Origin: Candidatus Saccharimonadales bacterium
GTDB taxonomy: Bacteria; Patescibacteriota; Saccharimonadia; Saccharimonadales; Saccharimonadaceae
Direction of reading: 5' to 3'
Assembly: GCA_039928925.1 (NCBI GenBank)
Contig: JBDSSF010000001.1
Coordinates: forward strand, 124,001 to 188,000
DNA: 64,000 nt
In this document: positions 1 through 64,000 of the stretch, piece by piece
Layout: each line of letters opens with the position of its first letter
Position numbering within the stretch: the first letter of the stretch is position 1
Notes under the pieces: generated by a model
Seen by the model: only the letters and a program-made list of their open reading frames with translations
The model's database searches: none
Told to the model about the DNA's origin: nothing
Position numbers and translations under genes: made by a program

Positions 1-1
1 T

Positions 2-784
2 CAGCTCGCAACAGGAGTAAATGGATGGATACGATTTACATCTGATATTCCAGGCGATATCGTACGCGTCATTTTCTATAACAATCTTCCATCAGGCTCG
101 CCTCAACTAAAAGTGAGTCTTGACGGTGCAACGTCTGGTGCTGGGTATGGAACGGCTCAAGGTCCATCGACGTCAAAATACGAAATCATTGAACTTACCG
201 GCGTCACGGTAAATGTAGGCTCGCAAATTCTTATAACAAATATTAGTGCGGGATCAATCCAGCTTGCTGGCATTGAAGTGACATCTGCTTCTGGTGGACT
301 CGCTGTTCATAATTTTACATGTAGCGGTACACGTGCATACACAAGCTGGGACACCGTCTCAAGTGGATTTTCATTACTTCGCCAACTAACGGATGTCTCA
401 ATTACAAATAAGTATAAATTTAATACGGTTCACATGGGTTGGGGACTATTTGACGCCTCGGATCCTGTGCCTCCAACTCCTACTCAGATTAGGGCGTCAC
501 TAAATGCCATCGCTAGTTATTTTCCAAATTCAACTATCATTCTTCATGCAATGCCAGAACCAGGTCAACTTGCAATCAGTTATCCAGGTCGTTGGGCAAC
601 GTATCTGAACGCATATTATCTTGCAGCCGACGATCTTGACTGTATTCTTGTCGACGATAATTTCCTTATGGGCGGTGGGTACACCTATCTTAACCCGCTT
701 GGCGTCACTGCCGATACTACAGCTCACTATCTTCCATCCGCTTACGCAATGTGGGGCAGAGCTATTGCTCGAATCGTTTCTTAA
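2..784 (+). CDS. C-terminal part of a surface/secreted SGNH-like protein, 5' end outside window
   Basis: The frame is open from the window edge, so the gene is truncated at its 5' end; the GTG at 113 is internal because coding-like sequence continues upstream of it. The visible N-terminal half is rich in beta-type residues (Ser, Thr, Gly, Val), as in an accessory domain. The C-terminal half looks like the end of an SGNH/GDSL hydrolase: a segment DNFLMGGG followed by DTTAHYLPSAY, resembling the Asp/His block that closes the catalytic triad, although the Asp-His spacing is one residue longer than the usual DxxH. It lies just upstream of another surface-type gene in the same direction. An inactive structural relative is equally possible; the function call is tentative. 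Confidence 0.5.
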   Translation, partial: QLATGVNGWIRFTSDIPGDIVRVIFYNNLPSGSPQLKVSLDGATSGAGYGTAQGPSTSKYEIIELTGVTVNVGSQILITNISAGSIQLAGIEVTSASGGLAVHNFTCSGTRAYTSWDTVSSGFSLLRQLTDVSITNKYKFNTVHMGWGLFDASDPVPPTPTQIRASLNAIASYFPNSTIILHAMPEPGQLAISYPGRWATYLNAYYLAADDLDCILVDDNFLMGGGYTYLNPLGVTADTTAHYLPSAYAMWGRAIARIVS

Positions 785-838
785 AGAGTTTTTTAAGTAC
801 GTCTGTGTGGGTATATTAACAAATTTAATGACCTAAGA

Positions 839-867
839 TTGACTATTTTTACCTCATCACAGATAAT
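839..867 (+). promoter_or_regulatory. Promoter of the beta-helix surface protein
   Basis: TTGACT at 839-844 and GATAAT at 862-867 are separated by exactly 17 bases. The transcript would carry a leader of about 45 bases ending in the AGGGGAT ribosome-binding site before the ATG at 918, so this unit is not leaderless. Confidence 0.55.
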
Positions 868-917
868 ATAGATAACACATAAGCTTTAGCAACATAAACA
901 TTCAGGGGATATGTAAA

Positions 918-2558
918 ATGAGTCGTCTTCCAATTCCAGGGCAGGATCAAAACACGTGGGGAGACATATTAAATGACTATTTGTCTCAAAGTCTTACAGC
1001 CGACGGTAAACTAAAAACAGGTATCGTTAGTCCAGCTAACCTAGCCAGCTCTGCGGTTGAAAGCGCTAACCTTGCTCCAAATAGCGTAACGGCAGCAAAA
1101 CTTGCAACCACAGCGGCACCTTCAACTGGCCAATCACTTTCATATGACGGTACAAATCTTTCTTGGATGACTCCAGTAGCAGCGTCAACAACAGCTGGCG
1201 GTGATCTTGCGGGAACATATCCTAACCCTACACTTAAAGTAACAAATAACGTCAGGACTATTCAACGCTCTCTTGGTGTTAACGTATTTTCAATCACTGA
1301 TCCAAAGTATGGTGGCGCTGGTCTTGGCTCAATGACACAGGATACTGCAGCGTTAAACGCTGCATTCCAAGATATGGTAGCAAGTGGCGGAGGAGTATTA
1401 TATGCACCAGCCGGAACATATAAAATCTCTAGCTGGCCAACCATTGTCCCACTTAATAATAAGCTCCCTTATTCAATCCAAGGTGCGGGTCGGAGCGCGA
1501 CTGTATTCATGTCATATGCACCGAACCTAGCTGCAAGCCTCATGGTCCATAACCCAAGTTTCAATCCTGGTAGTGCTTCTGAGGATTCTGGTGTATGGAA
1601 TGGCTTTACAATTGATGGTACAAACGCAGGACCTGGTGCGGTTGGCTTTCAATGGGGTGATGTTTCAACTGTCACGTTTAGCGATATTAATATCCAAAAC
1701 TTCACACAGGGCGATGGCATGTACTTCAATAACCAATACGGCTGGACTGAACGCGTAACAATGCAATCTGTTGTTGTCCTGAACTGTCAAAATGCGCTTC
1801 GTTTTGCTGTTCAATCTGGTGCATACGGTAGCTTCGATTATTGGAACGTTGACGGTCTATTTGTGTCAGCAAACGCTAGCCAGAGTGCTGTCGTTTCCGA
1901 AGCATCACTTGGTATCGGCGGAACAATTCAAAGGCAAGGTTCTAAGTTTCGTATGGTTGCCAATATGGCTAGTGGTACTGTTAATACGGGCAAGTTGTTT
2001 TGGATTAAAGGGGATGATTCATGGTACGACGTTACGTGGAATGTTAACGCCGAAGCAAATGGCGGCGCAGCAGTAAAGCATGTTTCAATTCAAATGGATA
2101 ATGGGAGCGCATCCTTTGGTGGCATTGGAGAGTTCCGAGCCTACTACCTTGCACCAGCTGTACTTGCTGGAGGTGCGTACCAGTTTGCCATTGCCGGTAT
2201 GGTAACGGTTGCCGGTATTACAGATAATGACGGTTCACAAACGACCTTTACAGGTAATCCGATTGGCCGCATGATCTACAATAACCCAAGTGGCTACCAA
2301 TCATCTGTTTCATCCGGTAGCTCGTGGCAAAATACACTTAATGCTGATGTCTTTGTGACGATCCCTGTCACATTTACAGGAAATGGTACTGCAGGATGGA
2401 ACGTTGATGTATGGAACGGTCTTCCTGCTGGTCAAACAGTTGCCGCTGGACCTGCAGGTGTGACGATACCAATTACTTTTGTTCACTATGCAAAACGTTG
2501 GGCACGTCTTGATGTCACAAACGGTACCATCGGCACGCCAATTGTACGCTGGGTGTAA
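918..2558 (+). CDS. Tail-fibre-like surface protein with pectate-lyase-type beta-helix
   Basis: 546 residues without an obvious signal peptide. Residues about 1-110 hold short repeats of the tail-fibre type (two SANLA/SAVESANLA-like units, then VTAAKLATTAAPSTGQ, SYDGTNLSW and GGDLAGTYPNPTL), a style seen at the N-terminus of phage and bacterial host-recognition fibres. Residues about 110-420 look like a pectate-lyase-3 right-handed beta-helix (DTAALNAAFQDMVASGGG, then AGTYKI, and repeated DG/NG turns). The C-terminal ~120 residues are Gly/Asn/Val-rich and probably a binding or trimerisation region. A ribosome-binding site AGGGGAT precedes the ATG. Inference: an extracellular adhesin or glycan-binding/cleaving fibre. 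No phage genes lie nearby, so it is unlikely to be part of a prophage. Confidence 0.7.
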   Translation: MSRLPIPGQDQNTWGDILNDYLSQSLTADGKLKTGIVSPANLASSAVESANLAPNSVTAAKLATTAAPSTGQSLSYDGTNLSWMTPVAASTTAGGDLAGTYPNPTLKVTNNVRTIQRSLGVNVFSITDPKYGGAGLGSMTQDTAALNAAFQDMVASGGGVLYAPAGTYKISSWPTIVPLNNKLPYSIQGAGRSATVFMSYAPNLAASLMVHNPSFNPGSASEDSGVWNGFTIDGTNAGPGAVGFQWGDVSTVTFSDINIQNFTQGDGMYFNNQYGWTERVTMQSVVVLNCQNALRFAVQSGAYGSFDYWNVDGLFVSANASQSAVVSEASLGIGGTIQRQGSKFRMVANMASGTVNTGKLFWIKGDDSWYDVTWNVNAEANGGAAVKHVSIQMDNGSASFGGIGEFRAYYLAPAVLAGGAYQFAIAGMVTVAGITDNDGSQTTFTGNPIGRMIYNNPSGYQSSVSSGSSWQNTLNADVFVTIPVTFTGNGTAGWNVDVWNGLPAGQTVAAGPAGVTIPITFVHYAKRWARLDVTNGTIGTPIVRWV

Positions 2559-2585
2559 AAGTAGCTTACGTTATATTTAATAGAT

Positions 2586-3236
2586 TTACTGTGACAATGT
2601 TGCGAGTGTATTGATCGTCGTCACAATAATAACAGTGCCAAATAGGTATGAGAGCATTGCATGACGTAGTGCCGTAGATCGTAATTCCTTGGTTTGAAGA
2701 CTTGTATCTGACACTTGGTATGTCATACCAATAGTAAAAGCCAGATAGGCAAAATCACTATACTTTGGTGACTCTGAACCATTAAAATCTATTCCACCTT
2801 CAACATCACTGTAGTAGAGCCGGGCATACCTAAGCGCAAATGTCGTATGCACCATTGCCCAGGAAACAATAACGCTGATGAGTCCAAGTAAGATATCTAT
2901 CACTTTATCATTCCCGCTGCCACTTCCTGCATGAACAATTAGAAATACGATTGTCCCAAGGCTAGCAACACTTGCAACGAGGAGAAGTACGTCAGCGAGT
3001 GCTCTGCCGGGATTCTCACGAACTGCATGTGACTTTGTTGTTTTACTATCCATTGGAAGAACTGTGAGCCATACCCAGCCAGCATATATAAGGGCGGTGA
3101 CGTCCCAGGAAATGAGAAGGGCAAACTTTACCTGATTCATTACACAGAGAATAATTCCAGTGACGACGCCGATAAGTAGAGCTACTATTAGTCTTGTTAA
3201 AGCCGAAGTCGCCTGTGGTGTTTTTTTCGTAGGAAT
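2586..3236 (-). CDS. DUF1345 family membrane protein, probable non-AUG start
   Basis: Multi-pass membrane protein of the DUF1345 family; the C-terminal half carries the family signature YSDFAYLAFTIGMTYQVSD and a final RHAMLSYLFGTVII helix. The first ATG (3140) would cut the family's first membrane helix. The frame stays open upstream and encodes a hydrophobic helix (RLIVALLIGVVTGIILCV) like that of full-length relatives. In this extension no ATG, GTG or TTG is in frame; an ATT at 3236-3234 lies 8 bases after a GGAG sequence, so I extend the gene to that codon (216 residues). The function of the family is unknown. Confidence 0.7.
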   Translation of the reverse strand: MPTKKTPQATSALTRLIVALLIGVVTGIILCVMNQVKFALLISWDVTALIYAGWVWLTVLPMDSKTTKSHAVRENPGRALADVLLLVASVASLGTIVFLIVHAGSGSGNDKVIDILLGLISVIVSWAMVHTTFALRYARLYYSDVEGGIDFNGSESPKYSDFAYLAFTIGMTYQVSDTSLQTKELRSTALRHAMLSYLFGTVIIVTTINTLATLSQ

Positions 3237-3345
3237 AACAAAGTCTCCGTTAGTTTAATGAACTTAGTATACTGCTAATTATCGATATACGTACAGTTAT
3301 TAGACACATAACTCCTCTGTTCTGATATAATACCAAGCGTAGTAT

Positions 3346-3419
3346 GGCGCGTTGGCGGAGTAGTTACGCAGCAGTCTGCAAAACTGTGTACACGAGTGCA
3401 AATCTCGTACGTGCCTCCA
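3346..3419 (+). tRNA. tRNA-Cys (GCA)
   Basis: Cloverleaf of 74 bases with acceptor arms GGCGCGT/ACGTGCC, anticodon GCA in the loop closed by CAGT/ACTG, a T-arm around GTGCAAATC and an encoded 3' TCCA. It is followed after six bases by a tRNA-Leu, so the two are probably co-transcribed. Confidence 0.9.
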
Positions 3420-3425
3420 TATTAC

Positions 3426-3513
3426 GCGCGGATGGTGGAATTGGTAGACACGAGAGACTTAAAATCTCTTGCCCTAAACCGGCGTGCGGGTTCGATTCCC
3501 GCTCTGCGCACCA
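3426..3513 (+). tRNA. tRNA-Leu (UAA)
   Basis: 88-base class II tRNA with acceptor arms GCGCGGA/TCTGCGC, anticodon TAA in the loop CTTAAAA closed by AGAGA/TCTCT, a long variable arm, the T-loop GGTTCGATTCC and an encoded ACCA end. Confidence 0.95.
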
Positions 3514-3608
3514 AATTTAGACATGTAACCTCGCTAATATAGTGAGAAAATAGTATAATAGAAGAGTAAACACGCACGACGCGTAGTAATAATCTAAAGG
3601 GGAACAAA

Positions 3609-4166
3609 ATGATTGCAGTATGGATTATCATCGGAGTTGTCGTTCTATTGGGACTATTCCTATGGATGACATATAACGGACTAGTAACACTGAAGATCCG
3701 TGTTGACGAAGCTTGGAGCGATATTACCGTTCAGCTAAAACGTCGTGCTGATCTTATCCCAAATCTTGTCAATAGCGTTAAGGGTTACGCTGCACACGAA
3801 AGTGGCGTATTTGAAGCAGTCACAGCTGCGCGTTCAAATGTTATTAACGCAAAAGGCGTAAAAGATACTGCTGTTGCAGAAAATCAGCTCGAAGGAACTC
3901 TAAAAAGTCTTTTCGCCGTTGCTGAAGCATACCCAGATCTTAAAGCGAACCAAAACTTTATCCAACTTCAGGATGAACTTGTTGATACTGAGGATAAAAT
4001 TCAAGCTTCTCGCAGATTTTATAACGGTGGAGTACGTGACCTAAACACTAAGATTACATTATTCCCAAACAACATTTTTGCCGGCATGCTAGGATTCAAG
4101 TCACGCGAATTCTTCGAAGTTGAAGATCAAGCTGCTATCGAAAATCCTGTTGAAGTTAAGTTCTAA
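3609..4166 (+). CDS. lemA: LemA family protein
   Basis: 185 residues: one N-terminal membrane helix (about 5-25) followed by the helical LemA domain with the family signatures DEAWSDITVQLKRRADLIPNLV and RRFYNGGVRDLN. LemA proteins sit in the membrane with the helical domain outside or in the cytoplasm depending on the lineage; their biochemical role is not settled. The gene has a strong ribosome-binding site (AAAGGGGAA) and is followed after 19 bases by htpX. The lemA-htpX pairing is common in bacteria and suggests a shared membrane-quality function. Confidence 0.92.
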   Translation: MIAVWIIIGVVVLLGLFLWMTYNGLVTLKIRVDEAWSDITVQLKRRADLIPNLVNSVKGYAAHESGVFEAVTAARSNVINAKGVKDTAVAENQLEGTLKSLFAVAEAYPDLKANQNFIQLQDELVDTEDKIQASRRFYNGGVRDLNTKITLFPNNIFAGMLGFKSREFFEVEDQAAIENPVEVKF

Positions 4167-4185
4167 TTAGGAATTCTAAACTTTA

Positions 4186-5064
4186 GTGTATAAAGCAATT
4201 GCAGCCAACAAACGAAACACGGTCTTCATTATGGCCGTGTTTGTTGGTATCATCGGCGCTATTGGCTGGGCACTGAGTTATTACTATGGAAACAGATCAA
4301 TCACGTACATTGTTATCGGTATTGCGATGCTCTATGCACTCATTCAGTACTATGCTGCTGGCTCACTTGCTATCGCAATGTCTGGCGCGAGAGAAATTGA
4401 AAAGAAAGATAATCCAAGACTGTATCGTATAGTTGAAAATATTGCTATTACTGTCGGGCTTCCAACACCAAAAGTATATATTATCGATGACCAAGCGCCC
4501 AATGCTTTTGCGACTGGTCGCGATCCAAAGCATGCAATTGTCGCTGCCACAACTGGTCTTCTTGAAATTATGGACGATAGGGAGCTAGAAGGTGTCATCG
4601 CTCACGAGATGGGGCATGTTCAAAATTATGATATTCGTGTGAGTATGATAGCTTTTGGACTGGTCAGTGCTATCGGTATTTTGTCTGATATCGCAATGCG
4701 GATGTTCTTCTTTGGTAATAACAACAACCGCGAAAATTCAAACCCGATTATTCTTGTCGTTGGAATTGTGATTGCAATTCTCGCGCCAATTATTGCGGCC
4801 ATGGTGCAGCTAGCAATTAGTAGGCAGCGTGAGTACCTTGCAGATAGTACTGGCGCAATGACAACAAGGTATCCTGAGGGACTTGCAAGTGCGCTTGAGA
4901 AACTAGAAACCTATGGCCGACCAATGAAACGTCAAAACTCCGCGAGTGCTCATTTGTATTTTAGTAATCCTCTCAAGCCAGGCTTTTTAAGCGGTCTTTT
5001 TAGTACTCATCCACCACTTGCAGATCGAGTTGCACGACTCCGTGCAAACGAAAATAAGTTCTAA
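4186..5064 (+). CDS. htpX: HtpX-like membrane zinc metalloprotease
   Basis: 292-residue M48-family protease that degrades damaged membrane proteins. Two N-terminal membrane helices (about 15-35 and 38-60), then the zinc motif HEMGH near residue 141, two further hydrophobic helices (about 155-175 and 190-215) and the downstream glutamate region SRQREYLAD that supplies the third zinc ligand. The C-terminal STHPPLADRVARL block is typical. The start is a GTG at 4186 after TTAGGAATTC. It is second in the lemA-htpX unit and its end lies close to the next gene. Confidence 0.92.
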   Translation: MYKAIAANKRNTVFIMAVFVGIIGAIGWALSYYYGNRSITYIVIGIAMLYALIQYYAAGSLAIAMSGAREIEKKDNPRLYRIVENIAITVGLPTPKVYIIDDQAPNAFATGRDPKHAIVAATTGLLEIMDDRELEGVIAHEMGHVQNYDIRVSMIAFGLVSAIGILSDIAMRMFFFGNNNNRENSNPIILVVGIVIAILAPIIAAMVQLAISRQREYLADSTGAMTTRYPEGLASALEKLETYGRPMKRQNSASAHLYFSNPLKPGFLSGLFSTHPPLADRVARLRANENKF

Positions 5065-5080
5065 GAAAGCGAATGCTGCT

Positions 5081-6187
5081 ATGCCGACGACACCTAAACG
5101 AGTAGTAAAGAAACAATCGAAAAAACAACCAATAAAGCAGATCGTTGATGAACCTGAATTAAAGCCAAGGAATATGCTAGCCGTGCAGTACTTAAAAGTA
5201 GTTCGTCGTACGCGTGAACTTGCAAATCGCCGCCCTCATCATAGTTTCCGTCGGACCCGTCGAAGAGACTACGCGCGCTCACTCACTCTTCCAGGATACT
5301 GGGCTTTTACAAAACAAGTCCGTCAAGCACTCTGGCGTAATAAGAAAATATTTTTAGCTGTTACTTTGCTGTACGCAGTACTTAGCGGTGTCCTTGTTGG
5401 CCTTGCATCTCAAACGACCTATACACAACTGGCTGGCCTTTTGAAGGACTCGAGTAACCAACTTCTACAGGGTAATGTTGATCAACTTGGTCAAGCCGTC
5501 ATCTTACTTGGAACCGGCATACTTGGTGGTGTTAACCAAACGCCAACGGATGCTCAAAAGATATTTGCACCTCTTGTGGCACTTCTTATATGGCTCACAA
5601 CGGTCTGGCTACTTAGGGCTATTCTTGCCGGTCATAAGCCGAGGCTTCGAGACGGCTTATATAATGCCGGTACTCCTATTGTTTCGACATTTCTTGTAAG
5701 CCTGATGTTTTTAGTGCAGCTCATTCCCGCGGGTTTTGCGACACTTGGATTCTGGGCTGCGACGCAGTCAGGCTTCATCGCAAATGGCGTTGAATCAATG
5801 GTTTTTTGGTTTGTTGCGATCCTTCTCATCGTCCTTTCGCTCTACTGGATTACGAGTACCTTTATTGCAATGATTGTCGTGACACTTCCTGGCATGTATC
5901 CGATGAGAGCACTTCGAACAGCGGGTGACATGGTCGTTGGGCGTCGCCTTCGCATTCTCCTTCGTCTCCTATGGCTTGTAGGTTTTCTAGTTGTCGCGTG
6001 GGCAATTGTTATGGTTCCAATAATACTTATTGATGCCTGGCTAAAAAATGTCTGGGCTAGCATAAACTGGATTCCGATAGTTCCTCTCGCCCTACTTGCC
6101 ATGAGCTCATTTACAGTCGTGTGGGTGTCTGCATATGTATATTTACTCTACAGAAAGGTCGTTGATGATGACGCAACCCCAGCCTAG
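5081..6187 (+). CDS. Conserved multi-pass membrane protein of unknown function
   Basis: 368 residues. The first ~95 are hydrophilic and very basic (PKRVVKKQSKKQPIKQ and several RR/HH clusters), followed by about six membrane helices between roughly 95 and 360. I start at the ATG at 5081; an upstream in-frame ATG at 5018 lies inside htpX. The 3' end overlaps ligA by 23 bases, so the two are translationally linked. I do not recognise a named family. A cytoplasmic basic N-terminus in front of a helical bundle could bind nucleic acid or acidic lipid at the membrane, but nothing proves this. Confidence 0.7.
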   Translation: MPTTPKRVVKKQSKKQPIKQIVDEPELKPRNMLAVQYLKVVRRTRELANRRPHHSFRRTRRRDYARSLTLPGYWAFTKQVRQALWRNKKIFLAVTLLYAVLSGVLVGLASQTTYTQLAGLLKDSSNQLLQGNVDQLGQAVILLGTGILGGVNQTPTDAQKIFAPLVALLIWLTTVWLLRAILAGHKPRLRDGLYNAGTPIVSTFLVSLMFLVQLIPAGFATLGFWAATQSGFIANGVESMVFWFVAILLIVLSLYWITSTFIAMIVVTLPGMYPMRALRTAGDMVVGRRLRILLRLLWLVGFLVVAWAIVMVPIILIDAWLKNVWASINWIPIVPLALLAMSSFTVVWVSAYVYLLYRKVVDDDATPA

Positions 6188-8198
6188 TAAACGCGCAGGT
6201 GAGCTACGCGATCTTCTTGCGGGCTATAGCTATAATTACCACGTACTCGATCAGCCGTCGGTCATTGATGCTGTCTATGACAGTCTGTTTGGTGAACTAA
6301 AAAAGATTGAAGCAGAAAATCCAGAACTTATTACACCAGACAGTCCTACTCAGCGAGTGGGCGGAGAGCTTCTGGGCGGTTTTCAAAAGGTAACGCATAG
6401 CTCAAGGATGCTGAGTCTTAATGATGTCTTTGACCGGGAAGAAGTAGAAGCATGGGTCATACGAATGGATAAACTTTTACCAGGTAGAACTCATGAATTC
6501 TTTGCCGACATAAAAATGGATGGTCTTGCCTGCGCGCTTATTTACCAGGATGGACTTCTTATGCAGGCAGTCACACGCGGGGACAGTTTTATTGGTGAAG
6601 ACGTGACGGCAAATGTCAGAACGATTAAAAATATACCACTTCGTCTAAGAGCAAGTAAGCAGTATGACAAATTTCTTGTTGGTCGTACTGAAATTCGTGG
6701 TGAAATTGTGATGCTCAAAACAGACTTTAATAATCTTAATGAGACACGCAAAAAAAATAATGAATCACTTTTTGCAAATCCACGTAACCTAGCTGCAGGA
6801 ACAATTCGTCAGCTCGATCCAAAACTCGTCGCAGCAAGGCCTCTTCATTTCCGTGCCTATGATTTGTTACGTGACGATCCGAGTGATATACCCACAAACA
6901 TGTATGCTTACGAAGCTATTTCCGGGCTCGGTCTGACGCGAAATAAAGAAGCGAGTATTTTTACAAGCCTACCTGATGTCATGCATTTTGTTGATCATGT
7001 CGGTGATGTTCGAACTGACCTACCGTTTAATACAGACGGGCTCGTTATTAAAGTGAATAACCGTGCTCAGTTTGCTGAACTTGGTATAGTTGGCAAACAA
7101 CCGCGTGGTGCAGTTGCGTATAAGTATGCAGCTGAACAGGCAACGACAATCGTAAAAGATATTGTTATCAGTATTGGGCGCACTGGCGCTGCAACACCAG
7201 TTGCTGTATTTGATCCTGTCGTTGTTGCTGGCACGACTGTGCAACATGCTAGTCTTCATAACGCAGATGAAATTGCGCGTAAGGATATTCGTATTGGTGA
7301 TACTGTCATTATTTTTAAAGCCGGTGATATTATTCCACAAGTTGAGAGTGTCGTAAACGAGCTTCGTCCAAAGGATGCAAAAGCTTTTAATTATGAAGAT
7401 GCACTCCACGAGCAGTATCCAGAGCTTGAATTCGAACGTTCCGGTAGCGACGTTGTCTACCGGGTCGTAGGAGCAAATAGTGATCTCATACTCAAGCGGT
7501 CTGTCGAGTATTACGCATCAAAAGGCGCGCTCGATATCGACACACTTGGTGAGAAGAATGTCGTTGCGCTTGTCGATGCAGGCCTCATTAAAGATACTGC
7601 AGATATTTACAGACTCACTGTCGAAGACCTGCTCAAATTAGATAGATTTGCTGATATTTCCGCGCGAAAACTCACTGATGCAATCGCTGATAAAAAGCAG
7701 CCACCACTTGAAAAGTTTGTACTTGGACTCGGTATCCGCCATGTTGGTATGCAAACGGCAATTGACCTCGCGAATCAGTTTGAATCGATCGAGAATCTTA
7801 GCAGGTCGACAATTGATCAACTTGAGGCAGTCGATGGTATCGGCAAGGTAGTTGCTGAATCAATTGTCGCCTGGTTTGCAGATCAGGATAACGAAGCGTT
7901 ACTTGAAAAATTTACATCTCTCGGAGTACGACCTCATTTTGTTAAGAAGACAGGCAAACTTGTGGGTAATAACTTTGTTATTACAGGTACACTTGAAACA
8001 ATGAGTAGAGACAGCGCAGCAGATGAAATACGTGCACTTGGTGGGACATTCCAAACAGCAATTGCAAAAGACACGACGTACCTTGTAACGGGTGGAAAAG
8101 TCGGGGCAAGTAAACTAAAAAAGGCCGAAAGCTATGGTACTAAGATCATCAATGAGCAACAACTTATCACTATTCTTCGTAGTGAAAAAGAGGTATAA
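6165..8198 (+). CDS. ligA: NAD-dependent DNA ligase LigA lacking zinc-finger cysteines
   Basis: 677 residues. The order is Ia and nucleotidyltransferase domain with adenylation motif KMDG (Lys117), OB-fold (GRTGAATPVAVFDPV), a degenerate zinc-finger region, helix-hairpin-helix repeats (RFADISARKLTDAI, AVDGIGKVVAESI) and a C-terminal BRCT domain. It seals nicks in replication and repair using NAD+. In the usual four-cysteine finger between OB-fold and HhH domain, all four cysteines are replaced; the whole protein has one cysteine, Cys122. The start ATGATG at 6165 follows AGAAAGG and lies inside the upstream gene. The next gene starts after one base, so the unit continues. Confidence 0.95.
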   Translation: MMTQPQPSKRAGELRDLLAGYSYNYHVLDQPSVIDAVYDSLFGELKKIEAENPELITPDSPTQRVGGELLGGFQKVTHSSRMLSLNDVFDREEVEAWVIRMDKLLPGRTHEFFADIKMDGLACALIYQDGLLMQAVTRGDSFIGEDVTANVRTIKNIPLRLRASKQYDKFLVGRTEIRGEIVMLKTDFNNLNETRKKNNESLFANPRNLAAGTIRQLDPKLVAARPLHFRAYDLLRDDPSDIPTNMYAYEAISGLGLTRNKEASIFTSLPDVMHFVDHVGDVRTDLPFNTDGLVIKVNNRAQFAELGIVGKQPRGAVAYKYAAEQATTIVKDIVISIGRTGAATPVAVFDPVVVAGTTVQHASLHNADEIARKDIRIGDTVIIFKAGDIIPQVESVVNELRPKDAKAFNYEDALHEQYPELEFERSGSDVVYRVVGANSDLILKRSVEYYASKGALDIDTLGEKNVVALVDAGLIKDTADIYRLTVEDLLKLDRFADISARKLTDAIADKKQPPLEKFVLGLGIRHVGMQTAIDLANQFESIENLSRSTIDQLEAVDGIGKVVAESIVAWFADQDNEALLEKFTSLGVRPHFVKKTGKLVGNNFVITGTLETMSRDSAADEIRALGGTFQTAIAKDTTYLVTGGKVGASKLKKAESYGTKIINEQQLITILRSEKEV

Positions 8199-8199
8199 A

Positions 8200-8844
8200 A
8201 TGGTAACAATTCGTTTCGATAAATTGATTCGTGGAGCAATGCTCCCGATGTATGAAATGCTTGGGCAAAAAGCTGAATTTGTGGTTCTTCGTGGTGACAA
8301 GCTCGCTGCCGCAATTATTAAAAAAATTGTCGAAGAGGCACAAGAAATTCCAGCGAGTGGTGACATCGATAAAATAATTACTGAAATTGCTGACGTGGAA
8401 CAAGGTCTAATTGATTTAAAGAAACTCCACGGCATTAGTGACGAACAAGTTGAGACTGCACGTCTTGCAAAGCTTGCTGAAAAGGGCGGGTTTTCTGAAG
8501 GAATTTTCGTGCATACTCTTACGCTAGATGAAGATGATAAATGGGTTTCCTATTACAGAAATGAACCTGATAAGTATGAAGAGATGAAAGTTAGCGGTAA
8601 AGACTTCGATATAACAACCGATAACCCATTACTACCAATAGGTGTATATCGCCATTATAAAGGTATGACGTATGAAATCATTGGCGTCGGACGTCATACT
8701 GAATCACTTGAAGACTATGCTGTCTACACTCCATTATATGAACATGATGGCCTACCAGATATCTGGCTCAGACCACTTCAAATGTTTATGGAAAATGTGA
8801 GCTTTGAAGGGCAATCGATTCCTCGCTTTTCAAAAGTAGATTAG
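8200..8844 (+). CDS. MazG-like nucleotide pyrophosphohydrolase fused to DUF1653
   Basis: 214 residues with two domains. Residues about 1-95 resemble the all-alpha NTP-PPase (phosphoribosyl-ATP pyrophosphatase/MazG-like) fold: RFDKLIRGAM at the start, then EEAQEIPAS and EIADVEQGLIDL, giving the acidic E-E...E-D metal-binding pattern. Residues about 140-214 are a DUF1653 domain, with GVYRHYKGMTYEIIGV, HTESLEDYAVY and a final IPRF. Both are small soluble domains; together they suggest a housecleaning enzyme with a base-modified or nucleotide-derived ligand, which is inference. It begins one base after ligA with the ribosome-binding site AAGAGGT, so it is probably co-transcribed with the ligase. 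Confidence 0.75.
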   Translation: MVTIRFDKLIRGAMLPMYEMLGQKAEFVVLRGDKLAAAIIKKIVEEAQEIPASGDIDKIITEIADVEQGLIDLKKLHGISDEQVETARLAKLAEKGGFSEGIFVHTLTLDEDDKWVSYYRNEPDKYEEMKVSGKDFDITTDNPLLPIGVYRHYKGMTYEIIGVGRHTESLEDYAVYTPLYEHDGLPDIWLRPLQMFMENVSFEGQSIPRFSKVD

Positions 8845-8889
8845 TGTACGCAGTGTATATTCATCACTAGGTGAGTATAATAGTGAGTG

Positions 8890-10710
8890 ATGCCAAAAAG
8901 AGCCAAAAAAGGGAAACGAAAATTATCAACCAAGCAATACATTTTTGCTATTGCTCGTGTTGCCGCACTTACATATAAAGCCGCACCTCTCGCGGTTATT
9001 ATGCAGCTCATGGGTTCGATTGTAACTGCAGTACTCCCTATTATTACGACCTACTTTGCGGCGCTCACAACCACGTCTCTTGCTGAAGCATACGCAGGTA
9101 ATCAGGCGGCTGGTGGACACGCCACTATCTACGTCTTTATTACGGCTGGTCTCGGTATTCTCATGACTGTATGGAACAGTGTAGAGCAATATGTCAGTCA
9201 GTTAATGCGTTACAGAGTTGAAGCAGCTATGAGTGATCGTATGTATGATCATTTCCTCGCACTCGATTTCTGGCGGTATGACGATAAAAAGACAGCAGAT
9301 ATTTTTGACCGTGCATCGCAGTTTGCAAGATTCTTCCCGTATGTTTTTGACCGACTTGCCGGCGTGATCACACAGTTTATTACGATGGTTGCGGGCCTGG
9401 CTGCTCTTCTGTTTGTTAGTTGGTGGCTAGGCGTTATTGCACTTGTTGCTGTTGTTCCGGGAATATATATTCAGTTCAAACTTTCCCGCGCCCAGGTTGC
9501 TCATTGGAATCAAAATGTTGAAACGAGGCGAGCGAAAAATATGATTGAATGGAATTTACTTCAGCCTCAGTATATCGCAGAACTTCGCCTTTATGGCATC
9601 GTACGATACCTACTCGATTTACGCATGAAACTTCGCGATAAAGACGAGAAGAAAAGAATTGAATTTGAACAAAAGTATATCTTCAAACGACTCGGCGCAG
9701 ACGTTCTTGAGGCCGCAGCAGAAGTAACGGCGCTTCTTTGGATTGTTGGTGAAATTATTGCGCGTCACCAGCCAATTGGACAGTTCCTCTATGTACAACA
9801 AGTTGTGTCCCGCGCACTTGGCGGCGCGAGTGGATTTGTATCACAAATCAGCACCATTGACGAAGATCTTGCAAACCTATTTGACTACCAAGAATTCATG
9901 GAGCTTCCAATTCGCCTTGGTGGAGACAGAAAGCTCCTAGATCTTCCACAGTCTATCGAACTACAGGACATTACATTTTCCTACCCACATGCTAAGACGG
10001 ATGTGCTAAAGGGCGTATCTCTTACTATTAAAAAGGGCCAACACGTGGCGATCGTTGGAGAGAACGGTGCGGGTAAGTCGACACTCATTAAAATTCTCAC
10101 AGGTCTTTATACGCCTACGAAGGGAAGGATTCTCCTTGATGGACAGGACCTTGAATCAACCGCGATTGATTCCTGGCATAAGCAATTGGGCGTTCTCCAA
10201 CAAGAGTTTATTAGCTACGGCTTTGCAACAGCAAAAGAGAATATCTATTTTGGTGATGTGACAAGTCCTCTCGATAAGAAACGACTGAGCGATGCGATGG
10301 ATAGAGCTGAGGCACGGACATTTCTTGAAAAGTTGCCACGCGGCATAGAGAGTTACGTGAACACATGGATGGAAGACGACGAGGGGAATAATGGGACTGA
10401 TCTTTCAGGCGGTCAGTGGCAGAGGCTTGCGCTTGCTCGTAACTTCTATAGAGATAGCCCAATGATCATCCTCGATGAGCCAACTTCAGCTATTGATGCG
10501 CTTGCTGAATCAAGAATCTTTAAACATTTATTTGAAGATCACTCTCGAACGGTTGTCACGATTAGCCACCGCCTGACAACGATTGAGAAGGCAGATATAA
10601 TCTATATGCTACAGGATGGAAAGCTTGTTGAGCAGGGCACTCATGATGAGCTTGTAAACAAGCAAGGTGCTTACTATACAATGTTCGAATCTCAGCTACG
10701 AAATGGCTAA
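8890..10710 (+). CDS. ABC transporter, fused permease and ATPase
   Basis: Half-transporter of about 606 residues: an N-terminal six-helix type-1 exporter domain (about 20-320), then an ATPase with Walker A GENGAGKST, signature LSGGQWQR, Walker B MIILDEPTSA and H-loop ISHRLTT. It would act as a homodimer or with another half-transporter, exporting a lipid, peptide or drug; the substrate cannot be told from sequence. A -10 box TATAAT at 8876-8881 ends eight bases before the ATG at 8890 (five before an in-frame GTG at 8887), so the mRNA is leaderless or nearly so. It is a single-gene unit closed by a strong hairpin. Confidence 0.9.
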   Translation: MPKRAKKGKRKLSTKQYIFAIARVAALTYKAAPLAVIMQLMGSIVTAVLPIITTYFAALTTTSLAEAYAGNQAAGGHATIYVFITAGLGILMTVWNSVEQYVSQLMRYRVEAAMSDRMYDHFLALDFWRYDDKKTADIFDRASQFARFFPYVFDRLAGVITQFITMVAGLAALLFVSWWLGVIALVAVVPGIYIQFKLSRAQVAHWNQNVETRRAKNMIEWNLLQPQYIAELRLYGIVRYLLDLRMKLRDKDEKKRIEFEQKYIFKRLGADVLEAAAEVTALLWIVGEIIARHQPIGQFLYVQQVVSRALGGASGFVSQISTIDEDLANLFDYQEFMELPIRLGGDRKLLDLPQSIELQDITFSYPHAKTDVLKGVSLTIKKGQHVAIVGENGAGKSTLIKILTGLYTPTKGRILLDGQDLESTAIDSWHKQLGVLQQEFISYGFATAKENIYFGDVTSPLDKKRLSDAMDRAEARTFLEKLPRGIESYVNTWMEDDEGNNGTDLSGGQWQRLALARNFYRDSPMIILDEPTSAIDALAESRIFKHLFEDHSRTVVTISHRLTTIEKADIIYMLQDGKLVEQGTHDELVNKQGAYYTMFESQLRNG

Positions 10711-10718
10711 TTGTACTT

Positions 10719-10758
10719 CTTACTAAAATAAGACTCATACGAGTCTTATTTTAGTAAG
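10719..10758. terminator. Bidirectional terminator, 18-bp perfect stem
   Basis: Arms at 10719-10736 and 10741-10758 are perfectly complementary (starting CTTACTAAAATAAG) around an ATAC loop, with T-rich runs inside the stem on both strands. It separates the ABC exporter from the convergent tat operon. Confidence 0.85.
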
Positions 10759-10784
10759 GATAGATCTATTAGATCTCTAAGAGA

Positions 10785-11006
10785 TTAGCTCTGCTGCTTT
10801 TTTGGCACTGGAGCACCACCGTAAGCACTACCGCCGTAAGAGGCAACTGACGGTTTTTTTGACTTTATATCATCTGTAAGAAGATTTAATTTGCTAACAA
10901 CAGCGGCCATGCCTGTCAATACACCAAAAGCTATCCCAGTATTACGTAGGAAATCTTTTCGATCCATTTCTTTTTGAAGTATTTTATCGGTTTGAATATT
11001 AAGCAC
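10785..11006 (-). CDS. Small protein with twin-arginine-like signal, end of the tat operon
   Basis: 73 residues. Residues 14-36 form a Tat-like leader: polar DRKDFLRNTG followed by a hydrophobic stretch (IAFGVLTGMAAVV). The consensus twin arginine is Arg-Lys here. The rest is short, Gly/Tyr/Ser-rich and ends in PVPKKQQS. It starts at a GTG after AAAGGAATACT and lies about 60 bases downstream of tatC in the same direction, so it is likely the third gene of tatA-tatC-X. Inference: a small Tat substrate or membrane-anchored partner of the translocase. No enzymatic motif is visible. Confidence 0.7.
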   Translation of the reverse strand: MLNIQTDKILQKEMDRKDFLRNTGIAFGVLTGMAAVVSKLNLLTDDIKSKKPSVASYGGSAYGGAPVPKKQQS

Positions 11007-11065
11007 AGTATTCCTTTTTTGAAATGCTAATGGTAACTACTGTTTTTATTCTAGGTCTGGTGACT

Positions 11066-12127
11066 TTATATGTCAATAGGGGTTTGACTGAGAGGTCGGT
11101 ATACACCGTCAACATTTCTAACTCTTTGCTGTGGGCGAACGCTCATATCTCTTCCAGGTATGTTCATTTGAGCTGGAGCAGGCCTTTTAGGAATAATCTT
11201 TGACTGGATACCTTTAGGTGCAATATCAAAAGATTGCCTCCCCGTTGGTTGTTTGGGCACTTTTCGTATAGGCTCTACTTGTTGTGTGATCTCTTCTTCA
11301 ATCATCCTAGCTCTCTTCTCAAAAAATTCTTCCATTGGAGATATATCAATTGCATCAACCGCAAACTTATTTAGCTCTGCCTCTTTTTTGCGACGGCGAT
11401 TTGTCTTATATACAGATATCGAAACAGCGATAACTCCTGCTTGGTACATAAGAATAATAGGAAGCGCCATAATTGTTTGGTTTAGTACATCAGGAGTCGG
11501 GGTAATAAGTGCTGCTGCAATAAAGGCAATGAGAACCATGTATCTTTCGAATTTTAAAAGCCCGCCCGGCTTTAGAGGGTGTACCCAGTGAATAAATAGG
11601 AGAATGAGCGGTAGCTGAAAAAGAATACCAAGGCCAGCGGTATATGCGAGGATAAAGTTTAAGTATGAGTCAGCAGTAAGTGATGGATTAACATAGCCAT
11701 CTGCAAACGTATTGAGGAAATTGAGCGCGCCTGGAATTGCATAGAAATACCCAAAGGCAGCCCCAGCAATCAGCAGTCCTATGGATGAGAGTAGTACGAT
11801 GATAGAGTGCTTACGCGCACTCTTAGGTAGCGCAGGTGCCACAAAACGATATAGATGAAAGACAGCAAATGGAATAGTGATCGCTGCACCGACATACATA
11901 GTGACGGTAAAAATGAAACTAAATCCACCACCTGGATTGAGATAGATAAGCTTCTCATTACCAAGTGGCTTCAGAAGAAACGCAATCAACTGATCTTTGT
12001 AGTTATACGCGATACTGGAAGTACCGATAAAAATAACAGCCAAGAAGAAGATACGATTACGGAGTTCGCGAATATGATCGTGAAGCGTCGATGCCTGACT
12101 AGAGGCTACGTCACGCTTTTTTGTCAT
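11066..12127 (-). CDS. tatC: Sec-independent translocase subunit TatC with long C-terminal tail
   Basis: 353 residues. The first ~245 are the TatC core: HDHIRELRNRIFF at the N-terminus (the signal-binding region) and about six membrane helices, including the loop FRYRFVAPAL-like segment LYRFVAPALPKSARKH. TatC recognises twin-arginine signals and, with TatA, exports folded proteins. The remaining ~105 residues form a hydrophilic Pro/Arg/Gln-rich tail (KKRDV-type cytoplasmic side, PIRKVPKQPTGRQSF), unusual because typical TatC proteins end soon after the last helix. It begins two bases after tatA. No separate tatB is visible. Confidence 0.95.
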   Translation of the reverse strand: MTKKRDVASSQASTLHDHIRELRNRIFFLAVIFIGTSSIAYNYKDQLIAFLLKPLGNEKLIYLNPGGGFSFIFTVTMYVGAAITIPFAVFHLYRFVAPALPKSARKHSIIVLLSSIGLLIAGAAFGYFYAIPGALNFLNTFADGYVNPSLTADSYLNFILAYTAGLGILFQLPLILLFIHWVHPLKPGGLLKFERYMVLIAFIAAALITPTPDVLNQTIMALPIILMYQAGVIAVSISVYKTNRRRKKEAELNKFAVDAIDISPMEEFFEKRARMIEEEITQQVEPIRKVPKQPTGRQSFDIAPKGIQSKIIPKRPAPAQMNIPGRDMSVRPQQRVRNVDGVYRPLSQTPIDI

Positions 12128-12129
12128 AG

Positions 12130-12351
12130 TTAGGCCTTATCTGAAGAGTCTGGTTTGTCAGATTTCTTTGCATCGTTAAACGCAGATTTTGATTCATCGA
12201 GTCCTTTGCGTAGTTCTTTTGCAGAACTACCTAGATTACGAGCAAGTTTTGGTAATTGGCTACCACCAAAAATCAACAAGATTATCACTAAAATAACGAT
12301 CAGTTCAGGCGTCCCTAGCCCCAGGATATCGGCAAATTGCGATAAATTCAT
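12130..12351 (-). CDS. tatA: Twin-arginine translocase pore subunit TatA
   Basis: 73 residues: an N-terminal membrane helix (about 12-30, PELIVILVIILLIFGG), the conserved hinge FGGSQLPKLARNLG, an amphipathic helix (GSSAKELRKGLDESK) and a charged tail. TatA multimers form the export path in partnership with TatC, encoded directly downstream. The start follows the ribosome-binding site GGAGGAAAG. In a minimal TatAC system this protein would also carry the TatB role. Confidence 0.95.
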   Translation of the reverse strand: MNLSQFADILGLGTPELIVILVIILLIFGGSQLPKLARNLGSSAKELRKGLDESKSAFNDAKKSDKPDSSDKA

Positions 12352-12421
12352 AGTATTCTTTCCTCCATTAGTCTATTATCTATATAATAGGACTTAAGCT
12401 TTAAAATGACAAGGACAATTG

Positions 12422-12661
12422 ATGAACACATATACATTTAAATCAACATTTGCAGCTTCATCAGCTTACGGCGTTGGAGTATACGGCTGTGATAATTATA
12501 CGCAGGGCTGTGAAGCAACAACTACTCAAACTCAGGGCTCTCTTGTGAGCACTGGTTCACCTTGGTTTATTCCCGTTATGTTAGGTGCCGCACTCATTGT
12601 CGCTGCCCTTATCTTGATTGTGACAAAATTAGTTCGTCGTAAAAATCTTAAAAAAGCCTAG
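12422..12661 (+). CDS. Small surface protein with LPxTG-like C-terminal anchor region
   Basis: 79 residues from the ATG at 12422 (ribosome-binding site AAGGA six bases upstream). The N-terminal part contains YGVGVYGCDNYTQGCEA, with two cysteines nine residues apart, and a Thr/Gln-rich stretch. The C-terminal part has LVSTG, a hydrophobic helix (about 50-70) and a basic tail RRKNLKK, the order of a sortase-type sorting signal, but with valine in the proline position. A plain single-pass membrane anchor is the safer reading. It is followed by the PGPGW protein after four bases. Confidence 0.6.
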   Translation: MNTYTFKSTFAASSAYGVGVYGCDNYTQGCEATTTQTQGSLVSTGSPWFIPVMLGAALIVAALILIVTKLVRRKNLKKA

Positions 12662-12665
12662 AGGT

Positions 12666-13025
12666 ATGCAAAAAGCAAAAAGCCGTATACGCCGTATTGG
12701 TATTGGTATCGCTGGTGGCCTCGTCCTTATTATTGGTGTCATCGCTATTCCATATCCTGGCCCTGGTTGGTTGATCGTATTTGCCGGTCTCGCAATTCTT
12801 GCAACTGAGTTTGCCTGGGCGCAGCGTCTTCTTGATGTTGCAAAAGGTAAGTACGATGCATGGCAGGCATGGCTAGCCCGTCAGTCATTTGTCGTAAAAG
12901 CGTTGATCTGGACACTGACTGCTTTTGTCGTGATCATAACAGTCTGGTTACTCAATGGCTATGGCCTTATCAACAACTGGCTTCATCTTGGACTTGACTG
13001 GGTGCAGTCACCACTCTTTCACTAA
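12666..13025 (+). CDS. PGPGW-motif membrane protein (TIGR02611-like)
   Basis: 119 residues with a basic N-terminus, a membrane helix (about 12-30), the hallmark IPYPGPGWLIVFAGLAILATEF and a third helix near residues 78-98. The PGPGW family is widespread in Actinobacteria and Patescibacteria and has no assigned function. It follows the small surface protein with a four-base gap and a GAGGT ribosome-binding site, so the two are co-transcribed. Confidence 0.8.
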   Translation: MQKAKSRIRRIGIGIAGGLVLIIGVIAIPYPGPGWLIVFAGLAILATEFAWAQRLLDVAKGKYDAWQAWLARQSFVVKALIWTLTAFVVIITVWLLNGYGLINNWLHLGLDWVQSPLFH

Positions 13026-13055
13026 ATAACTACTACAGAACAAAAGTTACATAAA

Positions 13056-13089
13056 ACAAAATACCTCGCCGTAAGACGAGGTATTTTGT
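13056..13089. terminator. Bidirectional terminator
   Basis: A 13-bp perfect stem (ACAAAATACCTCG / CGAGGTATTTTGT) around an eight-base loop serves both the PGPGW gene and the convergent RRM gene. Confidence 0.8.
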
Positions 13090-13105
13090 TTGTGTTGGTA
13101 GTAAA

Positions 13106-13450
13106 CTACCAGCTACGCTGACGGAATGAACCGCCACCGTTGCCACCGCGGTCACCACCACGGTCGTTGCCACCGCCGAAGTCGCGTTTAGGGCGATCTT
13201 CTTTAGGGCGAGCTAGACCAACGCTAATAGCGCGGCCGTCAAGCTCTTTGCCGTCGAGTTGATCAACAGCTTTTTGGTTGTTAGCTTCGTCTGTAAATTC
13301 GACGAAACCGAAACCTTTAGATCGGCCACTGTCACGGTCAGTAATGACACGTGCGCTAGCGACTTCACCAATTTGCTCAAAGTGAGCTTTCAAACTATCG
13401 TCAGTAGTTGCGTAAGCAAGGCTACCGATGAAAAGATTTTGTTGTGCCAT
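13106..13450 (-). CDS. RRM-type RNA-binding protein with glycine/arginine-rich tail
   Basis: 114 residues: one RNA-recognition motif (RNP2 NLFIGSLAY near residues 5-13, RNP1 KGFGFVEF near 45-52) and a disordered C-terminus of Asp/Arg/Gly repeats (DRGGDRGGNGG). Bacterial proteins of this type bind single-stranded RNA and often act in cold or stress responses as RNA chaperones. The start follows AAGAAAGAG. The region upstream, shared with a divergent prepilin gene, is almost 490 bases long and full of hairpins, so a long regulated 5' leader is plausible. Confidence 0.9.
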   Translation of the reverse strand: MAQQNLFIGSLAYATTDDSLKAHFEQIGEVASARVITDRDSGRSKGFGFVEFTDEANNQKAVDQLDGKELDGRAISVGLARPKEDRPKRDFGGGNDRGGDRGGNGGGSFRQRSW

Positions 13451-13728
13451 AAAAATATGTACTCTTTCTTGTTACTAACTTTCGTCAGATCGACCATGCG
13501 GCGATAGTTGACAAGAAGGAGTTACCGATAAGGGTAAACATCCGCTGCTTTTCTATTTCGCGTATGCTTCTGAACACTGCTATTTAAGCACATTTTTAAA
13601 AACAATACTAGCTTAAGCAGCTTTTAAAATGATAATATAGCTTGTGCTTTATATGTAAATGGTGCATAATTATTGACAAGCTGGTACGCCTACGGGGTGC
13701 CTCTGAGTACCAAAACAAACAAGTTTTA

Positions 13729-13802
13729 AAAACAAAAGCCGCGCCCTGGGTGGGCGCGTAACAGCCTAGAATGCTCGTCTATCACTGTAGAGACGAGCAT
13801 TC
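13729..13802 (-). ncRNA. Candidate small RNA (two hairpins and a terminator)
   Basis: Read on the minus strand: TTGGGT and TATAAC separated by 17 bases, then a transcript that would open with the 11-bp hairpin (13801-13770), a short linker, and the GCGCCC/GGGCGC hairpin followed by CTTTTGTTTTT, the form of an intrinsic terminator. The strand is not certain, because the plus strand also has a possible promoter and its own hairpin upstream. I do not recognise a named RNA family. Confidence 0.35.
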
Positions 13803-13891
13803 GTTATATAGCATCGTTATCGAATACCCAATTCCTCATAAGTAGTTTAGGTGGATTTTTTAGATAGACTAATATCCTAGAGGGTATCTCG

Positions 13892-13920
13892 TTGACATCA
13901 AAAAGCTTATGCTCTATAAC
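13892..13920 (+). promoter_or_regulatory. Promoter of the prepilin gene
   Basis: TTGACA at 13892-13897 and TATAAC at 13915-13920 are separated by 17 bases; the start codon is 15 bases after the -10 box, leaving a very short leader of under ten bases. Confidence 0.6.
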
Positions 13921-13935
13921 TACAGATAGTAGACT

Positions 13936-14553
13936 ATGGAATATTCAGATACATTCATGTCCTTCCGTCGACGCATTTCAGCTTCCCGGAAATTACGGCA
14001 TGAAACACTTCACGAAAAGAGGCCGGGTGCTGGATTTACTATTGTAGAGCTGCTTATTGTCGTGGTTGTCATAGGTGTCCTTGCCGCAATTGTTATTGTA
14101 GCGTATAACGGCGTCCAACAACGCGCTCGTGACGCTAACAGAATGAGTGATGTAACAGTTATAAATAAAGCACTAGAGCTCTACTATATAGATTATGGTA
14201 GATTTCCAAACGGCAGTGGATCGACTACGATCAACTCAGGTTGGAGTACGACAGCTGATGCTAGTTGGCAAAATCTTGCGACAGCGTTACAGCCATATTT
14301 AAGTAAGATACCTGTCGATCCAGTGAGTGCACCTAATTTATCACCACTTACGAATTCTGCTGGATATAACTATGCGTACTTCTCTAACACTAGTTCTGGG
14401 GTATCCTATTGTGGCGCAGCCCCTAATCAGATGTATATTTTAATATACCGATTTGAAAGCTCTTCTCAAACAACGACTCTTAACGGTGCATGCCCAAGTT
14501 CACCTTTAGGACCATATGGTGGCGCAAGTAACTATCGCATGAATAAGTCGTAG
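13936..14553 (+). CDS. Type IV prepilin-like protein
   Basis: 205 residues. A long basic leader of about 33 residues ends at the prepilin-peptidase site G/FTIVELLIVV, with glutamate at mature position +5, followed by the usual hydrophobic helix (IGVLAAIVIVAYNGV). The mature domain has the pseudopilin pattern (ARDANRMSDVTVINKALELYY, YGRFPNG) and two cysteines late in the chain that could form a loop. It would be processed and assembled into a pilus or pseudopilus. No other pilus-assembly gene lies in the window, so the machinery is elsewhere. The gene is a single transcription unit. Confidence 0.88.
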   Translation: MEYSDTFMSFRRRISASRKLRHETLHEKRPGAGFTIVELLIVVVVIGVLAAIVIVAYNGVQQRARDANRMSDVTVINKALELYYIDYGRFPNGSGSTTINSGWSTTADASWQNLATALQPYLSKIPVDPVSAPNLSPLTNSAGYNYAYFSNTSSGVSYCGAAPNQMYILIYRFESSSQTTTLNGACPSSPLGPYGGASNYRMNKS

Positions 14554-14563
14554 ATGTATTAAT

Positions 14564-14643
14564 AAGCTTAAAAGTAACTAAGATAGTGTAGATGCGCATC
14601 TACACACTGTGTAGTAATCTTTTATGCAGACTCTTTTAAGCTT
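14564..14643. repeat. Nested inverted repeats after the prepilin gene
   Basis: An 11-bp perfect inverted repeat (AAGCTTAAAAG at 14564-14574, CTTTTAAGCTT at 14633-14643) encloses a 20-base perfect palindrome GTGTAGATGCGCATCTACAC at 14586-14605. It could form a closed stem with a second stem inside. It may simply terminate the prepilin mRNA, but the palindrome could also be a protein-binding operator. Confidence 0.6.
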
Positions 14644-14700
14644 GTGCTAAATCTATAGCAAGGGGTGGTCAGGAGGCATGTAATTTGTTATAATATACTC

Positions 14701-14731
14701 AGAGGAACCCATCATAAATGGGTATATTTTT
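14701..14731 (+). promoter_or_regulatory. typA translation start region with hairpin between SD and ATG
   Basis: The only Shine-Dalgarno-like sequence, AGAGGA (14701-14706), is 25 bases from the ATG at 14732, too far for normal use. The spacer folds as ACCCAT/ATGGGT around CATAA (14707-14723). With the hairpin folded the effective spacing is eight bases. A promoter TATAAT lies just upstream near 14690. Confidence 0.5.
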
Positions 14732-16555
14732 ATGAAAGACCCAAAATTTATCCGCAATATCGCTATTATTGCTCACGTTGACCACGGTAAGACCACTATG
14801 GTTGATGGTCTCTTAAAACAAAGTAATACGTTCCGTGACAACCAGGCTGAGATGAGCCAGGACCTTATTATGGACAGTGGTGACCAGGAACACGAACGTG
14901 GTATCACGATTACTGCTAAGCAGACTTCTATCTACCACGGTGATTACAAAATCAACATCATTGACACTCCAGGTCACGCCGATTTCTCAGGCGAAGTTGA
15001 ACGTACACTTAACATGGCTGACGGTGTTCTGCTTGTCGTTGACGCCCAGGAAGGCCCAATGCCACAGACAAAATTTGTGCTAAGTAAAGCACTCGAACTT
15101 GGACTAAAACCAGTTGTTATTATCAACAAAATTGATAAACCATCACGTCGTATTGACGAAGTTATTGACGAAGTTTCTGACCTTTTCCTTGAACTTGCAA
15201 TCGACGATAGTCAACTACATTACCCAGTGTATTACGCAATTGGCCGTGAAGGTAAAGCGTGGACTCATCTTCCTGACAACATGTCAGAACACACTGACCT
15301 TACGCCTATCTTTGATGCAATCATCAGCGATATCCCAGCACCAACTGTTGAAGTAGATAAACCTTTCCAACTTCTCGTTACATCACTTCAATACGATACA
15401 TTCCAAGGTAAATATGCCATTGGCCGTATCACACGTGGTGATGTCAAAAAAGGTTCCCCAGTTGTTCTTATTAAACGCGACGGAACTATTGTTGGTAGCA
15501 AGATTGATAAAGTCTTTGGCTACCGTGGTCTTAACCGTGAAGAAATTGATTCTGCGAGTGCAGGTGACATTGTTGCTCTTACTGGTATTGGTGATGCGCG
15601 TATCGGTGAAACAATTGCTGACAAGGAAAACCCAGAAGCACTTCCAGTTATTGACGTTGAAGCACCGACAATCTCAATGTACCTTGGTCCAAACACAAGC
15701 CCACTCAAGGGTAAAGAAGCGTCATTTAATACATCACGCCAAATTGGTGATCGTCTTAAGCGTGAGCTTGAAACAAACGTATCACTTCGCGTCGCTGAAG
15801 ATGGTATTGGCTTTACAGTCAGTGGTCGTGGTGAACTTCACCTTTCTGTTCTTATCGAAGCACTTCGCCGAGAAGATTTTGAATTCGAAGTTGGTCGTCC
15901 ACAGGTTGTGACGATTGAAGAAGATGGCAAAACTATGGAACCAGTTGAAGAACTACTTGTTGAAGTTGGTCCTGAATTCCTCGGTGCAGTGAGCCAAGAA
16001 CTTGGTACCCGCCGCGCAGCTATGGTGAAACAAGAACAAACAAGCAGTGGCACATCACGAAGTACCTACATTCTTCCAACTCGTGCGCTTATTGGCCTTC
16101 GTAACCTCCTTCTTACTGCAACAAAGGGTACGATCATCATGAACAGTATGCCACACGGCTACCAACCACTTGGTCCGAAACTTCAGCAACTTCGAAACGG
16201 CGCACTCATCGCAACTGAAGCAGGTGCGACAACAGCATTTGCACTTGATAACTCATCAGCTCGTGGTGAACTATTCGTTGGTCCTGGAACAACTGTGTAT
16301 CAAGGTATGATCGTCGGTGTTTATAACCGAAGTGGTGATCTTGATGTGAACGTTTGTCGTGGTAAGCAGCTGACAAACATGCGTACATCATCAAGTGATG
16401 GTACGATTCAGTTGACACCATTTACAGAACTAAGTCTTGAACAGTGTATCGATTTCATCGAAGACGATGAGTTGCTTGAAGTAACACCAAAATCCCTTCG
16501 TCTTCGCAAACGATTCCTTGATCCAAACAAACGCAAACGTAACTCAAAAAACTAG
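14732..16555 (+). CDS. typA: Ribosome-associated translational GTPase TypA/BipA
   Basis: 607 residues, normal length. GTPase motifs are AHVDHGKTT (G1), DTPGH (G3) and NKID (G4); domain II, the EF-G-like domains III and V, and the TypA-specific C-terminal domain follow (GTRRAAMVKQE, LLTATKGTIIMNSMPHGY). TypA binds 70S ribosomes near the EF-G site and assists ribosome assembly and growth under stress or cold. Codon use is strongly biased to GGT, CGT, AAC and CTT, as in highly expressed genes. It is a single unit closed by the hairpin at 16562. Confidence 0.97.
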   Translation: MKDPKFIRNIAIIAHVDHGKTTMVDGLLKQSNTFRDNQAEMSQDLIMDSGDQEHERGITITAKQTSIYHGDYKINIIDTPGHADFSGEVERTLNMADGVLLVVDAQEGPMPQTKFVLSKALELGLKPVVIINKIDKPSRRIDEVIDEVSDLFLELAIDDSQLHYPVYYAIGREGKAWTHLPDNMSEHTDLTPIFDAIISDIPAPTVEVDKPFQLLVTSLQYDTFQGKYAIGRITRGDVKKGSPVVLIKRDGTIVGSKIDKVFGYRGLNREEIDSASAGDIVALTGIGDARIGETIADKENPEALPVIDVEAPTISMYLGPNTSPLKGKEASFNTSRQIGDRLKRELETNVSLRVAEDGIGFTVSGRGELHLSVLIEALRREDFEFEVGRPQVVTIEEDGKTMEPVEELLVEVGPEFLGAVSQELGTRRAAMVKQEQTSSGTSRSTYILPTRALIGLRNLLLTATKGTIIMNSMPHGYQPLGPKLQQLRNGALIATEAGATTAFALDNSSARGELFVGPGTTVYQGMIVGVYNRSGDLDVNVCRGKQLTNMRTSSSDGTIQLTPFTELSLEQCIDFIEDDELLEVTPKSLRLRKRFLDPNKRKRNSKN

Positions 16556-16561
16556 TTGCAA

Positions 16562-16585
16562 AAAAGAGCCCAATCGGGCTCTTTT
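16562..16585 (+). terminator. typA terminator
   Basis: AAAAGAGCCC / GGGCTCTTTT stem around AATC, seven bases after the typA stop codon, ending in a T run. Confidence 0.85.
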
Positions 16586-16678
16586 AATTTCTCTATACAT
16601 TTTTATAATCTGTTATTGCGATCATTAACCACAACCACTATACTAACGATAGTGAAGTTCCATATACCAAAAAACGAC

Positions 16679-18232
16679 ATGTTAAAAGCAGCTCTCGTGA
16701 CAACAACGGGCCAGCTCAAACGACCATCAAAAAGTCCCGATGAAGCACTCGGTATTTTGTTTGCTGATGTTCAGAAAAACAAGGTATATAACGATGGCAA
16801 AACGTTTGTCGATCTTATCCCGCGCCGCCGCATGAAGTCGATTCAGCAGGAATATCTTCTTGCAAAAAAGGATCCAGCATTCGAACTTCGTGATTTTGTC
16901 AGTCGACATTTTTATGAGTTTGGTGGAAGCGGCTCGGAGTATGTGACAAATCCTGCCATGTCACCTCGGCAGCATATTGCAGAACTGTGGCACGTCCTAG
17001 AACGTAAAAACCGACGTGATCGCGGGTCACTCATCGCACTCCCACACCCGTATATTGTTCCAGGTGGTCGGTTTAATGAACAGTTCTACTGGGACAGCTA
17101 CTTCATTATGCTAGGACTTGCGGCAGATAATAGGTGGGACGTAATTGAGGGAATGATGCGAAACTACGCGTACATGATTCGTAAGTTTGGCTTTATTCCA
17201 ACAGCAAATCGGACCTACTTTTTGAGTCGGTCACAGCCACCTTTTTTCGCTCAAATGGTGAAGCTACTTGCTCGTCATAGAGGACGTACGAGGACATATG
17301 CAGAATATCTTCCGTACCTTCTTGCGGAACATCGCTTTTGGATGAAGGGTCGACGTAATCTCAGTAAGCAGGAACACAAGGCGTTTGCGCGAGTTGTTGA
17401 AATGCCAAATGGTATCCTCGTCAATCGTTACTACGATAACAAAACGACACCACGCCCAGAATCACTACGTGAAGATGAGGAGACAGCAGAATCTGCTGAG
17501 CACCGACACGCCGACAGACTGTATCTCCATCTTCGGGCAGGTGCTGAATCAGGATGGGACTTTAGTTCTCGTTGGTTCCTTGATCCACATGACATCAATA
17601 CGATTCATACGGCAGATATTATTCCAGTAGATCTTAACGCACTTTTATATCAACTCGAAACGACAATCGTCGAAGCATACCAATTAATTAAGCAGCCACT
17701 TCTCGCTCGTAAATATCAAACTCAGGCAGATCGTCGCCTGGTTGCTATTCAAAAATACTGCTGGGACGAAAAAGCTGGATTCTTTGTCGACTATAACTTC
17801 CATCACGGCAAACCAACTGGTCAGCTAACACTTGCTGCTGTTTTTCCTCTATATGCAAAAATTGCCACATCAAAACAGGCAGCACTCGTTGCAGCAAAAC
17901 TCGAAAAAGACTTCCTAAAATCTGGAGGTTTAGTTACGACGCTCGAAACAACAGGCCAACAGTGGGATGCGCCAAATGGCTGGGCGCCACTTCAATGGAT
18001 TGCTATTGAGGGCCTTAGGAGCTATGGCTATCACGCCCTCGCAGACGAAATAAAGAAGCGATGGGTTGTTGGCAACCTTGAAGTATTTCATAGTAAACAC
18101 AAACTTGTTGAAAAGTATGCAGTCGAAGGAAATGATCGACTTGGTGGGGGAGGAGAGTATCCTTTACAAGATGGATTTGGCTGGACTAACGGTGTCCTTG
18201 CGACGCTTCTGAGCGAAGACGAATCTAAATAA
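16679..18232 (+). CDS. Cytoplasmic trehalase, glycoside hydrolase family 37
   Basis: 517 residues without a signal peptide. Both GH37 signatures are present: PGGRFNEQFYWDSYF (about residue 128) and QWDAPNGWAPLQW (about 435), plus GAESGWDFSSRWF and the C-terminal GGGGEYPLQDGFGWTNG. The enzyme splits alpha,alpha-trehalose into two glucoses, a possible carbon source or stress-sugar turnover. I start at the ATG at 16679; the frame is open further upstream but that part overlaps the typA terminator. The 3' end overlaps the stop of the convergent hydrolase gene by eight bases, so both are carbohydrate enzymes with interlocked ends. Confidence 0.92.
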   Translation: MLKAALVTTTGQLKRPSKSPDEALGILFADVQKNKVYNDGKTFVDLIPRRRMKSIQQEYLLAKKDPAFELRDFVSRHFYEFGGSGSEYVTNPAMSPRQHIAELWHVLERKNRRDRGSLIALPHPYIVPGGRFNEQFYWDSYFIMLGLAADNRWDVIEGMMRNYAYMIRKFGFIPTANRTYFLSRSQPPFFAQMVKLLARHRGRTRTYAEYLPYLLAEHRFWMKGRRNLSKQEHKAFARVVEMPNGILVNRYYDNKTTPRPESLREDEETAESAEHRHADRLYLHLRAGAESGWDFSSRWFLDPHDINTIHTADIIPVDLNALLYQLETTIVEAYQLIKQPLLARKYQTQADRRLVAIQKYCWDEKAGFFVDYNFHHGKPTGQLTLAAVFPLYAKIATSKQAALVAAKLEKDFLKSGGLVTTLETTGQQWDAPNGWAPLQWIAIEGLRSYGYHALADEIKKRWVVGNLEVFHSKHKLVEKYAVEGNDRLGGGGEYPLQDGFGWTNGVLATLLSEDESK

Positions 18233-19703
18233 GTCCGCGTCTTGCTAGTCGTTTTTTGATTGCGAGTGTTGCCGCAACGCTCCACGCTTGTACTTCCTGA
18301 GGGGGTTGCTCGACTTTATTCTCACGTCCATTTACTTCGTCCCAAAGGACAATTGTCTGTGTATTAATTGAAATAGTTGGCTCTTCATCACCGCGAACAT
18401 ATTCAGGAAAAATGCGAGTTTGTTCGACGGCAGCGAGTACTCTTCGATCGAGTTCATCAGCTTCATCACCATAATCAAGTCTTCGAAGACCTTTTGCAAT
18501 ATGGTGCGTATCCCATAGCCACACACTTCCGCAGTGGTAGGCACCTGGACGGAAGCGAACTTCATCTGAGGCGAGTGTTCGAATGCCTGCACTTGCAAGT
18601 AACTCAGGGCTAAATAGACGAGAGACCGTGGCCTCACGCCTTCCGACGATATCTGGATCATCTCCTTTTAAAAGACGAGAATTAAGTACATGTCCCATGT
18701 TTGATGTTTTTAATTTGAGCTGTCTCAGATTGTTATTTTCATCACGATCTGTTCCAAGGACAAAGTAGCCGTCTTCATCATTTGTCCAGAAAACTTCAAG
18801 AATTGTTCGACGAAGTTCAGCTGCTTTTTCACGTAGGACTGCAGCACGATCTGGTTGATCGTATACATCTTCAAATAGCTCGGCGGCATCAATAAGCGCA
18901 TCGAATGTCGTCACTTGAACTTCAATTGAAGCGATCCCCTTAGAATGGTTGGCGAGTGTTCCGTCTTTGTGATGATAGGCGTCCCAAGAATCTTTCCATA
19001 CTTGGTTTTCGATACCCCTAGGAAGAATTGACTGGTACTCAAGGAGACCTTCGGGATTCTTCTTAAGACGTGCTTCAATCCACGCAAGGGCTGCTTCAAA
19101 TGCATAGCTAATCGTACGCTGCTCACCTGATCGATCAGTATAAGGTTGAGACAGAAAGCCATGATTTTCTTCAGATCGCTGCGTGTAAGCAGTAAGCGTT
19201 CTAATAAATTCAGGTGTCGCATCAACAGAGCCATAATATGGCCAGCCCCAGCCAAGACGTTTTGTGAGTTCGACTGCTATTGGGTCATCTGGATTTCTAA
19301 TTTCATGTGCGATTCTACCCGGCTCTTCTTCGCGCTCAGTATTAAACGCTACTCCTTGGAACTGTGCAGCTGAAAGAATGGTCGCCCGTGCAAGTTCAGG
19401 GTAGCTGGTGATAAGATCAATTGCAACGCGGAGTCCATCACGCCCGAAGTTTGCTTTATATAAATCAAGATGTGCAGGGACATTATCTGTATCAAAGGAA
19501 AGTGCAGCCCAGCTTGGTCCGTATGCCCCTATCTCTTCAGGCTTAGTTGACTGAGTAAGGCGAAGCATTTGTTCAAGACTTGATGGCTGTCTGTCACGCT
19601 TTCTAGCCGGGTGTTCAACCACAGGATAAAGAATACGTTCGCCGGGGAGGAGGCGAAAGCCGCTTGGTGTCTGAATTTCAGGATGAGGTCCGACTGTCTC
19701 CAT
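18225..19703 (-). CDS. Glycogen-debranching/amylo-alpha-1,6-glucosidase-like hydrolase
   Basis: 492 residues of an (alpha/alpha)6-barrel type, with patterns found in amylo-alpha-1,6-glucosidase and related mannosylglycerate-hydrolase-like domains: KANFGRDGLRVAIDL, GWGWPYYGSVDATPEFI, SWDAYHHKDG and FRPGAYHCGSVWLWDTH. It has no signal peptide and would act on an internal alpha-glucan or glucoside. The -10 box TATACT ends exactly six bases before the ATG, a leaderless arrangement. It converges with trehalase; the neighbour downstream of its promoter is a glycosyltransferase transcribed divergently, so this is a small sugar-metabolism patch. Confidence 0.8.
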   Translation of the reverse strand: METVGPHPEIQTPSGFRLLPGERILYPVVEHPARKRDRQPSSLEQMLRLTQSTKPEEIGAYGPSWAALSFDTDNVPAHLDLYKANFGRDGLRVAIDLITSYPELARATILSAAQFQGVAFNTEREEEPGRIAHEIRNPDDPIAVELTKRLGWGWPYYGSVDATPEFIRTLTAYTQRSEENHGFLSQPYTDRSGEQRTISYAFEAALAWIEARLKKNPEGLLEYQSILPRGIENQVWKDSWDAYHHKDGTLANHSKGIASIEVQVTTFDALIDAAELFEDVYDQPDRAAVLREKAAELRRTILEVFWTNDEDGYFVLGTDRDENNNLRQLKLKTSNMGHVLNSRLLKGDDPDIVGRREATVSRLFSPELLASAGIRTLASDEVRFRPGAYHCGSVWLWDTHHIAKGLRRLDYGDEADELDRRVLAAVEQTRIFPEYVRGDEEPTISINTQTIVLWDEVNGRENKVEQPPQEVQAWSVAATLAIKKRLARRGLI

Positions 19704-19742
19704 ACACCTAGTATACCCAATGAATGCTATAATGGGTACTTG

Positions 19743-20936
19743 ATGAGTAAATCAAATCTTCGCGTGGCCATGATTGCACCCCCATGGCTTGCTCTACCGA
19801 TCAAAGGCTATGGTGGCATCGAACTTGTTATTGAAGGATTAGTTAATGAACTAGCTAAACAGAATGTTGAAGTCGTATTGTTTGCTAATGGCGCAAGAAA
19901 AATGCCAGATGTGAAAACCTTTTCGTACTACAATAAAGAATTATTCGATGTTATCGACGAACCGTACTACGATGCGCCGCTTCAAATCATGCAAACACAT
20001 CTTAACTTTGCACTTAAAGAGATTGAAAAAGATGGTAAGTTTGATATTATCCACGATCATAATCCATATATTGGTCCAGCTTTCTTTTCACTTGCAAGCA
20101 GGATAGAAGGAATACCGCCCGTTATCCATACATTCCATGGCCCTCCTTTTTCAGGTACCATGAAGCCAAAAAGTAAACATGTTGACAACAGACCGCAGCT
20201 TGAGTACATGAACCTTGGTAACTTATTTATGACCTGTATTTCTGAGGCGATGGCAGCACATGCGCCAAAAGAGCTAGATGCTCATATGCTTCCAGCCGTC
20301 CATAATGCAATAGATCTTGATAGTTTTCCATTTAAGAAAGTAAAGCAAAACTACTACATTACGCTTGCCAGATTTACTGCAGATAAAGGACAAAAAACAG
20401 CAGTAAGATTTGCCGCTAAGTATAAAAAACGCCTTCGTATGGCCGGAACAATTGCCGGTATTGGATCAAATCGTAAAATATTATTCGAGCTTTCAAATCC
20501 ACTTAGCTCATACCGAAAGAATGAAGAATTTCGTTACTATAGCGACAAGATTTTGCCTTACGTCCTAAGATATCCTCGGATTACTTATTCGGGTAATCTT
20601 AGCGGCAGAGAGAAAATGAAATTCTTATCTAATGCAAAGGCGCTCCTATTTCCAATTGACTGGGACGAACCGTTTGGCATGGCAGTCATCGAAGCACTTG
20701 CGTGCGGTACGCCGGTTGTTGCCATGAGACGTGGTGCAATGCCAGAAATCATAGAGCACGGTGTGAACGGATTCCTCGCTGATACTGAAGAAGAATTCTT
20801 CGAGTACGCAAATCGGGTTGATGAGATTGATCCTGCAGATTGTCGTAAGTCTGTTGAGGCAAAATTCTCTGCAAAACGAATGGCCGCAACGTACATTGAT
20901 CGCTATAACGAGATTCTAAAGATTGTTAAAAAATAG
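19743..20936 (+). CDS. Family 4 glycosyltransferase
   Basis: 397 residues with the two-domain GT-B fold: N-terminal GYGGIELVIEGLVNELAKQ (acceptor domain) and C-terminal WDEPFGMAVIEALACGTPVVA with the paired glutamates that bind the nucleotide sugar. It would transfer a sugar from an activated donor to a glycan or lipid in the cytoplasm. The -10 box TATAAT (19728-19733) ends nine bases before the ATG and six before an in-frame TTG at 19740, so the mRNA is leaderless or nearly so. It is divergent from the debranching-enzyme-like gene and overlaps the stop of rarA by 11 bases. Confidence 0.9.
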   Translation: MSKSNLRVAMIAPPWLALPIKGYGGIELVIEGLVNELAKQNVEVVLFANGARKMPDVKTFSYYNKELFDVIDEPYYDAPLQIMQTHLNFALKEIEKDGKFDIIHDHNPYIGPAFFSLASRIEGIPPVIHTFHGPPFSGTMKPKSKHVDNRPQLEYMNLGNLFMTCISEAMAAHAPKELDAHMLPAVHNAIDLDSFPFKKVKQNYYITLARFTADKGQKTAVRFAAKYKKRLRMAGTIAGIGSNRKILFELSNPLSSYRKNEEFRYYSDKILPYVLRYPRITYSGNLSGREKMKFLSNAKALLFPIDWDEPFGMAVIEALACGTPVVAMRRGAMPEIIEHGVNGFLADTEEEFFEYANRVDEIDPADCRKSVEAKFSAKRMAATYIDRYNEILKIVKK

Positions 20937-22098
20937 TCTTTCCGTTTAACTCGTCGGGCAAAAACCCTTTGTCATGCTTGAAATTAGCTTTCCACTCGTA
21001 GCCTTCATTATAGCCAATATCTTTCATTAATTTTGTCGGTGCATTGCGAAGATGAAGGGGCACTGGGGCATCTGGATACTGCTTCGCGAGTGCCTGGGCG
21101 TTATGCATCGCATCGGTTGTCTGTCTGGACTTTTCGCTCCTTGCAAGTGCCGTTGCAACGTGGAAAAGGGTGTAGCTACTTTCTGGCATACCAACTCGTT
21201 CTACAGCCTGGAAAGCTTGAAGCGCCAGTCCCAAGGCACCATTTCCAGCAAGTCCAATATCTTCACTAGCAAATATGACCATACGGCGCGCAATAAACTT
21301 TGGATCCTCACCAGCATCAATCATCCGGGCTAGGTAATAGAGCGTTGCATCAACGTTACTGCCGCGCATACTTTTAATAAAAGCAGAGATAACGTTATAG
21401 TGCATGTCGCCTTTTTTATCGTAGCCAGGGACACGCTTTTGAGCAGCGACTTTGACAATTTCCGGCGTCACTTTTTCGCCCATAGAAAGAGCCAGCTCAA
21501 GGTTACCAAGTGCTACCCGGGCATCACCGCCAGATAATTCGGCTAGATAATCAAGTGCAGATTTCGTCACCTGTTTTTCTTTCTTTTCATCTTTAAGAGC
21601 TCGACTAAGAATATCGATAATTTCATCCTTGCTCAGCGGCTGGAGCACAAGCACTCGGCTGCGAGAAAGTAGTGGGTTAATCACTTCAAAACTTGGGTTT
21701 TCTGTCGTTGCTCCAATAAGTGTAATGAGCCCGGATTCTACATGAGGCAAAAAGGCATCTTGTTGTGCTTTATTAAACCTATGTATTTCATCAACAAATA
21801 AGATAGTGCGAAGTTGCAGGTTCCAGTTCTGGCGAGCATGTTCGACAATTCGTTCAACGTCTTTTTTACCGCTTGTTACAGCAGATATCTCAATGAATTC
21901 GGCTTCTACTTCACGGGCAATTATTCTAGCCAGCGTTGTTTTGCCACTTCCGGGTGGCCCCCAAAGAATAAGACTGACTGGTTCACGTGAGCGAACGATT
22001 TGTCGAAGGATTTCACCGTCACCTAACAGATGGTGTTGTCCAATCACCTCATCAAGTGTTGTTGGCCGCATCCTCTCGGCGAGGGGTACTCGTTGCAT
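20926..22098 (-). CDS. rarA: Replication-associated recombination AAA+ ATPase RarA (MgsA)
   Basis: 390 residues: Walker [10 protein letters not shown] (about residue 48), Walker [12 protein letters not shown], sensor [11 protein letters not shown], and the C-terminal tetramerisation domain ([37 protein letters not shown]). RarA acts at stalled or damaged replication forks. The -10 box TATACT ends six bases before the ATG, so the mRNA is leaderless. Its promoter is divergent from ddl. Confidence 0.95.
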
Positions 22099-22132
22099 GT
22101 ACCTAGTATACCTTGTATGATAGATCTACAAC

Positions 22133-23170
22133 ATGCAGCGACCTACCGTACTATTACTTTTTGGCGGTGAATCGTCCGAGCACGATGTCTCGATTTCTTC
22201 TGCGCGCAATGTCTACGCTGCAATCGACAATACAAAATACCAGGTTGAACTTGGCTTTATTGATAGGCAAGGTAAGTGGTGGCTCATAGATAAGTTCGGC
22301 CAGGAAGTGACGTCACGTGACGCAGCGCAGCTCGCGCCAGTTCTGGGCACGGCGAGCTTTGTTACGTTCCCAAGTAGTCGGGTTATCATGCCAGATGTTA
22401 TTCTCCCAATCCTCCATGGTAAAAATGGTGAGGATGGTGCAGTCCAAGGCCTTGCGCAGCTTCTCCATATCCCTGTTGTTGGATGTGACATGACCGCCAG
22501 CGCCATTTGTATGGATAAAGTCGCAACCAAAGAAATACTATCAAGCAGTGGTATTAAGATAGTGCCATACGAAGTTCACCATAAAATGCAGGAACTCCCC
22601 GACTTCAGTAAGCTTAATATGACACTCGGATGCCCGTTATTTGTGAAGCCCTCAAGGTCAGGTAGCTCAGTTGGTGTAAGTAAAGTTCACACTGAAGACG
22701 AACTCATCCAGGCACTTGAAACTGCTCATCGACACGATGAGGTTGCCTTAATTGAGCGGGGGATCACAGCACGTGAAATAGAAGTTGCCATTATTGGTAA
22801 TCCACCCTACCACGAAGCAAGTGTTGCAGGTGAAATTCAACCAGATGGAGAATTTTACAGTTATGACTCTAAATATGCGGGGTCAAGTGAGTCAAAAGTT
22901 ATTATCCCAGCCGATCTCACGGATGATCAGCATAAGACCATCCAAAACCTTGCACTTCGTATCTATGAGCTACTCGGATGTAAGGGTCTAGCACGTGTAG
23001 ATTTCTTTCTCACCCCTGAAGGAGAGATATTTTTAAATGAAATAAATACAATTCCTGGCTTCACAAATATTAGTATGTATCCAAAATTATGGCAGGCAAG
23101 TGGGCTGACGTACCCGCAGCTTATTGAAAAACTTATTCACCTCGCTCTTGATATTCCATCAAGCACTTGA
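22133..23170 (+). CDS. ddl: D-alanine--D-alanine ligase
   Basis: 345-residue ATP-grasp enzyme that makes the D-Ala-D-Ala dipeptide of peptidoglycan. Visible are GGESSEHDVSISSA at the N-terminus, HGKNGEDGAVQG, KPSRSGSSVGVSKV, ARVDFFLTPEGEIFLNEINT and PGFTNISMYPKLW, all standard Ddl motifs. A -10-like box TATGAT ends 11 bases before the ATG, leaving a leader of only a few bases. Together with the MurF-like ligase at 41.4 kb it shows that the cell makes its own peptidoglycan. Confidence 0.95.
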   Translation: MQRPTVLLLFGGESSEHDVSISSARNVYAAIDNTKYQVELGFIDRQGKWWLIDKFGQEVTSRDAAQLAPVLGTASFVTFPSSRVIMPDVILPILHGKNGEDGAVQGLAQLLHIPVVGCDMTASAICMDKVATKEILSSSGIKIVPYEVHHKMQELPDFSKLNMTLGCPLFVKPSRSGSSVGVSKVHTEDELIQALETAHRHDEVALIERGITAREIEVAIIGNPPYHEASVAGEIQPDGEFYSYDSKYAGSSESKVIIPADLTDDQHKTIQNLALRIYELLGCKGLARVDFFLTPEGEIFLNEINTIPGFTNISMYPKLWQASGLTYPQLIEKLIHLALDIPSST

Positions 23171-23208
23171 AAAGTCACGCGCTACTAAGGTATAATCATC
23201 AATGTTAT

Positions 23209-23284
23209 GCGGGTGTAGCTCAGTTGTTAGAGCGCTTCCTTGCCAAGGAAGAGGTCGAGAGTTAGAGTCTCTTCACCCGCACCA
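23209..23284 (+). tRNA. tRNA-Gly (GCC)
   Basis: 76 bases with acceptor arms GCGGGTG/CACCCGC, anticodon GCC in the loop of a CTTCC/GGAAG stem, a T-loop AGTTAGAGTCT-like arm and an encoded ACCA end. The T-loop GTTAGAG departs from the usual GTTCGA. Confidence 0.92.
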
Positions 23285-23303
23285 ATTTAGTAATTTTGTT
23301 TAG

Positions 23304-23324
23304 TACGTCGTAAGGCGTATTTTT
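23304..23324 (+). terminator. tRNA-Gly terminator
   Basis: Six-bp stem TACGTC/GGCGTA with a GTAA loop, followed by TTTTT. Confidence 0.65.
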
Positions 23325-23403
23325 CATATGTGGCTCCACGTCTGCTAAACTGCTTCAAGTGGGCGACGCGACCATAAAAGTCTCCTCCTGGTATACTTAT
23401 TAC

Positions 23404-23838
23404 ATGGACTATAAAAATTTCTTAGTAGACTTCTCCTCAGTAGACCTAACTGATGTCTATAGCGAATGGATGTGGCTTATTGATGTATCTGATCTCAGCC
23501 GGCCGCTTGGCATGACTTCGTTTGGAGATCTTTTCTTTCAAAAAGATAATTACGAAGTCTATTTTTTAGATACTTTAGAGGGAACCGTGGAGTTATTTGC
23601 TGAGTCTCAAGAGGAGATGATAGCTAAGTTATCAGTACAGGAAAATCTTGATAACTATATGATGACAGCACTCGTCACAACACTACGTGAAAAAAATATT
23701 AAATTAAAAATAAATGAACTATACATATTTAACGTTCACCCAATCATAGGTGGTGAGGCTGTGTCTAGTAACGTGAGTGTCGTAACCATGAGAGTTGCGC
23801 TATCATTAATCGGCCAACTCCATCGTCAAGTGCGTTAA
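23404..23838 (+). CDS. Tdi1-like (DUF1851) immunity-type protein
   Basis: 144 residues. The pattern (YSEWMWLID, then TSFGDLFFQKDNYEVYFLDTLEG, and a C-terminal HPIIGGEAVSSN followed by SLIGQLHRQ) fits the C-terminal domain of T6SS immunity protein Tdi1 (DUF1851). Family members protect against DNase-type interbacterial toxins, but many relatives stand alone. No toxin or secretion gene adjoins it, so it would be an orphan. The -10 box TATACT ends six bases before the ATG at 23404, a leaderless start. Its role here is inference. Confidence 0.55.
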   Translation: MDYKNFLVDFSSVDLTDVYSEWMWLIDVSDLSRPLGMTSFGDLFFQKDNYEVYFLDTLEGTVELFAESQEEMIAKLSVQENLDNYMMTALVTTLREKNIKLKINELYIFNVHPIIGGEAVSSNVSVVTMRVALSLIGQLHRQVR

Positions 23839-23921
23839 GCTCCTGCATAAAAGATACGCATATGTATCTGTTTTCAAAGAAATATGCACGCTACTAACAC
23901 AGGGGCTATATAATGATAGGA

Positions 23922-24728
23922 ATGGCGGAACATAAAATGAAGAATTTGCTTGGTAATTCACGCTTTTATATTTTAGTTAGCTCTGTTTTACTGAGCATTA
24001 TTATTGCGGCATACATACGTCTACAGATACCAAGCGATCAACTCTACTACATTCGTATCCAACAACTGTTTGGCCTTTTTGCTATCATATATTGGCTCCT
24101 GGCTCTCGTTATATCACCAATTGGCTACGTAATTGGTAAGCAGCGCATGAAGCATCTTGGTTTTGCAAGACGTGCCATAGGCGTATCAGCTGCCTACTTT
24201 GCGACGCTGCACGGTGCGGTAGCACTTTGGGGTCAGCTTGGTGGTCTGAGTGCGCTTGCTTTATTGCCACCACTATTTCAGTGGTCGATAGCAGGTGGTG
24301 CGATTGGTCTTTTTATACTCCTCATTATGGCAGCGACGTCGTTTGATAAAGTCATTTCCTTCATGACATTTACAAAATGGAAATGGCTGCACAGGCTCGT
24401 TTACATTGGGTTCATATTAGTTTGTTTGCATATCTGGACGATTGGTACGCACTTAGCATACATGGGTGTGCAGTGGACGGCATTTACTGCGCTCGTTATA
24501 TTAAGCGGATTAGAGTTATTTAGAACTATAAAGCTTGTGAACGACAAATATCTCCATTTTGAAAAAAGAGAAATGATAACACTTTTTGGTGCTAGTTGGG
24601 TGATAATTATTTTTCTTATATCTTTAACACCTGTCTTTGTACAGAATTACTACAGCAAACACGAAAGCCATAGTGAGGAGCATACAGTCAGTACCGAAGA
24701 CTCTCATAGCGAGGCACATAATGAGTAA
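23922..24728 (+). CDS. Ferric-reductase-like haem membrane protein with histidine-rich tail
   Basis: 268 residues, about seven membrane helices. The middle part resembles the ferric-reductase transmembrane domain (YedZ/MsrQ type), with likely haem-ligand histidines in TLHGAVALWGQ and WLHRLVYIGFILVCLHIW. There is no flavin or NAD domain. The last 24 residues form a His/Glu-rich tail with five histidines (KHESHSEEH..., then DSHSEAHNE), a probable metal-binding segment. The -10 TATAAT overlaps an upstream ATG, so translation must start at 23922, seven bases after the box (leaderless). It overlaps the next gene by eight bases, showing a translationally coupled operon with two secreted histidine-headed proteins. 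Confidence 0.8.
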   Translation: MAEHKMKNLLGNSRFYILVSSVLLSIIIAAYIRLQIPSDQLYYIRIQQLFGLFAIIYWLLALVISPIGYVIGKQRMKHLGFARRAIGVSAAYFATLHGAVALWGQLGGLSALALLPPLFQWSIAGGAIGLFILLIMAATSFDKVISFMTFTKWKWLHRLVYIGFILVCLHIWTIGTHLAYMGVQWTAFTALVILSGLELFRTIKLVNDKYLHFEKREMITLFGASWVIIIFLISLTPVFVQNYYSKHESHSEEHTVSTEDSHSEAHNE

Positions 24729-25245
24729 AATGATACTCATTTCTCTACTACTCTTTGTTGGCCTAAGTACTGTCTTATCAAAGCCAGTATTTGCTCACGT
24801 CCTTATTAGTGATGATACTAAAACTGTCGGTGCCGTTCTCCACGTCGTGCCAGATGATGACCCGATTGCAGGCCAGCAAGCCAATCTCTACTTTGATATA
24901 CAAACCAAGAAGTTAAACGAAAAAAACACCAAGCTCACTATAACCAACTTAACAACAGATGAAAAAGCAGTCATACCAATTCAAGTAGATAATAGCTCGG
25001 TTAATGCGAATTACATATTTCCAGTGCAGGGGACTTACCAGCTAACTCTTATGGCAAGTTCTGATAAAGTATACACCTTCAACTATTCTCAGCGTATATC
25101 AAGAGGTGCGACAGGCAGCGCACTTGACAGGCCAACCTATCCGCTCGCTACTATTGCGCTAATATTCTCAGCAACACTGTTACTATTTCTGTTAATTATT
25201 ATGTTTAATCACCGAAAAGAAATAAATACGCACAGTTCATTCTAA
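24721..25245 (+). CDS. Secreted membrane-anchored protein with predicted N-terminal histidine
   Basis: 174 residues. A signal peptide (about 1-25) ends in KPVFA, and cleavage would expose histidine as the first residue (HVLISDD). The mature domain of about 120 residues is beta-rich with a second histidine (VLHVVPDDDP), resembling in layout CopC/YcnI-type beta-sandwiches, and a single C-terminal helix (about 140-160) anchors it outside the membrane. It overlaps the haem membrane protein by eight bases. Inference: a copper-binding partner that uses the N-terminal histidine (histidine-brace style). Another secreted metal-binding or electron-transfer fold remains possible. Confidence 0.6.
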   Translation: MSKMILISLLLFVGLSTVLSKPVFAHVLISDDTKTVGAVLHVVPDDDPIAGQQANLYFDIQTKKLNEKNTKLTITNLTTDEKAVIPIQVDNSSVNANYIFPVQGTYQLTLMASSDKVYTFNYSQRISRGATGSALDRPTYPLATIALIFSATLLLFLLIIMFNHRKEINTHSSF

Positions 25246-25300
25246 GTCTCTGATATACTTATCTTAGTTAACAGTTCCCATAAAGTAATAGGAGAAAGAT

Positions 25301-25942
25301 GTGTTAAAACAAGTAACTCAGAGATTGTCAGTAATTGGAGTATCGATTGGTGTAGCGACACTTGCTTTTAGCACGAGCGCTTTTGCTCACGTTGTTGTAA
25401 AGCCCGCCGAGGTTGTCACAGCTGGCTTCCAGACATTTACTATCGGAGTTCCAAACGAAAAAGATATTTCAACGACAAGTATTAAACTTGTTATTCCAGA
25501 CGGATTAAAATATGTACAGCCGACTCAAAAAGCAGGTTGGCAAATTGATGTTGAAAAAAGTGGTACTGGTGAAGATGCAGCTGTGAAATCTATCACATGG
25601 AGCGGTAACGAAGTAAAGGGCGGTTTCAGAGATGACTTTACTTTTAGTGGTCAAGTACCGGAAAAAGCTGCTGATTTGCAGTGGAAAGCCTACCAAACTT
25701 ACTCAGATGGTACGGTTGTATCTTGGGACAAGGCAGCTCAGGGTGAGGATAGCGAAACGACCACATCTGGGCCATTCTCAGTCACAAAAGTTGTCGCCGA
25801 CACTGCAACGGATACTTCGATCAAGAAGGCTGACCAAGCTGCAGCCGACGCAAAGAGTGAAGCGAGCACTGCACTATATGTGGGCGTTGCTGGTATCGTC
25901 GTTGGTTTAGCTGGTGTATACGTCGCTACTCGTAACAAGTAA
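25301..25942 (+). CDS. YcnI family (DUF1775) secreted copper-binding protein
   Basis: 213 residues from a GTG start with ribosome-binding site AGGAGA. The signal peptide ends STSAFA, leaving HVVVKPAEV at the mature N-terminus, the hallmark of YcnI: the N-terminal histidine with a conserved tryptophan forms a mono-histidine copper brace. The domain continues with ETTSIKLVIPDGL-like segments (here STTSIKLVIPDGL), GWQIDVEK, ITWSGNEVKGGF and WKAYQTYSDGTVVSW. A C-terminal helix (about 190-208) anchors it outside the cell. A separate promoter-like TATACT lies about 45 bases upstream, so it can be expressed alone or with the two genes before it. Confidence 0.88.
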   Translation: MLKQVTQRLSVIGVSIGVATLAFSTSAFAHVVVKPAEVVTAGFQTFTIGVPNEKDISTTSIKLVIPDGLKYVQPTQKAGWQIDVEKSGTGEDAAVKSITWSGNEVKGGFRDDFTFSGQVPEKAADLQWKAYQTYSDGTVVSWDKAAQGEDSETTTSGPFSVTKVVADTATDTSIKKADQAAADAKSEASTALYVGVAGIVVGLAGVYVATRNK

Positions 25943-26008
25943 AGAAATATAAATATAAATATAAAGTTTTGCGTTAGAGGTGAACTTCTTCGCCAAGCTC
26001 AAGCAAAC

Positions 26009-26037
26009 AAAAAGGACAAGCCGAGCTTGTCCTTTTT
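26009..26037. terminator. Bidirectional terminator between ycnI-like gene and MMPL gene
   Basis: Perfect 13-bp stem AAAAAGGACAAGC / GCTTGTCCTTTTT with a CGA loop, ending in T runs on both strands. Confidence 0.9.
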
Positions 26038-26042
26038 ATTTC

Positions 26043-28439
26043 CTACTGCTCCTCTCCTTCAATAGATACATGGGGTAGTCTTTTATCAAGCCATTTAGGG
26101 ATCCACCAGGCATGTTTTCCGAGCAGCGTCATAACTGCTGGGACGATTGTCATTCTCACGAGGAATGCATCAACGACAATACCCACAGCAAGACCAAAGC
26201 CAATCGATTGAATCACTGCTTGATGATTAGTGATAAATCCTGCGAACACGCTAATCATAATGACAGCAGCTGCCGTAACAACTTTGCTACCAGCTCCAAA
26301 ACCTTCAAGAACCGCATCTTTTGGACTTTTACCGTGCTGGTATGCTTCGTGCATTCCTGAGACTAAGAAGAATTCATAGTCCATTGCCAGGCCAAATAGA
26401 ATTCCTGTCGCAATAATCGGAACAAAACTAACGATTGGCCCAGCTGCATCGGTAATACCGAACCATCCCCACTGGAACACCGCAACGGTCGCGCCAAACA
26501 TAGCAAGGACAGATAGAACGAAGCCGAGCGTTGCTTTTAAAGGAACAAGGATTGAACGAAAAGCGATAATGAGTAGTACTAATGATAGACCGACAATTAC
26601 CATAAGATACACTGGCAGAGCATTTGATAGCTTCTCATTTATATCTTCTTGTAAAGCAGCTGAACCAGTCACTCCAAAACGAACGTTATCACTACCTGTC
26701 ACATTTCTTACGGTACCCGAATCTCTGAGTGTGACAATCAGTGCTTTTGTTTTTTCATCTGATGGTGCGGTTTTGGGAATGACCTGAATGATTCCTGCGC
26801 TACCATCTTCCGTCACAAGTGCTGGCTGCGTTTTCTTAACATTCTCAAGTGAAGATAGTTTACCTGCAACTTTGTTAAGTTGCACATACTTTGCGTATGT
26901 AGTGACATTCTTTTCTATTTCAATTAGTGCCGCTTGTTTTTGGGCTTCGCCTTCTGTTTGGGCCTTAACAGCTGCTTGTTGCAGCGCGAGCATTTGTTGT
27001 GGAGTAGTCGCTGCTGCCATCTTGGCTTGAAACTCAGCAGTACTTTTTTTCGTAGCATCGGCAACTTGTTGCTCATATTGTTTCATCGCTGCATCACGTA
27101 CGGTGGCTTTATCGGCGTCACTGACAGTTGGTAATCCTTCAACAACGACGACTAAAGGTCCGTTAAAACCAACACCAAATCCTTGAGATAAAAGATCATA
27201 CGCTTTGCGGTTAGTTGTACTAGAAGCTGCATATTGATCAGTAGGGAGGCCAAGAACAAGGTTCCTCGCAGGAAGTGCGATAACTCCAATAATTATGATA
27301 GTGAGTAGCAGTACAGGTATAGGTCTCGATGTAACGGCTTTACCCCATCTATACCAGAATGACTGATGCTTTGCGCTATCAATAATTTTTGGTCCAGCTA
27401 GTTGAGCCTTTTCGACAACTGCACGTTGTTTCTTCCGGAATACACGGCTACCTGCAAATCCTAGAAGGGCAGGAATAAGGGTGATGCTCATTATTGCCGC
27501 AACCGCAATACTACCAGCACCAGCGAGGCCCATGATGGTCATGAATGGAATATTAACAATGCTGAGTGCTGCGAGTGCAATAACAACCGTGAATGCTGCA
27601 AAGATAACTGCATTACCAGCAGTGCCTAGTGCTCGGGATGCTGCATCTTTATAACTATAACCAGCCTTTGCAAGCGTACGATACTTACTGACGATAAAGA
27701 GCGCGTAGTCAATACCGACGGCGAGACCAAGCATAACTGCGAGTACTGGGGTTGTTGAGTTGATCTGGAATACTTGGCTGAGTGCGAATAGACCTGCCAT
27801 GCTCACGCCGATTGATAGAAGCGCGCTTACGATTGGCATCCCGCCTGATACGAGTGAACCAAGTGTCATGACAAGCACAACAAGTGCAACGACGACACCA
27901 GCAATTTCACCGACTCCTAAAATCTCACCTGGTGCTGCAGAAACTAAATCACCACCCATTTCAACTTGAAGTGACGATGAGGTAGTGTCTTTAACAAGCG
28001 CACCCACATCACTGAGTGTCTTCGCACTTACTGATCCACCTTGTTGATTAAGCTGCACCTGTGAGTATGCAATTGTCTTGTCGTCTGAAACAAAAGCAGC
28101 ATCTGCAAATGGGCTGACAGCAAGTGAGACACCGTCAACTTTATTTACCTTAGCGACAAGATCATCGATCTCTTTTTTTGCATCCTGTATTGTTCCACTA
28201 TTTGCATGGAAAACAATACGACCAGTTCCTCCACCATCTTTAGGAAACAGTGCGCTGACTCGGTCGATTGCCGCTTGGGCCTGCGTGCCCGGTATTGATA
28301 TCGCAGAGCTTGGTGGCTTGATAAAATGTAATGCTGCAAATCCTAGCAGTCCGAGAACAACGAGCCATGATAAAAGAATTCTCCATGGATGTTCGAATGC
28401 AAATGCGCCTAGTTTGTGTAGTTGCTTTCCTAAATTCAT
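26043..28439 (-). CDS. MMPL/RND-family membrane transporter
   Basis: 798 residues with the duplicated RND layout: helix 1 (about 18-37), an extracellular domain, five helices (about 180-330), a second half starting near 370 with another extracellular domain, and five final helices. Charged residues lie in the helices that form the proton path (GLAVGIDYALFIVSKYR in the first half, GLAMDYEFFLVSGMHE in the second). MMPL proteins export lipids or hydrophobic compounds. The second extracellular domain has an Ala/Gln-rich stretch likely to be a helical hairpin. It follows the ArsR-type regulator with a four-base overlap. Confidence 0.92.
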   Translation of the reverse strand: MNLGKQLHKLGAFAFEHPWRILLSWLVVLGLLGFAALHFIKPPSSAISIPGTQAQAAIDRVSALFPKDGGGTGRIVFHANSGTIQDAKKEIDDLVAKVNKVDGVSLAVSPFADAAFVSDDKTIAYSQVQLNQQGGSVSAKTLSDVGALVKDTTSSSLQVEMGGDLVSAAPGEILGVGEIAGVVVALVVLVMTLGSLVSGGMPIVSALLSIGVSMAGLFALSQVFQINSTTPVLAVMLGLAVGIDYALFIVSKYRTLAKAGYSYKDAASRALGTAGNAVIFAAFTVVIALAALSIVNIPFMTIMGLAGAGSIAVAAIMSITLIPALLGFAGSRVFRKKQRAVVEKAQLAGPKIIDSAKHQSFWYRWGKAVTSRPIPVLLLTIIIIGVIALPARNLVLGLPTDQYAASSTTNRKAYDLLSQGFGVGFNGPLVVVVEGLPTVSDADKATVRDAAMKQYEQQVADATKKSTAEFQAKMAAATTPQQMLALQQAAVKAQTEGEAQKQAALIEIEKNVTTYAKYVQLNKVAGKLSSLENVKKTQPALVTEDGSAGIIQVIPKTAPSDEKTKALIVTLRDSGTVRNVTGSDNVRFGVTGSAALQEDINEKLSNALPVYLMVIVGLSLVLLIIAFRSILVPLKATLGFVLSVLAMFGATVAVFQWGWFGITDAAGPIVSFVPIIATGILFGLAMDYEFFLVSGMHEAYQHGKSPKDAVLEGFGAGSKVVTAAAVIMISVFAGFITNHQAVIQSIGFGLAVGIVVDAFLVRMTIVPAVMTLLGKHAWWIPKWLDKRLPHVSIEGEEQ

Positions 28440-28765
28440 TTCGTTGTTCCTTCGTTATGTTTTATTGCTTTATCGATTGTGTCAATTAATTCTTTAACCG
28501 TATGAAAGTGTTCACCAGGCTGAGGATGATAATACGTCTCTCGGCCTTTTTTATGTTCGACAATCAGGTGGGCGTTTTTTAGAATCTTTAGATGATGTGA
28601 GACTGTTGGTCGCGATAACTTTGTGCCAGCGGTCAGCTCCTTTACGGATAACTGCGCGCCCGTTGTCATCATGAGCATCAGCTTTTGCCGAACCGGGTGG
28701 CCAAGAGCATTGAAAAATGGCAGGCTTTTCGTGAACAGTTCCTGAAACTTTTTTGACTCACTCAT
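28436..28765 (-). CDS. ArsR-type winged-helix transcription regulator
   Basis: 109 residues with the ArsR winged helix: ALGHPVRQKLMLMM, the recognition helix LSRPTVSHHLKILKNAHLI and the wing EHKKGRETYYHP. There are no cysteines, so the classic CxC metal site is absent, and the signal is unknown; the histidines near the C-terminus (HFHTVKEL) could take part in ligand binding. The -10 TATACT ends seven bases before the ATG at 28765, a leaderless start. It overlaps the MMPL exporter gene by four bases, so it most likely controls its own operon. Confidence 0.9.
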   Translation of the reverse strand: MSESKKFQELFTKSLPFFNALGHPVRQKLMLMMTTGAQLSVKELTAGTKLSRPTVSHHLKILKNAHLIVEHKKGRETYYHPQPGEHFHTVKELIDTIDKAIKHNEGTTK

Positions 28766-28851
28766 ACAACTGAGTATAGACAATAGGTTGATATTCTTCA
28801 ACTTATTTTACGCTAAATGCATAACCTTTATTTTATTGATATACTGAGCCC

Positions 28852-28884
28852 ATGAAACAAAACTACTCGTTAAAAGAAAAGTAG
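28852..28884 (+). CDS. Ten-codon leaderless reading frame ahead of the RibD-like gene
   Basis: ATG at 28852 lies exactly six bases after the -10 box TATACT (28840-28845) and opens MKQNYSLKEK then stop. The mRNA would start at this ATG and carry the real gene 34 bases further on with its own ribosome-binding site. A leader peptide or chance frame are both possible. Confidence 0.35.
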   Translation: MKQNYSLKEK

Positions 28885-28918
28885 TGTAGAACATAATAAC
28901 TAACACGAAAGGATTCCT

Positions 28919-29494
28919 ATGGCAAAAGTAATGGCTGGTATGACCATGTCACTAGATGGTTTCATTAATGATCGAAATGGAAGTGCACAAAGCCTCAGCC
29001 CAGACTTCGACGAACTGCTTGCATCTTCTTCATTTAAGGAAATGCTCGAAAATACAGGTGCGGTTATCATGGGCAAAAATACCTATGAGATGGCAGATCC
29101 ATTCCTGTGGATTAACGATGACTATGAATTTCAGGTTCCTCTTTTTATCTTGACCAATGAAGTACCAGAAAAGTTTCCTAAGGGTAATGGAAAACTGACT
29201 GTCACTTTTGTAACGGGTGGTATTGAAAGTGCCATTACACAGGCAAGAAATGCAGCTGGTGATAGACTTGTTCAAATTATAGGTGGCGCTGACACTATTC
29301 AGCAAAGTCTTAACTCAGGAATGTGCGACGAACTGCAGATAGACATCATGCCAATTCTTCTTGGAGGTGGGCTAAGACTATTTGAAAACATTGATACACA
29401 GTCTATAAAACTCGAAAGAGTTTCAGTAGATACGGTTACTTCTATGAGGACGAGTATGATGTTCAAAGTCTCAAAAACACCGCAGAGTATGTAG
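28919..29494 (+). CDS. RibD C-terminal/dihydrofolate-reductase-like protein
   Basis: 191 residues of the DHFR-like reductase fold: MAGMTMSLDGFIND at the start, GAVIMGKNTYEMADP, and IIGGADTIQQSLNSGMCDELQIDIMPILLGGGLRLF. Such proteins are NADPH-binding reductases of unknown substrate; they are distinct from true FolA. The ribosome-binding site is AAAGGATT. A second paralogue lies at 31122, so the family is duplicated within 3 kb. Confidence 0.88.
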   Translation: MAKVMAGMTMSLDGFINDRNGSAQSLSPDFDELLASSSFKEMLENTGAVIMGKNTYEMADPFLWINDDYEFQVPLFILTNEVPEKFPKGNGKLTVTFVTGGIESAITQARNAAGDRLVQIIGGADTIQQSLNSGMCDELQIDIMPILLGGGLRLFENIDTQSIKLERVSVDTVTSMRTSMMFKVSKTPQSM

Positions 29495-29560
29495 AGAAGC
29501 TGCATGGCCAATATTTTAAGCTCGCGTATAAAAATTTGTCATTCGAGCTATACTGACACT

Positions 29561-30130
29561 ATGAAACCTGAGTACCAAATACTACCCTTTGAAGATGCCA
29601 CTTTGTGGCGAGCATGGCTTGATAAAAACCATACTACTAGTGACGGCGTATGGATGCGTATTTATAAAAAAGCCTCAGGTATTACATCTGTCACGTATGC
29701 CGAGGCGCTTGACAATTCACTATGTTACGGATGGATAGACGGCCAGAAAAAATCGTACGATGAACTATCTTTTTTGCAAAAATTTACGCCTAGGCGAAAA
29801 CGAAGTATGTGGTCAAAGCGAAACATTGAGCATATCGCACGACTCAAAGATGCTGGCCTTATGATGCCAGCAGGCTTAGCTGAAATCACCAGAGCTCAAG
29901 AAGATGGTAGATGGCAAGCTGCTTACGATGCACCAAGTAACATGACTATTCCAGATGAATTTCTTAAAGAAATTGAAAAGTATCCGCAGGCACGAGAGTT
30001 TTTTGAAACACTGAATAAAACACATAGATATGCCATAGCGTGGCGCCTTCAAACGGCTAAAACAGATGCAACCAGGGCTCGACGTCAAGCTAAGATTATT
30101 GCAATGCTCGGCGAGCAAAACTTTGTCTAA
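29561..30130 (+). CDS. YdeI/OmpD-associated family protein
   Basis: 189 residues with the family pattern: FEDATLWRAWLDKNH at the start, YAEALDNSLCYGWIDGQKK, the RKRSMWSKRN segment, and a C-terminal helical part rich in Lys/Arg (TDATRARRQAKIIAML). The family has been linked to bacteriocin and peptide tolerance in other bacteria, but its chemistry is unknown. The -10 TATACT ends six bases before the ATG, a leaderless start. Confidence 0.9.
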   Translation: MKPEYQILPFEDATLWRAWLDKNHTTSDGVWMRIYKKASGITSVTYAEALDNSLCYGWIDGQKKSYDELSFLQKFTPRRKRSMWSKRNIEHIARLKDAGLMMPAGLAEITRAQEDGRWQAAYDAPSNMTIPDEFLKEIEKYPQAREFFETLNKTHRYAIAWRLQTAKTDATRARRQAKIIAMLGEQNFV

Positions 30131-30133
30131 AAT

Positions 30134-30619
30134 CTAAACAGTAGTCCGCAGTTTATGTTGTTTCATCAGTAACTTATAGTCTGCATCGTTTTTTGCTGTT
30201 TCATAACGATGGTAGAATATTCTTGCCGACTCTGCTTTGATTGGATCTTCCTTTGTTCTCGGTAATTCGTTACGTCCATGCGATCCACTTTGTCCCTTTT
30301 TATCATCTGGAACTGATCCATCATATTTCTTGCCACCTTTATGATTTGCATATCGACGTGAGCGGGTGTACCCCATCTGGAGAAACTTTCGTGCCATATC
30401 CATACCAACAAAATCATCCTGCTTTTTATATTCATAAAACTTTGCAAGTATTTTATCAGCAGAAGCCTCCGCCTTATCCGGTGTTGCAAATTTCCAGTAG
30501 GGAAGTAGTTCACTTTTATATGGTTCTACCAGCAAAACACCTTGTTCGCCGCGGCCCACGATGTACTTTTCGGGAAACTTTCTGAAGTCAATATTCCAAT
30601 CTACGTCTTTGTAGTTCAT
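30134..30619 (-). CDS. DUF4385 family protein
   Basis: 161 residues: DVDWNIDFRKFPEKYIVGRGEQGVL-type opening (split by the ribosome-proven style start), ELLPYWKF, FVGMDMARKFLQMGYTRSRRYANHKGGKKY and a charged C-terminus. I recognise the DUF4385 pattern; no function is known. The ATG is at 30619, six bases after TATAAT, so the message is leaderless. The 3' end is convergent with the YdeI-like gene, with only three bases between the stop codons. Confidence 0.8.
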   Translation of the reverse strand: MNYKDVDWNIDFRKFPEKYIVGRGEQGVLLVEPYKSELLPYWKFATPDKAEASADKILAKFYEYKKQDDFVGMDMARKFLQMGYTRSRRYANHKGGKKYDGSVPDDKKGQSGSHGRNELPRTKEDPIKAESARIFYHRYETAKNDADYKLLMKQHKLRTTV

Positions 30620-30626
30620 ATATAAA

Positions 30627-31013
30627 TTATATCTTAGAAAACGGTTCCCAAAGTTCGACTTTGTTGCCTTCTGGGTCGAGCACCCAGCCAAATTTCCCAT
30701 ACTCTCCTTCATCGAACTCTCCGATGACATGACAGCCTTCTTCGCGGAGAAGGGTGAGAAGACCTGTGAGATCTGCTACTAAGTAATTTACCATAAAGGG
30801 TGACGTACTTGGCGAGAATGATTCATCATCTACAGGTGCGATACGCCATGCAGTTGCCTCGCCAGCAAGTTTACCGTCTTTCTGTTTCCAATCAAATGCA
30901 GCTCCACCCCAATCCTGCACGTCGATACCCAGATGTAATTTATACCAATCCTGTAGCGCTTTTGGATCTTTAGCTTTGAAAAAAATACCACCAATGCCTA
31001 TAACTCGTTTCAT
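30627..31013 (-). CDS. VOC (glyoxalase/bleomycin-resistance) family protein
   Basis: 128 residues with two beta-alpha-beta-beta-beta units: RVIGIGGIFFKAKDPKAL... LHLGIDVQDWGG at the start and NYLVADLTGLLTLLREEGCHV ... DPEGNKVELWEPF at the end; the final glutamate is the usual metal ligand. Substrate unknown. The -10 TATAGT ends six bases before the ATG, so it is leaderless. Seven bases separate its stop from the leaderless start of the downstream DUF4385 gene, whose promoter lies inside this gene's 3' end. Confidence 0.88.
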   Translation of the reverse strand: MKRVIGIGGIFFKAKDPKALQDWYKLHLGIDVQDWGGAAFDWKQKDGKLAGEATAWRIAPVDDESFSPSTSPFMVNYLVADLTGLLTLLREEGCHVIGEFDEGEYGKFGWVLDPEGNKVELWEPFSKI

Positions 31014-31121
31014 ATTAAAACTATAGCACTATAGTAGATTTAAAGCAGATACGACCTAAGAGAATAGATAAAAGCAGAGCATTATTATGCTTATCTCGCA
31101 TAATCTTGATAAAATAGAAGT

Positions 31122-31721
31122 ATGAGAAAAATAATTGTACTATCTTTTATTACACTTGATGGGGTCATGCAGGCACCTGGCGGACCAGATGAAGACATAT
31201 CTGGAGGATTTAAATATGGGGGATGGACTGTGCCTTATTTTAATGAGGCTGATGACGCGGCAAATGAAATGATGGAAAAACAAATGAAGTCAGCCGATCT
31301 TCTTCTTGGTCGGAGAACGTTTGACATTTTTGCCGCATACTGGCCAGCTCACGCGGACGAATGGCCTGGCATTAATGACGTAACGAAGTACGTCGTCAGT
31401 AACACAGTAGACAAATCAGACTGGCAGAACTCAGTATTTCTAAATAATGTCGATGACATTAAAAAACTGCGAGACTCTGAGGGCTCCGATATCCAGGTAC
31501 ATGGAAGTGGTAATATGATTCAAACACTACTGAGGCATGATTTAGTCGACGAGCTATGGCTCAAAACATTTCCAATTGTACTTGGTTCAGGGAAGCGTCT
31601 CTTTGCTGAAGGAACCATGCCTGCAGCATTCACTCTCATTGAAAGTTTCGTAACACCAAATGGTGTCATTTTTGCAAATTACAAACTAGACGGTGAAGTC
31701 AAGACTGGTTCATTCGTATAA
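31122..31721 (+). CDS. RibD C-terminal/dihydrofolate-reductase-like protein (second copy)
   Basis: 199 residues: SFITLDGVMQAPGGPDED, LLLGRRTFDIFAAYWP, and VHGSGNMIQTLLRHDLVDELWLKTFPIVLGSGKRLF. It belongs to the same DHFR-like family as the gene at 28919 but is a diverged paralogue rather than a recent copy. The -10 TAAAAT ends six bases before the ATG, leaderless. It is followed by a GC-rich acetyltransferase cassette with its own promoter. Confidence 0.9.
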   Translation: MRKIIVLSFITLDGVMQAPGGPDEDISGGFKYGGWTVPYFNEADDAANEMMEKQMKSADLLLGRRTFDIFAAYWPAHADEWPGINDVTKYVVSNTVDKSDWQNSVFLNNVDDIKKLRDSEGSDIQVHGSGNMIQTLLRHDLVDELWLKTFPIVLGSGKRLFAEGTMPAAFTLIESFVTPNGVIFANYKLDGEVKTGSFV

Positions 31722-31745
31722 ATTTTCTACGGACACAGCAAGATA

Positions 31746-31774
31746 TTGATTTTATTCTATAAATATGTTATCAT
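31746..31774 (+). promoter_or_regulatory. Promoter of the GC-rich acetyltransferase cassette
   Basis: TTGATT (31746-31751), 17-base spacer, TATCAT (31769-31774). The leader of about 57 bases contains two small hairpins, CTATCT/AGATAG with a GCAA loop and AGCGTC/GGCGCT, then a ribosome-binding site. Confidence 0.6.
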
Positions 31775-31837
31775 ATATTCTATCTGCAAAGATAGGACAA
31801 GCGTCTCCTTTAGGCGCTCGCAAAGAGAGGCATCAGT

Positions 31838-32275
31838 ATGACAACGCTTCGCTTCCAGGAGCTACGGAGAGGTGAGGTGACGCCGAAGTACTTGGCGGAC
31901 ATCAATCACCTTCTGCCGCAGCTCTCGTCCACTGCCGTTCCGTGTAACGACATGTGGATCGAGGAGATGTACGACAACAGCACCCGTCTCTTCGTTGCCA
32001 TCGATGGTGACACGATCGTGGGCACGGTACTCTTGGTACCGATGGTCATTCTCGTCGGACAGAAGGACTGGATCGAGGACGTCGTCATCGACGAGAAGTA
32101 TCGTCGCCAAGGAGTCGCCAGCGCACTCATGGACATGGCAGAACGTGCCAGTCGGGAGCGTGGCGCTACGAGCATCAATCTCACGTCCAATCCGGATCGT
32201 GGTGGTGCTCGTCAGATGTACGGCGAACGTGGCTACATGGTTCGTGATACCGGTGTTTTCCGCCTGGTGCACTGA
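31838..32275 (+). CDS. GNAT acetyltransferase in GC-rich cassette 1
   Basis: 145 residues with a GNAT domain: DDIVVIDEKYRRQGVASALM-type acetyl-CoA loop (here VVIDEKYRRQGVASALMDMA) and the C-terminal RGGARQMYGERGYM. It transfers an acetyl group from acetyl-CoA to an unknown amine. Codons are dominated by C or G at the third position (GAC, GAG, ATC, CTC), clearly unlike its AT-ending neighbours. It has a leader with the ribosome-binding site AAAGAGAGGC and ends in a long nested hairpin. These features mark it as a foreign self-contained unit. Confidence 0.85.
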   Translation: MTTLRFQELRRGEVTPKYLADINHLLPQLSSTAVPCNDMWIEEMYDNSTRLFVAIDGDTIVGTVLLVPMVILVGQKDWIEDVVIDEKYRRQGVASALMDMAERASRERGATSINLTSNPDRGGARQMYGERGYMVRDTGVFRLVH

Positions 32276-32316
32276 GACCCACAAGGTCTAATAACCCCGC
32301 TATCTAAGGAGGCTCC

Positions 32317-32357
32317 TAAAAAGTGAGCCCCGTTGGTAGCGGGGTATTCACTTTTTA
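32317..32357 (+). terminator. Nested terminator of cassette 1
   Basis: Outer stem TAAAAAGTGA (32317-32326) with TCACTTTTTA (32348-32357), inner stem CCCCG/CGGGG (32328-32344), with a small bulge between them. It ends in a T run. Confidence 0.8.
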
Positions 32358-32468
32358 AAGTAAATTTATACCACTCAGATTCAAGAAAGGCTTCATTCGG
32401 AGCCTATTTTTATACTCAGGAATAAATAAGAATTGAAGAGTAATGTATATAGAGAAGGAGATAATTTT

Positions 32469-32714
32469 ATGCACAATTATCAGATGATGAATGGACATGG
32501 CGTTGACTCAAGTTGGGGATTTGTAATGATGCTCCTTTGGGCTGTAATTATCGCTGGAATAATACTTGTTATCGTGCGGTTTGCGAGAGGGCATGAACAT
32601 CGTGGTGTATCACCACGTGGCCAGGATGCGGTGGACATTGTCAAAGAACGCTACGCTAAAGGTGAAATAGATAAAGAACAGTTCGAACAGCTTAAGAAGG
32701 ATCTTGCTAAGTAA
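32469..32714 (+). CDS. Small membrane protein with C-terminal SHOCT domain
   Basis: 81 residues: a Met/His-rich N-terminus ([11 protein letters not shown]), one membrane helix (about 18-40), a His-containing linker (GHEHRG) and a C-terminal SHOCT motif ([23 protein letters not shown]). SHOCT segments are oligomerisation modules. The ribosome-binding site AGAAGGAG precedes the ATG at 32469. The Met/His-rich end could bind copper, which would fit the two redox loci elsewhere, but this is speculation. Confidence 0.85.
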
Positions 32715-32782
32715 TTGTCACTGCGTGCAGATATAACGAGACCAGTACATATAATAGTCAGAATAGGAATAGGAGTTATCCA

Positions 32783-33835
32783 ATGATTGAAGCAAAAGCA
32801 CGCGCAGTATTTAGTCCTGAAGGTAAATATGAGAAAACTATCATTCGTCGACGAGACGTCAGACCAAAGGATGTTTTAATAGATATTAAATTTGCTGGAA
32901 TTTGCCATTCGGATATTCATACAGTACGGCAGGAATGGAGTGACGATGTCGTCTATCCTATTACACCAGGCCATGAGATTGCTGGAATTGTTAGCAAAGT
33001 CGGAGACGCAGTCACGATGTACAAAGTCGGTGACCGAGTTGGTGTTGGCTGCATGGTAGATTCTTGCGGTGAATGCGAATATTGTCTTCGAGGGGAAGAG
33101 CAGTTCTGTGTTAAAGATAGTGTCGGAACGTATGATGATACGGATAGATTTGGTAACAATGAGCAAACTCAAGGTGGCTATTCATCATGCATTGTTGTCA
33201 AAGAAAACTTCGTTATTGGCATACCTGAAGGAATAGAGCTTTCAAAAGCCGCACCGCTCCTTTGTGCTGGTATAACAACCTATTCGCCACTTCATCACTG
33301 GAAGGCTGGCCCTGGTAAAAAAGTCGCTATCGTTGGACTCGGTGGGCTTGGGCATATGGCCGTAAAAATTGCGCATGCAATGGGTGCAGAAGTAACTGTT
33401 CTATCGCACTCGGAAAAGAAGCGTGACGACAGCCTCAAGTTTGGTGCCGACAATTACTACGATACTAGCAAGGAAAATACACTTGAAGATCTCGAAAGTA
33501 CATTTGACTTGATCATAAACACAGTCAGTACTGCCTCAATGGATGTTAGTCCCTACTTAAAGACGCTTAAAGTAGATGGGACAATGGTCAACGTGGGAGC
33601 ACCTGCAGACCCTGTTCCAGTAGACATCTTCGCGTTACTAGGTGGACGCCGCTCATGGGCAGGCTCACCAATAGGTGGTATTAAAGAAACTCAGGAAATG
33701 CTTAATTTTTGCGCAGAGCATGGTATTAGTGCGGATATAGAGCTTATCACTGCTGATGAGATTGACGATGCATATGAGCGTGTCCTAAATTCAGATGTGC
33801 GCTATCGATTCGTAATAGATTCATCCACACTTTAG
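32783..33835 (+). CDS. Zinc-dependent NAD(P) alcohol dehydrogenase
   Basis: 350-residue medium-chain dehydrogenase of the cinnamyl-alcohol/YahK type. Catalytic zinc ligands lie in GICHSDIHT and TPGHEIAG; the structural zinc uses the four cysteines of [17 protein letters not shown]; the Rossmann motif is [12 protein letters not shown]. It interconverts aldehydes and alcohols, probably reoxidising NADPH during fermentation. The ribosome-binding site is AGGAG. It is a single unit closed by the hairpin at 33858. Confidence 0.93.
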
Positions 33836-33857
33836 ATCGTATAAAGTGTCAAACAAA

Positions 33858-33889
33858 AAAACAGTGCTCACGAATGTGGGCACTGTTTT
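33858..33889. terminator. Bidirectional terminator
   Basis: AAAACAGTGCTCAC / GTGGGCACTGTTTT stem with a GAAT loop between the alcohol dehydrogenase and the convergent DUF4190-like gene. Confidence 0.85.
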
Positions 33890-33903
33890 ATATGAGCGAT
33901 AGA

Positions 33904-34551
33904 CTATAGTTCTGAAACTGACGAGATTTTAAATGTTGCAGTCTTTAGTGCTTCGAGCTTAGTGCTTTCCACGTATTTGAATGCTTCTAAGTCCTGTGAC
34001 TGAGTTGAGCCAAGTTTATCGACAGATATTGTATCGTCAACGATGCGGTTTCCGGCTGCATCTACTGCTTCGACTTTAATATAGTATGATTTTGCTTCGC
34101 CGAGTTTATTTGTAACTTTTACGGGTAGTTTTGTTGTGACAATACCGTATTCTCCTTCAACTGCAGAAAAGGTTCCAAGGGTTACATCAACATCTTTACC
34201 AAGAATATCCGCAGTTGCATCACCTGACATTTTATCAAGTGATTTATTGGCTTCTTTGGATGCACCATCTAAAACACTGCTATAAAATGATTGGCTTGCA
34301 ATAACAATAATGAATGCAAGTACAGATAGAATGATCGCAGCGATTGCCATTCCCTTGCCGCGTCGTTTAGACTTTGTTGTGCCAACGAGTCCAACAATAC
34401 CAAACACCAAACCTATAACTGCGAGAAATGCAGCAAAATTGTTAATGATTGGGATAGCAGATAGTAAAAGAGCAATAATCCCCAGGATTAGCCCAACTAA
34501 GGCAGCTGTCGATAATTTCTTAACTGTTACTTGTTTCGTTACTTCTTCCAT
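33904..34551 (-). CDS. DUF4190/DUF4352-like membrane-anchored protein
   Basis: 215 residues. Two or three N-terminal helices (about 12-55 and 70-90) with the DUF4190-like pattern LVGLILGIIALLLSAIP and GLVFGIVGLVGTTKSKRRGKGMAIAAIILS; then an extracellular beta domain (about 110-215) resembling DUF4352. Function unknown; perhaps a cell-surface or envelope protein. The ribosome-binding site AAGGAGTGGAG lies ahead of the ATG, so this unit has a normal leader. Confidence 0.72.
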   Translation of the reverse strand: MEEVTKQVTVKKLSTAALVGLILGIIALLLSAIPIINNFAAFLAVIGLVFGIVGLVGTTKSKRRGKGMAIAAIILSVLAFIIVIASQSFYSSVLDGASKEANKSLDKMSGDATADILGKDVDVTLGTFSAVEGEYGIVTTKLPVKVTNKLGEAKSYYIKVEAVDAAGNRIVDDTISVDKLGSTQSQDLEAFKYVESTKLEALKTATFKISSVSEL

Positions 34552-34701
34552 GTGACTCCACTCCTTGTTTAACTATGTGATTTGATTATATGCTATTTTT
34601 GAGTTATTCAACTAATTATCAGGTGTATGTAATCTATATCTTTAATTCAATAAAAATAGCATCTATAAAACGCTTATTGATACATTTGATATAGTTATAA
34701 G

Positions 34702-35376
34702 ATGATCAAAAATACATCTCAAAATTTCAATATCGCGACTTTCTCAATAGTCGCGAGAAGCAAAGACGGTCAAAGTTTTGGTGTTGCAGTTGCAAGTAAA
34801 TTTCTCGCGGTAGGGAGTTACGTACCGGCAGCAACAGTTCACGGTGCACTTGCAACGCAGGCAAGTACCAACATGGGTCTTAGGACTGAAGGAATGAATA
34901 TGCTCGAAGAGGGTGTGTCGGCTGAAGAAGTTCTTAAGATATTTTTTGAGTCGGACTCAAAAAGAAACTTACGACAAGCTGGTGTTGTTGACGCCAAGGG
35001 TTTATCCGCTACATACACGGGTGAAGATTGCCAACCATGGGCCGGTGGTCATGCAGAAGCACACCCAAGTGGATCATTTGCCATTCAAGGAAACCTTCTC
35101 GCTGGCCCAGAGGTTGTTGAGTCTATGGTTGCAGCATGGTGCAACTCAGACACCGGCCTTAGCCTTGCCTGGCGTCTTATGGCTGCACTAGAAGCAGGTC
35201 AAGCAGCGGGTGGCGATAGTCGTGGTGATCAGGCGGCAGCACTATATGTCGTAGAGAAAGACAAAGGCTTTGAAGGTACATCGGACATCGCTGTCGATCT
35301 TAGGTGTGATGATTCAAGTGAACCAATTAAAGAGTTAAAACGACTGCTCCAACTGCACGACGAGCTCTTCAAATAA
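34702..35376 (+). CDS. DUF1028 family protein (Ntn-hydrolase-like)
   Basis: 224 residues with the DUF1028 pattern: NIATFSIVARSKDGQSFGVAVASKF, GALATQASTNMGLRTEGM, EDCQPWAGGH and GGDSRGDQAAALYVV. Members are often described as putative peptidases or peptidoglycan-related proteins of the N-terminal nucleophile fold; activity is unproven. The -10 TATAGT ends six bases before the ATG, leaderless. Confidence 0.9.
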   Translation: MIKNTSQNFNIATFSIVARSKDGQSFGVAVASKFLAVGSYVPAATVHGALATQASTNMGLRTEGMNMLEEGVSAEEVLKIFFESDSKRNLRQAGVVDAKGLSATYTGEDCQPWAGGHAEAHPSGSFAIQGNLLAGPEVVESMVAAWCNSDTGLSLAWRLMAALEAGQAAGGDSRGDQAAALYVVEKDKGFEGTSDIAVDLRCDDSSEPIKELKRLLQLHDELFK

Positions 35377-35521
35377 TAAAAATATATACGAAGAATTCGA
35401 ATATTAATAGTGCGACGATGGGCAAGCTCATATACGCGTTACTAAAGAGCGCTAAAACAACACTCGATGATATGATCATCCACTAAAGCACATACGAATA
35501 TTATTCGCTATAATTAGTAGT

Positions 35522-35971
35522 ATGCCACGTAAAGCTCGTCAGTCACATTCAGCTGCAGATTTCGATCTTGATGTTCTTTCAGGAGACATGGATATGTTTC
35601 GTTGGTTCCTGCTTTGTTATCTTTTAGGGAAACCTATTCAGTCAGTCGTTGCGGTAAAAACATGGCAACTTTTTATTGAAGAAAAACTCGATACACCGTG
35701 GGCAATTGCCGAAGCCTCAGACTACAGGCTTGTCAGTGTGCTGCATGAAGGCGGATATACGAGATATCAGCATGTCGTTGCACATGGGCTGCAGGTCTGT
35801 ATGGAGCGACTTATACGTGAATATGATGGATCACTGTATCTTATGCTTGAAAGTAGCATGGATGAGGATGAGTTTTCAAAGAGAATTCAAAAACTGTATG
35901 GTGTTGGTCCAAAGATAGCAGAAATATTCATGCGAGAGACCGAAGAAGTATTTGCACGCAGGGTTGAGTAG
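35522..35971 (+). CDS. Minimal HhH-GPD DNA glycosylase-like protein
   Basis: 149 residues, helical, with a helix-hairpin-helix near the C-terminus (LYGVGPKIAEIFMRET) resembling endonuclease III family enzymes, plus an N-terminal half of the HhH-GPD fold (ATPYAIAEAS-like segment TPWAIAEASDYRLVSVL). The 4Fe-4S cluster cysteines are absent, and the conserved catalytic aspartate after the hairpin is not evident, so activity is uncertain. The -10 TATAAT ends seven bases before the ATG, leaderless. Confidence 0.6.
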   Translation: MPRKARQSHSAADFDLDVLSGDMDMFRWFLLCYLLGKPIQSVVAVKTWQLFIEEKLDTPWAIAEASDYRLVSVLHEGGYTRYQHVVAHGLQVCMERLIREYDGSLYLMLESSMDEDEFSKRIQKLYGVGPKIAEIFMRETEEVFARRVE

Positions 35972-36033
35972 TAGATCAATCTAACTCATTACATTATGGA
36001 TACATAGAGTATATTATTATATAATGTTTATCT

Positions 36034-36528
36034 ATGTCTATCGCTCTTCTTTTTATTTTCTTTGCAGTCATATTTATCTGTGCCTTCTTTATTATCTCGG
36101 GCTTTAGGGGTGCAGTATGGGTACCCGCGTTTTCTAAGGATTTAATACTTATTCAGCAGCAACTTCGATTAGAGGCTGGTATGAATGTTTATGAATTTGG
36201 CTGCGGGGATGCAAGATTTTTACGCCAGGCAGCCCGAAGAGGAGCGATCAGTACCGGTTACGAAATTAACCCAGTTATGGCTCTCATTGCTAAATTTTTG
36301 TCATATCGTGCAAACGTCACTATAAATATCGGTGATGCTTGGGGCAAATCATTCCATTCAGCCGATGTTGTATTTGCTTTTCTCATGCCAGAATATATGG
36401 AAAGACTCGCACAGAAGATGAAAAAAGAGCTGATGCCTGGTGCGACAGTTGTCACGTATGTTTATCCACTGCCAGGTATGCAGCATTATCTTTTTGAAGG
36501 TAATGCATACTTTTATAAAATACCGTAG
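36034..36528 (+). CDS. Class I SAM-dependent methyltransferase-like membrane-anchored protein
   Basis: 164 residues: an N-terminal membrane helix (about 3-25) and then a Rossmann methyltransferase core with motif I VYEFGCGDARFLRQAARRG and the acidic residue in GYEINPVMA, followed by NIGDAW and a LMPGATVVTYVYP strand. Substrate unknown. The -10 TATAAT ends eight bases before the ATG. The short C-terminal part suggests a minimal catalytic domain. Confidence 0.78.
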   Translation: MSIALLFIFFAVIFICAFFIISGFRGAVWVPAFSKDLILIQQQLRLEAGMNVYEFGCGDARFLRQAARRGAISTGYEINPVMALIAKFLSYRANVTINIGDAWGKSFHSADVVFAFLMPEYMERLAQKMKKELMPGATVVTYVYPLPGMQHYLFEGNAYFYKIP

Positions 36529-36611
36529 TGGCACGATTTTATAATTATTCCAAACATCTTTATCATAAGAGCTATTGTATTTAGTGGCCGATGTTTGGGA
36601 TACTTATGTGT

Positions 36612-37031
36612 ATGGACGAGCAGGCCGCACCTATACCTAGAATGTTCAATACCTTAACTCAGAAGGTTAGTTTCGTATATAACAAAACACACTGGTTTAC
36701 AGATAAAGAAGCTTGGACGCTATATAGGATAGTCGCATTTGGTGAAGCATTTGGCTGGACGCTACTCATTAGTGCCATCACTTATAGGGCATTTCATTTA
36801 CCTGGGTATGCGATTGCAGTCAGTATTGCTGGCATGACACATGGCTTATTCTTCTCTCTATATTTTCTCTTTGTATTTCTCACTGCACGGAGTATGAAAT
36901 GGGGATTTTGGCGAATGTCAGGGGCACTCGTTACTGGGATTGCACCATATACATCGCTTATATTTGAAAAGATTATGGCACGTGATCGAAAAAAACGACC
37001 AATCTATGTAGAGCCACCGGAAGATATTTAG
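36612..37031 (+). CDS. DUF3817 family membrane protein
   Basis: 139 residues from the ATG at 36612 (an upstream in-frame ATG at 36591 would add seven). The family pattern is YRIVAFGEAFGWTLLI, GMTHGLFFSLYFLFVFLTAR and the final MSGALVTGIAPYTSLIFEK, with three membrane helices. Function unknown. A GATACT box preceded by TG ends seven bases before the chosen ATG, consistent with a leaderless start. The 3' end overlaps the convergent hydrolase by four bases. Confidence 0.78.
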   Translation: MDEQAAPIPRMFNTLTQKVSFVYNKTHWFTDKEAWTLYRIVAFGEAFGWTLLISAITYRAFHLPGYAIAVSIAGMTHGLFFSLYFLFVFLTARSMKWGFWRMSGALVTGIAPYTSLIFEKIMARDRKKRPIYVEPPEDI

Positions 37032-37801
37032 ATAAAACTCGCAACGAGATCAGGGCGGAGCAGTGGCAAATGGTGTCCACCAGCAACGCTTGTAGTTGTG
37101 ATGTTTCCACTCAGTGTGTTGAGCTTTCCAAGGTCCCTGATATATCCAATACGATCATCAAGTCCAGAAAGAATAACGGTGGTTGCCGTTACAGCAGCAA
37201 GGTCTGCCTCAATTTTTGCAGAATAAATAACATTACGTAAACTGCGTAGGCGGGAAGCAGCTGTACTTTGGAAAATATATGTACGACGAGATGCTGCACC
37301 ATCACCAACTTTATTTGGGAGCAGTCGGAGGACAGTAATTAATTTAAAAAGTCCCATGACGATCGTATTAAGACCGGGTCGGAGGCCAATCTTATAAAAG
37401 ATATTGGTACCCATAATTTCTTCTCTTGCTAGTTTTGCATCAAGGAATATAGGCATATTTGTAAGAAGTAGTTTACTTACTTTTAACGGATGAATACTTG
37501 CATAGCGTAGAGAAACGAGTGCGCCCATCGAGTGACCAACAAGTGTAAATGGTTCGTCAATACCAATACTGTCGAGTGTCGCATTGATACTCGCCATATG
37601 AGCATCATAGTCATAGCGGCTACAGCCTGGTTTTGGTGATTTACCAAATCCAAGGAGGTCAATACTAATCACTCTGTGTGACTGTGCTAGAGTATCACTC
37701 ACTTGCGCCCAGTATCGTGAGCTTGCCATATAGCCATGGAGCAAAACAACAACAGAGCCGTGTCCGATATCTTGATAATTGAGTAGTTTTGGTGTCTTCA
37801 T
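37028..37801 (-). CDS. Alpha/beta hydrolase
   Basis: 257 residues with the alpha/beta-hydrolase fold: oxyanion motif LLHGYMASSRYW, nucleophile elbow GHSMGALVS (serine), an acid in ILSGLDDRIGYI and a catalytic histidine in VAGGHHLPLL. Substrate unknown; likely an esterase or lipid hydrolase in the cytoplasm. The -10 TAAGAT ends six bases before the ATG at 37801, leaderless. Confidence 0.9.
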   Translation of the reverse strand: MKTPKLLNYQDIGHGSVVVLLHGYMASSRYWAQVSDTLAQSHRVISIDLLGFGKSPKPGCSRYDYDAHMASINATLDSIGIDEPFTLVGHSMGALVSLRYASIHPLKVSKLLLTNMPIFLDAKLAREEIMGTNIFYKIGLRPGLNTIVMGLFKLITVLRLLPNKVGDGAASRRTYIFQSTAASRLRSLRNVIYSAKIEADLAAVTATTVILSGLDDRIGYIRDLGKLNTLSGNITTTSVAGGHHLPLLRPDLVASFI

Positions 37802-38064
37802 ATACACATCTTAGCAATTTACGTAAAACATTTATGTAATATATCTTACAATGACGCAATATCTTTAAAAATATAATTATTATCATCTATAACACCTTAG
37901 AGATCAAATATAATTATTGCTATTATTTAACATTTATGTTATTATAAATTAACTTTGTAGAAGATTTATTTCTCCAGAGTGTATTGACAACTAGGCATAA
38001 GAAATCTCTCTATACTTCAATGACGACGGTAAACGCCAATCGTCAACACAGTTCAGGAGGCAAC

Positions 38065-38352
38065 ATGTACAGCAAGACAGAAGTACACGTTCGACCCATC
38101 ACGGCAGTCGGGAATTTTCCGATTGCCAACAGGATCGTGAACCGCTACCTCATGGTGGCTGCGAATTTCATTCTCGCAATGCTGCTCGGATGGGTGATGT
38201 TCGTCGGAGTTGGGTTGTGGCTGGTGCTCTATCTGGTCAGCCTGCCGCTCCATGTAGTTTTCAGGGTGTGTGGACGTCAGGGTTTTCTCCGTATCGGAGG
38301 AAGCCTGATGTATACCTTGAACTCGCCGAAGGTGGCGTTCAGCAAGAAGTAA
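38065..38352 (+). CDS. Small membrane protein in GC-rich cassette 2
   Basis: 95 residues with a soluble N-terminus, one or two membrane helices (about 30-65, FILAMLLGWVMFVGVGLWLVLYLVSLPLH cut into segments) and a basic C-terminus. I recognise no family. Codons end in C/G far more often than in neighbouring genes. The leader has TTGACA at 37984, a hairpin GACGACGGT...AATCGTC and the ribosome-binding site CAGGAGGCAAC. It stands alone between an alpha/beta hydrolase and Kup and ends in a nested hairpin. Confidence 0.7.
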   Translation: MYSKTEVHVRPITAVGNFPIANRIVNRYLMVAANFILAMLLGWVMFVGVGLWLVLYLVSLPLHVVFRVCGRQGFLRIGGSLMYTLNSPKVAFSKK

Positions 38353-38377
38353 GAGTTGAGGACGCTGTAAAGTAACG

Positions 38378-38443
38378 TGACGCGTGGACATTGGTTCATA
38401 GCCACGGGACTTTATCCGTGTCTATTCAAGTGTCTACGCGTCA
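38378..38443 (+). terminator. Long nested hairpin ending cassette 2
   Basis: Outer stem TGACGCGT/ACGCGTCA (38378-38385, 38436-38443) continues with wobble pairs inward, and CACGGA/TCCGTG forms an inner stem. There is no T run after it. Confidence 0.6.
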
Positions 38444-38549
38444 TAGTTGCTCCACAAATGTGTATTTGTGCTGATGAGTCTAAAAAGACGAAAGCAACCC
38501 TGGAAAAAGTCATACCTACAATGGATATATATCGGGTATACTAACTATA

Positions 38550-40439
38550 ATGACAAAAATAAACAAAAGTATTGCTGCTCTTACGATCGGTGCACTAGGT
38601 GTTGTTTTTGGAGATATCGGAACGAGCCCACTTTACGCGCTACAAGTTGTATTTGGGCAGCAGGGTCAACATCTAGCCGTTAGTCAGCTGAATGTATACG
38701 GTATTATTTCACTTGTTATTTGGTCGATTATCTTAGTCGTCTCAATTAAATTCATCGGATTCATTATGCGAGCAGATAACGAAGGTGAAGGTGGTATCAT
38801 GGCCCTTGTCTCACTCGTAAAAAGCACGAATATTCGTGCAAGATATAAGTGGTTTTTCATTACAATCGGCCTTATAGGGGTTGCACTATTTTATGGTGAT
38901 AGCGCTATTACACCCGCGATTTCAGTACTATCTGCAGTCGAAGGCCTCCATGTCGTTGCACCAAGTCTTGGTTCATTTATACTTCCAATCACCCTTATTG
39001 TTCTTATAGTACTTTTTTGGATTCAAAAATACGGGACAAATATTTTAGGAAAGCTATTTGGTCCTGTTATGCTACTTTGGTTTATCACAATAGCCCTTGG
39101 TGGCGGTTGGCAGATTTGGCAACATCCCGGCGTCCTACAGACACTTTCTCCTCTTACCGCGATCGACTTCTTTATTGCGCAGCCATTTTCTGCGTTCATT
39201 GCAATGACGGCAGTGGTACTTGCTATTACGGGTGCGGAAGCGCTCTATGCGGATATGGGACATTTTGGTCGTCGACCAATCGCAAAAGCATGGTTCTTAG
39301 TTGTGTTTCCCGCACTGGCACTTTGTTACATGGGGCAGGGCGCCCTCATTTTACATAGTCCTGACGTGAGTAGTAATCTACTCGTCCAGCTATTTCCAGG
39401 AGCAGTGCAAATACCTGTCGTTATTCTCGCGACTATAGCGACAATTGTCGCTTCGCAGTCTGTCATATCTGGAGCTTTCTCGCTTACCAAACAAGCCGTT
39501 CAACTCGGCTTTCTTCCAAAGATGTTGGTAAAACATACATCCGATCGCGCCATTGGCCAGGTGTACGTACCACTGATTAATTCAATACTTTTTGTGAGTG
39601 TCATTCTTCTGGTCATATTATTTGGTTCGTCAGACAAGCTAGCGAATGCCTACGGTATTGCGGTGAGTGGAACACTTGCAGCTGATACTATATTATTCCT
39701 TGTAGTTCTTCGAACGATATGGCGCAGATCGAAAACTGAACTTGCTGTACTGGCGGTCATATTCCTTTCTGTCGATCTTTTATTTATCTCGTCAAATCTT
39801 ACAAAGATATTTCACGGGGGACTATTCCCAGTTATCATCGGAGTATTTGCTTTTCTGATCATGAGTACCTGGCTTAAGGGCGGAAAGATTGTTGATGCTG
39901 AGCGCATTCAGATGGAGGGACCACTCCAAGGTTTTATAGATAAAATTCATGCAATGAAGCCAGCCGTAAAAAGAGTCCCAGGGGCGGCGGTTTTCATAGG
40001 GCATCATTCGACTCTCGCTCCGCTGGCATTACACGCAACCGTTGAAGAATTTCATGAACTACCAGAAAAGGTTGTTATTGTTTCAGTTCACCTGACAACT
40101 GCAGCACATGTGCCTAAAGAGGAACGTGCAGTATTTGAAGATCTTACGTTTAGAGACGGCATTAGTCATGTGACGTTATCCTATGGCTTCCACGATAGTA
40201 TCAATATTCCAAAAGCTTTAAAAGCGATACGAAGACTCAACGGAGAACTTGATTTTAATCCCGATACAGCCACCTATATTGTTTCGAGTAATAATGTTGT
40301 GTACACGAAGAGAAGGAACCTTGCGAGGTGGCGGAAATCTATATATGGCTTCATGTCAAAAAATGCCATGAGCGTTAGTGACTACTATAAACTACCAATT
40401 GAACGCACCGAAGAGATGAGGATTTCTATTAAGTTATAA
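38550..40439 (+). CDS. kup: KUP/HAK-type potassium transporter
   Basis: 629 residues: about 12 membrane helices in the first ~430 and a cytoplasmic C-terminal domain. Family motifs are GVVFGDIGTSPLYALQ at the N-terminus and GEGGIMALVSL, plus GDSAITPAISVLSAVEG. It imports K+ with protons. The -10 TATACT ends seven bases before the ATG, leaderless. It follows GC-rich cassette 2 and precedes an unknown small protein. Potassium uptake is one of the few transport functions visible in this window. Confidence 0.96.
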   Translation: MTKINKSIAALTIGALGVVFGDIGTSPLYALQVVFGQQGQHLAVSQLNVYGIISLVIWSIILVVSIKFIGFIMRADNEGEGGIMALVSLVKSTNIRARYKWFFITIGLIGVALFYGDSAITPAISVLSAVEGLHVVAPSLGSFILPITLIVLIVLFWIQKYGTNILGKLFGPVMLLWFITIALGGGWQIWQHPGVLQTLSPLTAIDFFIAQPFSAFIAMTAVVLAITGAEALYADMGHFGRRPIAKAWFLVVFPALALCYMGQGALILHSPDVSSNLLVQLFPGAVQIPVVILATIATIVASQSVISGAFSLTKQAVQLGFLPKMLVKHTSDRAIGQVYVPLINSILFVSVILLVILFGSSDKLANAYGIAVSGTLAADTILFLVVLRTIWRRSKTELAVLAVIFLSVDLLFISSNLTKIFHGGLFPVIIGVFAFLIMSTWLKGGKIVDAERIQMEGPLQGFIDKIHAMKPAVKRVPGAAVFIGHHSTLAPLALHATVEEFHELPEKVVIVSVHLTTAAHVPKEERAVFEDLTFRDGISHVTLSYGFHDSINIPKALKAIRRLNGELDFNPDTATYIVSSNNVVYTKRRNLARWRKSIYGFMSKNAMSVSDYYKLPIERTEEMRISIKL

Positions 40440-40464
40440 TTTTAAACTTTGGTATGATCTTAAT

Positions 40465-41190
40465 ATGACTAAAACAGGAATAAGAACTGGAATATTACTG
40501 CACGTATATCACTTAGGCGCAATTGGCTGGGAAAAATTTGTCTGGGGTGATCCAGCAAGTAATCAGCTTGGTACGCTTACAAAATTTGTCGATACTCTAC
40601 TTGATATTCCTTATGACCAGGATGTAAAGTCTATCGTATTTAGTGGTCCATCTGAAAAAGAGGGACTTATTGAAGGCGCGTATACGAAACGCTATCTTAT
40701 TGATCGTCTCGATCAACTACGTCGTTTTAGTACTTTAAACGAAAAAATTATTCTTCTAAGTGATGAACAATATAGTATTTTTCTTGAGAGAGTACATGCT
40801 CTAACGGTTGGTCCTGTTATTAAAAATACGCTAGACGAAGTTATTCATGCTGCTGAGTATTTTAATCACGACACAGCCGCTCAACACGTTATCCAAATAG
40901 CAACACCGAGTCACGCACCGCGCTGTCTACAAAATCAACTCATCGCAAGACGTGAGTTACATATACCAAAAACACAGCTATGGTACGTTGCAGCAAGTGA
41001 TGTCTGTTTTGATGGTACGACAATCGAAGACGTGGTGATACTTGAACCACCACACAGGGGAGATGATCCTATGTCCGGCTTCAGCCCTAATCTTGCATCA
41101 GTTATAAAGTCGTATTTTAAATTAGAGGCAAATCACAAGAAAGATCTTATACGTACGATTCAAGATACACTAACGAGATTTAAAAAATAG
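40465..41190 (+). CDS. Hypothetical protein, soluble alpha/beta
   Basis: 241 residues, no signal peptide or membrane helix. The segment SIVFSGPSEKEGLIEGAYTKRYLIDRL and later IATPSHAPRC faintly resemble the DUF218/ElyC fold (SGG...E...), but the match is weak. No named family is clear to me. The -10 TATGAT ends six bases before the ATG, leaderless. It ends just ahead of tRNA-Phe. Confidence 0.6.
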   Translation: MTKTGIRTGILLHVYHLGAIGWEKFVWGDPASNQLGTLTKFVDTLLDIPYDQDVKSIVFSGPSEKEGLIEGAYTKRYLIDRLDQLRRFSTLNEKIILLSDEQYSIFLERVHALTVGPVIKNTLDEVIHAAEYFNHDTAAQHVIQIATPSHAPRCLQNQLIARRELHIPKTQLWYVAASDVCFDGTTIEDVVILEPPHRGDDPMSGFSPNLASVIKSYFKLEANHKKDLIRTIQDTLTRFKK

Positions 41191-41261
41191 TTTGGTGTTA
41201 AGAGGTAATTGTCTGACAAACTATTTTAATGTATAATCGTCTAAGCATCTACGCTAGTTGT

Positions 41262-41337
41262 GGCTCTTTAGCTCAGTTGGTAGAGCAGGGGCTTGAAGAG
41301 CCCTGTGTCCCCAGTTCGAGTCTGGGAGGAGCCACCA
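41262..41337 (+). tRNA. tRNA-Phe (GAA)
   Basis: 76 bases with acceptor arms GGCTCTT/AGGAGCC, D-arm GCTCAGTTGGTAGAGC, anticodon arm GGGGC TTGAAGA GCCCT giving anticodon GAA, T-loop AGTTCGAGTCT and encoded ACCA. It is immediately followed by a terminator. Confidence 0.93.
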
Positions 41338-41375
41338 AAGAAAAAACCTAACCTTTACTGGTTGGGTTTTTTCTT
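41338..41375 (+). terminator. tRNA-Phe terminator
   Basis: Long stem AAGAAAAAACCTAACC / GGTTGGGTTTTTTCTT around TTTACT with a long T run. Confidence 0.92.
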
Positions 41376-41419
41376 TGATCACATGACATTATTTCTCATT
41401 CCGCTATAAATCATCTACA

Positions 41420-42712
41420 ATGATAAGCAATATGTTCAAAAAGCTAATCCAGAAAAAATTAGAAAAATATGTCAAAGCATATTTTAAAAAACATCCAGAA
41501 GTAAAACTCGTAACTGTCACTGGTAGTGTCGGTAAAACAAGCACAAAGATGGCAATCGCAACAGTACTGTCGCGTCGCTATAGAGTGCGTCTCCATGAAG
41601 GAAATCATAATACTGATGTCAGCGCACCACTCGCAATCTTAGGTATCGAGTACCCAGGAAATATTCACAGTATCGGCGCTTGGCTATCTGTTTTTTCAGC
41701 TGCAAGACGTCGTATTCACGAACCAACTGATACAGATATTATTATTCAGGAACTAGGATCTGACCATCCAGGTGAAGTTGCCCATTTTGGTACCTACCTA
41801 CTACCAGATATTGCAGTTGTTACTGCCGTCTCTCCTGAACATATGGAATTTTTCGGAACGATTGAGGCAGTAGCACAAGAGGAATTAACCGCAGCTAATT
41901 TTGCAAAACTCGCTATGATCAACCGTGATGATATTGACGGTAGGTTTGCGAACTTCCTTACAAATTCTAATATTGATACATACGGTACAACAGCTGCTGC
42001 TGAGTTTCGTTTTGAAGAAGAAGACTTTACACTTCAGGCTGGCTATACCGGTTCTCTTATCAGCCCTGATAGTGCAACGCCAATCCCAGTTCAAGTTCAC
42101 GTAGTCGGAGAGCATAGTCTTCGTGCTGCCGTTGCAGCTGCAGCTGTTGGTATGAAACTAGGACTTGGCCCTGAGGAGATTACAGCAGGGCTTGCCGCAA
42201 TTCATGCTGTACCAGGACGTATGAATCTTCTTCATGGCATCGACGACACTCTCCTCATCGATGATACGTATAATTCCAGCCCACTCGCTCTTAGCTCGGC
42301 ACTTCAAACACTTTACAGTCTACAGGTTCCTCAGAGAATCGCAGTACTCGGGAGTATGAATGAATTAGGCAGTGTATCAAGTGCTGAACACCAAAAAATT
42401 GGGGCTATGTGTGACCCGAGTCTTTTATCATGGGTGATTACTGTAGGCGAAGAGGCAGAAAAATACCTTGCACCTGCTGCTCGTGCTCGTGGATGTCAGG
42501 TGAAAAGTTTCCACTCAGCCATTGACGCTGGTGGGTTTGCAAGAAGTGTTCTTGAGCCAGGTGCGGCAATTCTTCTCAAAGGTTCTGAAGGCAATATCTA
42601 CCTGGAAGAAGCTGTTAAAGTTCTCTGCGTGATGAGTGCTGATCATGAACTTGTTCGTCAGACTCCGGCATGGATGAAGATAAAAGACAACTTCTTTTCA
42701 AAATTCGCGTAG
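41420..42712 (+). CDS. murF: MurF-like Mur ligase
   Basis: 430 residues of the Mur-ligase fold: ATP loop VTGSVGKTST, LHEGNHNTDVSAPLAIL, EHMEFFGTIEAVAQEE, PGRMNLLHG and DDTYNSSPLALSSAL, which is the usual D-DxYN motif of MurF. It would add D-Ala-D-Ala to UDP-MurNAc-tripeptide, the step after Ddl. At 430 residues it is close to normal. A -10 TATAAA ends nine bases before the ATG. A related Mur ligase with a different substrate cannot be fully excluded. Confidence 0.85.
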   Translation: MISNMFKKLIQKKLEKYVKAYFKKHPEVKLVTVTGSVGKTSTKMAIATVLSRRYRVRLHEGNHNTDVSAPLAILGIEYPGNIHSIGAWLSVFSAARRRIHEPTDTDIIIQELGSDHPGEVAHFGTYLLPDIAVVTAVSPEHMEFFGTIEAVAQEELTAANFAKLAMINRDDIDGRFANFLTNSNIDTYGTTAAAEFRFEEEDFTLQAGYTGSLISPDSATPIPVQVHVVGEHSLRAAVAAAAVGMKLGLGPEEITAGLAAIHAVPGRMNLLHGIDDTLLIDDTYNSSPLALSSALQTLYSLQVPQRIAVLGSMNELGSVSSAEHQKIGAMCDPSLLSWVITVGEEAEKYLAPAARARGCQVKSFHSAIDAGGFARSVLEPGAAILLKGSEGNIYLEEAVKVLCVMSADHELVRQTPAWMKIKDNFFSKFA

Positions 42713-42768
42713 TGAATCATTACTGGTTATGTTAAGCTAAAATCAATAATATAGCCGGAGAACTAATC

Positions 42769-44052
42769 GTGGATGATACAAACAAGCCTAATTTTAATGA
42801 AGATCCGTCGGATCAATCACTTGATGCTGAGCCGTCAACTGTCTCGTTCAATACGACACCAGTAGAGCAAAATGCACCATATCAGGCTCCTGACGTAGCG
42901 ACTCCTGCGGCAGCTCCATTTCAGCCAGCGTCTACCACAGTAGTACCCGTGGCACCGGCAGAGGTAGCTCAGCCCAGCCAGCCAGTACCGACAGTACAGC
43001 CAGCCCAGGCACCTACTCAGTCTGCTTTTGGTAATTCTAGTTTCGCATCTGCACCTTCTCCATTGAACACAGTCTCAACTTTGCCACCAAAGAAGTCGAA
43101 AAAAGGCCTCATAATCGGCGGCATTATTGCAGCTGTCGCCATTGTTCTTATTGGTACTGGTGTTCTTGCATATAACTTCTGGTTCCAAAATCCTGATAAG
43201 GTGATCGTTGATAGTATCATCAATGCATCAAAAGCAAAAACAACTATGCTAAGCGGCCTTATTAAGACAACTGGTCAGGATAAAGTTAGTGTCGTATTCG
43301 ATGCACAGACAAAAGATAGCTCAGGACTACTCAACGTTAAGGTGACATTCAACTCTGACGGTAAAGATATTACTGTCGAGGGCTCTGGTATCGTTGATAA
43401 AGACAACAATCTTTATATCAAAATAAAAAATGTGAAGCAGCTTGTTGACCAAGCAATTGGAGCAGAGGTTTCCGTACCATCAATTGATGCACTTATTGCA
43501 AAAGTTGATAACAAGTGGATTAAGATCACGACAGATGACATCGGTAGCTACAACGAAGATGCTAAGAAAGCTAAAAAATGTATCGATGATACATATGCCA
43601 AATTTAAAGACGACAATGCTGCAATAAGTGAAGTCACTGACATATTCCAAAAGAATAGATTCGTTGTTGTTAGTAAAGAACTTCCAAGTGAGAACGGCAG
43701 TCTTGGTTATGAAATCACATTTGACCAAGCAAAAGTAGACTCATTCGGAAAAGCTGCAGTAAACACAAAGATATACAAGCAGCTTCATGATTGTGACCCA
43801 GCATCATTCCCAAGTGACTATACTCCAAGTACAGCTACCGATAGTAAAGGGACTTCCAAAGCGCAGCTATGGATCAGTAGGTGGGGACATGAGATAACAA
43901 AATTCACCGCTGATGACGATAGCGACGGTACAAAAACTCACGTTGAATTGTCACCTGTATTTAATAAATCGGTAACGATCGACACGCCAAAAGATTTCGT
44001 TACATTTGAAGAACTCAAAAATGATATCTCCAATTTGTTTACAGAAAACTAG
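42769..44052 (+). CDS. Membrane-anchored protein with Pro/Ala-rich N-terminus
   Basis: 427 residues from a GTG start after the ribosome-binding site GCCGGAG. Residues about 1-105 are disordered, rich in Pro, Ala, Val and Gln (VQPAQAPTQS, STVVPVAPAEV); then one membrane helix (about 110-130) and a ~300-residue extracellular domain with Lys/Asp-rich beta pattern and two cysteines (KKCIDD and HDCDP). No family recognised. It is probably a surface protein, and the disordered cytoplasmic part could interact with other proteins. The gene ends at a terminator abutting the leuS promoter. Confidence 0.7.
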   Translation: MDDTNKPNFNEDPSDQSLDAEPSTVSFNTTPVEQNAPYQAPDVATPAAAPFQPASTTVVPVAPAEVAQPSQPVPTVQPAQAPTQSAFGNSSFASAPSPLNTVSTLPPKKSKKGLIIGGIIAAVAIVLIGTGVLAYNFWFQNPDKVIVDSIINASKAKTTMLSGLIKTTGQDKVSVVFDAQTKDSSGLLNVKVTFNSDGKDITVEGSGIVDKDNNLYIKIKNVKQLVDQAIGAEVSVPSIDALIAKVDNKWIKITTDDIGSYNEDAKKAKKCIDDTYAKFKDDNAAISEVTDIFQKNRFVVVSKELPSENGSLGYEITFDQAKVDSFGKAAVNTKIYKQLHDCDPASFPSDYTPSTATDSKGTSKAQLWISRWGHEITKFTADDDSDGTKTHVELSPVFNKSVTIDTPKDFVTFEELKNDISNLFTEN

Positions 44053-44065
44053 ATAATGCTTACAG

Positions 44066-44096
44066 ATCCGCTCTCTGTCATAAGAGAGCGGATTTT
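44066..44096 (+). terminator. Terminator upstream of leuS
   Basis: Perfect 11-bp stem ATCCGCTCTCT / AGAGAGCGGAT followed by TTTT. The leuS -10 box begins only three bases downstream. Confidence 0.88.
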
Positions 44097-44113
44097 GTTA
44101 TACTGTGAAAAGT

Positions 44114-46864
44114 ATGATGCGCTATAACCCTTCAGAGATTGAACCTAAATGGCAAGCAGCCTGGGACGAACAACAGGCTTATGTTGTTGCCGATGATCCA
44201 TCGAAACAGAAAACATATGTTTCTGGTATGTTTCCATATCCAAGTGGTGCTGGAATGCACACGGGTCACGCATTTAGTTACTCAATCGTTGATGCAATTG
44301 CTCGTTTTCATAGGGCGCATGGTAAGAATGTCTTGAACCCAATGGGGTGGGATACATTTGGACTCCCTGCAGAAAACTATGCTATTAAAACAGGTACTGC
44401 GCCAGCTGAAATAACGAAAATTAATACAGACAACTTCAAAAAACAATTCCGCCGCATGGGTGTTAGTATTGACTGGACGAGAGAAATTAATACGAGTGAT
44501 CCAGAATACTATCGCTGGACACAGTGGATATTTACAAAGTTTTTTGAACGTGGACTTGCGTATCAAAAAGAAAGCCTGCAGTGGTGGTGCCCAGTTGATA
44601 AGACAGTTCTTGCAAATGAACAAGTAGAAGGCGGCAAATGTTGGCGCTGTGGTACGGAAGTCGTAAAAAAATCCATGAACCAGTGGTTTTTTAAGATAAC
44701 TGACTATGCGGATGCGCTCCTTGAAGAAATCCCTGACCTCGATTGGCCACAGAAAATTAAAACAGCTCAGACGAATTGGATTGGTAAATCTGAGGGTGCC
44801 GAAATCAAGTTTCGTTTAGATGTTAAAGACACGTTAAAATTCACACCAGAACTAACAAAGTTGATTCAGGATGGGAAGAAGTGGTCTACTATTCGACTTG
44901 AACCAAAAAATCTCAATGCTGGTGATCTTGTGGGGCTTTCAACAAGGCACAGTGAAACCGAAGTATCGCCGTTTTCTGTCGCAAAAATTAACTCGATTCA
45001 AACGATGAAGCTTGGTGATATTGCGCTAGATCTTGATGGTCACGAGCCATTTGCTACGAAAGAACAACAACTAAATAGTTATAAGAAATATTACGGTGAA
45101 TCAGTTGATTTTGAAACCGTATTTACCATTTACGATTTTAAAACCATCAACGATACAATCACCGTATTTTCTACACGACCAGATACTCTTTTTGGGGCAA
45201 CTTTTATTGTTCTTGCACCTGAACACCCACTTGCACGAGAACTTGCAACTGACGAATATAAAGAATCTGTCGACGCGTATGTTACAGGAGCAGTAAAAAA
45301 ATCTGAAATTGATCGAATGAACGATACTCGTGAGAAAACGGGAGTGAGCACAGGTAGCTATGTCACAAATCCAATTAACGGAGAAAAGATTCCTATTTGG
45401 ATCGCAGACTATGTCCTTGGAGGCTATGGCACTGGAGCTGTTATGGCCGTTCCGGCACATGACGAACGAGATTTTGCTTTTGCAGAAAAGTTCAACTTAC
45501 CAATCATTGAAGTGATTCAAAAACCAGATAATACCGAAGAGACAACCTACCATGGTGAAGGTCCACTTATAAACAGTGGTATATTTGACGGTATGTCGAC
45601 AAGCGATGCACGCGAGGAAGTTGTCGCCTGGCTTGAACAGCAGGGGGTTGGTTCGAGTAAAACAACGTATAAAATGCGTGACTGGCTCATTAGTCGTCAA
45701 CGCTATTGGGGAGCGCCTATTCCAATTATTCACTGTGAAGAACACGGTGCTGTTGCGGTGCCCGAGAATCAGCTGCCTGTGCTACTCCCAGATGTGAAAG
45801 ATTTCGCGCCGAAAGGTGATGGTAAATCGGTACTTGCGAGTGTTCCTGAATGGGTAAATACGACATGCCCAACATGTGGTAAACCTGCAAGGCGCGAAAC
45901 AGATACGATGGATGGCTATGCATGTAGTAGTTGGTATTTGCTTCGCTATAGTGACCCACATAACGCTGAGGCGGCTTGGGATCCTGCAAAAGCCAACTAT
46001 TGGTCTCCTATAGATTACTATGTTGGTGGCGACCATGCAGTAGCTCACCTTCTATATGTCCGTTTCTGGACACACGTCTTCAAAGATATGGGACTTGTCG
46101 ATTTTAAAGAGCCCGTTAAGAAGTTAATTTACCATGGCTACATCAATGCTGAAGATGGCACTAAGATGAGTAAATCAAAAGGTAATGTCATTGACCCTCT
46201 TGATGTTATCGATCAAGGATATGGAGCTGATGCGCTTAGAACCTATCTTCTATTTATGGGCCCAATCGAGCTAGATGCTCCATGGGACTCACGTGGCATT
46301 GCAGGAATCTACAGATTTCTTAACCGTGTCTGGACATTATCACAAGAATTTGAGCAATCAGATAAAACATTCACTGGTAATGACAATGCAGTTATTCGTA
46401 TCCAGCACAAGACGATAAAAAAAGTAACAGATGACTATCATCGCCTTAGTTTCAATACCGCAATCTCAGCGCTCATGGAATATGTAAATGAGCTCTATAA
46501 ACTAAAGACAGATGGTTTTAGTGAGACCGTGTGGCGCGAGGCACTTTCGACACTTGCGCGTCTCATTGCTCCGTTTGCACCGCACATGGCAGAAGAGCTA
46601 TGGCAGCAATTTGGTCATGATGGACTCATTCACCAGTCCGGCTGGCCATTATGGGATGATTCGTTAATTACGAGCGAAACGATCGTCGTCATTGTTCAAG
46701 TCAATGGAAAGTTACGTGCGAAATTAACATTTGCAAAAGATGCTGACGAAGAAACCGTTAAAAATACCGCACTGACGGATCCAAACGTTCAGAAGTTTAC
46801 AGACAACAAAAAACCAGCCAAGGTAATTTATATACCGGGCCGGCTAGTAAATATAGTCGTATAA
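44114..46864 (+). CDS. leuS: Leucyl-tRNA synthetase
   Basis: 916 residues. The class I motifs are PYPSGAGMHTGH (HIGH-type) and KMSKSKGN (KMSKS); the CP1 editing domain has VFSTRPDTLFGATF and TGSYVTNP-like (here STGSYVTNPINGEKIPIW), and zinc-type cysteine pairs are present (WWCPVDK ... CWRCGTE; CPTCGKPARR). It charges tRNA-Leu. The residues from about 230 to 345 form an ASCH/PUA-like insertion ahead of the editing part, larger than usual. A -10 TATACT (44099-44104) ends nine bases before the first ATG at 44114, and I choose that start over the GTG at 44105. Confidence 0.97.
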   Translation: MMRYNPSEIEPKWQAAWDEQQAYVVADDPSKQKTYVSGMFPYPSGAGMHTGHAFSYSIVDAIARFHRAHGKNVLNPMGWDTFGLPAENYAIKTGTAPAEITKINTDNFKKQFRRMGVSIDWTREINTSDPEYYRWTQWIFTKFFERGLAYQKESLQWWCPVDKTVLANEQVEGGKCWRCGTEVVKKSMNQWFFKITDYADALLEEIPDLDWPQKIKTAQTNWIGKSEGAEIKFRLDVKDTLKFTPELTKLIQDGKKWSTIRLEPKNLNAGDLVGLSTRHSETEVSPFSVAKINSIQTMKLGDIALDLDGHEPFATKEQQLNSYKKYYGESVDFETVFTIYDFKTINDTITVFSTRPDTLFGATFIVLAPEHPLARELATDEYKESVDAYVTGAVKKSEIDRMNDTREKTGVSTGSYVTNPINGEKIPIWIADYVLGGYGTGAVMAVPAHDERDFAFAEKFNLPIIEVIQKPDNTEETTYHGEGPLINSGIFDGMSTSDAREEVVAWLEQQGVGSSKTTYKMRDWLISRQRYWGAPIPIIHCEEHGAVAVPENQLPVLLPDVKDFAPKGDGKSVLASVPEWVNTTCPTCGKPARRETDTMDGYACSSWYLLRYSDPHNAEAAWDPAKANYWSPIDYYVGGDHAVAHLLYVRFWTHVFKDMGLVDFKEPVKKLIYHGYINAEDGTKMSKSKGNVIDPLDVIDQGYGADALRTYLLFMGPIELDAPWDSRGIAGIYRFLNRVWTLSQEFEQSDKTFTGNDNAVIRIQHKTIKKVTDDYHRLSFNTAISALMEYVNELYKLKTDGFSETVWREALSTLARLIAPFAPHMAEELWQQFGHDGLIHQSGWPLWDDSLITSETIVVIVQVNGKLRAKLTFAKDADEETVKNTALTDPNVQKFTDNKKPAKVIYIPGRLVNIVV

Positions 46865-46891
46865 GTTGTCTTTCGACAAGTGAGAGCGTGC

Positions 46892-46925
46892 GGACGAAGG
46901 GTGACAATTGCGCCACCCTTCGTCC
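46892..46925 (-). terminator. Terminator hairpin of cassette 3
   Basis: 12-bp perfect stem GGACGAAGGGTG / CACCCTTCGTCC with a ten-base loop, four bases past the stop codon; no T run. Confidence 0.65.
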
Positions 46926-46929
46926 TAGT

Positions 46930-47223
46930 TCAGACTCGGTCGCGGTGACCGTAGGTACCGAAGTACCCGGTCGTGCCTTCGCGTCGAAGCGTCGACAGCT
47001 TGCGCTGACGGCTTCTTGCGACACCTATGCAGATCGAGATGATGACCGACCCTACGAAGATTGCAGCCAGGATGGCGACAGTCATCGAGTTGTAGGGGCG
47101 GATCTCACCGCGTCCAGCCCAGTAGGAAGTTGCCTCCCTGTGGGCGATGATGCCCGTACCGATCATCGTCACGATGATGGCGAACGTCACACGGATCTTG
47201 AGACTGTTCGATCGGATGCTCAT
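46930..47223 (-). CDS. Small two-helix membrane protein in GC-rich cassette 3
   Basis: 97 residues with two membrane helices (about 12-30 and 45-70) and a basic, Arg-rich C-terminus (SRQRKLSTLRREG). No family recognised. Codons end in C/G much more than in leuS or rpmF next to it. The start follows GAAAGGATT. It has a consensus promoter (47314-47342), a leader of about 90 bases, and is flanked by a 14-bp inverted repeat. It is transcribed opposite to leuS and divergently from the rpmF cluster. Confidence 0.65.
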   Translation of the reverse strand: MSIRSNSLKIRVTFAIIVTMIGTGIIAHREATSYWAGRGEIRPYNSMTVAILAAIFVGSVIISICIGVARSRQRKLSTLRREGTTGYFGTYGHRDRV

Positions 47224-47313
47224 TGCGGTAATCCTTTCGGTTGCTCTCACTTGTCGAGGTTCATCTGAACTCGACGTGCAAGAGTGTTGCTGCGGAGTAC
47301 TTCAGATGTATTC

Positions 47314-47342
47314 ATTATAACACTTATGGTAAAATATGTCAA
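47314..47342 (-). promoter_or_regulatory. Consensus promoter of cassette 3
   Basis: TTGACA, a 17-base spacer and TATAAT on the minus strand: a full match to the housekeeping sigma consensus. It sits back to back with the rpmF promoter (TATAAT near 47374). Confidence 0.8.
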
Positions 47343-47424
47343 TATCCTATTGAGTATATCCGTTAAAACCGTTATAATAGCTACCAGATTTTAATAACAG
47401 TAACCCTAGAAGGAGATTCACTTT

Positions 47425-47577
47425 ATGGGACAACCAAAAAAGCAATCTAGCCCCCGTAAAACTGGTACTCGTCGTAGTCACTTAGTGCTAAAGTTAGCTC
47501 GACGTGTCAACGGAAGTTCACCAGTAAAAGTTCGCACAACAAAGCGCGAAACTGGCAAAGTCGTTAAAGCTGCCTAG
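47425..47577 (+). CDS. rpmF: 50S ribosomal protein bL32
   Basis: 50 residues, too short for most gene lists: MGQPKKQSSPRKTGTRRSHL, then a basic chain ending KVVKAA. The RRSH segment and basic opening fit bL32. It lacks the paired zinc cysteines of some L32 forms. The ribosome-binding site AGAAGGAGA is strong and a TATAAT box is about 45 bases upstream. It heads the RNA/ribosome cluster rpmF-nusB-nudix-rnc-rpsP-khpA. Confidence 0.85.
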   Translation: MGQPKKQSSPRKTGTRRSHLVLKLARRVNGSSPVKVRTTKRETGKVVKAA

Positions 47578-47629
47578 TAGCTTCTATAAACATTCCTTAA
47601 AAACAAACTAATATCAGAAAGAACCAACT

Positions 47630-48088
47630 ATGGCCTCTAATCGTCACTTAGGACGAATCGTCGCTCTCCAAACACTGTATGAATACGAATTCCGTGTTCA
47701 GTCAGAGGATAGCTCGGTCGACGTTGATGAAATTCTACGCCGAGGTATCGAGCGCTATGAGTCAACCCTTGATGACAAATCATTTGTCGAGGAACTAGTT
47801 CGTGGTGTCATCGATAACCAGCCAGAATTAGATGCCAAGATTCAACCAATTGCGCCTGATTGGCCAATTGATCAAATTGCTCGCGTTGATCGCTCGATTC
47901 TTCGTATTGGCCTTTATGAGTTGCTTCATCGTGCAGACGTTGTCCCACCTAAAGTGGCTATTAACGAAGCTGTCGAACTCGCTAAAGCTTTTGGTTCTGA
48001 TAATTCAAGTAAGTTCATCAACGGTGTTCTGGGCACCGCGTATCGAACCCTTGTAGAGGTAACACCAGATGCAAGCTCCGAAGTTTGA
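47630..48088 (+). CDS. nusB: Transcription antitermination factor NusB
   Basis: 152 residues, all alpha, with [12 protein letters not shown]-like opening (here [13 protein letters not shown]), [23 protein letters not shown] and [25 protein letters not shown], all typical. It joins NusE in rRNA antitermination complexes. The 3' end overlaps the Nudix gene by 20 bases. Confidence 0.95.
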
Positions 48089-48563
48089 TCAGTTCAAGAA
48101 GTACTTTAATCGGAAAAAACCGTCTATTCAAGAGGTCGTACGCGAACCTACCGCTGGTGGTATCGTATTTCGTCGAGATAAAGATGGTGGTGTCGAGATC
48201 CTTTTAATTCAAGATGCAAAAGACCGCTGGACTATTCCAAAGGGCCACATTGAAGAAGGTGAGAATGCGCAGCAAACTGCAAAGCGTGAAATTGGCGAAG
48301 AAGCTGGGCTGACTGAAACCGATATTCTTGGATGGCTTGGTAAAATCCATTTCCGTTATCGTCGTATCGATAAACTCGTTCTTATGACGACTCAAATCTA
48401 CCTAGTTCGCGCTAAGGGTGATACGAATGCTATCCAAAAAGAAGAATGGATGAACGGCATTAAATGGTTCAAATTTCACGACGCACTCGACGTAATTGAA
48501 TACGAAGACATTGGTAAACTCATGCTTCTTGCCATGAAGCGCATTAGACAGGAGAATTTATGA
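48069..48563 (+). CDS. Nudix hydrolase
   Basis: 164 residues with a complete Nudix box [23 protein letters not shown] (metal glutamates in REIGEE). The opening [20 protein letters not shown] and the box fit the diadenosine-polyphosphate or NTP-type branch. It begins inside nusB (20-base overlap) and ends four bases into rnc, so translation of all three is coupled. Substrate unknown; nucleotide or mRNA-cap cleanup suits the RNA-processing neighbours. Confidence 0.92.
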
Positions 48564-49300
48564 CCGGTATGCTTATTACACCATATCAAGATTTTGCCCG
48601 TGATGTTCTTGGGTTCGAGTTTAAGAATATAGACTACCTTATTACTGCTCTGACGCACCGTAGTTATGTTAACGAGCATAAGAAGAGTGTTTCTGAACAT
48701 AACGAACGACTTGAGTTCCTAGGTGACGCAGTACTCGAACTCGTTGTAACAGATTTCCTATTCCGTACGTATGATGAACAAGAAGGTATTTTAACAAGTT
48801 GGCGTTCATCACTTGTTAGAACCGAAAGTATCGGCGAGGCAGGTGAAAAGCTTGGCTACGAGTCACTACTGCGAATGAGTCGTGGTGAAAAGAACGGTAG
48901 TACACGTGCACGCCAGCAAATTCTTGCAAACGCCTTTGAGGCAGTTATTGGTGCAATTTATCTCGAACGCGGCTATGAGGATTCAGCTACCTTCATCCAT
49001 ACACACATAACATCAAAACTCGAGACCATTCTAGAGTCAGGAAGTTGGCGTGATCCAAAATCACATCTTCAAGAAGTCTCTCAGCGGCTTGATAACCACA
49101 CTCCAGTCTATAAAGTGATTGAAGAAATCGGTCCGGATCATGACAAGATATTTACACTAGGCGCATTTGTTGGCGATAAGTTGATGGGTAAAGGAACTGG
49201 CCCAAGTAAACAGGCGGCACAGCAAGAAGCGGCTCGCGCCTCTTTAATAACCTATGAAAAGCGCCAAAAACAGATTGACGATACACCAAAAACAGTGTAG
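48560..49300 (+). CDS. rnc: Ribonuclease III
   Basis: 246 residues: catalytic domain with NERLEFLGDAVLELV (the signature with metal-binding glutamate and aspartate) and NAFEAVIGAIYLERG, then a C-terminal double-stranded-RNA-binding domain (DPKSHLQEVSQR ... GKGTGPSKQAAQQEAARASL). It processes rRNA precursors and structured mRNAs. It overlaps the Nudix gene by four bases (ATGA). Confidence 0.96.
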   Translation: MTGMLITPYQDFARDVLGFEFKNIDYLITALTHRSYVNEHKKSVSEHNERLEFLGDAVLELVVTDFLFRTYDEQEGILTSWRSSLVRTESIGEAGEKLGYESLLRMSRGEKNGSTRARQQILANAFEAVIGAIYLERGYEDSATFIHTHITSKLETILESGSWRDPKSHLQEVSQRLDNHTPVYKVIEEIGPDHDKIFTLGAFVGDKLMGKGTGPSKQAAQQEAARASLITYEKRQKQIDDTPKTV

Positions 49301-49354
49301 ACTTGTACAAGAACTTATATAAAGTCTAATTACTAACGAAGGAAATTCATTTTT

Positions 49355-49720
49355 ATGCTCGCAATTCGATTGCAACGTGTTGGCCGTAAAGGCTACCCTA
49401 TCTACCGCCTTGCGGTTCAGGAGGCTCAGCGTCATCCATCTAGTGGTCGTGTTGTCGCTTATGTCGGCACATACAACCCGCACACTAAAGAATCAAACGT
49501 ACAGGTAGAGCTTGCTCAGAAATACCTCGACAATGGCGCACAGCCAACTCCACGAATCGTAAAGCTACTTGATGCAGCTGGCGTTAAGCTACCTAACTGG
49601 GTGAAAAAAGCTGATTCTAAATCAAAACCTATCAAGAACGCTGAAAAACTTCGTAAAAATCAGCCAAAAGAAGAAGTATTCGCTGAAGAAGCTCCTGCTG
49701 CTGAAGAAGCAACAGAGTAA
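49355..49720 (+). CDS. rpsP: 30S ribosomal protein bS16
   Basis: 121 residues. The core matches bS16 (IRLQRVGRKGYPIYRLAVQEAQRHPSSGRVVAYVGTYNP split by motif) with an Ala/Glu-rich acidic C-terminal extension (EEVFAEEAPAAEEATE). The usual length is about 80-90 residues, so the tail is extra, as in several Patescibacteria. The ribosome-binding site is GAAGGAA. A terminator follows. Confidence 0.95.
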   Translation: MLAIRLQRVGRKGYPIYRLAVQEAQRHPSSGRVVAYVGTYNPHTKESNVQVELAQKYLDNGAQPTPRIVKLLDAAGVKLPNWVKKADSKSKPIKNAEKLRKNQPKEEVFAEEAPAAEEATE

Positions 49721-49742
49721 ACTATTTCACGCTAATAATCTT

Positions 49743-49772
49743 AAATGCCCGCTTCTGCAAGCGGGCATTTTT
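49743..49772 (+). terminator. rpsP terminator
   Basis: AAATGCCCGCTT / AAGCGGGCATTT stem around CTGC, then TT. Confidence 0.88.
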
Positions 49773-49835
49773 CGTGCTACAATAGCACTACGATAGTATG
49801 TTAGTGAGACCACAGTGGCAATGGAGGGCACCGAA

Positions 49836-50228
49836 ATGTCAACAATAGACCAACAATTCATAGAATATATCGTAAAATCTCTCGTCGGACATCCTGATGA
49901 TGTCATCGTCGAGCGTGTTATTGATGAGAAAGGCGTATTACTGTCTTTGACCGTTAATCCTGAAGATCTTGGCCGAGTTATTGGTAAAAGAGGCGTTACG
50001 GCTCAGAGTTTACGGACACTACTTCGCGCACTTGGAACCAAAAATGACGCGCGCTACAATCTTAAAATTGTTAACAATGATGAGGAACGTGAAAACTATT
50101 CTCACTCGTCGGATAACACCGAAAGCGAACCTGTGAAAAACTCACCAGAGGAAGTTGTGGAAAACGAGTCTAGCCTTGCAAAAAATACTCGAAAAGAGCT
50201 TGCAGAACTAGATGACTTAGATATATAA
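49836..50228 (+). CDS. khpA: KhpA-like KH-domain RNA-binding protein
   Basis: 130 residues. The KH domain holds the GxxG loop in GRVIGKRGVTAQSLRTLLRA; KhpA binds RNA and, with KhpB, influences cell division and envelope genes in Gram-positives. Length exceeds the usual ~80 residues owing to an acidic Ser/Glu/Asn-rich C-terminal extension (about 85-130). The start at 49836 follows GGAGG. It sits between rpsP and trmD as in many bacteria, although two GC-rich cassettes separate it from trmD here. Confidence 0.9.
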   Translation: MSTIDQQFIEYIVKSLVGHPDDVIVERVIDEKGVLLSLTVNPEDLGRVIGKRGVTAQSLRTLLRALGTKNDARYNLKIVNNDEERENYSHSSDNTESEPVKNSPEEVVENESSLAKNTRKELAELDDLDI

Positions 50229-50312
50229 TCATAAACAGTTCGAAGAACACTTGAACTGCGAGAAATGAGCTCATGCGAGCAACATGCATAATTGTTGAGA
50301 GCTTTATATGTG

Positions 50313-50347
50313 TCACGAATACCCGCCAGTAATGGCGGGCTTTGTGA
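50313..50347. terminator. Nested hairpin terminator after khpA
   Basis: CCCGCCA/TGGCGGG stem with a GTAA loop (50322-50339), framed by TCAC/GTGA arms, with a CTTT between. Confidence 0.7.
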
Positions 50348-50370
50348 TTTCTGAAATATTTGTGAATTGT

Positions 50371-50441
50371 CGCAACCAAATTTCTTAAATAAATTAAGCA
50401 CTTTGGTTGCGAACAGAGGAGAAATGACTCTGGTCGCAACC
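50371..50441 (-). promoter_or_regulatory. Two mutually exclusive hairpins after cassette 4
   Basis: The motif CGCAACC occurs three times, once inverted. The arm TTTGGTTGCG (50402-50411) can pair with CGCAACCAAA (50371-50380), or its GGTTGCGA part (50405-50412) can pair with TCGCAACC (50434-50441), but not both. The loop of the latter contains TCTCCTCTGT in the mRNA, complementary to the gene's own ribosome-binding region. Confidence 0.55.
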
Positions 50442-50466
50442 GGCTGGATGACCCACTTGGCGCTTT

Positions 50467-50586
50467 TCAGCGGATGAGTTGGTCGTTGAGGCCGGGGTGA
50501 CGCTCGCCACTGGTGGCCAGCATGATGATGCCGAACAGTGCCAGGACGCCAAAAACAGCCAGAGTTACTGCGAGTTCGAAACTCAT
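50467..50586 (-). CDS. 39-residue single-pass membrane microprotein in GC-rich cassette 4
   Basis: Reads MSFELAVTLAVFGVLALFGI, then IMLATSGERHPGLNDQLIR: one hydrophobic helix followed by a short hydrophilic tail. It has a strong ribosome-binding site AGAGGAG seven bases ahead of the second of two close ATGs, a promoter at 50682-50710 and a structured 3' end. Codons are C/G-ending. It could be a toxin-like, pore-forming or accessory small membrane protein; no function is evident. Confidence 0.65.
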   Translation of the reverse strand: MSFELAVTLAVFGVLALFGIIMLATSGERHPGLNDQLIR

Positions 50587-50681
50587 GTTCATTCTCCTCT
50601 GTGAGGACAGTTACGAGTCCGGAGTGGCCTCGTATACTGTACACGCATGCTTAAATCATAAGGTAAGCAAAACGTAAATGT

Positions 50682-50710
50682 ATATTAACATAATAACAAT
50701 AAAAAGTCAA
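50682..50710 (-). promoter_or_regulatory. Promoter of cassette 4
   Basis: TTGACT, 17-base spacer, TAATAT on the minus strand; leader of about 90 bases. Confidence 0.6.
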
Positions 50711-50767
50711 TACTTATCATATTACAATAGCCACAATTATCGATACTAATCAATAATTCTGGCTATT

Positions 50768-50825
50768 GCCCGAGATTCCACCCCGAACTCTAGCTTATAG
50801 CGAATTCGGGATGACGCCCTCGGGC
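50768..50825 (-). terminator. Nested hairpin of cassette 5
   Basis: Outer stem GCCCGAG/CTCGGGC and inner stem CCCGAA/TTCGGG with internal loops; no T run. Confidence 0.6.
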
Positions 50826-50833
50826 GGCGGGTT

Positions 50834-51163
50834 CTACTGGCAACCGCAGTCCGTTTGGTTGCAAGCTGCTTCGAGATCGGCGGCGAGAATGATCCTGGAC
50901 GCATCCAGGACGACATAGTCATCTTCTTCGACATGCGTACCGTCTTCCGACAACTTCAGGATGAAGGTGTCGAGTCGACGACCTCCCTGGCCGTAGACGA
51001 TCACGACATCTTCGGAATCATGGCCCCAGGTCGTGAATGTGAACGGGCCTTCGAAGTAGGAAGTGCCATGTGAACATGTCACGACCTCGACGTAGAACTC
51101 CACATTCTCTTCGAGGAGTTCAGCACCGGAGATGCTGCAAGGGACAGTAGTACTGGGAGACAT
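50834..51163 (-). CDS. Hypothetical soluble protein in GC-rich cassette 5
   Basis: 109 residues, no membrane helix, acidic, with four cysteines placed as single sites at about 9, 30, 102 and 107 (the last in NQTDCGCQ). Beta-rich predicted composition (VEFYVEVVTCSHG, EDVVIVYGQGG). No family recognised. The ribosome-binding site GAGAGGAC precedes the ATG at 51163, and the leader has a hairpin closed by CTCAAGT/ACTTGAG. Codons are C/G-ending, as for its downstream neighbour cassette 4, which lies beyond the terminator in the same direction. Confidence 0.55.
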   Translation of the reverse strand: MSPSTTVPCSISGAELLEENVEFYVEVVTCSHGTSYFEGPFTFTTWGHDSEDVVIVYGQGGRRLDTFILKLSEDGTHVEEDDYVVLDASRIILAADLEAACNQTDCGCQ

Positions 51164-51243
51164 GAATAGTCCTCTCATATACTCAAGTAGGGCTTTTCGC
51201 CCAAGTTGACTTGAGTGAAAAGTTATACATACTTTATCATATA

Positions 51244-51272
51244 TAGACAAACTGGTCAATAGACTGTACAAT
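51244..51272 (+). promoter_or_regulatory. trmD promoter, leaderless type
   Basis: TAGACA, a 17-base spacer and TACAAT (51267-51272), ending seven bases before the trmD ATG. Confidence 0.65.
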
Positions 51273-51279
51273 ATAACAG

Positions 51280-51933
51280 ATGAGAAAATTCCAAGTTATC
51301 ACACTATTTCCTGAAATGTTTGACGGTGTGCTCAACAATTCAATGATGTGGAAAGCCCAAGATAAAAATGTGGCTGATTTTTCTATGGTTAATCTTCGTG
51401 AGTTCGGCCTCGGGCCACGCCGCACAGTTGACGATACGCCTTACGGTGGAGGTGATGGAATGTTGTTAAAACCCGAACCTCTCTTTGCTGCAGTTGAACT
51501 TGCTAAAGAAACTGATCCAACAGCTAAAGTACTTCTTATGACACCTCGAGGGCTTCGCTGGAAGCAGTCAGTGGCTAAAACATATGCTGAGCAAGATCAT
51601 GGCTACATCTTTATCTGTGGCAGGTATGAGGGCTATGACGAACGAATTATGAGTATTGTCGATCAATCTATTAGTGTTGGGGATTATGTCCTTACTGGCG
51701 GAGAGTTGCCCGCAATGACTATTATCGATAGTATTGTACGTTTAATTCCGGGTGTCCTTGGCGGTGAAAATAGCGCAGCCATAGAGAGTTTTAGTGATGG
51801 TGAGACTTTAGAATTTCCACAATATACCCGCCCTGAAGACTTCAGGGGCATGAAAGTACCAGGAGTGCTCATCAGTGGTAATCATGCTTTGATCGCAAAA
51901 TGGCGAAATGAAAATTCATTCAAAGCAGATTAG
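51280..51933 (+). CDS. trmD: tRNA (guanine-N1)-methyltransferase TrmD
   Basis: 217 residues with a SPOUT trefoil-knot fold: PYGGGDGMLLKPEPL, YIFICGRYEGYDERI, SIGDYVLTGGELPAM-type knot (here SVGDYVLTGGELPAM) and LGGENSAAIESF. It methylates G37 of tRNAs that end the anticodon with G, preventing frameshifts. The leaderless promoter means it is no longer tied to khpA and rpsP, which usually share its operon. Confidence 0.96.
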   Translation: MRKFQVITLFPEMFDGVLNNSMMWKAQDKNVADFSMVNLREFGLGPRRTVDDTPYGGGDGMLLKPEPLFAAVELAKETDPTAKVLLMTPRGLRWKQSVAKTYAEQDHGYIFICGRYEGYDERIMSIVDQSISVGDYVLTGGELPAMTIIDSIVRLIPGVLGGENSAAIESFSDGETLEFPQYTRPEDFRGMKVPGVLISGNHALIAKWRNENSFKAD

Positions 51934-51959
51934 AAATTTAAGACAATTACTACACAAAA

Positions 51960-51989
51960 TAAATACACCTCAATGACGAGGTGTATTTA
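51960..51989. terminator. trmD terminator
   Basis: Perfect 12-bp stem TAAATACACCTC / GAGGTGTATTTA around AATGAC. Confidence 0.85.
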
Positions 51990-52164
51990 AGTTGTGGTGG
52001 TTTATCGTAGAGCGATTTGTGTCACAATTTATTTTTTGGAGTTATGTTTATTTTTGTAACTTTCGCTAGTCATTACTGTACATGGTAGCGTCCTAAAGCA
52101 CAAGTACATTAATAAAAATAACAACAATCTAGCGCACCGGATTATCAGAGAGTATACTACAGAC

Positions 52165-52644
52165 ATGAGCATATTCGTAAATGTAAGCAGTGGAGTCGCG
52201 CCAAAGACTGATAGCGTCCGTAAGATTTCTTTATTATTTGCAGGCATATTAGTTGTCATGGCCGTGGCACAACTTTTTACTTATGAAGATTTTCCAAGCT
52301 TAATTAAAAGCTTTTTACTACCAACTGGTGATAGATTTGCCTATCTTCTAGCGGCACTCATTGTCTCATTTGAAGTCTTTGCTGTGCCGTTTCTTCTAGG
52401 TATGTCCGTTAGCCCTCTTATGCGCTGGTTGAGTATGATTTGTAGCTGGGCTGCTGCGGGTATATGGATATTTATTAGCCTGTGGCTTAACTTTACAAAT
52501 GGCATCGTCACGTCAGCCGGACTATTAGGTGCGACAGTTAAGCTACCGAGTGGTTGGTGGACAGTCTTTTTTAGTCTTGCACTAGGTGTTTTAGCAATAT
52601 GGGCTAGCTGGGGCATGTGGCCTGGACATCCCAAGAAGAAATAG
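52165..52644 (+). CDS. Four-helix membrane protein
   Basis: 159 residues. Helices lie near 25-45, 65-85, 95-115 and 130-150, with SLWLNFTNGIVTSAGLLGATVKLPSG between the last two. The layout resembles the MauE/DoxX redox-associated membrane proteins, but the defining motifs are not clear, so I leave the family open. The -10 TATACT ends six bases before the ATG, leaderless. Confidence 0.55.
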   Translation: MSIFVNVSSGVAPKTDSVRKISLLFAGILVVMAVAQLFTYEDFPSLIKSFLLPTGDRFAYLLAALIVSFEVFAVPFLLGMSVSPLMRWLSMICSWAAAGIWIFISLWLNFTNGIVTSAGLLGATVKLPSGWWTVFFSLALGVLAIWASWGMWPGHPKKK

Positions 52645-52699
52645 TTGCCTCACTCATTTCCTCAACGTATGATAAAGATAACCTAAGGAGGTGATTCAC

Positions 52700-53233
52700 A
52701 TGGAACAAATAAACAAACTACAGCTCACTGTTGCAGAGTGGCTTAAAGATGTACCGCATTTGCCAGTAGAGGTACGTAAATGGATTGCTCAAAATATTTG
52801 GTGGATTACAATTGTTGGTGTTGTTTTCGGAGCTTTTGGTATTATAGGTGCACTTCTCGCTGTTGCGGTTGTTGGTAGTGTCTCTACCGCACTAGGCGGT
52901 GTCGTCGTCGGCGCAGCATTAACTGGAACGCTGCTTATCGCTACATTTGTATCCCTCGCTCTTCTTATTATTACTGTCATTTTAGAATCAATGGCTATTA
53001 AACCACTCAAGGTACTAAATAAAAAGGGATGGGATCTATTATTTCTCGTCACAATTGTCAGTCTTCTATTCGGGCTTGTATCGGCACTCATTAGAATCGA
53101 TGTAGTTGGTGTTATTACAAGCGTACTCAGCGCAGGAGTAAGTAGCTATTTCCTGTTTGAAATCATAGGCTACTTTAAGACAGTTGATCATAAAAAGGGT
53201 GCTCGAAAACCTATCGTAACCATTACAAAGTAA
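52700..53233 (+). CDS. Hypothetical multi-pass membrane protein
   Basis: 177 residues with four or five membrane helices after a short soluble N-terminus (MEQINKLQLTVAEWLKDV). The helices are small-residue-rich (AVAVVGSVSTALGGVVVGAALTG), which often marks helix packing or pores. A ribosome-binding site AAGGAG (52685-52690) decides the start at 52700; the GTG at 52691 overlaps it. No family recognised. Confidence 0.65.
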   Translation: MEQINKLQLTVAEWLKDVPHLPVEVRKWIAQNIWWITIVGVVFGAFGIIGALLAVAVVGSVSTALGGVVVGAALTGTLLIATFVSLALLIITVILESMAIKPLKVLNKKGWDLLFLVTIVSLLFGLVSALIRIDVVGVITSVLSAGVSSYFLFEIIGYFKTVDHKKGARKPIVTITK

Positions 53234-53249
53234 CGTATGCAGAGATAAT

Positions 53250-53278
53250 AAAAATGACCGGTGTAACCGGTCATTTTT
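53250..53278. terminator. Bidirectional terminator
   Basis: 13-bp perfect stem AAAAATGACCGGT / ACCGGTCATTTTT with a GTA loop, between the membrane protein and the ABC-2 permease. Confidence 0.9.
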
Positions 53279-53279
53279 A

Positions 53280-54089
53280 TTACACTGTCGTTTTATTACG
53301 AAATAGTCTCGTTGCAACTGGTATAGCAACAATGAGTATTCCGAGGCACCATGCAACTGCGATCCAGCCATGGTTACCGATCGGTGTTCCAAGCATAAGT
53401 GCGCGCACAGCTTCTATGATTTGAGTAATAGGCTGGTTAGTCGCAAAGAACTCAAGATACTTAGGCATTCCTGCAGTCGGCACAAATGCACTACTTGCAA
53501 ATGTGAGAGGAAATATAATAATGAAGGTTAACCACTGTACTGCCTCAACACTTTTTGCGACAACTCCCATGATAGCCATAAGCCAAGAGAAAGCGAGAGT
53601 AAAGAGCATGATAATCCCAGCGATAAGTAGCCAATCGGTCACGCTTGCATTGGAACGAAATCCTATAATTAACCCAACAATAACCATAACAATTGTCGAC
53701 AGTCCGTTACGTAGGAGGTCGGAGATAATATGACCATTTAGTACAGCTGCTGTCGACATTGGTAGTGAACGAAACCTATCAACGATACCTTTTTGAAGAT
53801 CATTACAAATAGCAATGGCGGTTGTCGTTGATCCAAATGCAACTGTTTGTATAATAATACCTGCCATTAAAAAGTCGAGATAGCCAACTCCCTTTGGTAA
53901 TGAATTTGATATGGCACCACCAAAGACTGCTGCAAATAATACCAAAAACATAATTGGCTGAAAAAATGTTCCAAGAAGCTGGTCCATGTTACGCAAAATA
54001 TGCGTACTACTCCGCTTGATCATAATGAACGAGTCATTAATCGCCATGATTGCTTTAGGCTTTGTTTCAAATTCAAGTTTTACTGGCAT
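53280..54089 (-). CDS. ABC-2 type exporter permease (DrrB-like)
   Basis: 269 residues with six membrane helices and the ABC-2 family traits: an N-terminal soluble segment ending RNMDQLLGTFFQPIMFLVLFAAVFGG, GIIIQTVAFGSTTTAIAICNDLQKGIVDRFRSLP and ATNQPITQIIEAVRALMLG. It pairs with the ATPase encoded just upstream in a drug or lipid exporter; its ATG is the last base of the ATPase stop (TAATG), so translation is coupled. Confidence 0.92.
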   Translation of the reverse strand: MPVKLEFETKPKAIMAINDSFIMIKRSSTHILRNMDQLLGTFFQPIMFLVLFAAVFGGAISNSLPKGVGYLDFLMAGIIIQTVAFGSTTTAIAICNDLQKGIVDRFRSLPMSTAAVLNGHIISDLLRNGLSTIVMVIVGLIIGFRSNASVTDWLLIAGIIMLFTLAFSWLMAIMGVVAKSVEAVQWLTFIIIFPLTFASSAFVPTAGMPKYLEFFATNQPITQIIEAVRALMLGTPIGNHGWIAVAWCLGILIVAIPVATRLFRNKTTV

Positions 54090-55057
54090 TATTTTGTCTC
54101 CTTGACTGCTTTTTTGGCACTATTCTGTTTGCCCGTAAGGGATAAGAACACGTCGTCGAGCGTTGGTTTATGGATTTGAAGATTCGTAACTTCTATTCCT
54201 GAATCTGAAAGTGTGTTAAGCGTCTTTCGAACATCTTTATCCGTATCTTGGATGACAACGGTGACCGAAAATTCCGCGAGGTTAGTTTCAACGACATTTT
54301 TACCGAGCAATTTGGCTGCTCTTGAAAATGTATCCTCGTTTTTAAATGTTACTTCAAGTCGGTCTTTACCAATCTTTGCTTTTAGCTCAGCACTTGTCCC
54401 TTGGGCAATAACCTTACCTCCATCGATCACGACAATTTGATCTGCTAACTGATCTGCTTCTTCGAGATATTGGGTCGTAAGGAGTATGGTCGTACCATTT
54501 TCGAGAAGTTTCTTTATTATATTCCACATCGCAAGTCGAGAACGTGGATCAAGGCCTGTCGTAGGTTCGTCTAAGAAAATGACTGGTGGTGCCGCGATAA
54601 GGCTTACAGCCAAGTCGAGGCGGCGTCTCATACCGCCCGAGTAGGTCTTTGCTGGTCGTTCAGCAGCCTTAACGAGATCGAACTCTTCAAGTAGTTCCTG
54701 TGCTCTCGCTTTTGCGCTAGCTGGTGTCAGTCGGTATAAACGACCGACCATGATAAGATTTTCGCGGCCAGTAAGTAGCTCATCGACTGCAGCAGATTGT
54801 CCTGTAAGGCCAATGACACCGCGGACTTTGTCTGCATGATCTTTGACGTCGTAGCCTTCGACAATCGCACTTCCACTATCAAATTTAAGTAACGTACTAA
54901 GAATACGAACAGTTGTTGTTTTGCCTGCGCCGTTTGGTCCAAGCAGTGCCAGCATTGTCCCGCGACGTACGCGTAGATCAATACCTTTTAAAACTTCATT
55001 TTTGCCATATGATTTTGTAAGGCCTTTTGTTTCAATAACGTAGTCATTTGTTGGCAT
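54089..55057 (-). CDS. ABC exporter ATPase (DrrA-like)
   Basis: 322 residues: Walker A LLGPNGAGKTTTVRIL, signature YSGGMRRRLDLA, Walker B PPVIFLDEPTTGLDPRSR, and the DrrA C-terminal domain with the paired coiled segment (LEVTFKNEDTF, VVIQDTDKDVRKTLNTL). It drives the permease next door. The ribosome-binding site is AAGGAAT. The partner's ATG overlaps its stop by one base, so the two are made together. Substrate probably a lipophilic compound. Confidence 0.93.
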   Translation of the reverse strand: MPTNDYVIETKGLTKSYGKNEVLKGIDLRVRRGTMLALLGPNGAGKTTTVRILSTLLKFDSGSAIVEGYDVKDHADKVRGVIGLTGQSAAVDELLTGRENLIMVGRLYRLTPASAKARAQELLEEFDLVKAAERPAKTYSGGMRRRLDLAVSLIAAPPVIFLDEPTTGLDPRSRLAMWNIIKKLLENGTTILLTTQYLEEADQLADQIVVIDGGKVIAQGTSAELKAKIGKDRLEVTFKNEDTFSRAAKLLGKNVVETNLAEFSVTVVIQDTDKDVRKTLNTLSDSGIEVTNLQIHKPTLDDVFLSLTGKQNSAKKAVKETK

Positions 55058-55310
55058 AAGATTCCTTAAGATACATATAGTTAATTATTGTCTCAATTGT
55101 ACCAAGCCGAGTGAAAGGGCGCTAGTAGGGGAGAATGGATGATGAACAGACAATATACAGATTTACATAAACATGATATACTATAATTAACAAGTGGTTA
55201 TCACGAAGTCTTTGTCGAATTAATTTATTGAATTATGAGTCGAACGCATTGTTGTTCATGCCGTGTCACGGTGTACTTGTAAGGTAAACTAATACGAAAA
55301 GTGGTGGAAT

Positions 55311-56291
55311 ATGCAAAAAATACAAAAGACGATCGAAATCGTCAGATCATCAACGGGCCGTCTGAGCTCTATGGGTCAGGATTCAGCCGAAGCAATTCAG
55401 GCTGTCCTTGCTGATAAGTATTCACAAGTTACGATTACTATCGTGAACAACATCGCAGATCTTGAAGGTATCGCGGCCCGTCGGCCCGATCTTGTTTTCC
55501 TAGGCCTTAAATATATTTTTGATGCAAAGTACAGTGGTCGGGAAGATAGCACAAAGATTTGGGTATCAGAGTATTTGGATAACAAAGGAATTGCCTATAC
55601 AGGATCAAATCAATTTTCACATGCTCTTGAGGCGAACAAGCAACTTGCAAAACAACAGGTTCATAACGCTGGTTTTAAGACGTCTCCTTTTCATGTCATA
55701 CAGCTTGGTGACACGTTTGATGTCGATACTGATTTGAAATTTCCACTATTCGTCAAACCAACAAACCGCGGTGGTGGACAGGGTATTGATCGTAATTCGG
55801 TCGTTCATAACAATGAAGAACTTCACTCTAAAGTTAATTCAATTGCAAACTTACTTTTTGCCGATTCACTTATCGAAGAATTCCTTCCAGGACGTGAATT
55901 TAGCGTTGCTATACTTCGTGACGAGACTAAAGCACTGACGGCAATGCCTATTGAGCTCATTGCAAAACCTGATTCCCGTGGAATTCGTATGCTAAGTAAC
56001 TTTGTAAAATCCTCAAACGAAGAACAGGTAATAGCCGTCTTAGATGCGCCGTTAAGAGCAAGGATCAACGACCTTGCAATCGGTGTCTTTAATGCACTCG
56101 GCGCACGTGATTATGGCAGGATTGATATTCGACTCGACGAAGATGGAGTCCCTCACTTTCTAGAGGCAAATCTTATTCCTAGCCTCATAAGCGGCTATGG
56201 ATCATTCCCTAAAGCGTGTATATTAAATGGTGGTATCGAATATAAACCAATGATTCTTTCTATTGCCCACGCGGGTATGCTAAGGAGCTAA
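55311..56291 (+). CDS. Ddl-like ATP-grasp ligase
   Basis: 326 residues of ATP-grasp type with KPTNRGGGQGIDRNSVV, EFLPGREFSVAILRDETKAL and YGRIDIRLDEDGVPHFLEANL, like D-alanine ligases, but the strictly conserved Ddl ending (EINTIPG) is LEANLIPSLISGYGSF here. A true ddl lies at 22.1 kb, so this is a divergent relative with a different amino-acid or peptide substrate. The upstream region (55058-55310) has no gene; a possible promoter TATACT lies near 55182. It is followed after one base by rsgA, forming an operon. Confidence 0.82.
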   Translation: MQKIQKTIEIVRSSTGRLSSMGQDSAEAIQAVLADKYSQVTITIVNNIADLEGIAARRPDLVFLGLKYIFDAKYSGREDSTKIWVSEYLDNKGIAYTGSNQFSHALEANKQLAKQQVHNAGFKTSPFHVIQLGDTFDVDTDLKFPLFVKPTNRGGGQGIDRNSVVHNNEELHSKVNSIANLLFADSLIEEFLPGREFSVAILRDETKALTAMPIELIAKPDSRGIRMLSNFVKSSNEEQVIAVLDAPLRARINDLAIGVFNALGARDYGRIDIRLDEDGVPHFLEANLIPSLISGYGSFPKACILNGGIEYKPMILSIAHAGMLRS

Positions 56292-56292
56292 C

Positions 56293-57363
56293 ATGGATCA
56301 ATCGCTTTCAACATTTGGCTGGAATGAGTATTTTACAGACGAATGGGAGAAGCTTGCAGTGAAGGATGCTGTACCAGCACGCGTGATTGCGGATTTTGGT
56401 ACGTCTTTAAAGCTAGCGACGCCAACGATTATAACTGCAGAACTATCTGGTAGGATGGCTCACTATTCAAACCGAGAGCACGTTCCAAAGGTTGGGGACT
56501 GGGTAGCCGTAACTATTGCAGACAGCGGGCACGCTGTTATTATTGATGTCGTTCCCAGACACAGTGAAATTGCTCGTAAAATAGCTGGTAACCAAACAGT
56601 GAAACAGGTTATTGCAGCAAATATTGACATCGCATTTGTCCTCATTTCTATGAATGGTGACTTTAGTGTCGAGCGTCTTAAACGGTTCTTATATCAATTG
56701 TCGATTAATAATATTCAACCAATCATTGTTCTCACGAAAGCAGATAAAACAAATGATAGCGCTGCATACATATCACAGTTAAAAACTTTTGAGCTTCCAA
56801 TTATTACAAGTAGTAGTCTCACTGGAGAAGGTATGAAAGAAATACGTGGCTATATTACACCTGCTAAAACGGCAATTCTCCTCGGATCATCTGGTGTTGG
56901 TAAATCAACACTTACAAATAATCTGCTCGGGCGTGACGCTCAACAAACTCAGGAGGTACGAAGCTCAGACTCAACGGGAAAGCACACGACTATTCACCGT
57001 GAAATATTTATATTACCAAATGGTGGGCTTTTGATCGATACTCCTGGTATTCGGGAACTACAGCTATGGGGAACCGAAGAAGACTTGGACGAAAACTTTG
57101 ACGATGTTGCGAGTCTTATCTCTGAATGTCTATATACAACTTGTCAGCATGGGAGTGAAAAAGGATGCGCGGTTCAGGCGGCAATACATGATGGCGAGCT
57201 GACTAGCGCCCATTTTGCAAGCTACAATAAAATGAAACGTGAGCTTGCTACACTGAAGACAAAGAGCAATGAACGTTCGAAATGGCTTAACAAAAAATCT
57301 AAAAAGAAAGTTGAACGCCAAGTGCGCGATCTCATCAATGATGAGAAACAAGACATTAATTAA
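56293..57363 (+). CDS. rsgA: Ribosome small-subunit-dependent GTPase RsgA
   Basis: 356 residues: an OB-fold N-terminus, then the circularly permuted GTPase with G4 VLTKADK, G1 GSSGVGKST and G3 DTPGIREL in the typical swapped order, and a C-terminal zinc region with SECLYTTCQHGSEKGCAV. RsgA matures 30S subunits. It begins one base after the ligase gene with AGGAGCT as ribosome-binding site. The tail is very basic (KKSKKKVERQ). Confidence 0.95.
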   Translation: MDQSLSTFGWNEYFTDEWEKLAVKDAVPARVIADFGTSLKLATPTIITAELSGRMAHYSNREHVPKVGDWVAVTIADSGHAVIIDVVPRHSEIARKIAGNQTVKQVIAANIDIAFVLISMNGDFSVERLKRFLYQLSINNIQPIIVLTKADKTNDSAAYISQLKTFELPIITSSSLTGEGMKEIRGYITPAKTAILLGSSGVGKSTLTNNLLGRDAQQTQEVRSSDSTGKHTTIHREIFILPNGGLLIDTPGIRELQLWGTEEDLDENFDDVASLISECLYTTCQHGSEKGCAVQAAIHDGELTSAHFASYNKMKRELATLKTKSNERSKWLNKKSKKKVERQVRDLINDEKQDIN

Positions 57364-57457
57364 ATAAAAAAAGACACGAATCTACAACTAGTTTCGGAGG
57401 TTAAACCCTACTAACGTGGTATGATGGAGACAAGTATTAAAGATTGGATTATATAAT

Positions 57458-57538
57458 ATGGCTAAACACAAGAATTGGCACGGCGCATCTCGTAAGCGTA
57501 TTTTGAAGAAAAAACTCAAAGCACAGCAAAACAAATAG
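57458..57538 (+). CDS. 26-residue basic peptide
   Basis: MAKHKNWHGASRKRILKKKL then KAQQNK: half of it Lys/Arg with a helical RILKKKLKAQQ part. It has no Shine-Dalgarno sequence, but a TATGAT box lies 33 bases upstream and a terminator follows. Its length and charge resemble tiny ribosome-linked proteins such as bTHX, without clear sequence identity. It follows rsgA, another ribosome factor. I cannot prove that it is translated. Confidence 0.5.
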   Translation: MAKHKNWHGASRKRILKKKLKAQQNK

Positions 57539-57555
57539 TCCAAGTGGACATGCTA

Positions 57556-57595
57556 AAAAATAAATAAAGTCACGGTAGTGGCTTTATTTATTTTT
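57556..57595. terminator. Bidirectional terminator
   Basis: AAATAAATAAAGTCAC / GTGGCTTTATTTATTT stem with a GGTA loop. It overlaps the last codons of the convergent VOC gene. Confidence 0.8.
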
Positions 57596-57977
57596 CTTGA
57601 AGAAGTGAAAGTATATTACCTGAAGGGTCTTTGAACCATGCAATATCAGGCCCTTGGTTAACGCTGAGGCCTCGGAGTACACCCTTATCATCCTGAGCGG
57701 AGGGCATGTTATCATAGCGTTCAAATTTGATGCCACGTGATACAAGATCATCAACAGCTTCGTCTATATTGCTAACGACTAAATTGAGTATCGTAAAAGT
57801 TGCTGGTTGATGATCATATTTTTCATAAAGGAATAACCGACCACCACCTGGAAGTAAAATATGTAAGCCCATCTCTTCATTTTCAAGTTTGAGTCCTAGA
57901 GTACCCACATAAAATTCTTTTGCTTTGATGCTATCTGTCACTGAAATTCCGCTAAAGGATGTAATTGCTTTAACCAT
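57588..57977 (-). CDS. VOC (glyoxalase-like) family protein
   Basis: 129 residues: AITSFSGISVTDSIKAKEFYV, LGLKLENEEMGLHILLPGGGRL, and the C-terminal NQGPDIAWFKDPSGNILSLL. This is a two-domain VOC fold that could be a lyase or dioxygenase; substrate unknown. The start at 57977 follows AAGAAGGAG. It is the second VOC protein in the window (with 30627) and not a close copy. Confidence 0.9.
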   Translation of the reverse strand: MVKAITSFSGISVTDSIKAKEFYVGTLGLKLENEEMGLHILLPGGGRLFLYEKYDHQPATFTILNLVVSNIDEAVDDLVSRGIKFERYDNMPSAQDDKGVLRGLSVNQGPDIAWFKDPSGNILSLLQEK

Positions 57978-58044
57978 AGTACTCCTTCTTGTGTTGTCCT
58001 TACTATTATACGCTCTTAAAAAAGTGCTATGTTGATATATGAAA

Positions 58045-58103
58045 AGCTCCACGTCATCGACGCGTAGCCTTTCATGGTGGCTTTTCGCGGATAGCGTGGA
58101 GTT
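58045..58103 (-). terminator. Nested terminator of cassette 6
   Basis: Outer stem CTCCACG/CGTGGAG with an internal loop and inner stem CGCG...CGCG; a TTTTC run on the minus strand. Confidence 0.7.
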
Positions 58104-58108
58104 GTGTT

Positions 58109-58417
58109 TCAGTCGGGCGACTCCGTCGGAGGGATGAAGACGAATATCACATTGCCTTCGAACATCTGCTCCTGGTTGTAGCCCGTATGAGGACCGAAAA
58201 TCTGAAGCAAATCCCAGAGCTGAAATTTCCTCGTGTTGAGCGTCTCATTATCGAGGGAGTAGCTGAGGAGCCTCGCAATCGAGTACTCAAATGAGGTTGG
58301 AACTTGATATTCTTGATGTTTTTCCACCAGAGTATCGTAGTACTCCAGAAGCACACGCTCTCCAGCTTCTGTGAGTTGAACCCTCACAGTTGTGTTGAGA
58401 TTGATGCTTGTGTCCAT
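58109..58417 (-). CDS. Hypothetical protein in GC-rich cassette 6
   Basis: 102 residues, soluble, with a helical N-terminal half (EAGERVLLEYYDTLVEKHQ) and a C-terminal DLLQIFGPHTGYNQEQMFEG region. No family recognised. The ribosome-binding site AAGGACAGGGG is GC-rich and the ATG at 58417 follows. Base composition is visibly more GC than the VOC gene beside it. It lies in the same direction as cassette 7 with its terminator between. Confidence 0.55.
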   Translation of the reverse strand: MDTSINLNTTVRVQLTEAGERVLLEYYDTLVEKHQEYQVPTSFEYSIARLLSYSLDNETLNTRKFQLWDLLQIFGPHTGYNQEQMFEGNVIFVFIPPTESPD

Positions 58418-58506
58418 CTCTTACCCCTGTCCTTGAACTGTACGATTTGTACAAAGTATATTATAGCATAAAATACAAATAAGATAGGTACTTCGAATAT
58501 TGAAAA

Positions 58507-58554
58507 CGCCACCCGTTCCCAATCCGCTGGTCTGCGGAAGGTACTTGGGTGGCG
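58507..58554 (-). terminator. Nested terminator of cassette 7
   Basis: Outer stem CGCCACCC/GGGTGGCG, inner CCGC/GCGG, followed on the minus strand by TTTTC. Confidence 0.8.
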
Positions 58555-58558
58555 CAGA

Positions 58559-59221
58559 CTACTTGTCGTAGGGAATGACACGGAACTGAGAGGTGCTCCA
58601 CTGAGGGTGAAGCTCCTTTGGGTCAAGGCCCTGTACATCGTGGACGACCAGGCCCACCCAGCTCAACACTCCCGCAATTGCGAGAATCAGATGCCATGGC
58701 CATAAGCCTTGGCTGATGGCGCAGGCAACAACGGGTACCCCAATGCAGGCCAGCCCGCCAAAGATGACAGGATAGGCCACAAAATCGTGGGCCAGCTTGG
58801 TCGGAGCATTGATCGACAGGGCAGCATTAGCGGCACGCGTCTCTCCAACTGCCATGAGATGGAACGCGAGGCCAGCGCAGATACCGAGTGCGGCTGACAC
58901 GATAGTCCAGATCGGACTGTACCAGCGACTGGCGATCGGCATCGACCTCCAGCCCAGAGCAAGCGCTCCAGCCACGATCGGTAGCGAAATCGTATCTCCG
59001 AAGAGAAACGACCATGCCTGTGTCTTCGGGCTGATGAGCTTCGCGTCGAACTCTCGTTCCAATGAGAGCCTCACGGCTGCCAGAAGAACGGGAGATGCTA
59101 ACCAGATGATCAGCACGGATGGTGCGATGTCTCCCCGTCTTGCACTGTGTACCAGGGCAAGAAACATGAATACTCCGTACATCATGAGAATGACGAGGAA
59201 GTAGGTCTGCCGTGCGTACAT
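58559..59221 (-). CDS. Multi-pass membrane protein in GC-rich cassette 7
   Basis: 220 residues with six membrane helices (about 8-25, 35-55, 70-90, 100-125, 145-170, 172-190). Small and hydrophobic residues dominate; HLMAVGETRAANAAL sits between helices four and five. No family recognised. It has a full consensus promoter (59277-59305), the ribosome-binding site AGAGGTG, a leader of about 50 bases with small hairpins, and a T-run terminator. This is the longest of the GC-rich units. Confidence 0.65.
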   Translation of the reverse strand: MYARQTYFLVILMMYGVFMFLALVHSARRGDIAPSVLIIWLASPVLLAAVRLSLEREFDAKLISPKTQAWSFLFGDTISLPIVAGALALGWRSMPIASRWYSPIWTIVSAALGICAGLAFHLMAVGETRAANAALSINAPTKLAHDFVAYPVIFGGLACIGVPVVACAISQGLWPWHLILAIAGVLSWVGLVVHDVQGLDPKELHPQWSTSQFRVIPYDK

Positions 59222-59276
59222 GCATTCACCTCTATTTCAAATAGCGTCCTACACGGAGTGTAAGATCTAATTGATT

Positions 59277-59305
59277 ATTATACATCTTTATTATACTTAT
59301 GTCAA
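59277..59305 (-). promoter_or_regulatory. Consensus promoter of cassette 7
   Basis: TTGACA, 17-base spacer, TATAAT on the minus strand, a complete match. Confidence 0.85.
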
Positions 59306-59334
59306 TTGATATTCGATAAATAACGTGATATAAG
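59306..59334 (+). promoter_or_regulatory. Leaderless promoter of the 59341 gene
   Basis: TTGATA (59306-59311), 17-base spacer, TATAAG (59329-59334), six bases before the ATG. The two divergent promoters' -35 boxes touch at 59305/59306. Confidence 0.75.
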
Positions 59335-59340
59335 TATTGC

Positions 59341-60207
59341 ATGACAAGCCCAGGCTTCATGGATGGATTACCTCCATCAGACCGCCAGCCATACTCACCA
59401 GTTGGTGACATGGAGTCATTACTTGCGTCACAGACCGATGTATCACCAGAGCACAGGTTGTTACTCGAGCAGATACACCAAGCGGAGGCCATCATCCTTG
59501 CTAGTCTTCATGCCACGGGTTTTGATATAAGCCGTATTGAAGCTCTATTACTGAGATTAAAGCCAGGTGCTGTAATTGGAGAGCTATTTATTCTATTAGA
59601 CCTTGAAGCAGAGAACTGCGTAGGACAATCCCATGGAGATAAGAACGTAGATGATAGGTACGCTGCTCTCGAAGCTATGTACAGCGAGCTCAGCTTAATC
59701 CAGAAAATTGCCTTAGCAACTTGTCATAATACACGTCCACCTGACATAGAAGATACAACAAAGATGGATATACAATGCCAAATCTATCTCGACCAAACAG
59801 TTGGAAGCGAAAAACAGCAGCAGATGATTGTAGTTACGGAACAACTTCTACCTGGACCGTCACTTAGTTTTGATGATCCAAGTTCATTTACTTTTATAGA
59901 TAAAAAGCGTGAACAAACACAAATGATTCTAGATAGGATACAGGTGAAGACTGTCCTTAGTATAGAAGTAAGAGTAGCGCTTCAGAAAATTATAGAGATG
60001 AGGCAGATATGTTTTCATGATGATCTTGAAATGCTCATTGAGTGCATAACATATTGTACCGTTATGGATCTGTTGGATACTAACGAACCTAATAATATCG
60101 CACAGCAGTACGATTGTGCAGTTAAGACCGCTAGACGTATCGGTTGGACTGATGGTGAAGTTGATCAAATTCTTCAAGAAATTTTTGATTATTTTGATGA
60201 ACATTAG
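59341..60207 (+). CDS. Hypothetical alpha-helical protein
   Basis: 288 residues, soluble, acidic, mostly helical with Gln/Ile/Leu-rich segments (QIHQAEAIILASLHATGF, YAALEAMYSELSLIQKIALATCHN) and a final VDQILQEIFDYFDEH. No domain recognised. The leaderless promoter (59306-59334) precedes it. Possibly cytoplasmic and regulatory, but there is no direct evidence. Confidence 0.65.
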   Translation: MTSPGFMDGLPPSDRQPYSPVGDMESLLASQTDVSPEHRLLLEQIHQAEAIILASLHATGFDISRIEALLLRLKPGAVIGELFILLDLEAENCVGQSHGDKNVDDRYAALEAMYSELSLIQKIALATCHNTRPPDIEDTTKMDIQCQIYLDQTVGSEKQQQMIVVTEQLLPGPSLSFDDPSSFTFIDKKREQTQMILDRIQVKTVLSIEVRVALQKIIEMRQICFHDDLEMLIECITYCTVMDLLDTNEPNNIAQQYDCAVKTARRIGWTDGEVDQILQEIFDYFDEH

Positions 60208-60513
60208 TATTTTTATATATCTTTATCTAAAAAAAATGAATGTGATGTTTAGGGGGCTAGTAACATGATAATTCTTGAAAATCTGTCTGCTTAGAGACTA
60301 ACAGAAATTCAACATATACTTCACTAGGGAGTAGTGGATACGTGGGTCTCAGGTTTAGAACAATCTTCGAAATTTATAATTGACAAGTTGTGATTCAGTG
60401 GATTATGATAAGACTAGTTAAGTTAGTGAAGTAATGTAAAAAATAAATTTGCAATACTTACAAATTGCTTAACATAGTTCTAAACAATAATATATTTGAA
60501 GGAGGATTCTATA
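60208..60513 (+). other. 306-base intergenic region ahead of redox locus B
   Basis: AT-rich, no gene. It holds TTGACA (60380-60385), an 18-base spacer and TATGAT (60404-60409), then a leader of about 100 bases ending in the strong ribosome-binding site AAGGAGG (60497-60503). The long leader suggests regulation of the redox operon. Confidence 0.6.
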
Positions 60514-61203
60514 ATGGAATCTAAAAATAAAATGGGTCTTACTGCTGCAATCGTAGTCGGTGGACTAGTAGTTGGAGGACTTGGTGGGTATGCAATTGGT
60601 AATATGCACTCAGATTCAAGCTCTTCAAATTCATCAATGTCAAAAACAGCAACATCTAGCACAAAAGCTGCTGATCTCCGTGCAGATCTAGTAACTCTTG
60701 GTGTTTCACACATGATCTACACAGACAAAGCTGTGGATCAGGCACTTAGTGCAAGCAAGGGCGCAGATGCATCCGGAAAAGCTCTTTACGATAACGGTAC
60801 AACAATTGGTGCTGCTGTTGGTAGTGTATACGGCAAAGATGCTGAGACAACATTCAACACAGTATGGAAAATTCACCTTGATGATTTTGTTAAGTACGCA
60901 GTTGCTGGTAGCAAGGGCGACGAAGCAGGTAAATCTGCAGCACTTGCTGACATCGATGCAAGTTACACAAAACCACTTGCTCAGTACCTTGCAAAAGCAA
61001 ACCCAAATCTTCCAGAAGCAACACTAGAATCAGCTCTACGAGACCACGTTAGCATGACTGCTAAAATGATTGACTACCGAGTTGCTGGTGACTACGCTAA
61101 CGAAGCTATGCAGCTAGATATGGCTAACAAGCACATCGAAGGACTCTTTAGCACACTTGCTAACGGAATCGTTCAACAATATCCTGACAAGTTCCAGGGA
61201 TAA
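60514..61203 (+). CDS. Membrane-anchored helical protein with repeated histidines
   Basis: 229 residues: a membrane helix (about 10-27), a Ser-rich linker, then a ~170-residue helical domain built as two similar halves. Each half has two helices with conserved histidines: SHMIYTDKAVD and KIHLDDFVKY in the first, RDHVSMTAKMID and NKHIEGLFSTL in the second. Four histidines at matching places could bind metal in a four-helix bundle. It lies upstream of a cupredoxin and a flavo-haem reductase, separated by a terminator. No named family is certain; a copper-storage or periplasmic electron-transfer role is inferred. Confidence 0.65.
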   Translation: MESKNKMGLTAAIVVGGLVVGGLGGYAIGNMHSDSSSSNSSMSKTATSSTKAADLRADLVTLGVSHMIYTDKAVDQALSASKGADASGKALYDNGTTIGAAVGSVYGKDAETTFNTVWKIHLDDFVKYAVAGSKGDEAGKSAALADIDASYTKPLAQYLAKANPNLPEATLESALRDHVSMTAKMIDYRVAGDYANEAMQLDMANKHIEGLFSTLANGIVQQYPDKFQG

Positions 61204-61242
61204 TTAAATCAACTCTTTGAAATAGAGAGTGCAAGTAGTCAG

Positions 61243-61277
61243 TAAGGCAGGTCGTCACGTCAGTGATACCTGCCTTA
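61243..61277 (+). terminator. Hairpin between the helical protein and the cupredoxin
   Basis: TAAGGCAGGT / ACCTGCCTTA stem enclosing TCAC/GTGA; partial termination would make the first gene the most abundant product. Confidence 0.75.
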
Positions 61278-61297
61278 TTCTAGAAAGAAGACATCTT

Positions 61298-61669
61298 ATG
61301 AAAAAGAATACAATAATTGGCATAATCATTGTAGCCATCATCGCGGTTGTCGCTTTTGTGGTTATTATGTCAAAAGGAAATACTTCAAGTTCTAACCAAG
61401 CAGTATCGACATCGAATACCGTTGAAATAAAAAGTTACGCGTTTAACCCAACACCAATAAAAGTAAAAGTTGGTACGAAGGTTACATGGACAAATAAAGA
61501 CGCCGTAGCTCACACTGTCACTTCTGATGATTCATCAGCTGATACTTTCAAAAGTGATAGTATAAATCAAAACGACACATACAGCTATACATTTACAAAA
61601 GCAGGAACATTTACATATCACTGTACGCCGCATCCAAGCATGCACGGTACAGTAGAAGTCGTAAACTAG
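61298..61669 (+). CDS. Secreted cupredoxin (plastocyanin/azurin-like blue copper protein)
   Basis: 123 residues: a membrane or lipid-type N-terminal helix (about 6-27), a Ser/Asn linker and a cupredoxin domain. Type 1 copper ligands are visible: His in AVAHTVTSDD, then Cys, His and Met in YHCTPHPSMHG. It would carry electrons outside the membrane. It stands 12 bases ahead of the flavo-haem reductase, which suits an electron-transfer pair. Confidence 0.9.
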   Translation: MKKNTIIGIIIVAIIAVVAFVVIMSKGNTSSSNQAVSTSNTVEIKSYAFNPTPIKVKVGTKVTWTNKDAVAHTVTSDDSSADTFKSDSINQNDTYSYTFTKAGTFTYHCTPHPSMHGTVEVVN

Positions 61670-61681
61670 GTATATTGATCT

Positions 61682-63049
61682 ATGAAAACCAAGTTATTTG
61701 TGGATAAGATAACGCGTGCGCAGGCCATAATAATTGGTTTTTGGGTCATTAACTTTATTGTCATATTATTCATATGGCAGTACACTTCAATCGATATATT
61801 GATAAACGGCGGTAGTTCAGGTATCCTTACTGCCGCCGGGCGTCTCTTTGGTCTCCTTGCAGTATTCTTCGCTCTGACACAGTTTCTCCTCATGGGGCGA
61901 GTTCCGTGGCTTGAGCGGCCATTCGGGCTCGATCATCTCGCGAGCTATCACCGTAAAAATGGTAACTACGCATTTATACTTATCATTCTTCATCCAATAT
62001 TCATTACAATTGGCTACGCGCTTGCAAGTGACTCAAATGTCGTTAAACAGTACATAGATCTTGTACTAAACTATCCAGACGTGTGGCTTGCGTCTATAGC
62101 TGAGATTTTATTTATTATTGTCGCTGGAACATCAATCTATATTGTTCGCACTAAGCTAAAATTTGAGAGCTGGTATTATGTCCACCTACTCGTATATATC
62201 GCTATCGTTGTCGCATTTTTCCATCAGGTTATGATTGGTGGTAGCTTTACAGATCAGGCACTGGCACGTGCATACTGGGTCGTTCTTTATGCCTTTGTAG
62301 GCGTGAATTTACTCATCTGGCGATTTGGGTTGCCAGTTTTAAATATGTATCGATATGACTTTCGCATCGACCGAATCGTGAGAGAGACACCTACGACCGT
62401 ATCAGTATATATAAAAGGCAAGAACCTTCTTCATCTTAATGCCATAGCGGGCCAATTTATTTTTCTCCGTATACTCGATAAGAACTATTGGCGCCAGGAG
62501 CATCCATTCTCACTGTCGGCAATTGTTAGTGATGACCAGCTAAGGATAACGGTGCGAGAAGTCGGGGACTACACCCAAACGCTAAAAGATATCCGTGCTG
62601 GCAAAAGAGTTATTATATCTGGTCCATTTGGCCGGTTTACAAAAGATGTTTCAAAGACATTTAAAACACTCTATATAGCTGGTGGAGTTGGCATTACACC
62701 AATTCGTAGCATGATAGAAGAGTCTTCGAATGAGCGAACTCCAAGCATACTTATTTATGCAAACCGTACGCCAGATGATGTTGTCTTTGACAAAGAGATT
62801 ATGGGCTTCGAAACGACATTCCTATCTGCGTATCGTATCTTTGCTGATGTACCATCGACGTATAAAGGCTCAGGTAGGGTAGGCCGTGTTGACGTTAATA
62901 TGCTTTTAGAATTAGTACCTAATCTCATGAACTATGATATTTATCTCTGTGGCCCCCCTCCCATGATGGCTGCAATTATTGATGGTCTCAAGACAATTAA
63001 TTTTGATGAGAGTCAGTTACACTATGAAATCTTTAGTCTTCAGAAATAG
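61682..63049 (+). CDS. Ferric-reductase-type membrane flavo-haem oxidoreductase
   Basis: 455 residues. Six membrane helices (about 15-215) form a ferric-reductase domain with haem-ligand histidines in HLASYHRKNGNY, IILHPIF, and YYVHLLVY/FFHQVM. The cytoplasmic part is a ferredoxin-reductase module: FAD motif HPFSLSAI, NAD(P) loop AGGVGITPIRSMI and C-terminal YLCGPPPMM. It moves electrons from NAD(P)H through FAD and two haems to an outside acceptor, plausibly the cupredoxin. A TATATT box ends five bases before the ATG, so it could also be read from a leaderless promoter. Confidence 0.92.
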   Translation: MKTKLFVDKITRAQAIIIGFWVINFIVILFIWQYTSIDILINGGSSGILTAAGRLFGLLAVFFALTQFLLMGRVPWLERPFGLDHLASYHRKNGNYAFILIILHPIFITIGYALASDSNVVKQYIDLVLNYPDVWLASIAEILFIIVAGTSIYIVRTKLKFESWYYVHLLVYIAIVVAFFHQVMIGGSFTDQALARAYWVVLYAFVGVNLLIWRFGLPVLNMYRYDFRIDRIVRETPTTVSVYIKGKNLLHLNAIAGQFIFLRILDKNYWRQEHPFSLSAIVSDDQLRITVREVGDYTQTLKDIRAGKRVIISGPFGRFTKDVSKTFKTLYIAGGVGITPIRSMIEESSNERTPSILIYANRTPDDVVFDKEIMGFETTFLSAYRIFADVPSTYKGSGRVGRVDVNMLLELVPNLMNYDIYLCGPPPMMAAIIDGLKTINFDESQLHYEIFSLQK

Positions 63050-63075
63050 AACAGTTAGTAAAAACTGATAAATTA

Positions 63076-63105
63076 AAAAGTAAGCCTCAAAAGAGGCTTA
63101 CTTTT
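63076..63105. terminator. Bidirectional terminator
   Basis: 13-bp perfect stem AAAAGTAAGCCTC / GAGGCTTACTTTT with an AAAA loop. Confidence 0.9.
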
Positions 63106-63118
63106 ATTAAGAATAAAA

Positions 63119-63313
63119 TTAGCTTAGCTTGTCGCGAACTTCTGAAGTTTTGATCTTTGCTTCACCTTTAAGGTTATCACCTTTGGCTTTGTCGATCTCA
63201 CCTTCAACTCGTTGCTTCGCAATGTCTGTCTTTTGAGAAATTTTATCTGCAGTGTCTTTTGCAGTGTCTTTCGCTTCATCAAGCTTTGCTTTAGCATCTT
63301 CCATTAATCCCAT
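63119..63313 (-). CDS. LEA/CsbD-like stress peptide
   Basis: 64 residues, entirely hydrophilic and repetitive in Lys, Ala, Asp and Glu (KAKLDEAKDTAKDTADK, QRVEGEIDKAKGDNLKGEAK). The amphipathic 11-residue periodicity is like late-embryogenesis or CsbD stress proteins. The ribosome-binding site GAAAGG precedes the ATG. Probably a stress protectant; a specific family is not settled. Confidence 0.7.
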   Translation of the reverse strand: MGLMEDAKAKLDEAKDTAKDTADKISQKTDIAKQRVEGEIDKAKGDNLKGEAKIKTSEVRDKLS

Positions 63314-63410
63314 GTAGATATCCTTTCGTACTAATTGTTTACCTTGTTAATTATATCAAGGCTTTTAAAAGATGTCTAGATTCATAGATAATAAATGTCT
63401 AACTACGTAT

Positions 63411-63941
63411 CTATGATAATCGTTCGCGTAATCCTGCAGCAAGCCCCGCAACCGTCAGTATATCTGCTAAACCACCAACTGAAACCACAAGCCATTTTTG
63501 ACGAACAGGTGATATACGAAGTCGTAGCTGCACACGAGTCGAGCCATCTTTAGCAGGCTCTAAAATAATAGCCCAGCTTAAATATGTATTCCCACGTTTT
63601 GATATATGCACGAGTGTAAAAGGTGGATCGAGAACCGCCACCTCGAAGGTCGCATGACGGCCACCCCAATCGTCTATAACTGTGCCAACTCGTAGATTTT
63701 GGAGACGTGGATCGATTGTTCGTAGTGCACGTTTTTTTGGAAGTATAAAATACTCTACAGAACGAGGGAAGTACCAGCCTGATCTATTCTTACCTAGCTG
63801 CATAAACCACTTCCAGACTTCTTCTGGGCTACCAGCTAATGTAAATGCTCGGTCCATAATCACATCGGCATTTTCAACGATTTCATCACCCGGTAGCGGC
63901 CTTGCTACCTCCTGTTCTGTTGGTCGAATCTTTGAAAACAT
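63411..63941 (-). CDS. SRPBCC-like (START-fold) protein
   Basis: 176 residues: DRAFTLAGSPEEVWKWFMQLG, GWYFPRSVEYF, LRVGTVIDDWGG and LEPAKDGSTRVQLRLRIS look like a polyketide-cyclase/SRPBCC fold that binds hydrophobic ligands. The C-terminal 40 residues are hydrophobic (VVSVGGLADILTVAGLA) and could be a membrane helix. The -10 TATACT ends six bases before the ATG, leaderless. Confidence 0.7.
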   Translation of the reverse strand: MFSKIRPTEQEVARPLPGDEIVENADVIMDRAFTLAGSPEEVWKWFMQLGKNRSGWYFPRSVEYFILPKKRALRTIDPRLQNLRVGTVIDDWGGRHATFEVAVLDPPFTLVHISKRGNTYLSWAIILEPAKDGSTRVQLRLRISPVRQKWLVVSVGGLADILTVAGLAAGLRERLS

Positions 63942-64000
63942 ATGTTAAGTATACCAAGGTACGCATTATTTAGTTCTGATCTTTCCAGTACCACCATTTT

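Follow-up and report, generated by a model that had tools for sequence, protein, structure and literature searches.

Three adjoining genes of a Candidatus Saccharimonadales bacterium encode a haem membrane protein (FERRED), a secreted protein of an unclassified family (MID) and a YcnI-type protein (YCNI), and the evidence supports a unit that is conserved and has metal-binding features outside the cell. With a rough probability of 0.55, we propose that this trio captures Cu(II) at the cell surface and reduces it to supply the CuB site of a bo3 oxidase; each of these steps, from the binding of copper to its reduction and delivery, is what we infer. Copper supply to haem-copper oxidases is already known, and what is new here is the unclassified MID family at the centre.

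Organization of the trio

The trio lies in a window of 64,000 nucleotides, the whole stretch of DNA analysed, from a genome of 984,634 bases that is 98.6% complete and that probably comes from a tiny, host-dependent bacterium. Judged by the named relatives that carry MID, it belongs to the Saccharibacteria of the candidate phyla radiation (CPR). As the original prediction had it, three reading frames follow one another on the plus strand in the order FERRED, MID and YCNI, the first two overlapping. The features are as follows.

23922..24728, plus strand: FERRED, 7-TM Ferric_reduct (STEAP/MsrQ/NOX superfamily) haem protein (PF01794, AF2 model)
24210..24212, plus strand: codon of His97, predicted haem ligand in TM3, invariant in 25/25 (alignment)
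24390..24392, plus strand: codon of His157 at the inner end of TM5, 22/25, Gln in three (alignment)
24429..24431, plus strand: codon of His170, predicted haem ligand in TM5, invariant in 25/25 (alignment)
24642..24725, plus strand: five-His C-terminal tail of FERRED, predicted extracellular (hydropathy, positive-inside topology)
24721..24728, plus strand: overlap of FERRED stop and MID start, 8 nt (sequence)
24721..25245, plus strand: MID, His-headed beta-sandwich protein with a C-terminal TM anchor (AF2 model)
24721..24795, plus strand: MID signal peptide, predicted cut between Ala and His (so in 34/34 relatives)
24796..24798, plus strand: codon of His26, mature His1 of MID, invariant (alignment)
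24841..24843, plus strand: codon of His41, mature His16 of MID, invariant in 33/33 (alignment)
25141..25209, plus strand: C-terminal TM helix of MID, mature residues 116-138 (AF2 model)
25301..25942, plus strand: YCNI, DUF1775/YcnI copper-binding-type protein with signal peptide, C-terminal TM anchor and GTG start (PF07987)
25388..25390, plus strand: codon of His30 of YCNI, mature His1, matching His27 of B. subtilis YcnI (BsYcnI) (alignment, PMC8424229)
25457..25459, plus strand: codon of Glu53 of YCNI, matching the BsYcnI Cu ligand Glu50, invariant in 22/22 (alignment)
25724..25726, plus strand: codon of Trp142 of YCNI, matching BsYcnI Trp137, invariant in 22/22 (alignment)
26010..26037, no strand: inverted repeat between A/T runs, in the gap between YCNI and a convergent MMPL gene (read from sequence)

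The 8-nt overlap makes translational coupling of FERRED and MID likely, and FERRED has a second in-frame ATG at 23913. The inverted repeat, which was absent from the output of a terminator scan, is a probable bidirectional terminator closing the unit. The convergent gene beyond it (26043-28801) encodes an MMPL-family transporter and has an ArsR-type regulator upstream; it appears to have this terminator in common with the trio. Directly upstream of the trio, the gene at 23359-23838 has a 40-bit match in the C-terminal domain of Tdi1, a T6SS immunity protein, which is odd for a CPR bacterium.

YCNI keeps the three copper ligands known from YcnI

YCNI matches the DUF1775 family (PF07987) in Pfam with 88.4 bits against a cut-off of 25, and comparison with the PDB gave B. 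subtilis YcnI (7me6) with an E value of 5.3e-19. His27, Glu50 and Trp137 of BsYcnI form a mono-histidine brace with one Cu(II) bound (PMC8424229), and the alignment places His30, Glu53 and Trp142 of YCNI at these positions. Numbered on the mature protein as His1, Glu24 and Trp113, they are invariant in all 22 YcnI proteins collected. The original prediction held that an N-terminal histidine binds copper in known YcnI proteins; this is on record, and by alignment the ligand set is complete in YCNI. The exposed copper sites of YcnI are seen as transfer sites, and a survey of DUF1775 named Proteobacteria, Actinobacteria, Firmicutes and deinococci as its main holders (PMC8424229). In B. subtilis, YcnI helps the cells to grow when copper is limiting (PMC12154828).

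Both secreted proteins have a predicted histidine head

The signal-like N-termini of MID (SKPVFA/HVLI, predicted cut at the slash) and YCNI (TSAFA/HVVV) both point to a mature N-terminal histidine. Alanine at -1 and histidine at +1 of the predicted cut were found in all 34 MID proteins and all 22 YcnI proteins from the own and related genomes, with A, V or T at -3 and signal peptides that otherwise vary. The regular expression used for collecting both sets demanded the A-H pair, and zero family members failed it. A crude AxA scan of the own genome gave +1 histidine in just 3 of 102 signal-like N-termini; judged on the sequences, the Ala-His pattern of the two sets exceeds chance. The histidine-headed secreted proteins of the original prediction are thus upheld at the level of predicted cleavage, which falls just before the histidine in both sets and not elsewhere.

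Secreted metalloproteins with an N-terminal histidine, termed signal-strapped and including DUF4198, DUF6702 and the anglerases, capture metals (PMC12537917). MID is like them in being secreted with a predicted mature N-terminal histidine, but it matches no family in Pfam or NCBIfam and was not found in a search of that paper.

The modelled fold of MID resembles copper proteins

No Pfam or NCBIfam family scored above its cut-off with MID, and no model of either collection covers it. Weak Pfam matches to WxLIP_PGBD, DUF4179 and Filamin all stayed below cut-off and were discarded. Sequence searches of the PDB, with the single sequence and with a 33-row profile, matched no copper protein and returned weak matches to filamin, carbohydrate-enzyme and similar Ig-type domains alone. 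The AF2 model of mature MID (pLDDT 93.7) shows a beta-sandwich with a single TM helix after it. Structural neighbours, taken from the VIA-align lists of the AF2 models, were headed by CrdA of H. pylori, apo (Z 12.5) and silver-bound (Z 12.4), with an rmsd of 1.9 over 95 residues. FetP, CopC, PcoC, the CopC domain of YcnJ and PmoD came next at Z about 9-10; CopC at Z about 9 ties with Ig-type domains of unrelated proteins, filamin among them, and CrdA alone stands out. The structural alignment with CopC begins at MID residue 10, so that the His1 sites do not correspond in it, and no CopC profile was among the Pfam matches to MID up to E 1. The model therefore supports a copper-protein-like sandwich and leaves membership of CopC unsupported. 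The original prediction had named CopC and YcnI as the folds for comparison; the modelled fold is like that of copper proteins, and closer to CrdA and CopC-like proteins than to YcnI.

CrdA and CopC/PcoC are secreted copper proteins with a beta-sandwich, the fold modelled for MID. The likeness to CrdA is one of fold and not of site, because in CrdA, which contains no histidine, a Met-rich loop with the motif MXXMPGM is what binds copper (PMC9182242). This motif is missing from the MID alignment, in which His1, His16, Pro19, Pro23 and Tyr81 of the mature protein are instead invariant (33/33) and Asp21 is kept in 31. His1 and His16 are candidates for a brace of the kind that marks CopC/PcoC, in which the N-terminal histidine pairs with a second one. 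An extra C-x-C motif in the sandwich, found in 10 of 33 members, could be a Cu(I) site. This subtype (NCNC, DCDC or ECEC) was seen in L053, L054, L057, L060, L070, L073, L075, L076, L077, L079 and L081.

FERRED is a predicted single-haem membrane protein with an outer histidine-rich tail

FERRED, with 268 amino acids and seven TM segments by hydropathy, scores 36.6 bits with Ferric_reduct (PF01794) in Pfam, where the cut-off is 28. Lys and Arg number 3, 5, 3 and 3 on one side and 1, 0, 0 and 1 on the other, and this positive-inside distribution over seven helices places the C-terminal tail outside. The ferric-reductase-like protein with a five-histidine tail described in the original prediction is confirmed, the five histidines falling within the final 28 residues. 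Among 25 relatives, 18 have 2-5 histidines in the final 26 residues, against about 0.3-1.0 expected from the core, so that the histidine-rich tail is common to most relatives without being universal. The invariant pair His97/His170 suggests one outer b-haem.

The AF2 model of FERRED (pLDDT 87.7) lies nearest to human STEAP1 (Z 14.3) and STEAP4 (Z 14.2), followed by NOX5 and Dcytb. The rmsd to STEAP1 is 4.3 over 191 residues, and a Z of 14 is within reach of helical models that are unrelated; beside these scores, the Ferric_reduct superfamily is assigned by sequence through Pfam as well. A sequence search of the PDB gave zero matches. The STEAP proteins are single-haem reductases of Fe(III) and Cu(II). 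The model of FERRED suggests a six-helix haem core as in STEAP1/STEAP4 and MsrQ, to which a seventh helix and the outer histidine-rich tail are added. In contrast to STEAP proteins with an NADPH-binding domain, and like STEAP1, it has none; Pfam found no FAD or NAD(P)H domain on the chain, which is therefore not of the NADPH-oxidase or full ferric reductase type. Unlike MsrQ, it has no MsrP partner. The metal reduction put forward in the original prediction is consistent with the modelled fold and the predicted haem ligands, from which it is argued.

The trio recurs in relatives and MID is associated with a haem-copper oxidase

An initial search found the order FERRED-MID-YCNI in three relatives (L003, L004 and L005) and FERRED-MID without YCNI in two (L006 and L007). 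The trio in the same order occurs across Saccharibacteria and in one genome each of Levyibacteriota (L091) and Doudnabacteria (L092), and a contig search with one short MID motif pattern returned CPR genomes only. Co-occurrence was assessed in 393 genomes of the order, of which 32 carry MID, 20 DUF1775, 161 COX1 and 102 Ferric_reduct. DUF1775 was never found without MID (20/20; Fisher p 1e-25), and a Ferric_reduct match adjoins MID in 24 of the 32 MID genomes; FERRED went undetected in 8 of these and DUF1775 in 12. A weak second match to the MID profile upstream of FERRED in L056 lacks the Ala-His pair and was left uncounted. Co-occurrence across genomes, which the original prediction had proposed as a check, thus extends through Saccharibacteria to two other CPR phyla. 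In the openly available literature searched, we found no text linking YcnI with a ferric reductase and no report of the trio in Saccharibacteria.

MID genomes are enriched in the oxidase: COX1 was present in 29 of 32, compared with 161 of all 393 genomes (p 1.5e-9), and at the level of genera in 20 of 23, compared with 84 of 156 (p 5e-4). In two genomes (G169 and G190), which belong to one genus, the single-strand order cyoA-cyoB-cyoC-cyoD-ctaB-FERRED-MID(-YCNI) was found. MID occurs without COX1 in three genomes (G041, G099 and G130). It is missing from 132 of the 161 oxidase-bearing genomes, and for this reason we regard the trio as an accessory that the oxidase does not require.

Away from the trio, the own genome encodes cyoABCD, the haem O synthase gene ctaB and NDH-2 (G000:C1:223396-229723). 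CyoA, read from its sequence, has no cysteine-containing CuA motif and is of the CuA-less quinol-oxidase type; CuB is therefore the sole copper need of the oxidase. Pfam models for CtaG, SCO1/SenC, CopD, E1-E2 ATPase and ferrochelatase, whose controls matched elsewhere, found none of these in the own genome, and a regular-expression scan of the same genome found no P-type ATPase, HMA, Sco or Cox11 motif; with 98.6% completeness, the case for their absence is strong, not absolute. A loose pattern match to PCuAC inside a 672-aa reading frame was judged to be chance. The copper-type proteins recognised were YCNI, MID (by fold), a plastocyanin-like protein (61229-61669) and the oxidase. Cyo operons of Saccharibacteria, with scavenged haem and quinone, have been published (PMC6031116, PMC8407418). 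The original prediction had called a copper and haem module unexpected in a lineage thought fermentative and without its own haem synthesis. The last point agrees with the missing ferrochelatase, but the lineage is not purely fermentative, and since the genome carries a cyo bo3 oxidase such a surface module is not out of place: serving the oxidase is what would be expected of it.

A supply model for cytochrome bo3

In the proposed mechanism, YCNI, anchored by its C-terminus on the outer face of the membrane, would hold Cu(II) through His1, Glu53 and Trp142, by analogy with BsYcnI. MID, likewise membrane-anchored, would hold copper by His1 and probably His16 and then hand it on. FERRED, with one predicted bis-His b-haem (His97/His170) close to the outer face, would reduce Cu(II) to Cu(I) through this outer haem, and its histidine-rich outer tail may dock or hold copper. 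As FERRED has no flavin domain, its electrons probably come from quinol, as in MsrQ, or from a partner reductase. Cu(I) would then be available to the CuB site of cytochrome bo3. The delivery step is the gap in this model, because CuB lies inside the membrane and no importer is known. The trio would be an accessory for copper-poor settings or hosts, standing in for Sco, CtaG, CopD and a P-type ATPase. Of the surface copper- or metal-reduction unit first suggested, the unit itself, the predicted YcnI ligands and the copper-like modelled fold stand, and reduction is argued from the fold and haem ligands.

The closest known counterpart is the YcnK-YcnJ-YcnI system of B. subtilis. It has a DUF1775 protein with the same copper ligand set as YCNI and a neighbouring copper-type sandwich with a mature N-terminal histidine, and it supports a haem-copper quinol oxidase, Qox, through YcnJ/YcnI, as we propose for the trio; its authors note that the pathway lacks a known reductase (PMC13344008). 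The trio differs in having no CopD importer domain, its membrane partner being a Ferric_reduct haem protein instead; the sequence of MID does not identify it as a CopC, and no YcnK-type regulator was seen adjoining the trio. For reduction, FERRED resembles CrpH, a haem membrane protein proposed as an extracytoplasmic copper reductase for haem-copper oxidases (PMC13038864). CrpH is of the PepSY_TM type and CcoG, another cupric reductase in the assembly of such oxidases, is a 4Fe-4S protein, whereas FERRED has the Ferric_reduct fold and is encoded with two His-headed proteins of copper-binding type.

Recent work leaves it open by what route copper reaches the CuB site of bo3-type oxidases and whether this takes a cupric reductase of its own (PMC13344008, PMC13038864). 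The three small genes, in a reduced genome that lacks Sco, CtaG, CopD and a P-type ATPase, are a compact candidate. They would add copper economy to an aerobic respiration of Saccharibacteria that already relies on scavenged haem and quinone. A bolder and more doubtful extension is that a STEAP-like haem cupric reductase, translationally coupled with a new family of His-headed copper chaperones and with YcnI, forms a self-contained extracytoplasmic route of CuB loading in CPR bacteria that bypasses the cytoplasm. If this tentative extension were true, the route would avoid Sco, CtaG/Cox11, import of the CopD/CcoA type and export by CopA/CcoI, and scavenged haem would serve to load scavenged copper.

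Alternatives to copper supply

The alternative that survives best, itself unlikely, is protection: YCNI and MID would tie up surplus Cu(II) on the outside and so give tolerance, and FERRED would be an unrelated redox partner. CrdA, the best match of MID, and CopC/PcoC are copper-resistance proteins, and surface capture would be the sole defence in a genome without a copper-exporting ATPase. Reduction of Cu(II) to Cu(I) would, however, raise toxicity; the association with the haem-copper oxidase and the cyo-linked gene order point to supply, as does the role of BsYcnI in growth under copper limitation (PMC12154828).

We rank second, and as unlikely too, an electron-transfer chain in which MID and YCNI are copper redox carriers between FERRED and an outside acceptor, with copper as cofactor and not cargo. 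Histidine-brace sites can be redox active, the same window holds a pair of cupredoxin and flavin ferric reductase genes (61229-63049), and in G203 a cupredoxin gene adjoins MID and a Ferric_reduct match. The exposed YcnI sites, in contrast, are regarded as transfer sites (PMC8424229), and the unit has no dedicated acceptor enzyme but an association with the oxidase instead.

Acquisition of iron or of metals in general, with FERRED a ferric reductase and the secreted proteins binding Fe or several metals, we place third and consider improbable. The Pfam name Ferric_reduct, the likeness to STEAP4 (of a group reducing both Fe(III) and Cu(II)), a Fur regulator after the trio in L091 and the presence of FetP among the structural matches of MID all fit it. 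The copper-specific ligand set is nevertheless kept in DUF1775, which goes with MID in 20/20 genomes; MID is associated with the oxidase, FetP was crystallised with copper, and no iron transporter was seen adjoining the trio in the window.

An MsrPQ-like repair system, with FERRED passing electrons to an extracellular enzyme of methionine or protein repair, is very improbable, since the weak NCBIfam match to MsrQ (27.8 bits, E 1.6e-6), accompanied by a histidine spacing like that of MsrQ, is far under the equivalog cut-off of 130 bits, on which score this reading was dropped, and the unit holds no MsrP-like molybdoenzyme, its other members being copper-type sandwiches.

Metal-related genes near trio members and elsewhere in the window

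Metal genes adjoin members of the trio in some relatives, namely a P-type ATPase (L074), Fur (L091) and a cupredoxin (L053), and we count this in favour of the supply model. The P-type metal ATPase (L074:8149-9984, G155) has a TPC motif and is divergent from the MID/YCNI pair. In the Levyibacteriota genome, the FERRED homologue (L091:3388-4932) is about twice as long and has a second extracellular region, whose repeats carry HIHP motifs and have no Pfam match; downstream of the trio come Fur and, probably, a transporter of the ZIP type. MID stands without Ferric_reduct in G211 (L054:2814-6370), in an operon-like row with a permease and a membrane-anchored FAD/NAD reductase, a possible alternative electron donor.

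The plastocyanin/azurin-type cupredoxin of the window (61229-61669; PF00127, 56 bits) lies immediately before a full ferric reductase (61682-63049) that includes FAD and NAD domains, and the two make up a second pair of copper protein and haem reductase in the window. Beside this cupredoxin, 60496-61203 encodes a secreted protein of a family without a Pfam match (DLRADLVTLGVxHM). Another member of this family (L053:9428-10111, G203) lies beside both cupredoxin and MID genes, where the two copper gene sets merge.

Follow-up and report, generated by a model that had tools for sequence, protein, structure and literature searches.

Between a gene for a ribosome-maturation GTPase and a metabolic gene of a Candidatus Saccharimonadales bacterium stands a very short frame for a highly basic peptide, which raises the question of whether this frame is a gene and, if so, what its product does. 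We examined it within the window, that is, the whole stretch of 64,000 nucleotides that was analysed. The initial annotation had described a basic frame of 26 residues lying next to rsgA and equipped with a promoter and a terminator. An ATG frame of 26 codons was located exactly at 57458–57538 on the plus strand, with the RsgA_GTPase domain encoded upstream and a glyoxalase-like frame downstream, confirming this placement. The features of the locus were as follows.

56293–57363, plus strand: rsgA (RsgA_GTPase, PF03193, E 1.7e-49)
57417–57425, plus strand: extended -10 element TGGTATGAT, ending 32 nt before the start codon
57442–57448, plus strand: conserved leader GATTGGA, of which ATTGGA recurs before the ATG in the family
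57458–57538, plus strand: 26-codon gene for MAKHKNWHGASRKRILKKKLKAQQNK, with homologues in the order, pN/pS of 0.23 and invariant K3, H8, A10, K13, R14 and K17
57556–57595, no strand assigned: perfect 18-bp hairpin with loop GGTA and a U-rich 3' arm on both strands, found by folding
Stop at 57588, minus strand: convergent glyoxalase-like frame (PF00903, E 9.1e-6)

The peptide contains 10 Lys and Arg among its 26 residues (38%, so that the half previously given was too high), plus two His, and Asp and Glu are absent. Its Lys/Arg share was unique among the 289 ATG frames of 20–40 residues in the 64-kb window, and direct reading of the peptide revealed no hydrophobic or signal-like stretch. On the opposite strand, a TTG frame of 51 codons (57388–57543, minus strand) runs across the gene, and an antisense cluster of 10 loci was seen in the comparison of 49 family loci; this cluster is most simply a by-product of conserved sense codons.

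Conservation of the frame in relatives had been set beforehand as the test of whether it is more than a chance frame, and it was found. A search with the single sequence matched 13 of the 61 nearest genomes at E ≤ 1; a second match in G020, inside a 666-codon frame, was due to chance. A 12-sequence profile matched 58 of 246 genomes drawn from the order at E ≤ 1; 35 of these, at E < 1e-3, were accepted, of which 29 belong to the window's family and six to four other families. A profile built from 37 sequences detected the gene in 63 of 249 family genomes (completeness at least 90%) at E ≤ 0.01, in 22 of 42 genera; 62 of these matches were clear and that in G638 was weak and partial (E 0.004).

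Codon usage among the homologues was then compared. The 42 loci read gave 40 distinct peptides. Over codons 2–21 of 40 sequences (without L048, and without L027, whose peptide is that of L025), pN was 0.197 and pS was 0.864, giving the pN/pS of 0.23. All 780 pairs had pN below pS, and differences numbered 8993 at the third codon position versus 4059 and 3130 at the other two. Because it is conserved in relatives with constraint at the codon level, 57458–57538 is, as judged from the aligned sequences, a real, conserved, protein-coding gene beyond chance. The 289 ATG frames of similar size in the window show how readily such a frame could arise by chance or stand open in a non-coding RNA, but the uniform excess of pS over pN, the third-position excess and the lack of any Rfam match in 56800–58100, on which an RNA gene was rejected, argue against both. 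We consider this explanation hardly credible, and the chance frame that the initial annotation had allowed for is excluded.

As for the residues under constraint, the six listed above are invariant in all 37 sequences of alignment A2 (from which L048, the 41-residue L031 and L032 were left out); four of them are Lys or Arg, and N6 is frequent. L032, outside the alignment, retains all six, and in L048, whose gene is cut by a contig end, Lys replaces Arg at position 14. Two main subtypes were distinguished, ...HGASRKRLLKKK and ...HGADIKRARKKK. For a homologue of 30 residues (the window protein has 26), AlphaFold2 predicted one helix covering residues 2–29, with a mean pLDDT of 85.7 and a pTM of 0.41. 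The charge, the absent acidic residues and the predicted helix would equally fit a nucleoid or general polyanion-binding peptide, which would compact DNA or coat mRNA with no fixed rRNA site. However, invariant H8 and A10, together with the frequent N6, suggest a shaped binding site and not charge alone, and we regard such a general binder as unlikely, if well worth keeping in view.

The distribution of the gene was patchy, the profile leaving it undetected in 186 of the 249 family genomes (note that absence here and below means undetected by the profile). The class draw gave matches in 53 of 294 genomes including G638, 52 of them family members and the remaining one from another part of the order. 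In the phylum draw, 19 of 379 genomes matched at E ≤ 0.05; 11 of these were in the family, and the eight matches outside the order were partial (E 0.012–0.05) and were not accepted. Conservation across all Patescibacteria, among which a search for a copy had been suggested, was not borne out: neither the class draw of 294 nor the phylum draw of 379, whose share outside the order is unstated, gave an acceptable match beyond the order. A scan of the contigs of named genomes confirmed at least seven loci, from at least 588 stretches, six of them titled Saccharibacteria and one (L058) Patescibacteria group bacterium. The L058 copy (5001–5072) follows the family up to residue 16 and then diverges (MAKHKNWHGASRKRLLTLGVYFV); either the gene has decayed or the assembly is at fault.

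Copy number was usually one, and G126 has two. On the best 16S tree, presence and absence amount to seven changes; three are forced by well-supported branches alone. The seven changes indicate that the gene was gained or lost repeatedly and, together with its patchy detection, that it looks dispensable. A probe with a flanking gene for a syntenic empty site in G634 found no match there. Phages and plasmids gave no match to the peptide family, and of 232 stretches of viral contigs that fit its pattern none was confirmed; a phage or plasmid origin was thus rejected.

We next considered how the gene may be expressed. The promoter and the terminator attributed to the frame were both recovered, as the extended -10 element and the 18-bp hairpin. 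In 24 of 42 family loci, TGNTANNNT ends 28–38 nt upstream of the ATG. In three more (L021, L033 and L041), the -10 lies just 6 nt upstream of the ATG, versus a leader of about 25 nt in others, and these three may be leaderless. Shortly upstream of the extended -10, at 57399–57408, a TTAACC-type motif was noticed by eye, as it was at equivalent places in the promoters of L002, L003, L010 and L038; it is possibly a regulator site, and apparently stands too near the -10 for a normal -35 box.

The GGA of the leader GATTGGA is perhaps a weak Shine-Dalgarno, or ribosome-binding, site. ATTGGA was present within the last 20 nt upstream of the ATG in 14 of 42 family loci and in none of 55 window frames of at least 130 codons, whose starts were taken as the first ATG. 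GATTGGA-N8-11-ATG was not enriched in the genome (eight matches versus five for the reversed pattern, the other seven matches preceding frames of 2–89 codons), nor was ATTGGA-N7-11-ATG in the window (5 versus 3.85 expected), and GATTGGA as a general translation signal was therefore rejected. With regard to the idea that the leader mimics rRNA, GATTGGA was found in 13 of 30 16S and one of 19 23S stretches, and CGATTGGA in none of the same 30 and 19.

The 3' arm of the hairpin is U-rich (TTTATTTATTTTT), and folding energies were -20.9 kcal/mol for 57539–57610 and -19.3 kcal/mol for 57555–57605. The hairpin is probably an intrinsic terminator and may also serve the convergent glyoxalase-like frame, the last codons of which it overlaps. 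A consensus promoter and terminator scanner reported neither the extended -10 nor the hairpin at this locus, presumably because a -35 box is absent and the U-run lies inside the stem.

The neighbourhood of the gene was compared over 49 family loci, with flanks mostly of 1.5 kb and at least one place counted twice (L041 being L060). In this comparison, rsgA was a neighbour in two loci, in different arrangements: in the window it lies upstream in the same direction, and in L003 downstream in convergent orientation. A functional link to rsgA, to which the position of the frame had pointed, was rejected on this count. No gene was a general neighbour across the 49 loci, the neighbours were not ribosomal genes, and the majority of copies look like single-gene units. 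By eye, a frame in the same direction is close to the copies in L016 and L029, and a Clp-type ATPase, named by eye from its sequence, lies upstream in L010, L036 and L038. A convergent tRNA-Arg(TCT) was found just downstream in L035, L036, L038 and L062 (4 of 44 loci scanned), and may mark the ancestral site.

These surroundings bear on two further explanations. Many bacterial proteins of about 26 residues act as small regulators of an enzyme or of RNA polymerase, and a regulator that binds one such partner and is unrelated to RNA would suit both the size of the peptide and the seeming dispensability of its gene. However, no general genetic partner appeared within the flanks compared and the composition of the peptide is unusual for such a role, which makes this explanation quite doubtful. 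Saccharibacteria live on other bacteria, and the product could instead be a cationic helical peptide acting extracellularly on competitors or the bacterial host. Passages of PMC10085706 describe growth inhibition of some bacteria by bS22 and bL37 in free form, but the lack of a general neighbour, hence of a recurring export or immunity gene, and the few hydrophobic residues and absent secretion signal noted on direct reading leave the extracellular peptide improbable.

Turning to known families, the description of the protein as unrecorded proved correct for Pfam and NCBIfam, in which none of 37 members matched any family at E ≤ 1. PHROGs gave stray matches in one or two of the 37 members only (best E 0.029). 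The 41-residue member (L012/L031) matched LepA_C at E 0.033, YtfJ at 0.064 and TIGR04438 at 1.1; these relations were rejected, as the matches lie below the family cut-offs and touch no other member. In the PDB, no chain matched the family at E ≤ 10, in a search where control queries of 25–27 residues recovered bTHX and eL41.

Several very small ribosomal proteins nevertheless resemble the peptide in kind. In the passages available of PMC10618245 and PMC10085706, the bS22/AURKAIP1-COX24 group (PF08213), eL41 and mS38 are, like the peptide as predicted, tiny and very basic helices, and the bS22 group is often unannotated as ribosomal and occurs only in some lineages; positive residues make up 55–65% of bS22 and eL41, versus 38% Lys/Arg in the peptide. 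bTHX is similar in being basic and of about 26 residues (23–27 in PDB chains). The bL37 of Actinobacteria is a small accessory ribosomal protein of restricted range (PMC10085706, in part); the family had no PDB match to it in the search controlled with bTHX and eL41. Identity with bTHX was rejected, since TIGR04560 matched none of 37 members at E ≤ 1 and the PDB gave no match though the control query recovers THX. Identity with bS22, a protein of the 16S pocket formed by h27, h44 and h45, was rejected likewise (PF08213, none of 37 at E ≤ 1; no PDB match), as was identity with eL41 by sequence, whose control query was recovered without any match to the family.

In 24 relatives (12 with the gene and 12 without), neither the bTHX nor the COX24/bS22 model gave a match over its cut-off, the weak sub-threshold matches elsewhere numbering four and two, respectively; the bTHX and bS22 sites of these relatives are thus without a recognisable occupant. 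Note that each model was over its cut-off in just one of 14 control genomes. The N-terminus of bL35 (MPKxKTHKGTAKR) is superficially like the family by eye, with M-x-K-x-K-x-x-x-G and then KR. A fragment or paralogue of bL35 was rejected, since hhalign gave a probability of 0.6% over nine columns that lie elsewhere in bL35; a normal bL35 is separately present in 23 of the 24 relatives and missing in the draft G003.

A peptide that sits on rRNA might leave a difference at its site in genomes without the gene, and rRNAs were compared on this premise. Among 52 genomes entered, 34 had a 16S match, and the comparison used the 30 whose locus was extracted, 17 carrying the gene and 13 lacking it; the window's own genome, which had no 16S match, is absent from the 16S and 23S comparisons. 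In 16S (29 rows, G128 left out), the best difference was 0.52 against a shuffle mean of 0.50, and 43 of 100 shuffles were as high. In 23S (19 rows, 12 with the gene and 7 without), which was compared without L139 and L160–L163 (5 of 24 rows) and without L159 and L164–L168, the best difference was 0.69 versus a shuffle mean of 0.71. The power of these comparisons is small, with four independent pairs on well-supported branches. In 16S, six genomes, all without the gene, carry a compensatory change within one hairpin (columns 325, 326 and 336); a single branch of the best tree (support 43/89) sets these six apart, so that the change counts as one event at most, and it may be a clade mark. As regards the rRNA rows themselves, L109 (the 16S of G128) stands far from the others on the tree and may be the end of a contaminant contig in the G128 assembly. 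For L139, L158, L165 and L166, the length of the 23S match varies from about 2.9 to 3.7 kb, and two full-length 23S matches of unequal scores occur in each of G164 and G155; insertions or foreign contigs would account for these matches.

Taken together, the reading that we favour, at a probability of roughly 0.5, is a lineage-restricted, dispensable RNA-binding protein with its own promoter, the likeliest form of which is an rRNA-bound accessory ribosomal protein. The gene would yield a helix of mostly 24–30 residues, rich in Lys, Arg and His and mostly free of acidic residues, which would bind structured RNA, with rRNA as the likeliest target. The helix would sit in an rRNA pocket and neutralise phosphates there, with K3, H8, A10, K13, R14 and K17 as its contact face, and its role would resemble that of bTHX, bS22, bL37 or eL41 as accessory ribosomal proteins of restricted lineages. 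A basic helix with fixed non-charged residues, usually encoded in one copy under its own promoter, fits the proteins of rRNA pockets, and the gene is small, basic, conserved and coding, as is expected of a lineage-specific accessory ribosomal protein. In passages of PMC10618245 and PMC10085706, bS22, bL37 and eL41 are of this rRNA-pocket kind, and in Borrelia bS22 and bL38, ribosomal proteins unannotated as such, were revealed by cryo-EM density; in that Borrelia work, mass spectrometry failed to detect one ribosomal protein, namely bS22. Against the accessory ribosomal protein stand the lack of sequence similarity to solved ribosomal proteins, the non-ribosomal neighbours, the null result of the rRNA comparison, the patchy distribution, a composition that peptides binding DNA or another polyanion could equally have, and a Lys/Arg share lower than in bS22 and eL41. 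The earlier suggestion of a small ribosomal or RNA-binding protein thus holds as to kind, that of a conserved small basic protein without an entry in the libraries searched; binding to RNA and to the ribosome is inferred. More specifically, an unrecorded ribosomal protein peculiar to Saccharimonadales, lying as a single helix in an rRNA pocket, accessory, kept and repeatedly lost, is a tentative proposal that we hold at somewhat short of even confidence.

Among the matches listed in the open-access literature (ribosome structures, small proteins and proteomics of Saccharibacteria, CPR and Patescibacteria; stretches of the peptide; novel small ribosomal proteins), we recognised no paper on this peptide family; subscription papers and preprints were outside this scope. 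On the evidence of sequence, the locus encodes a 26-residue basic protein that is unlisted in the family libraries searched and conserved in many Saccharibacteria; it most likely binds RNA and is possibly a small accessory part of the ribosome. Patescibacteria are described, in the abstract of PMC12641178, as possessing ribosomes of reduced size and roughly half of the ribosome biogenesis factors usually present. If ribosomal, the protein would be a lineage-specific addition within a phylum described with a smaller ribosome, and a candidate at hand for any density left unassigned when Saccharibacteria ribosomes are mapped. If not ribosomal, it would still represent a family of uncharacterised micro-proteins from bacteria whose genomes are very small.
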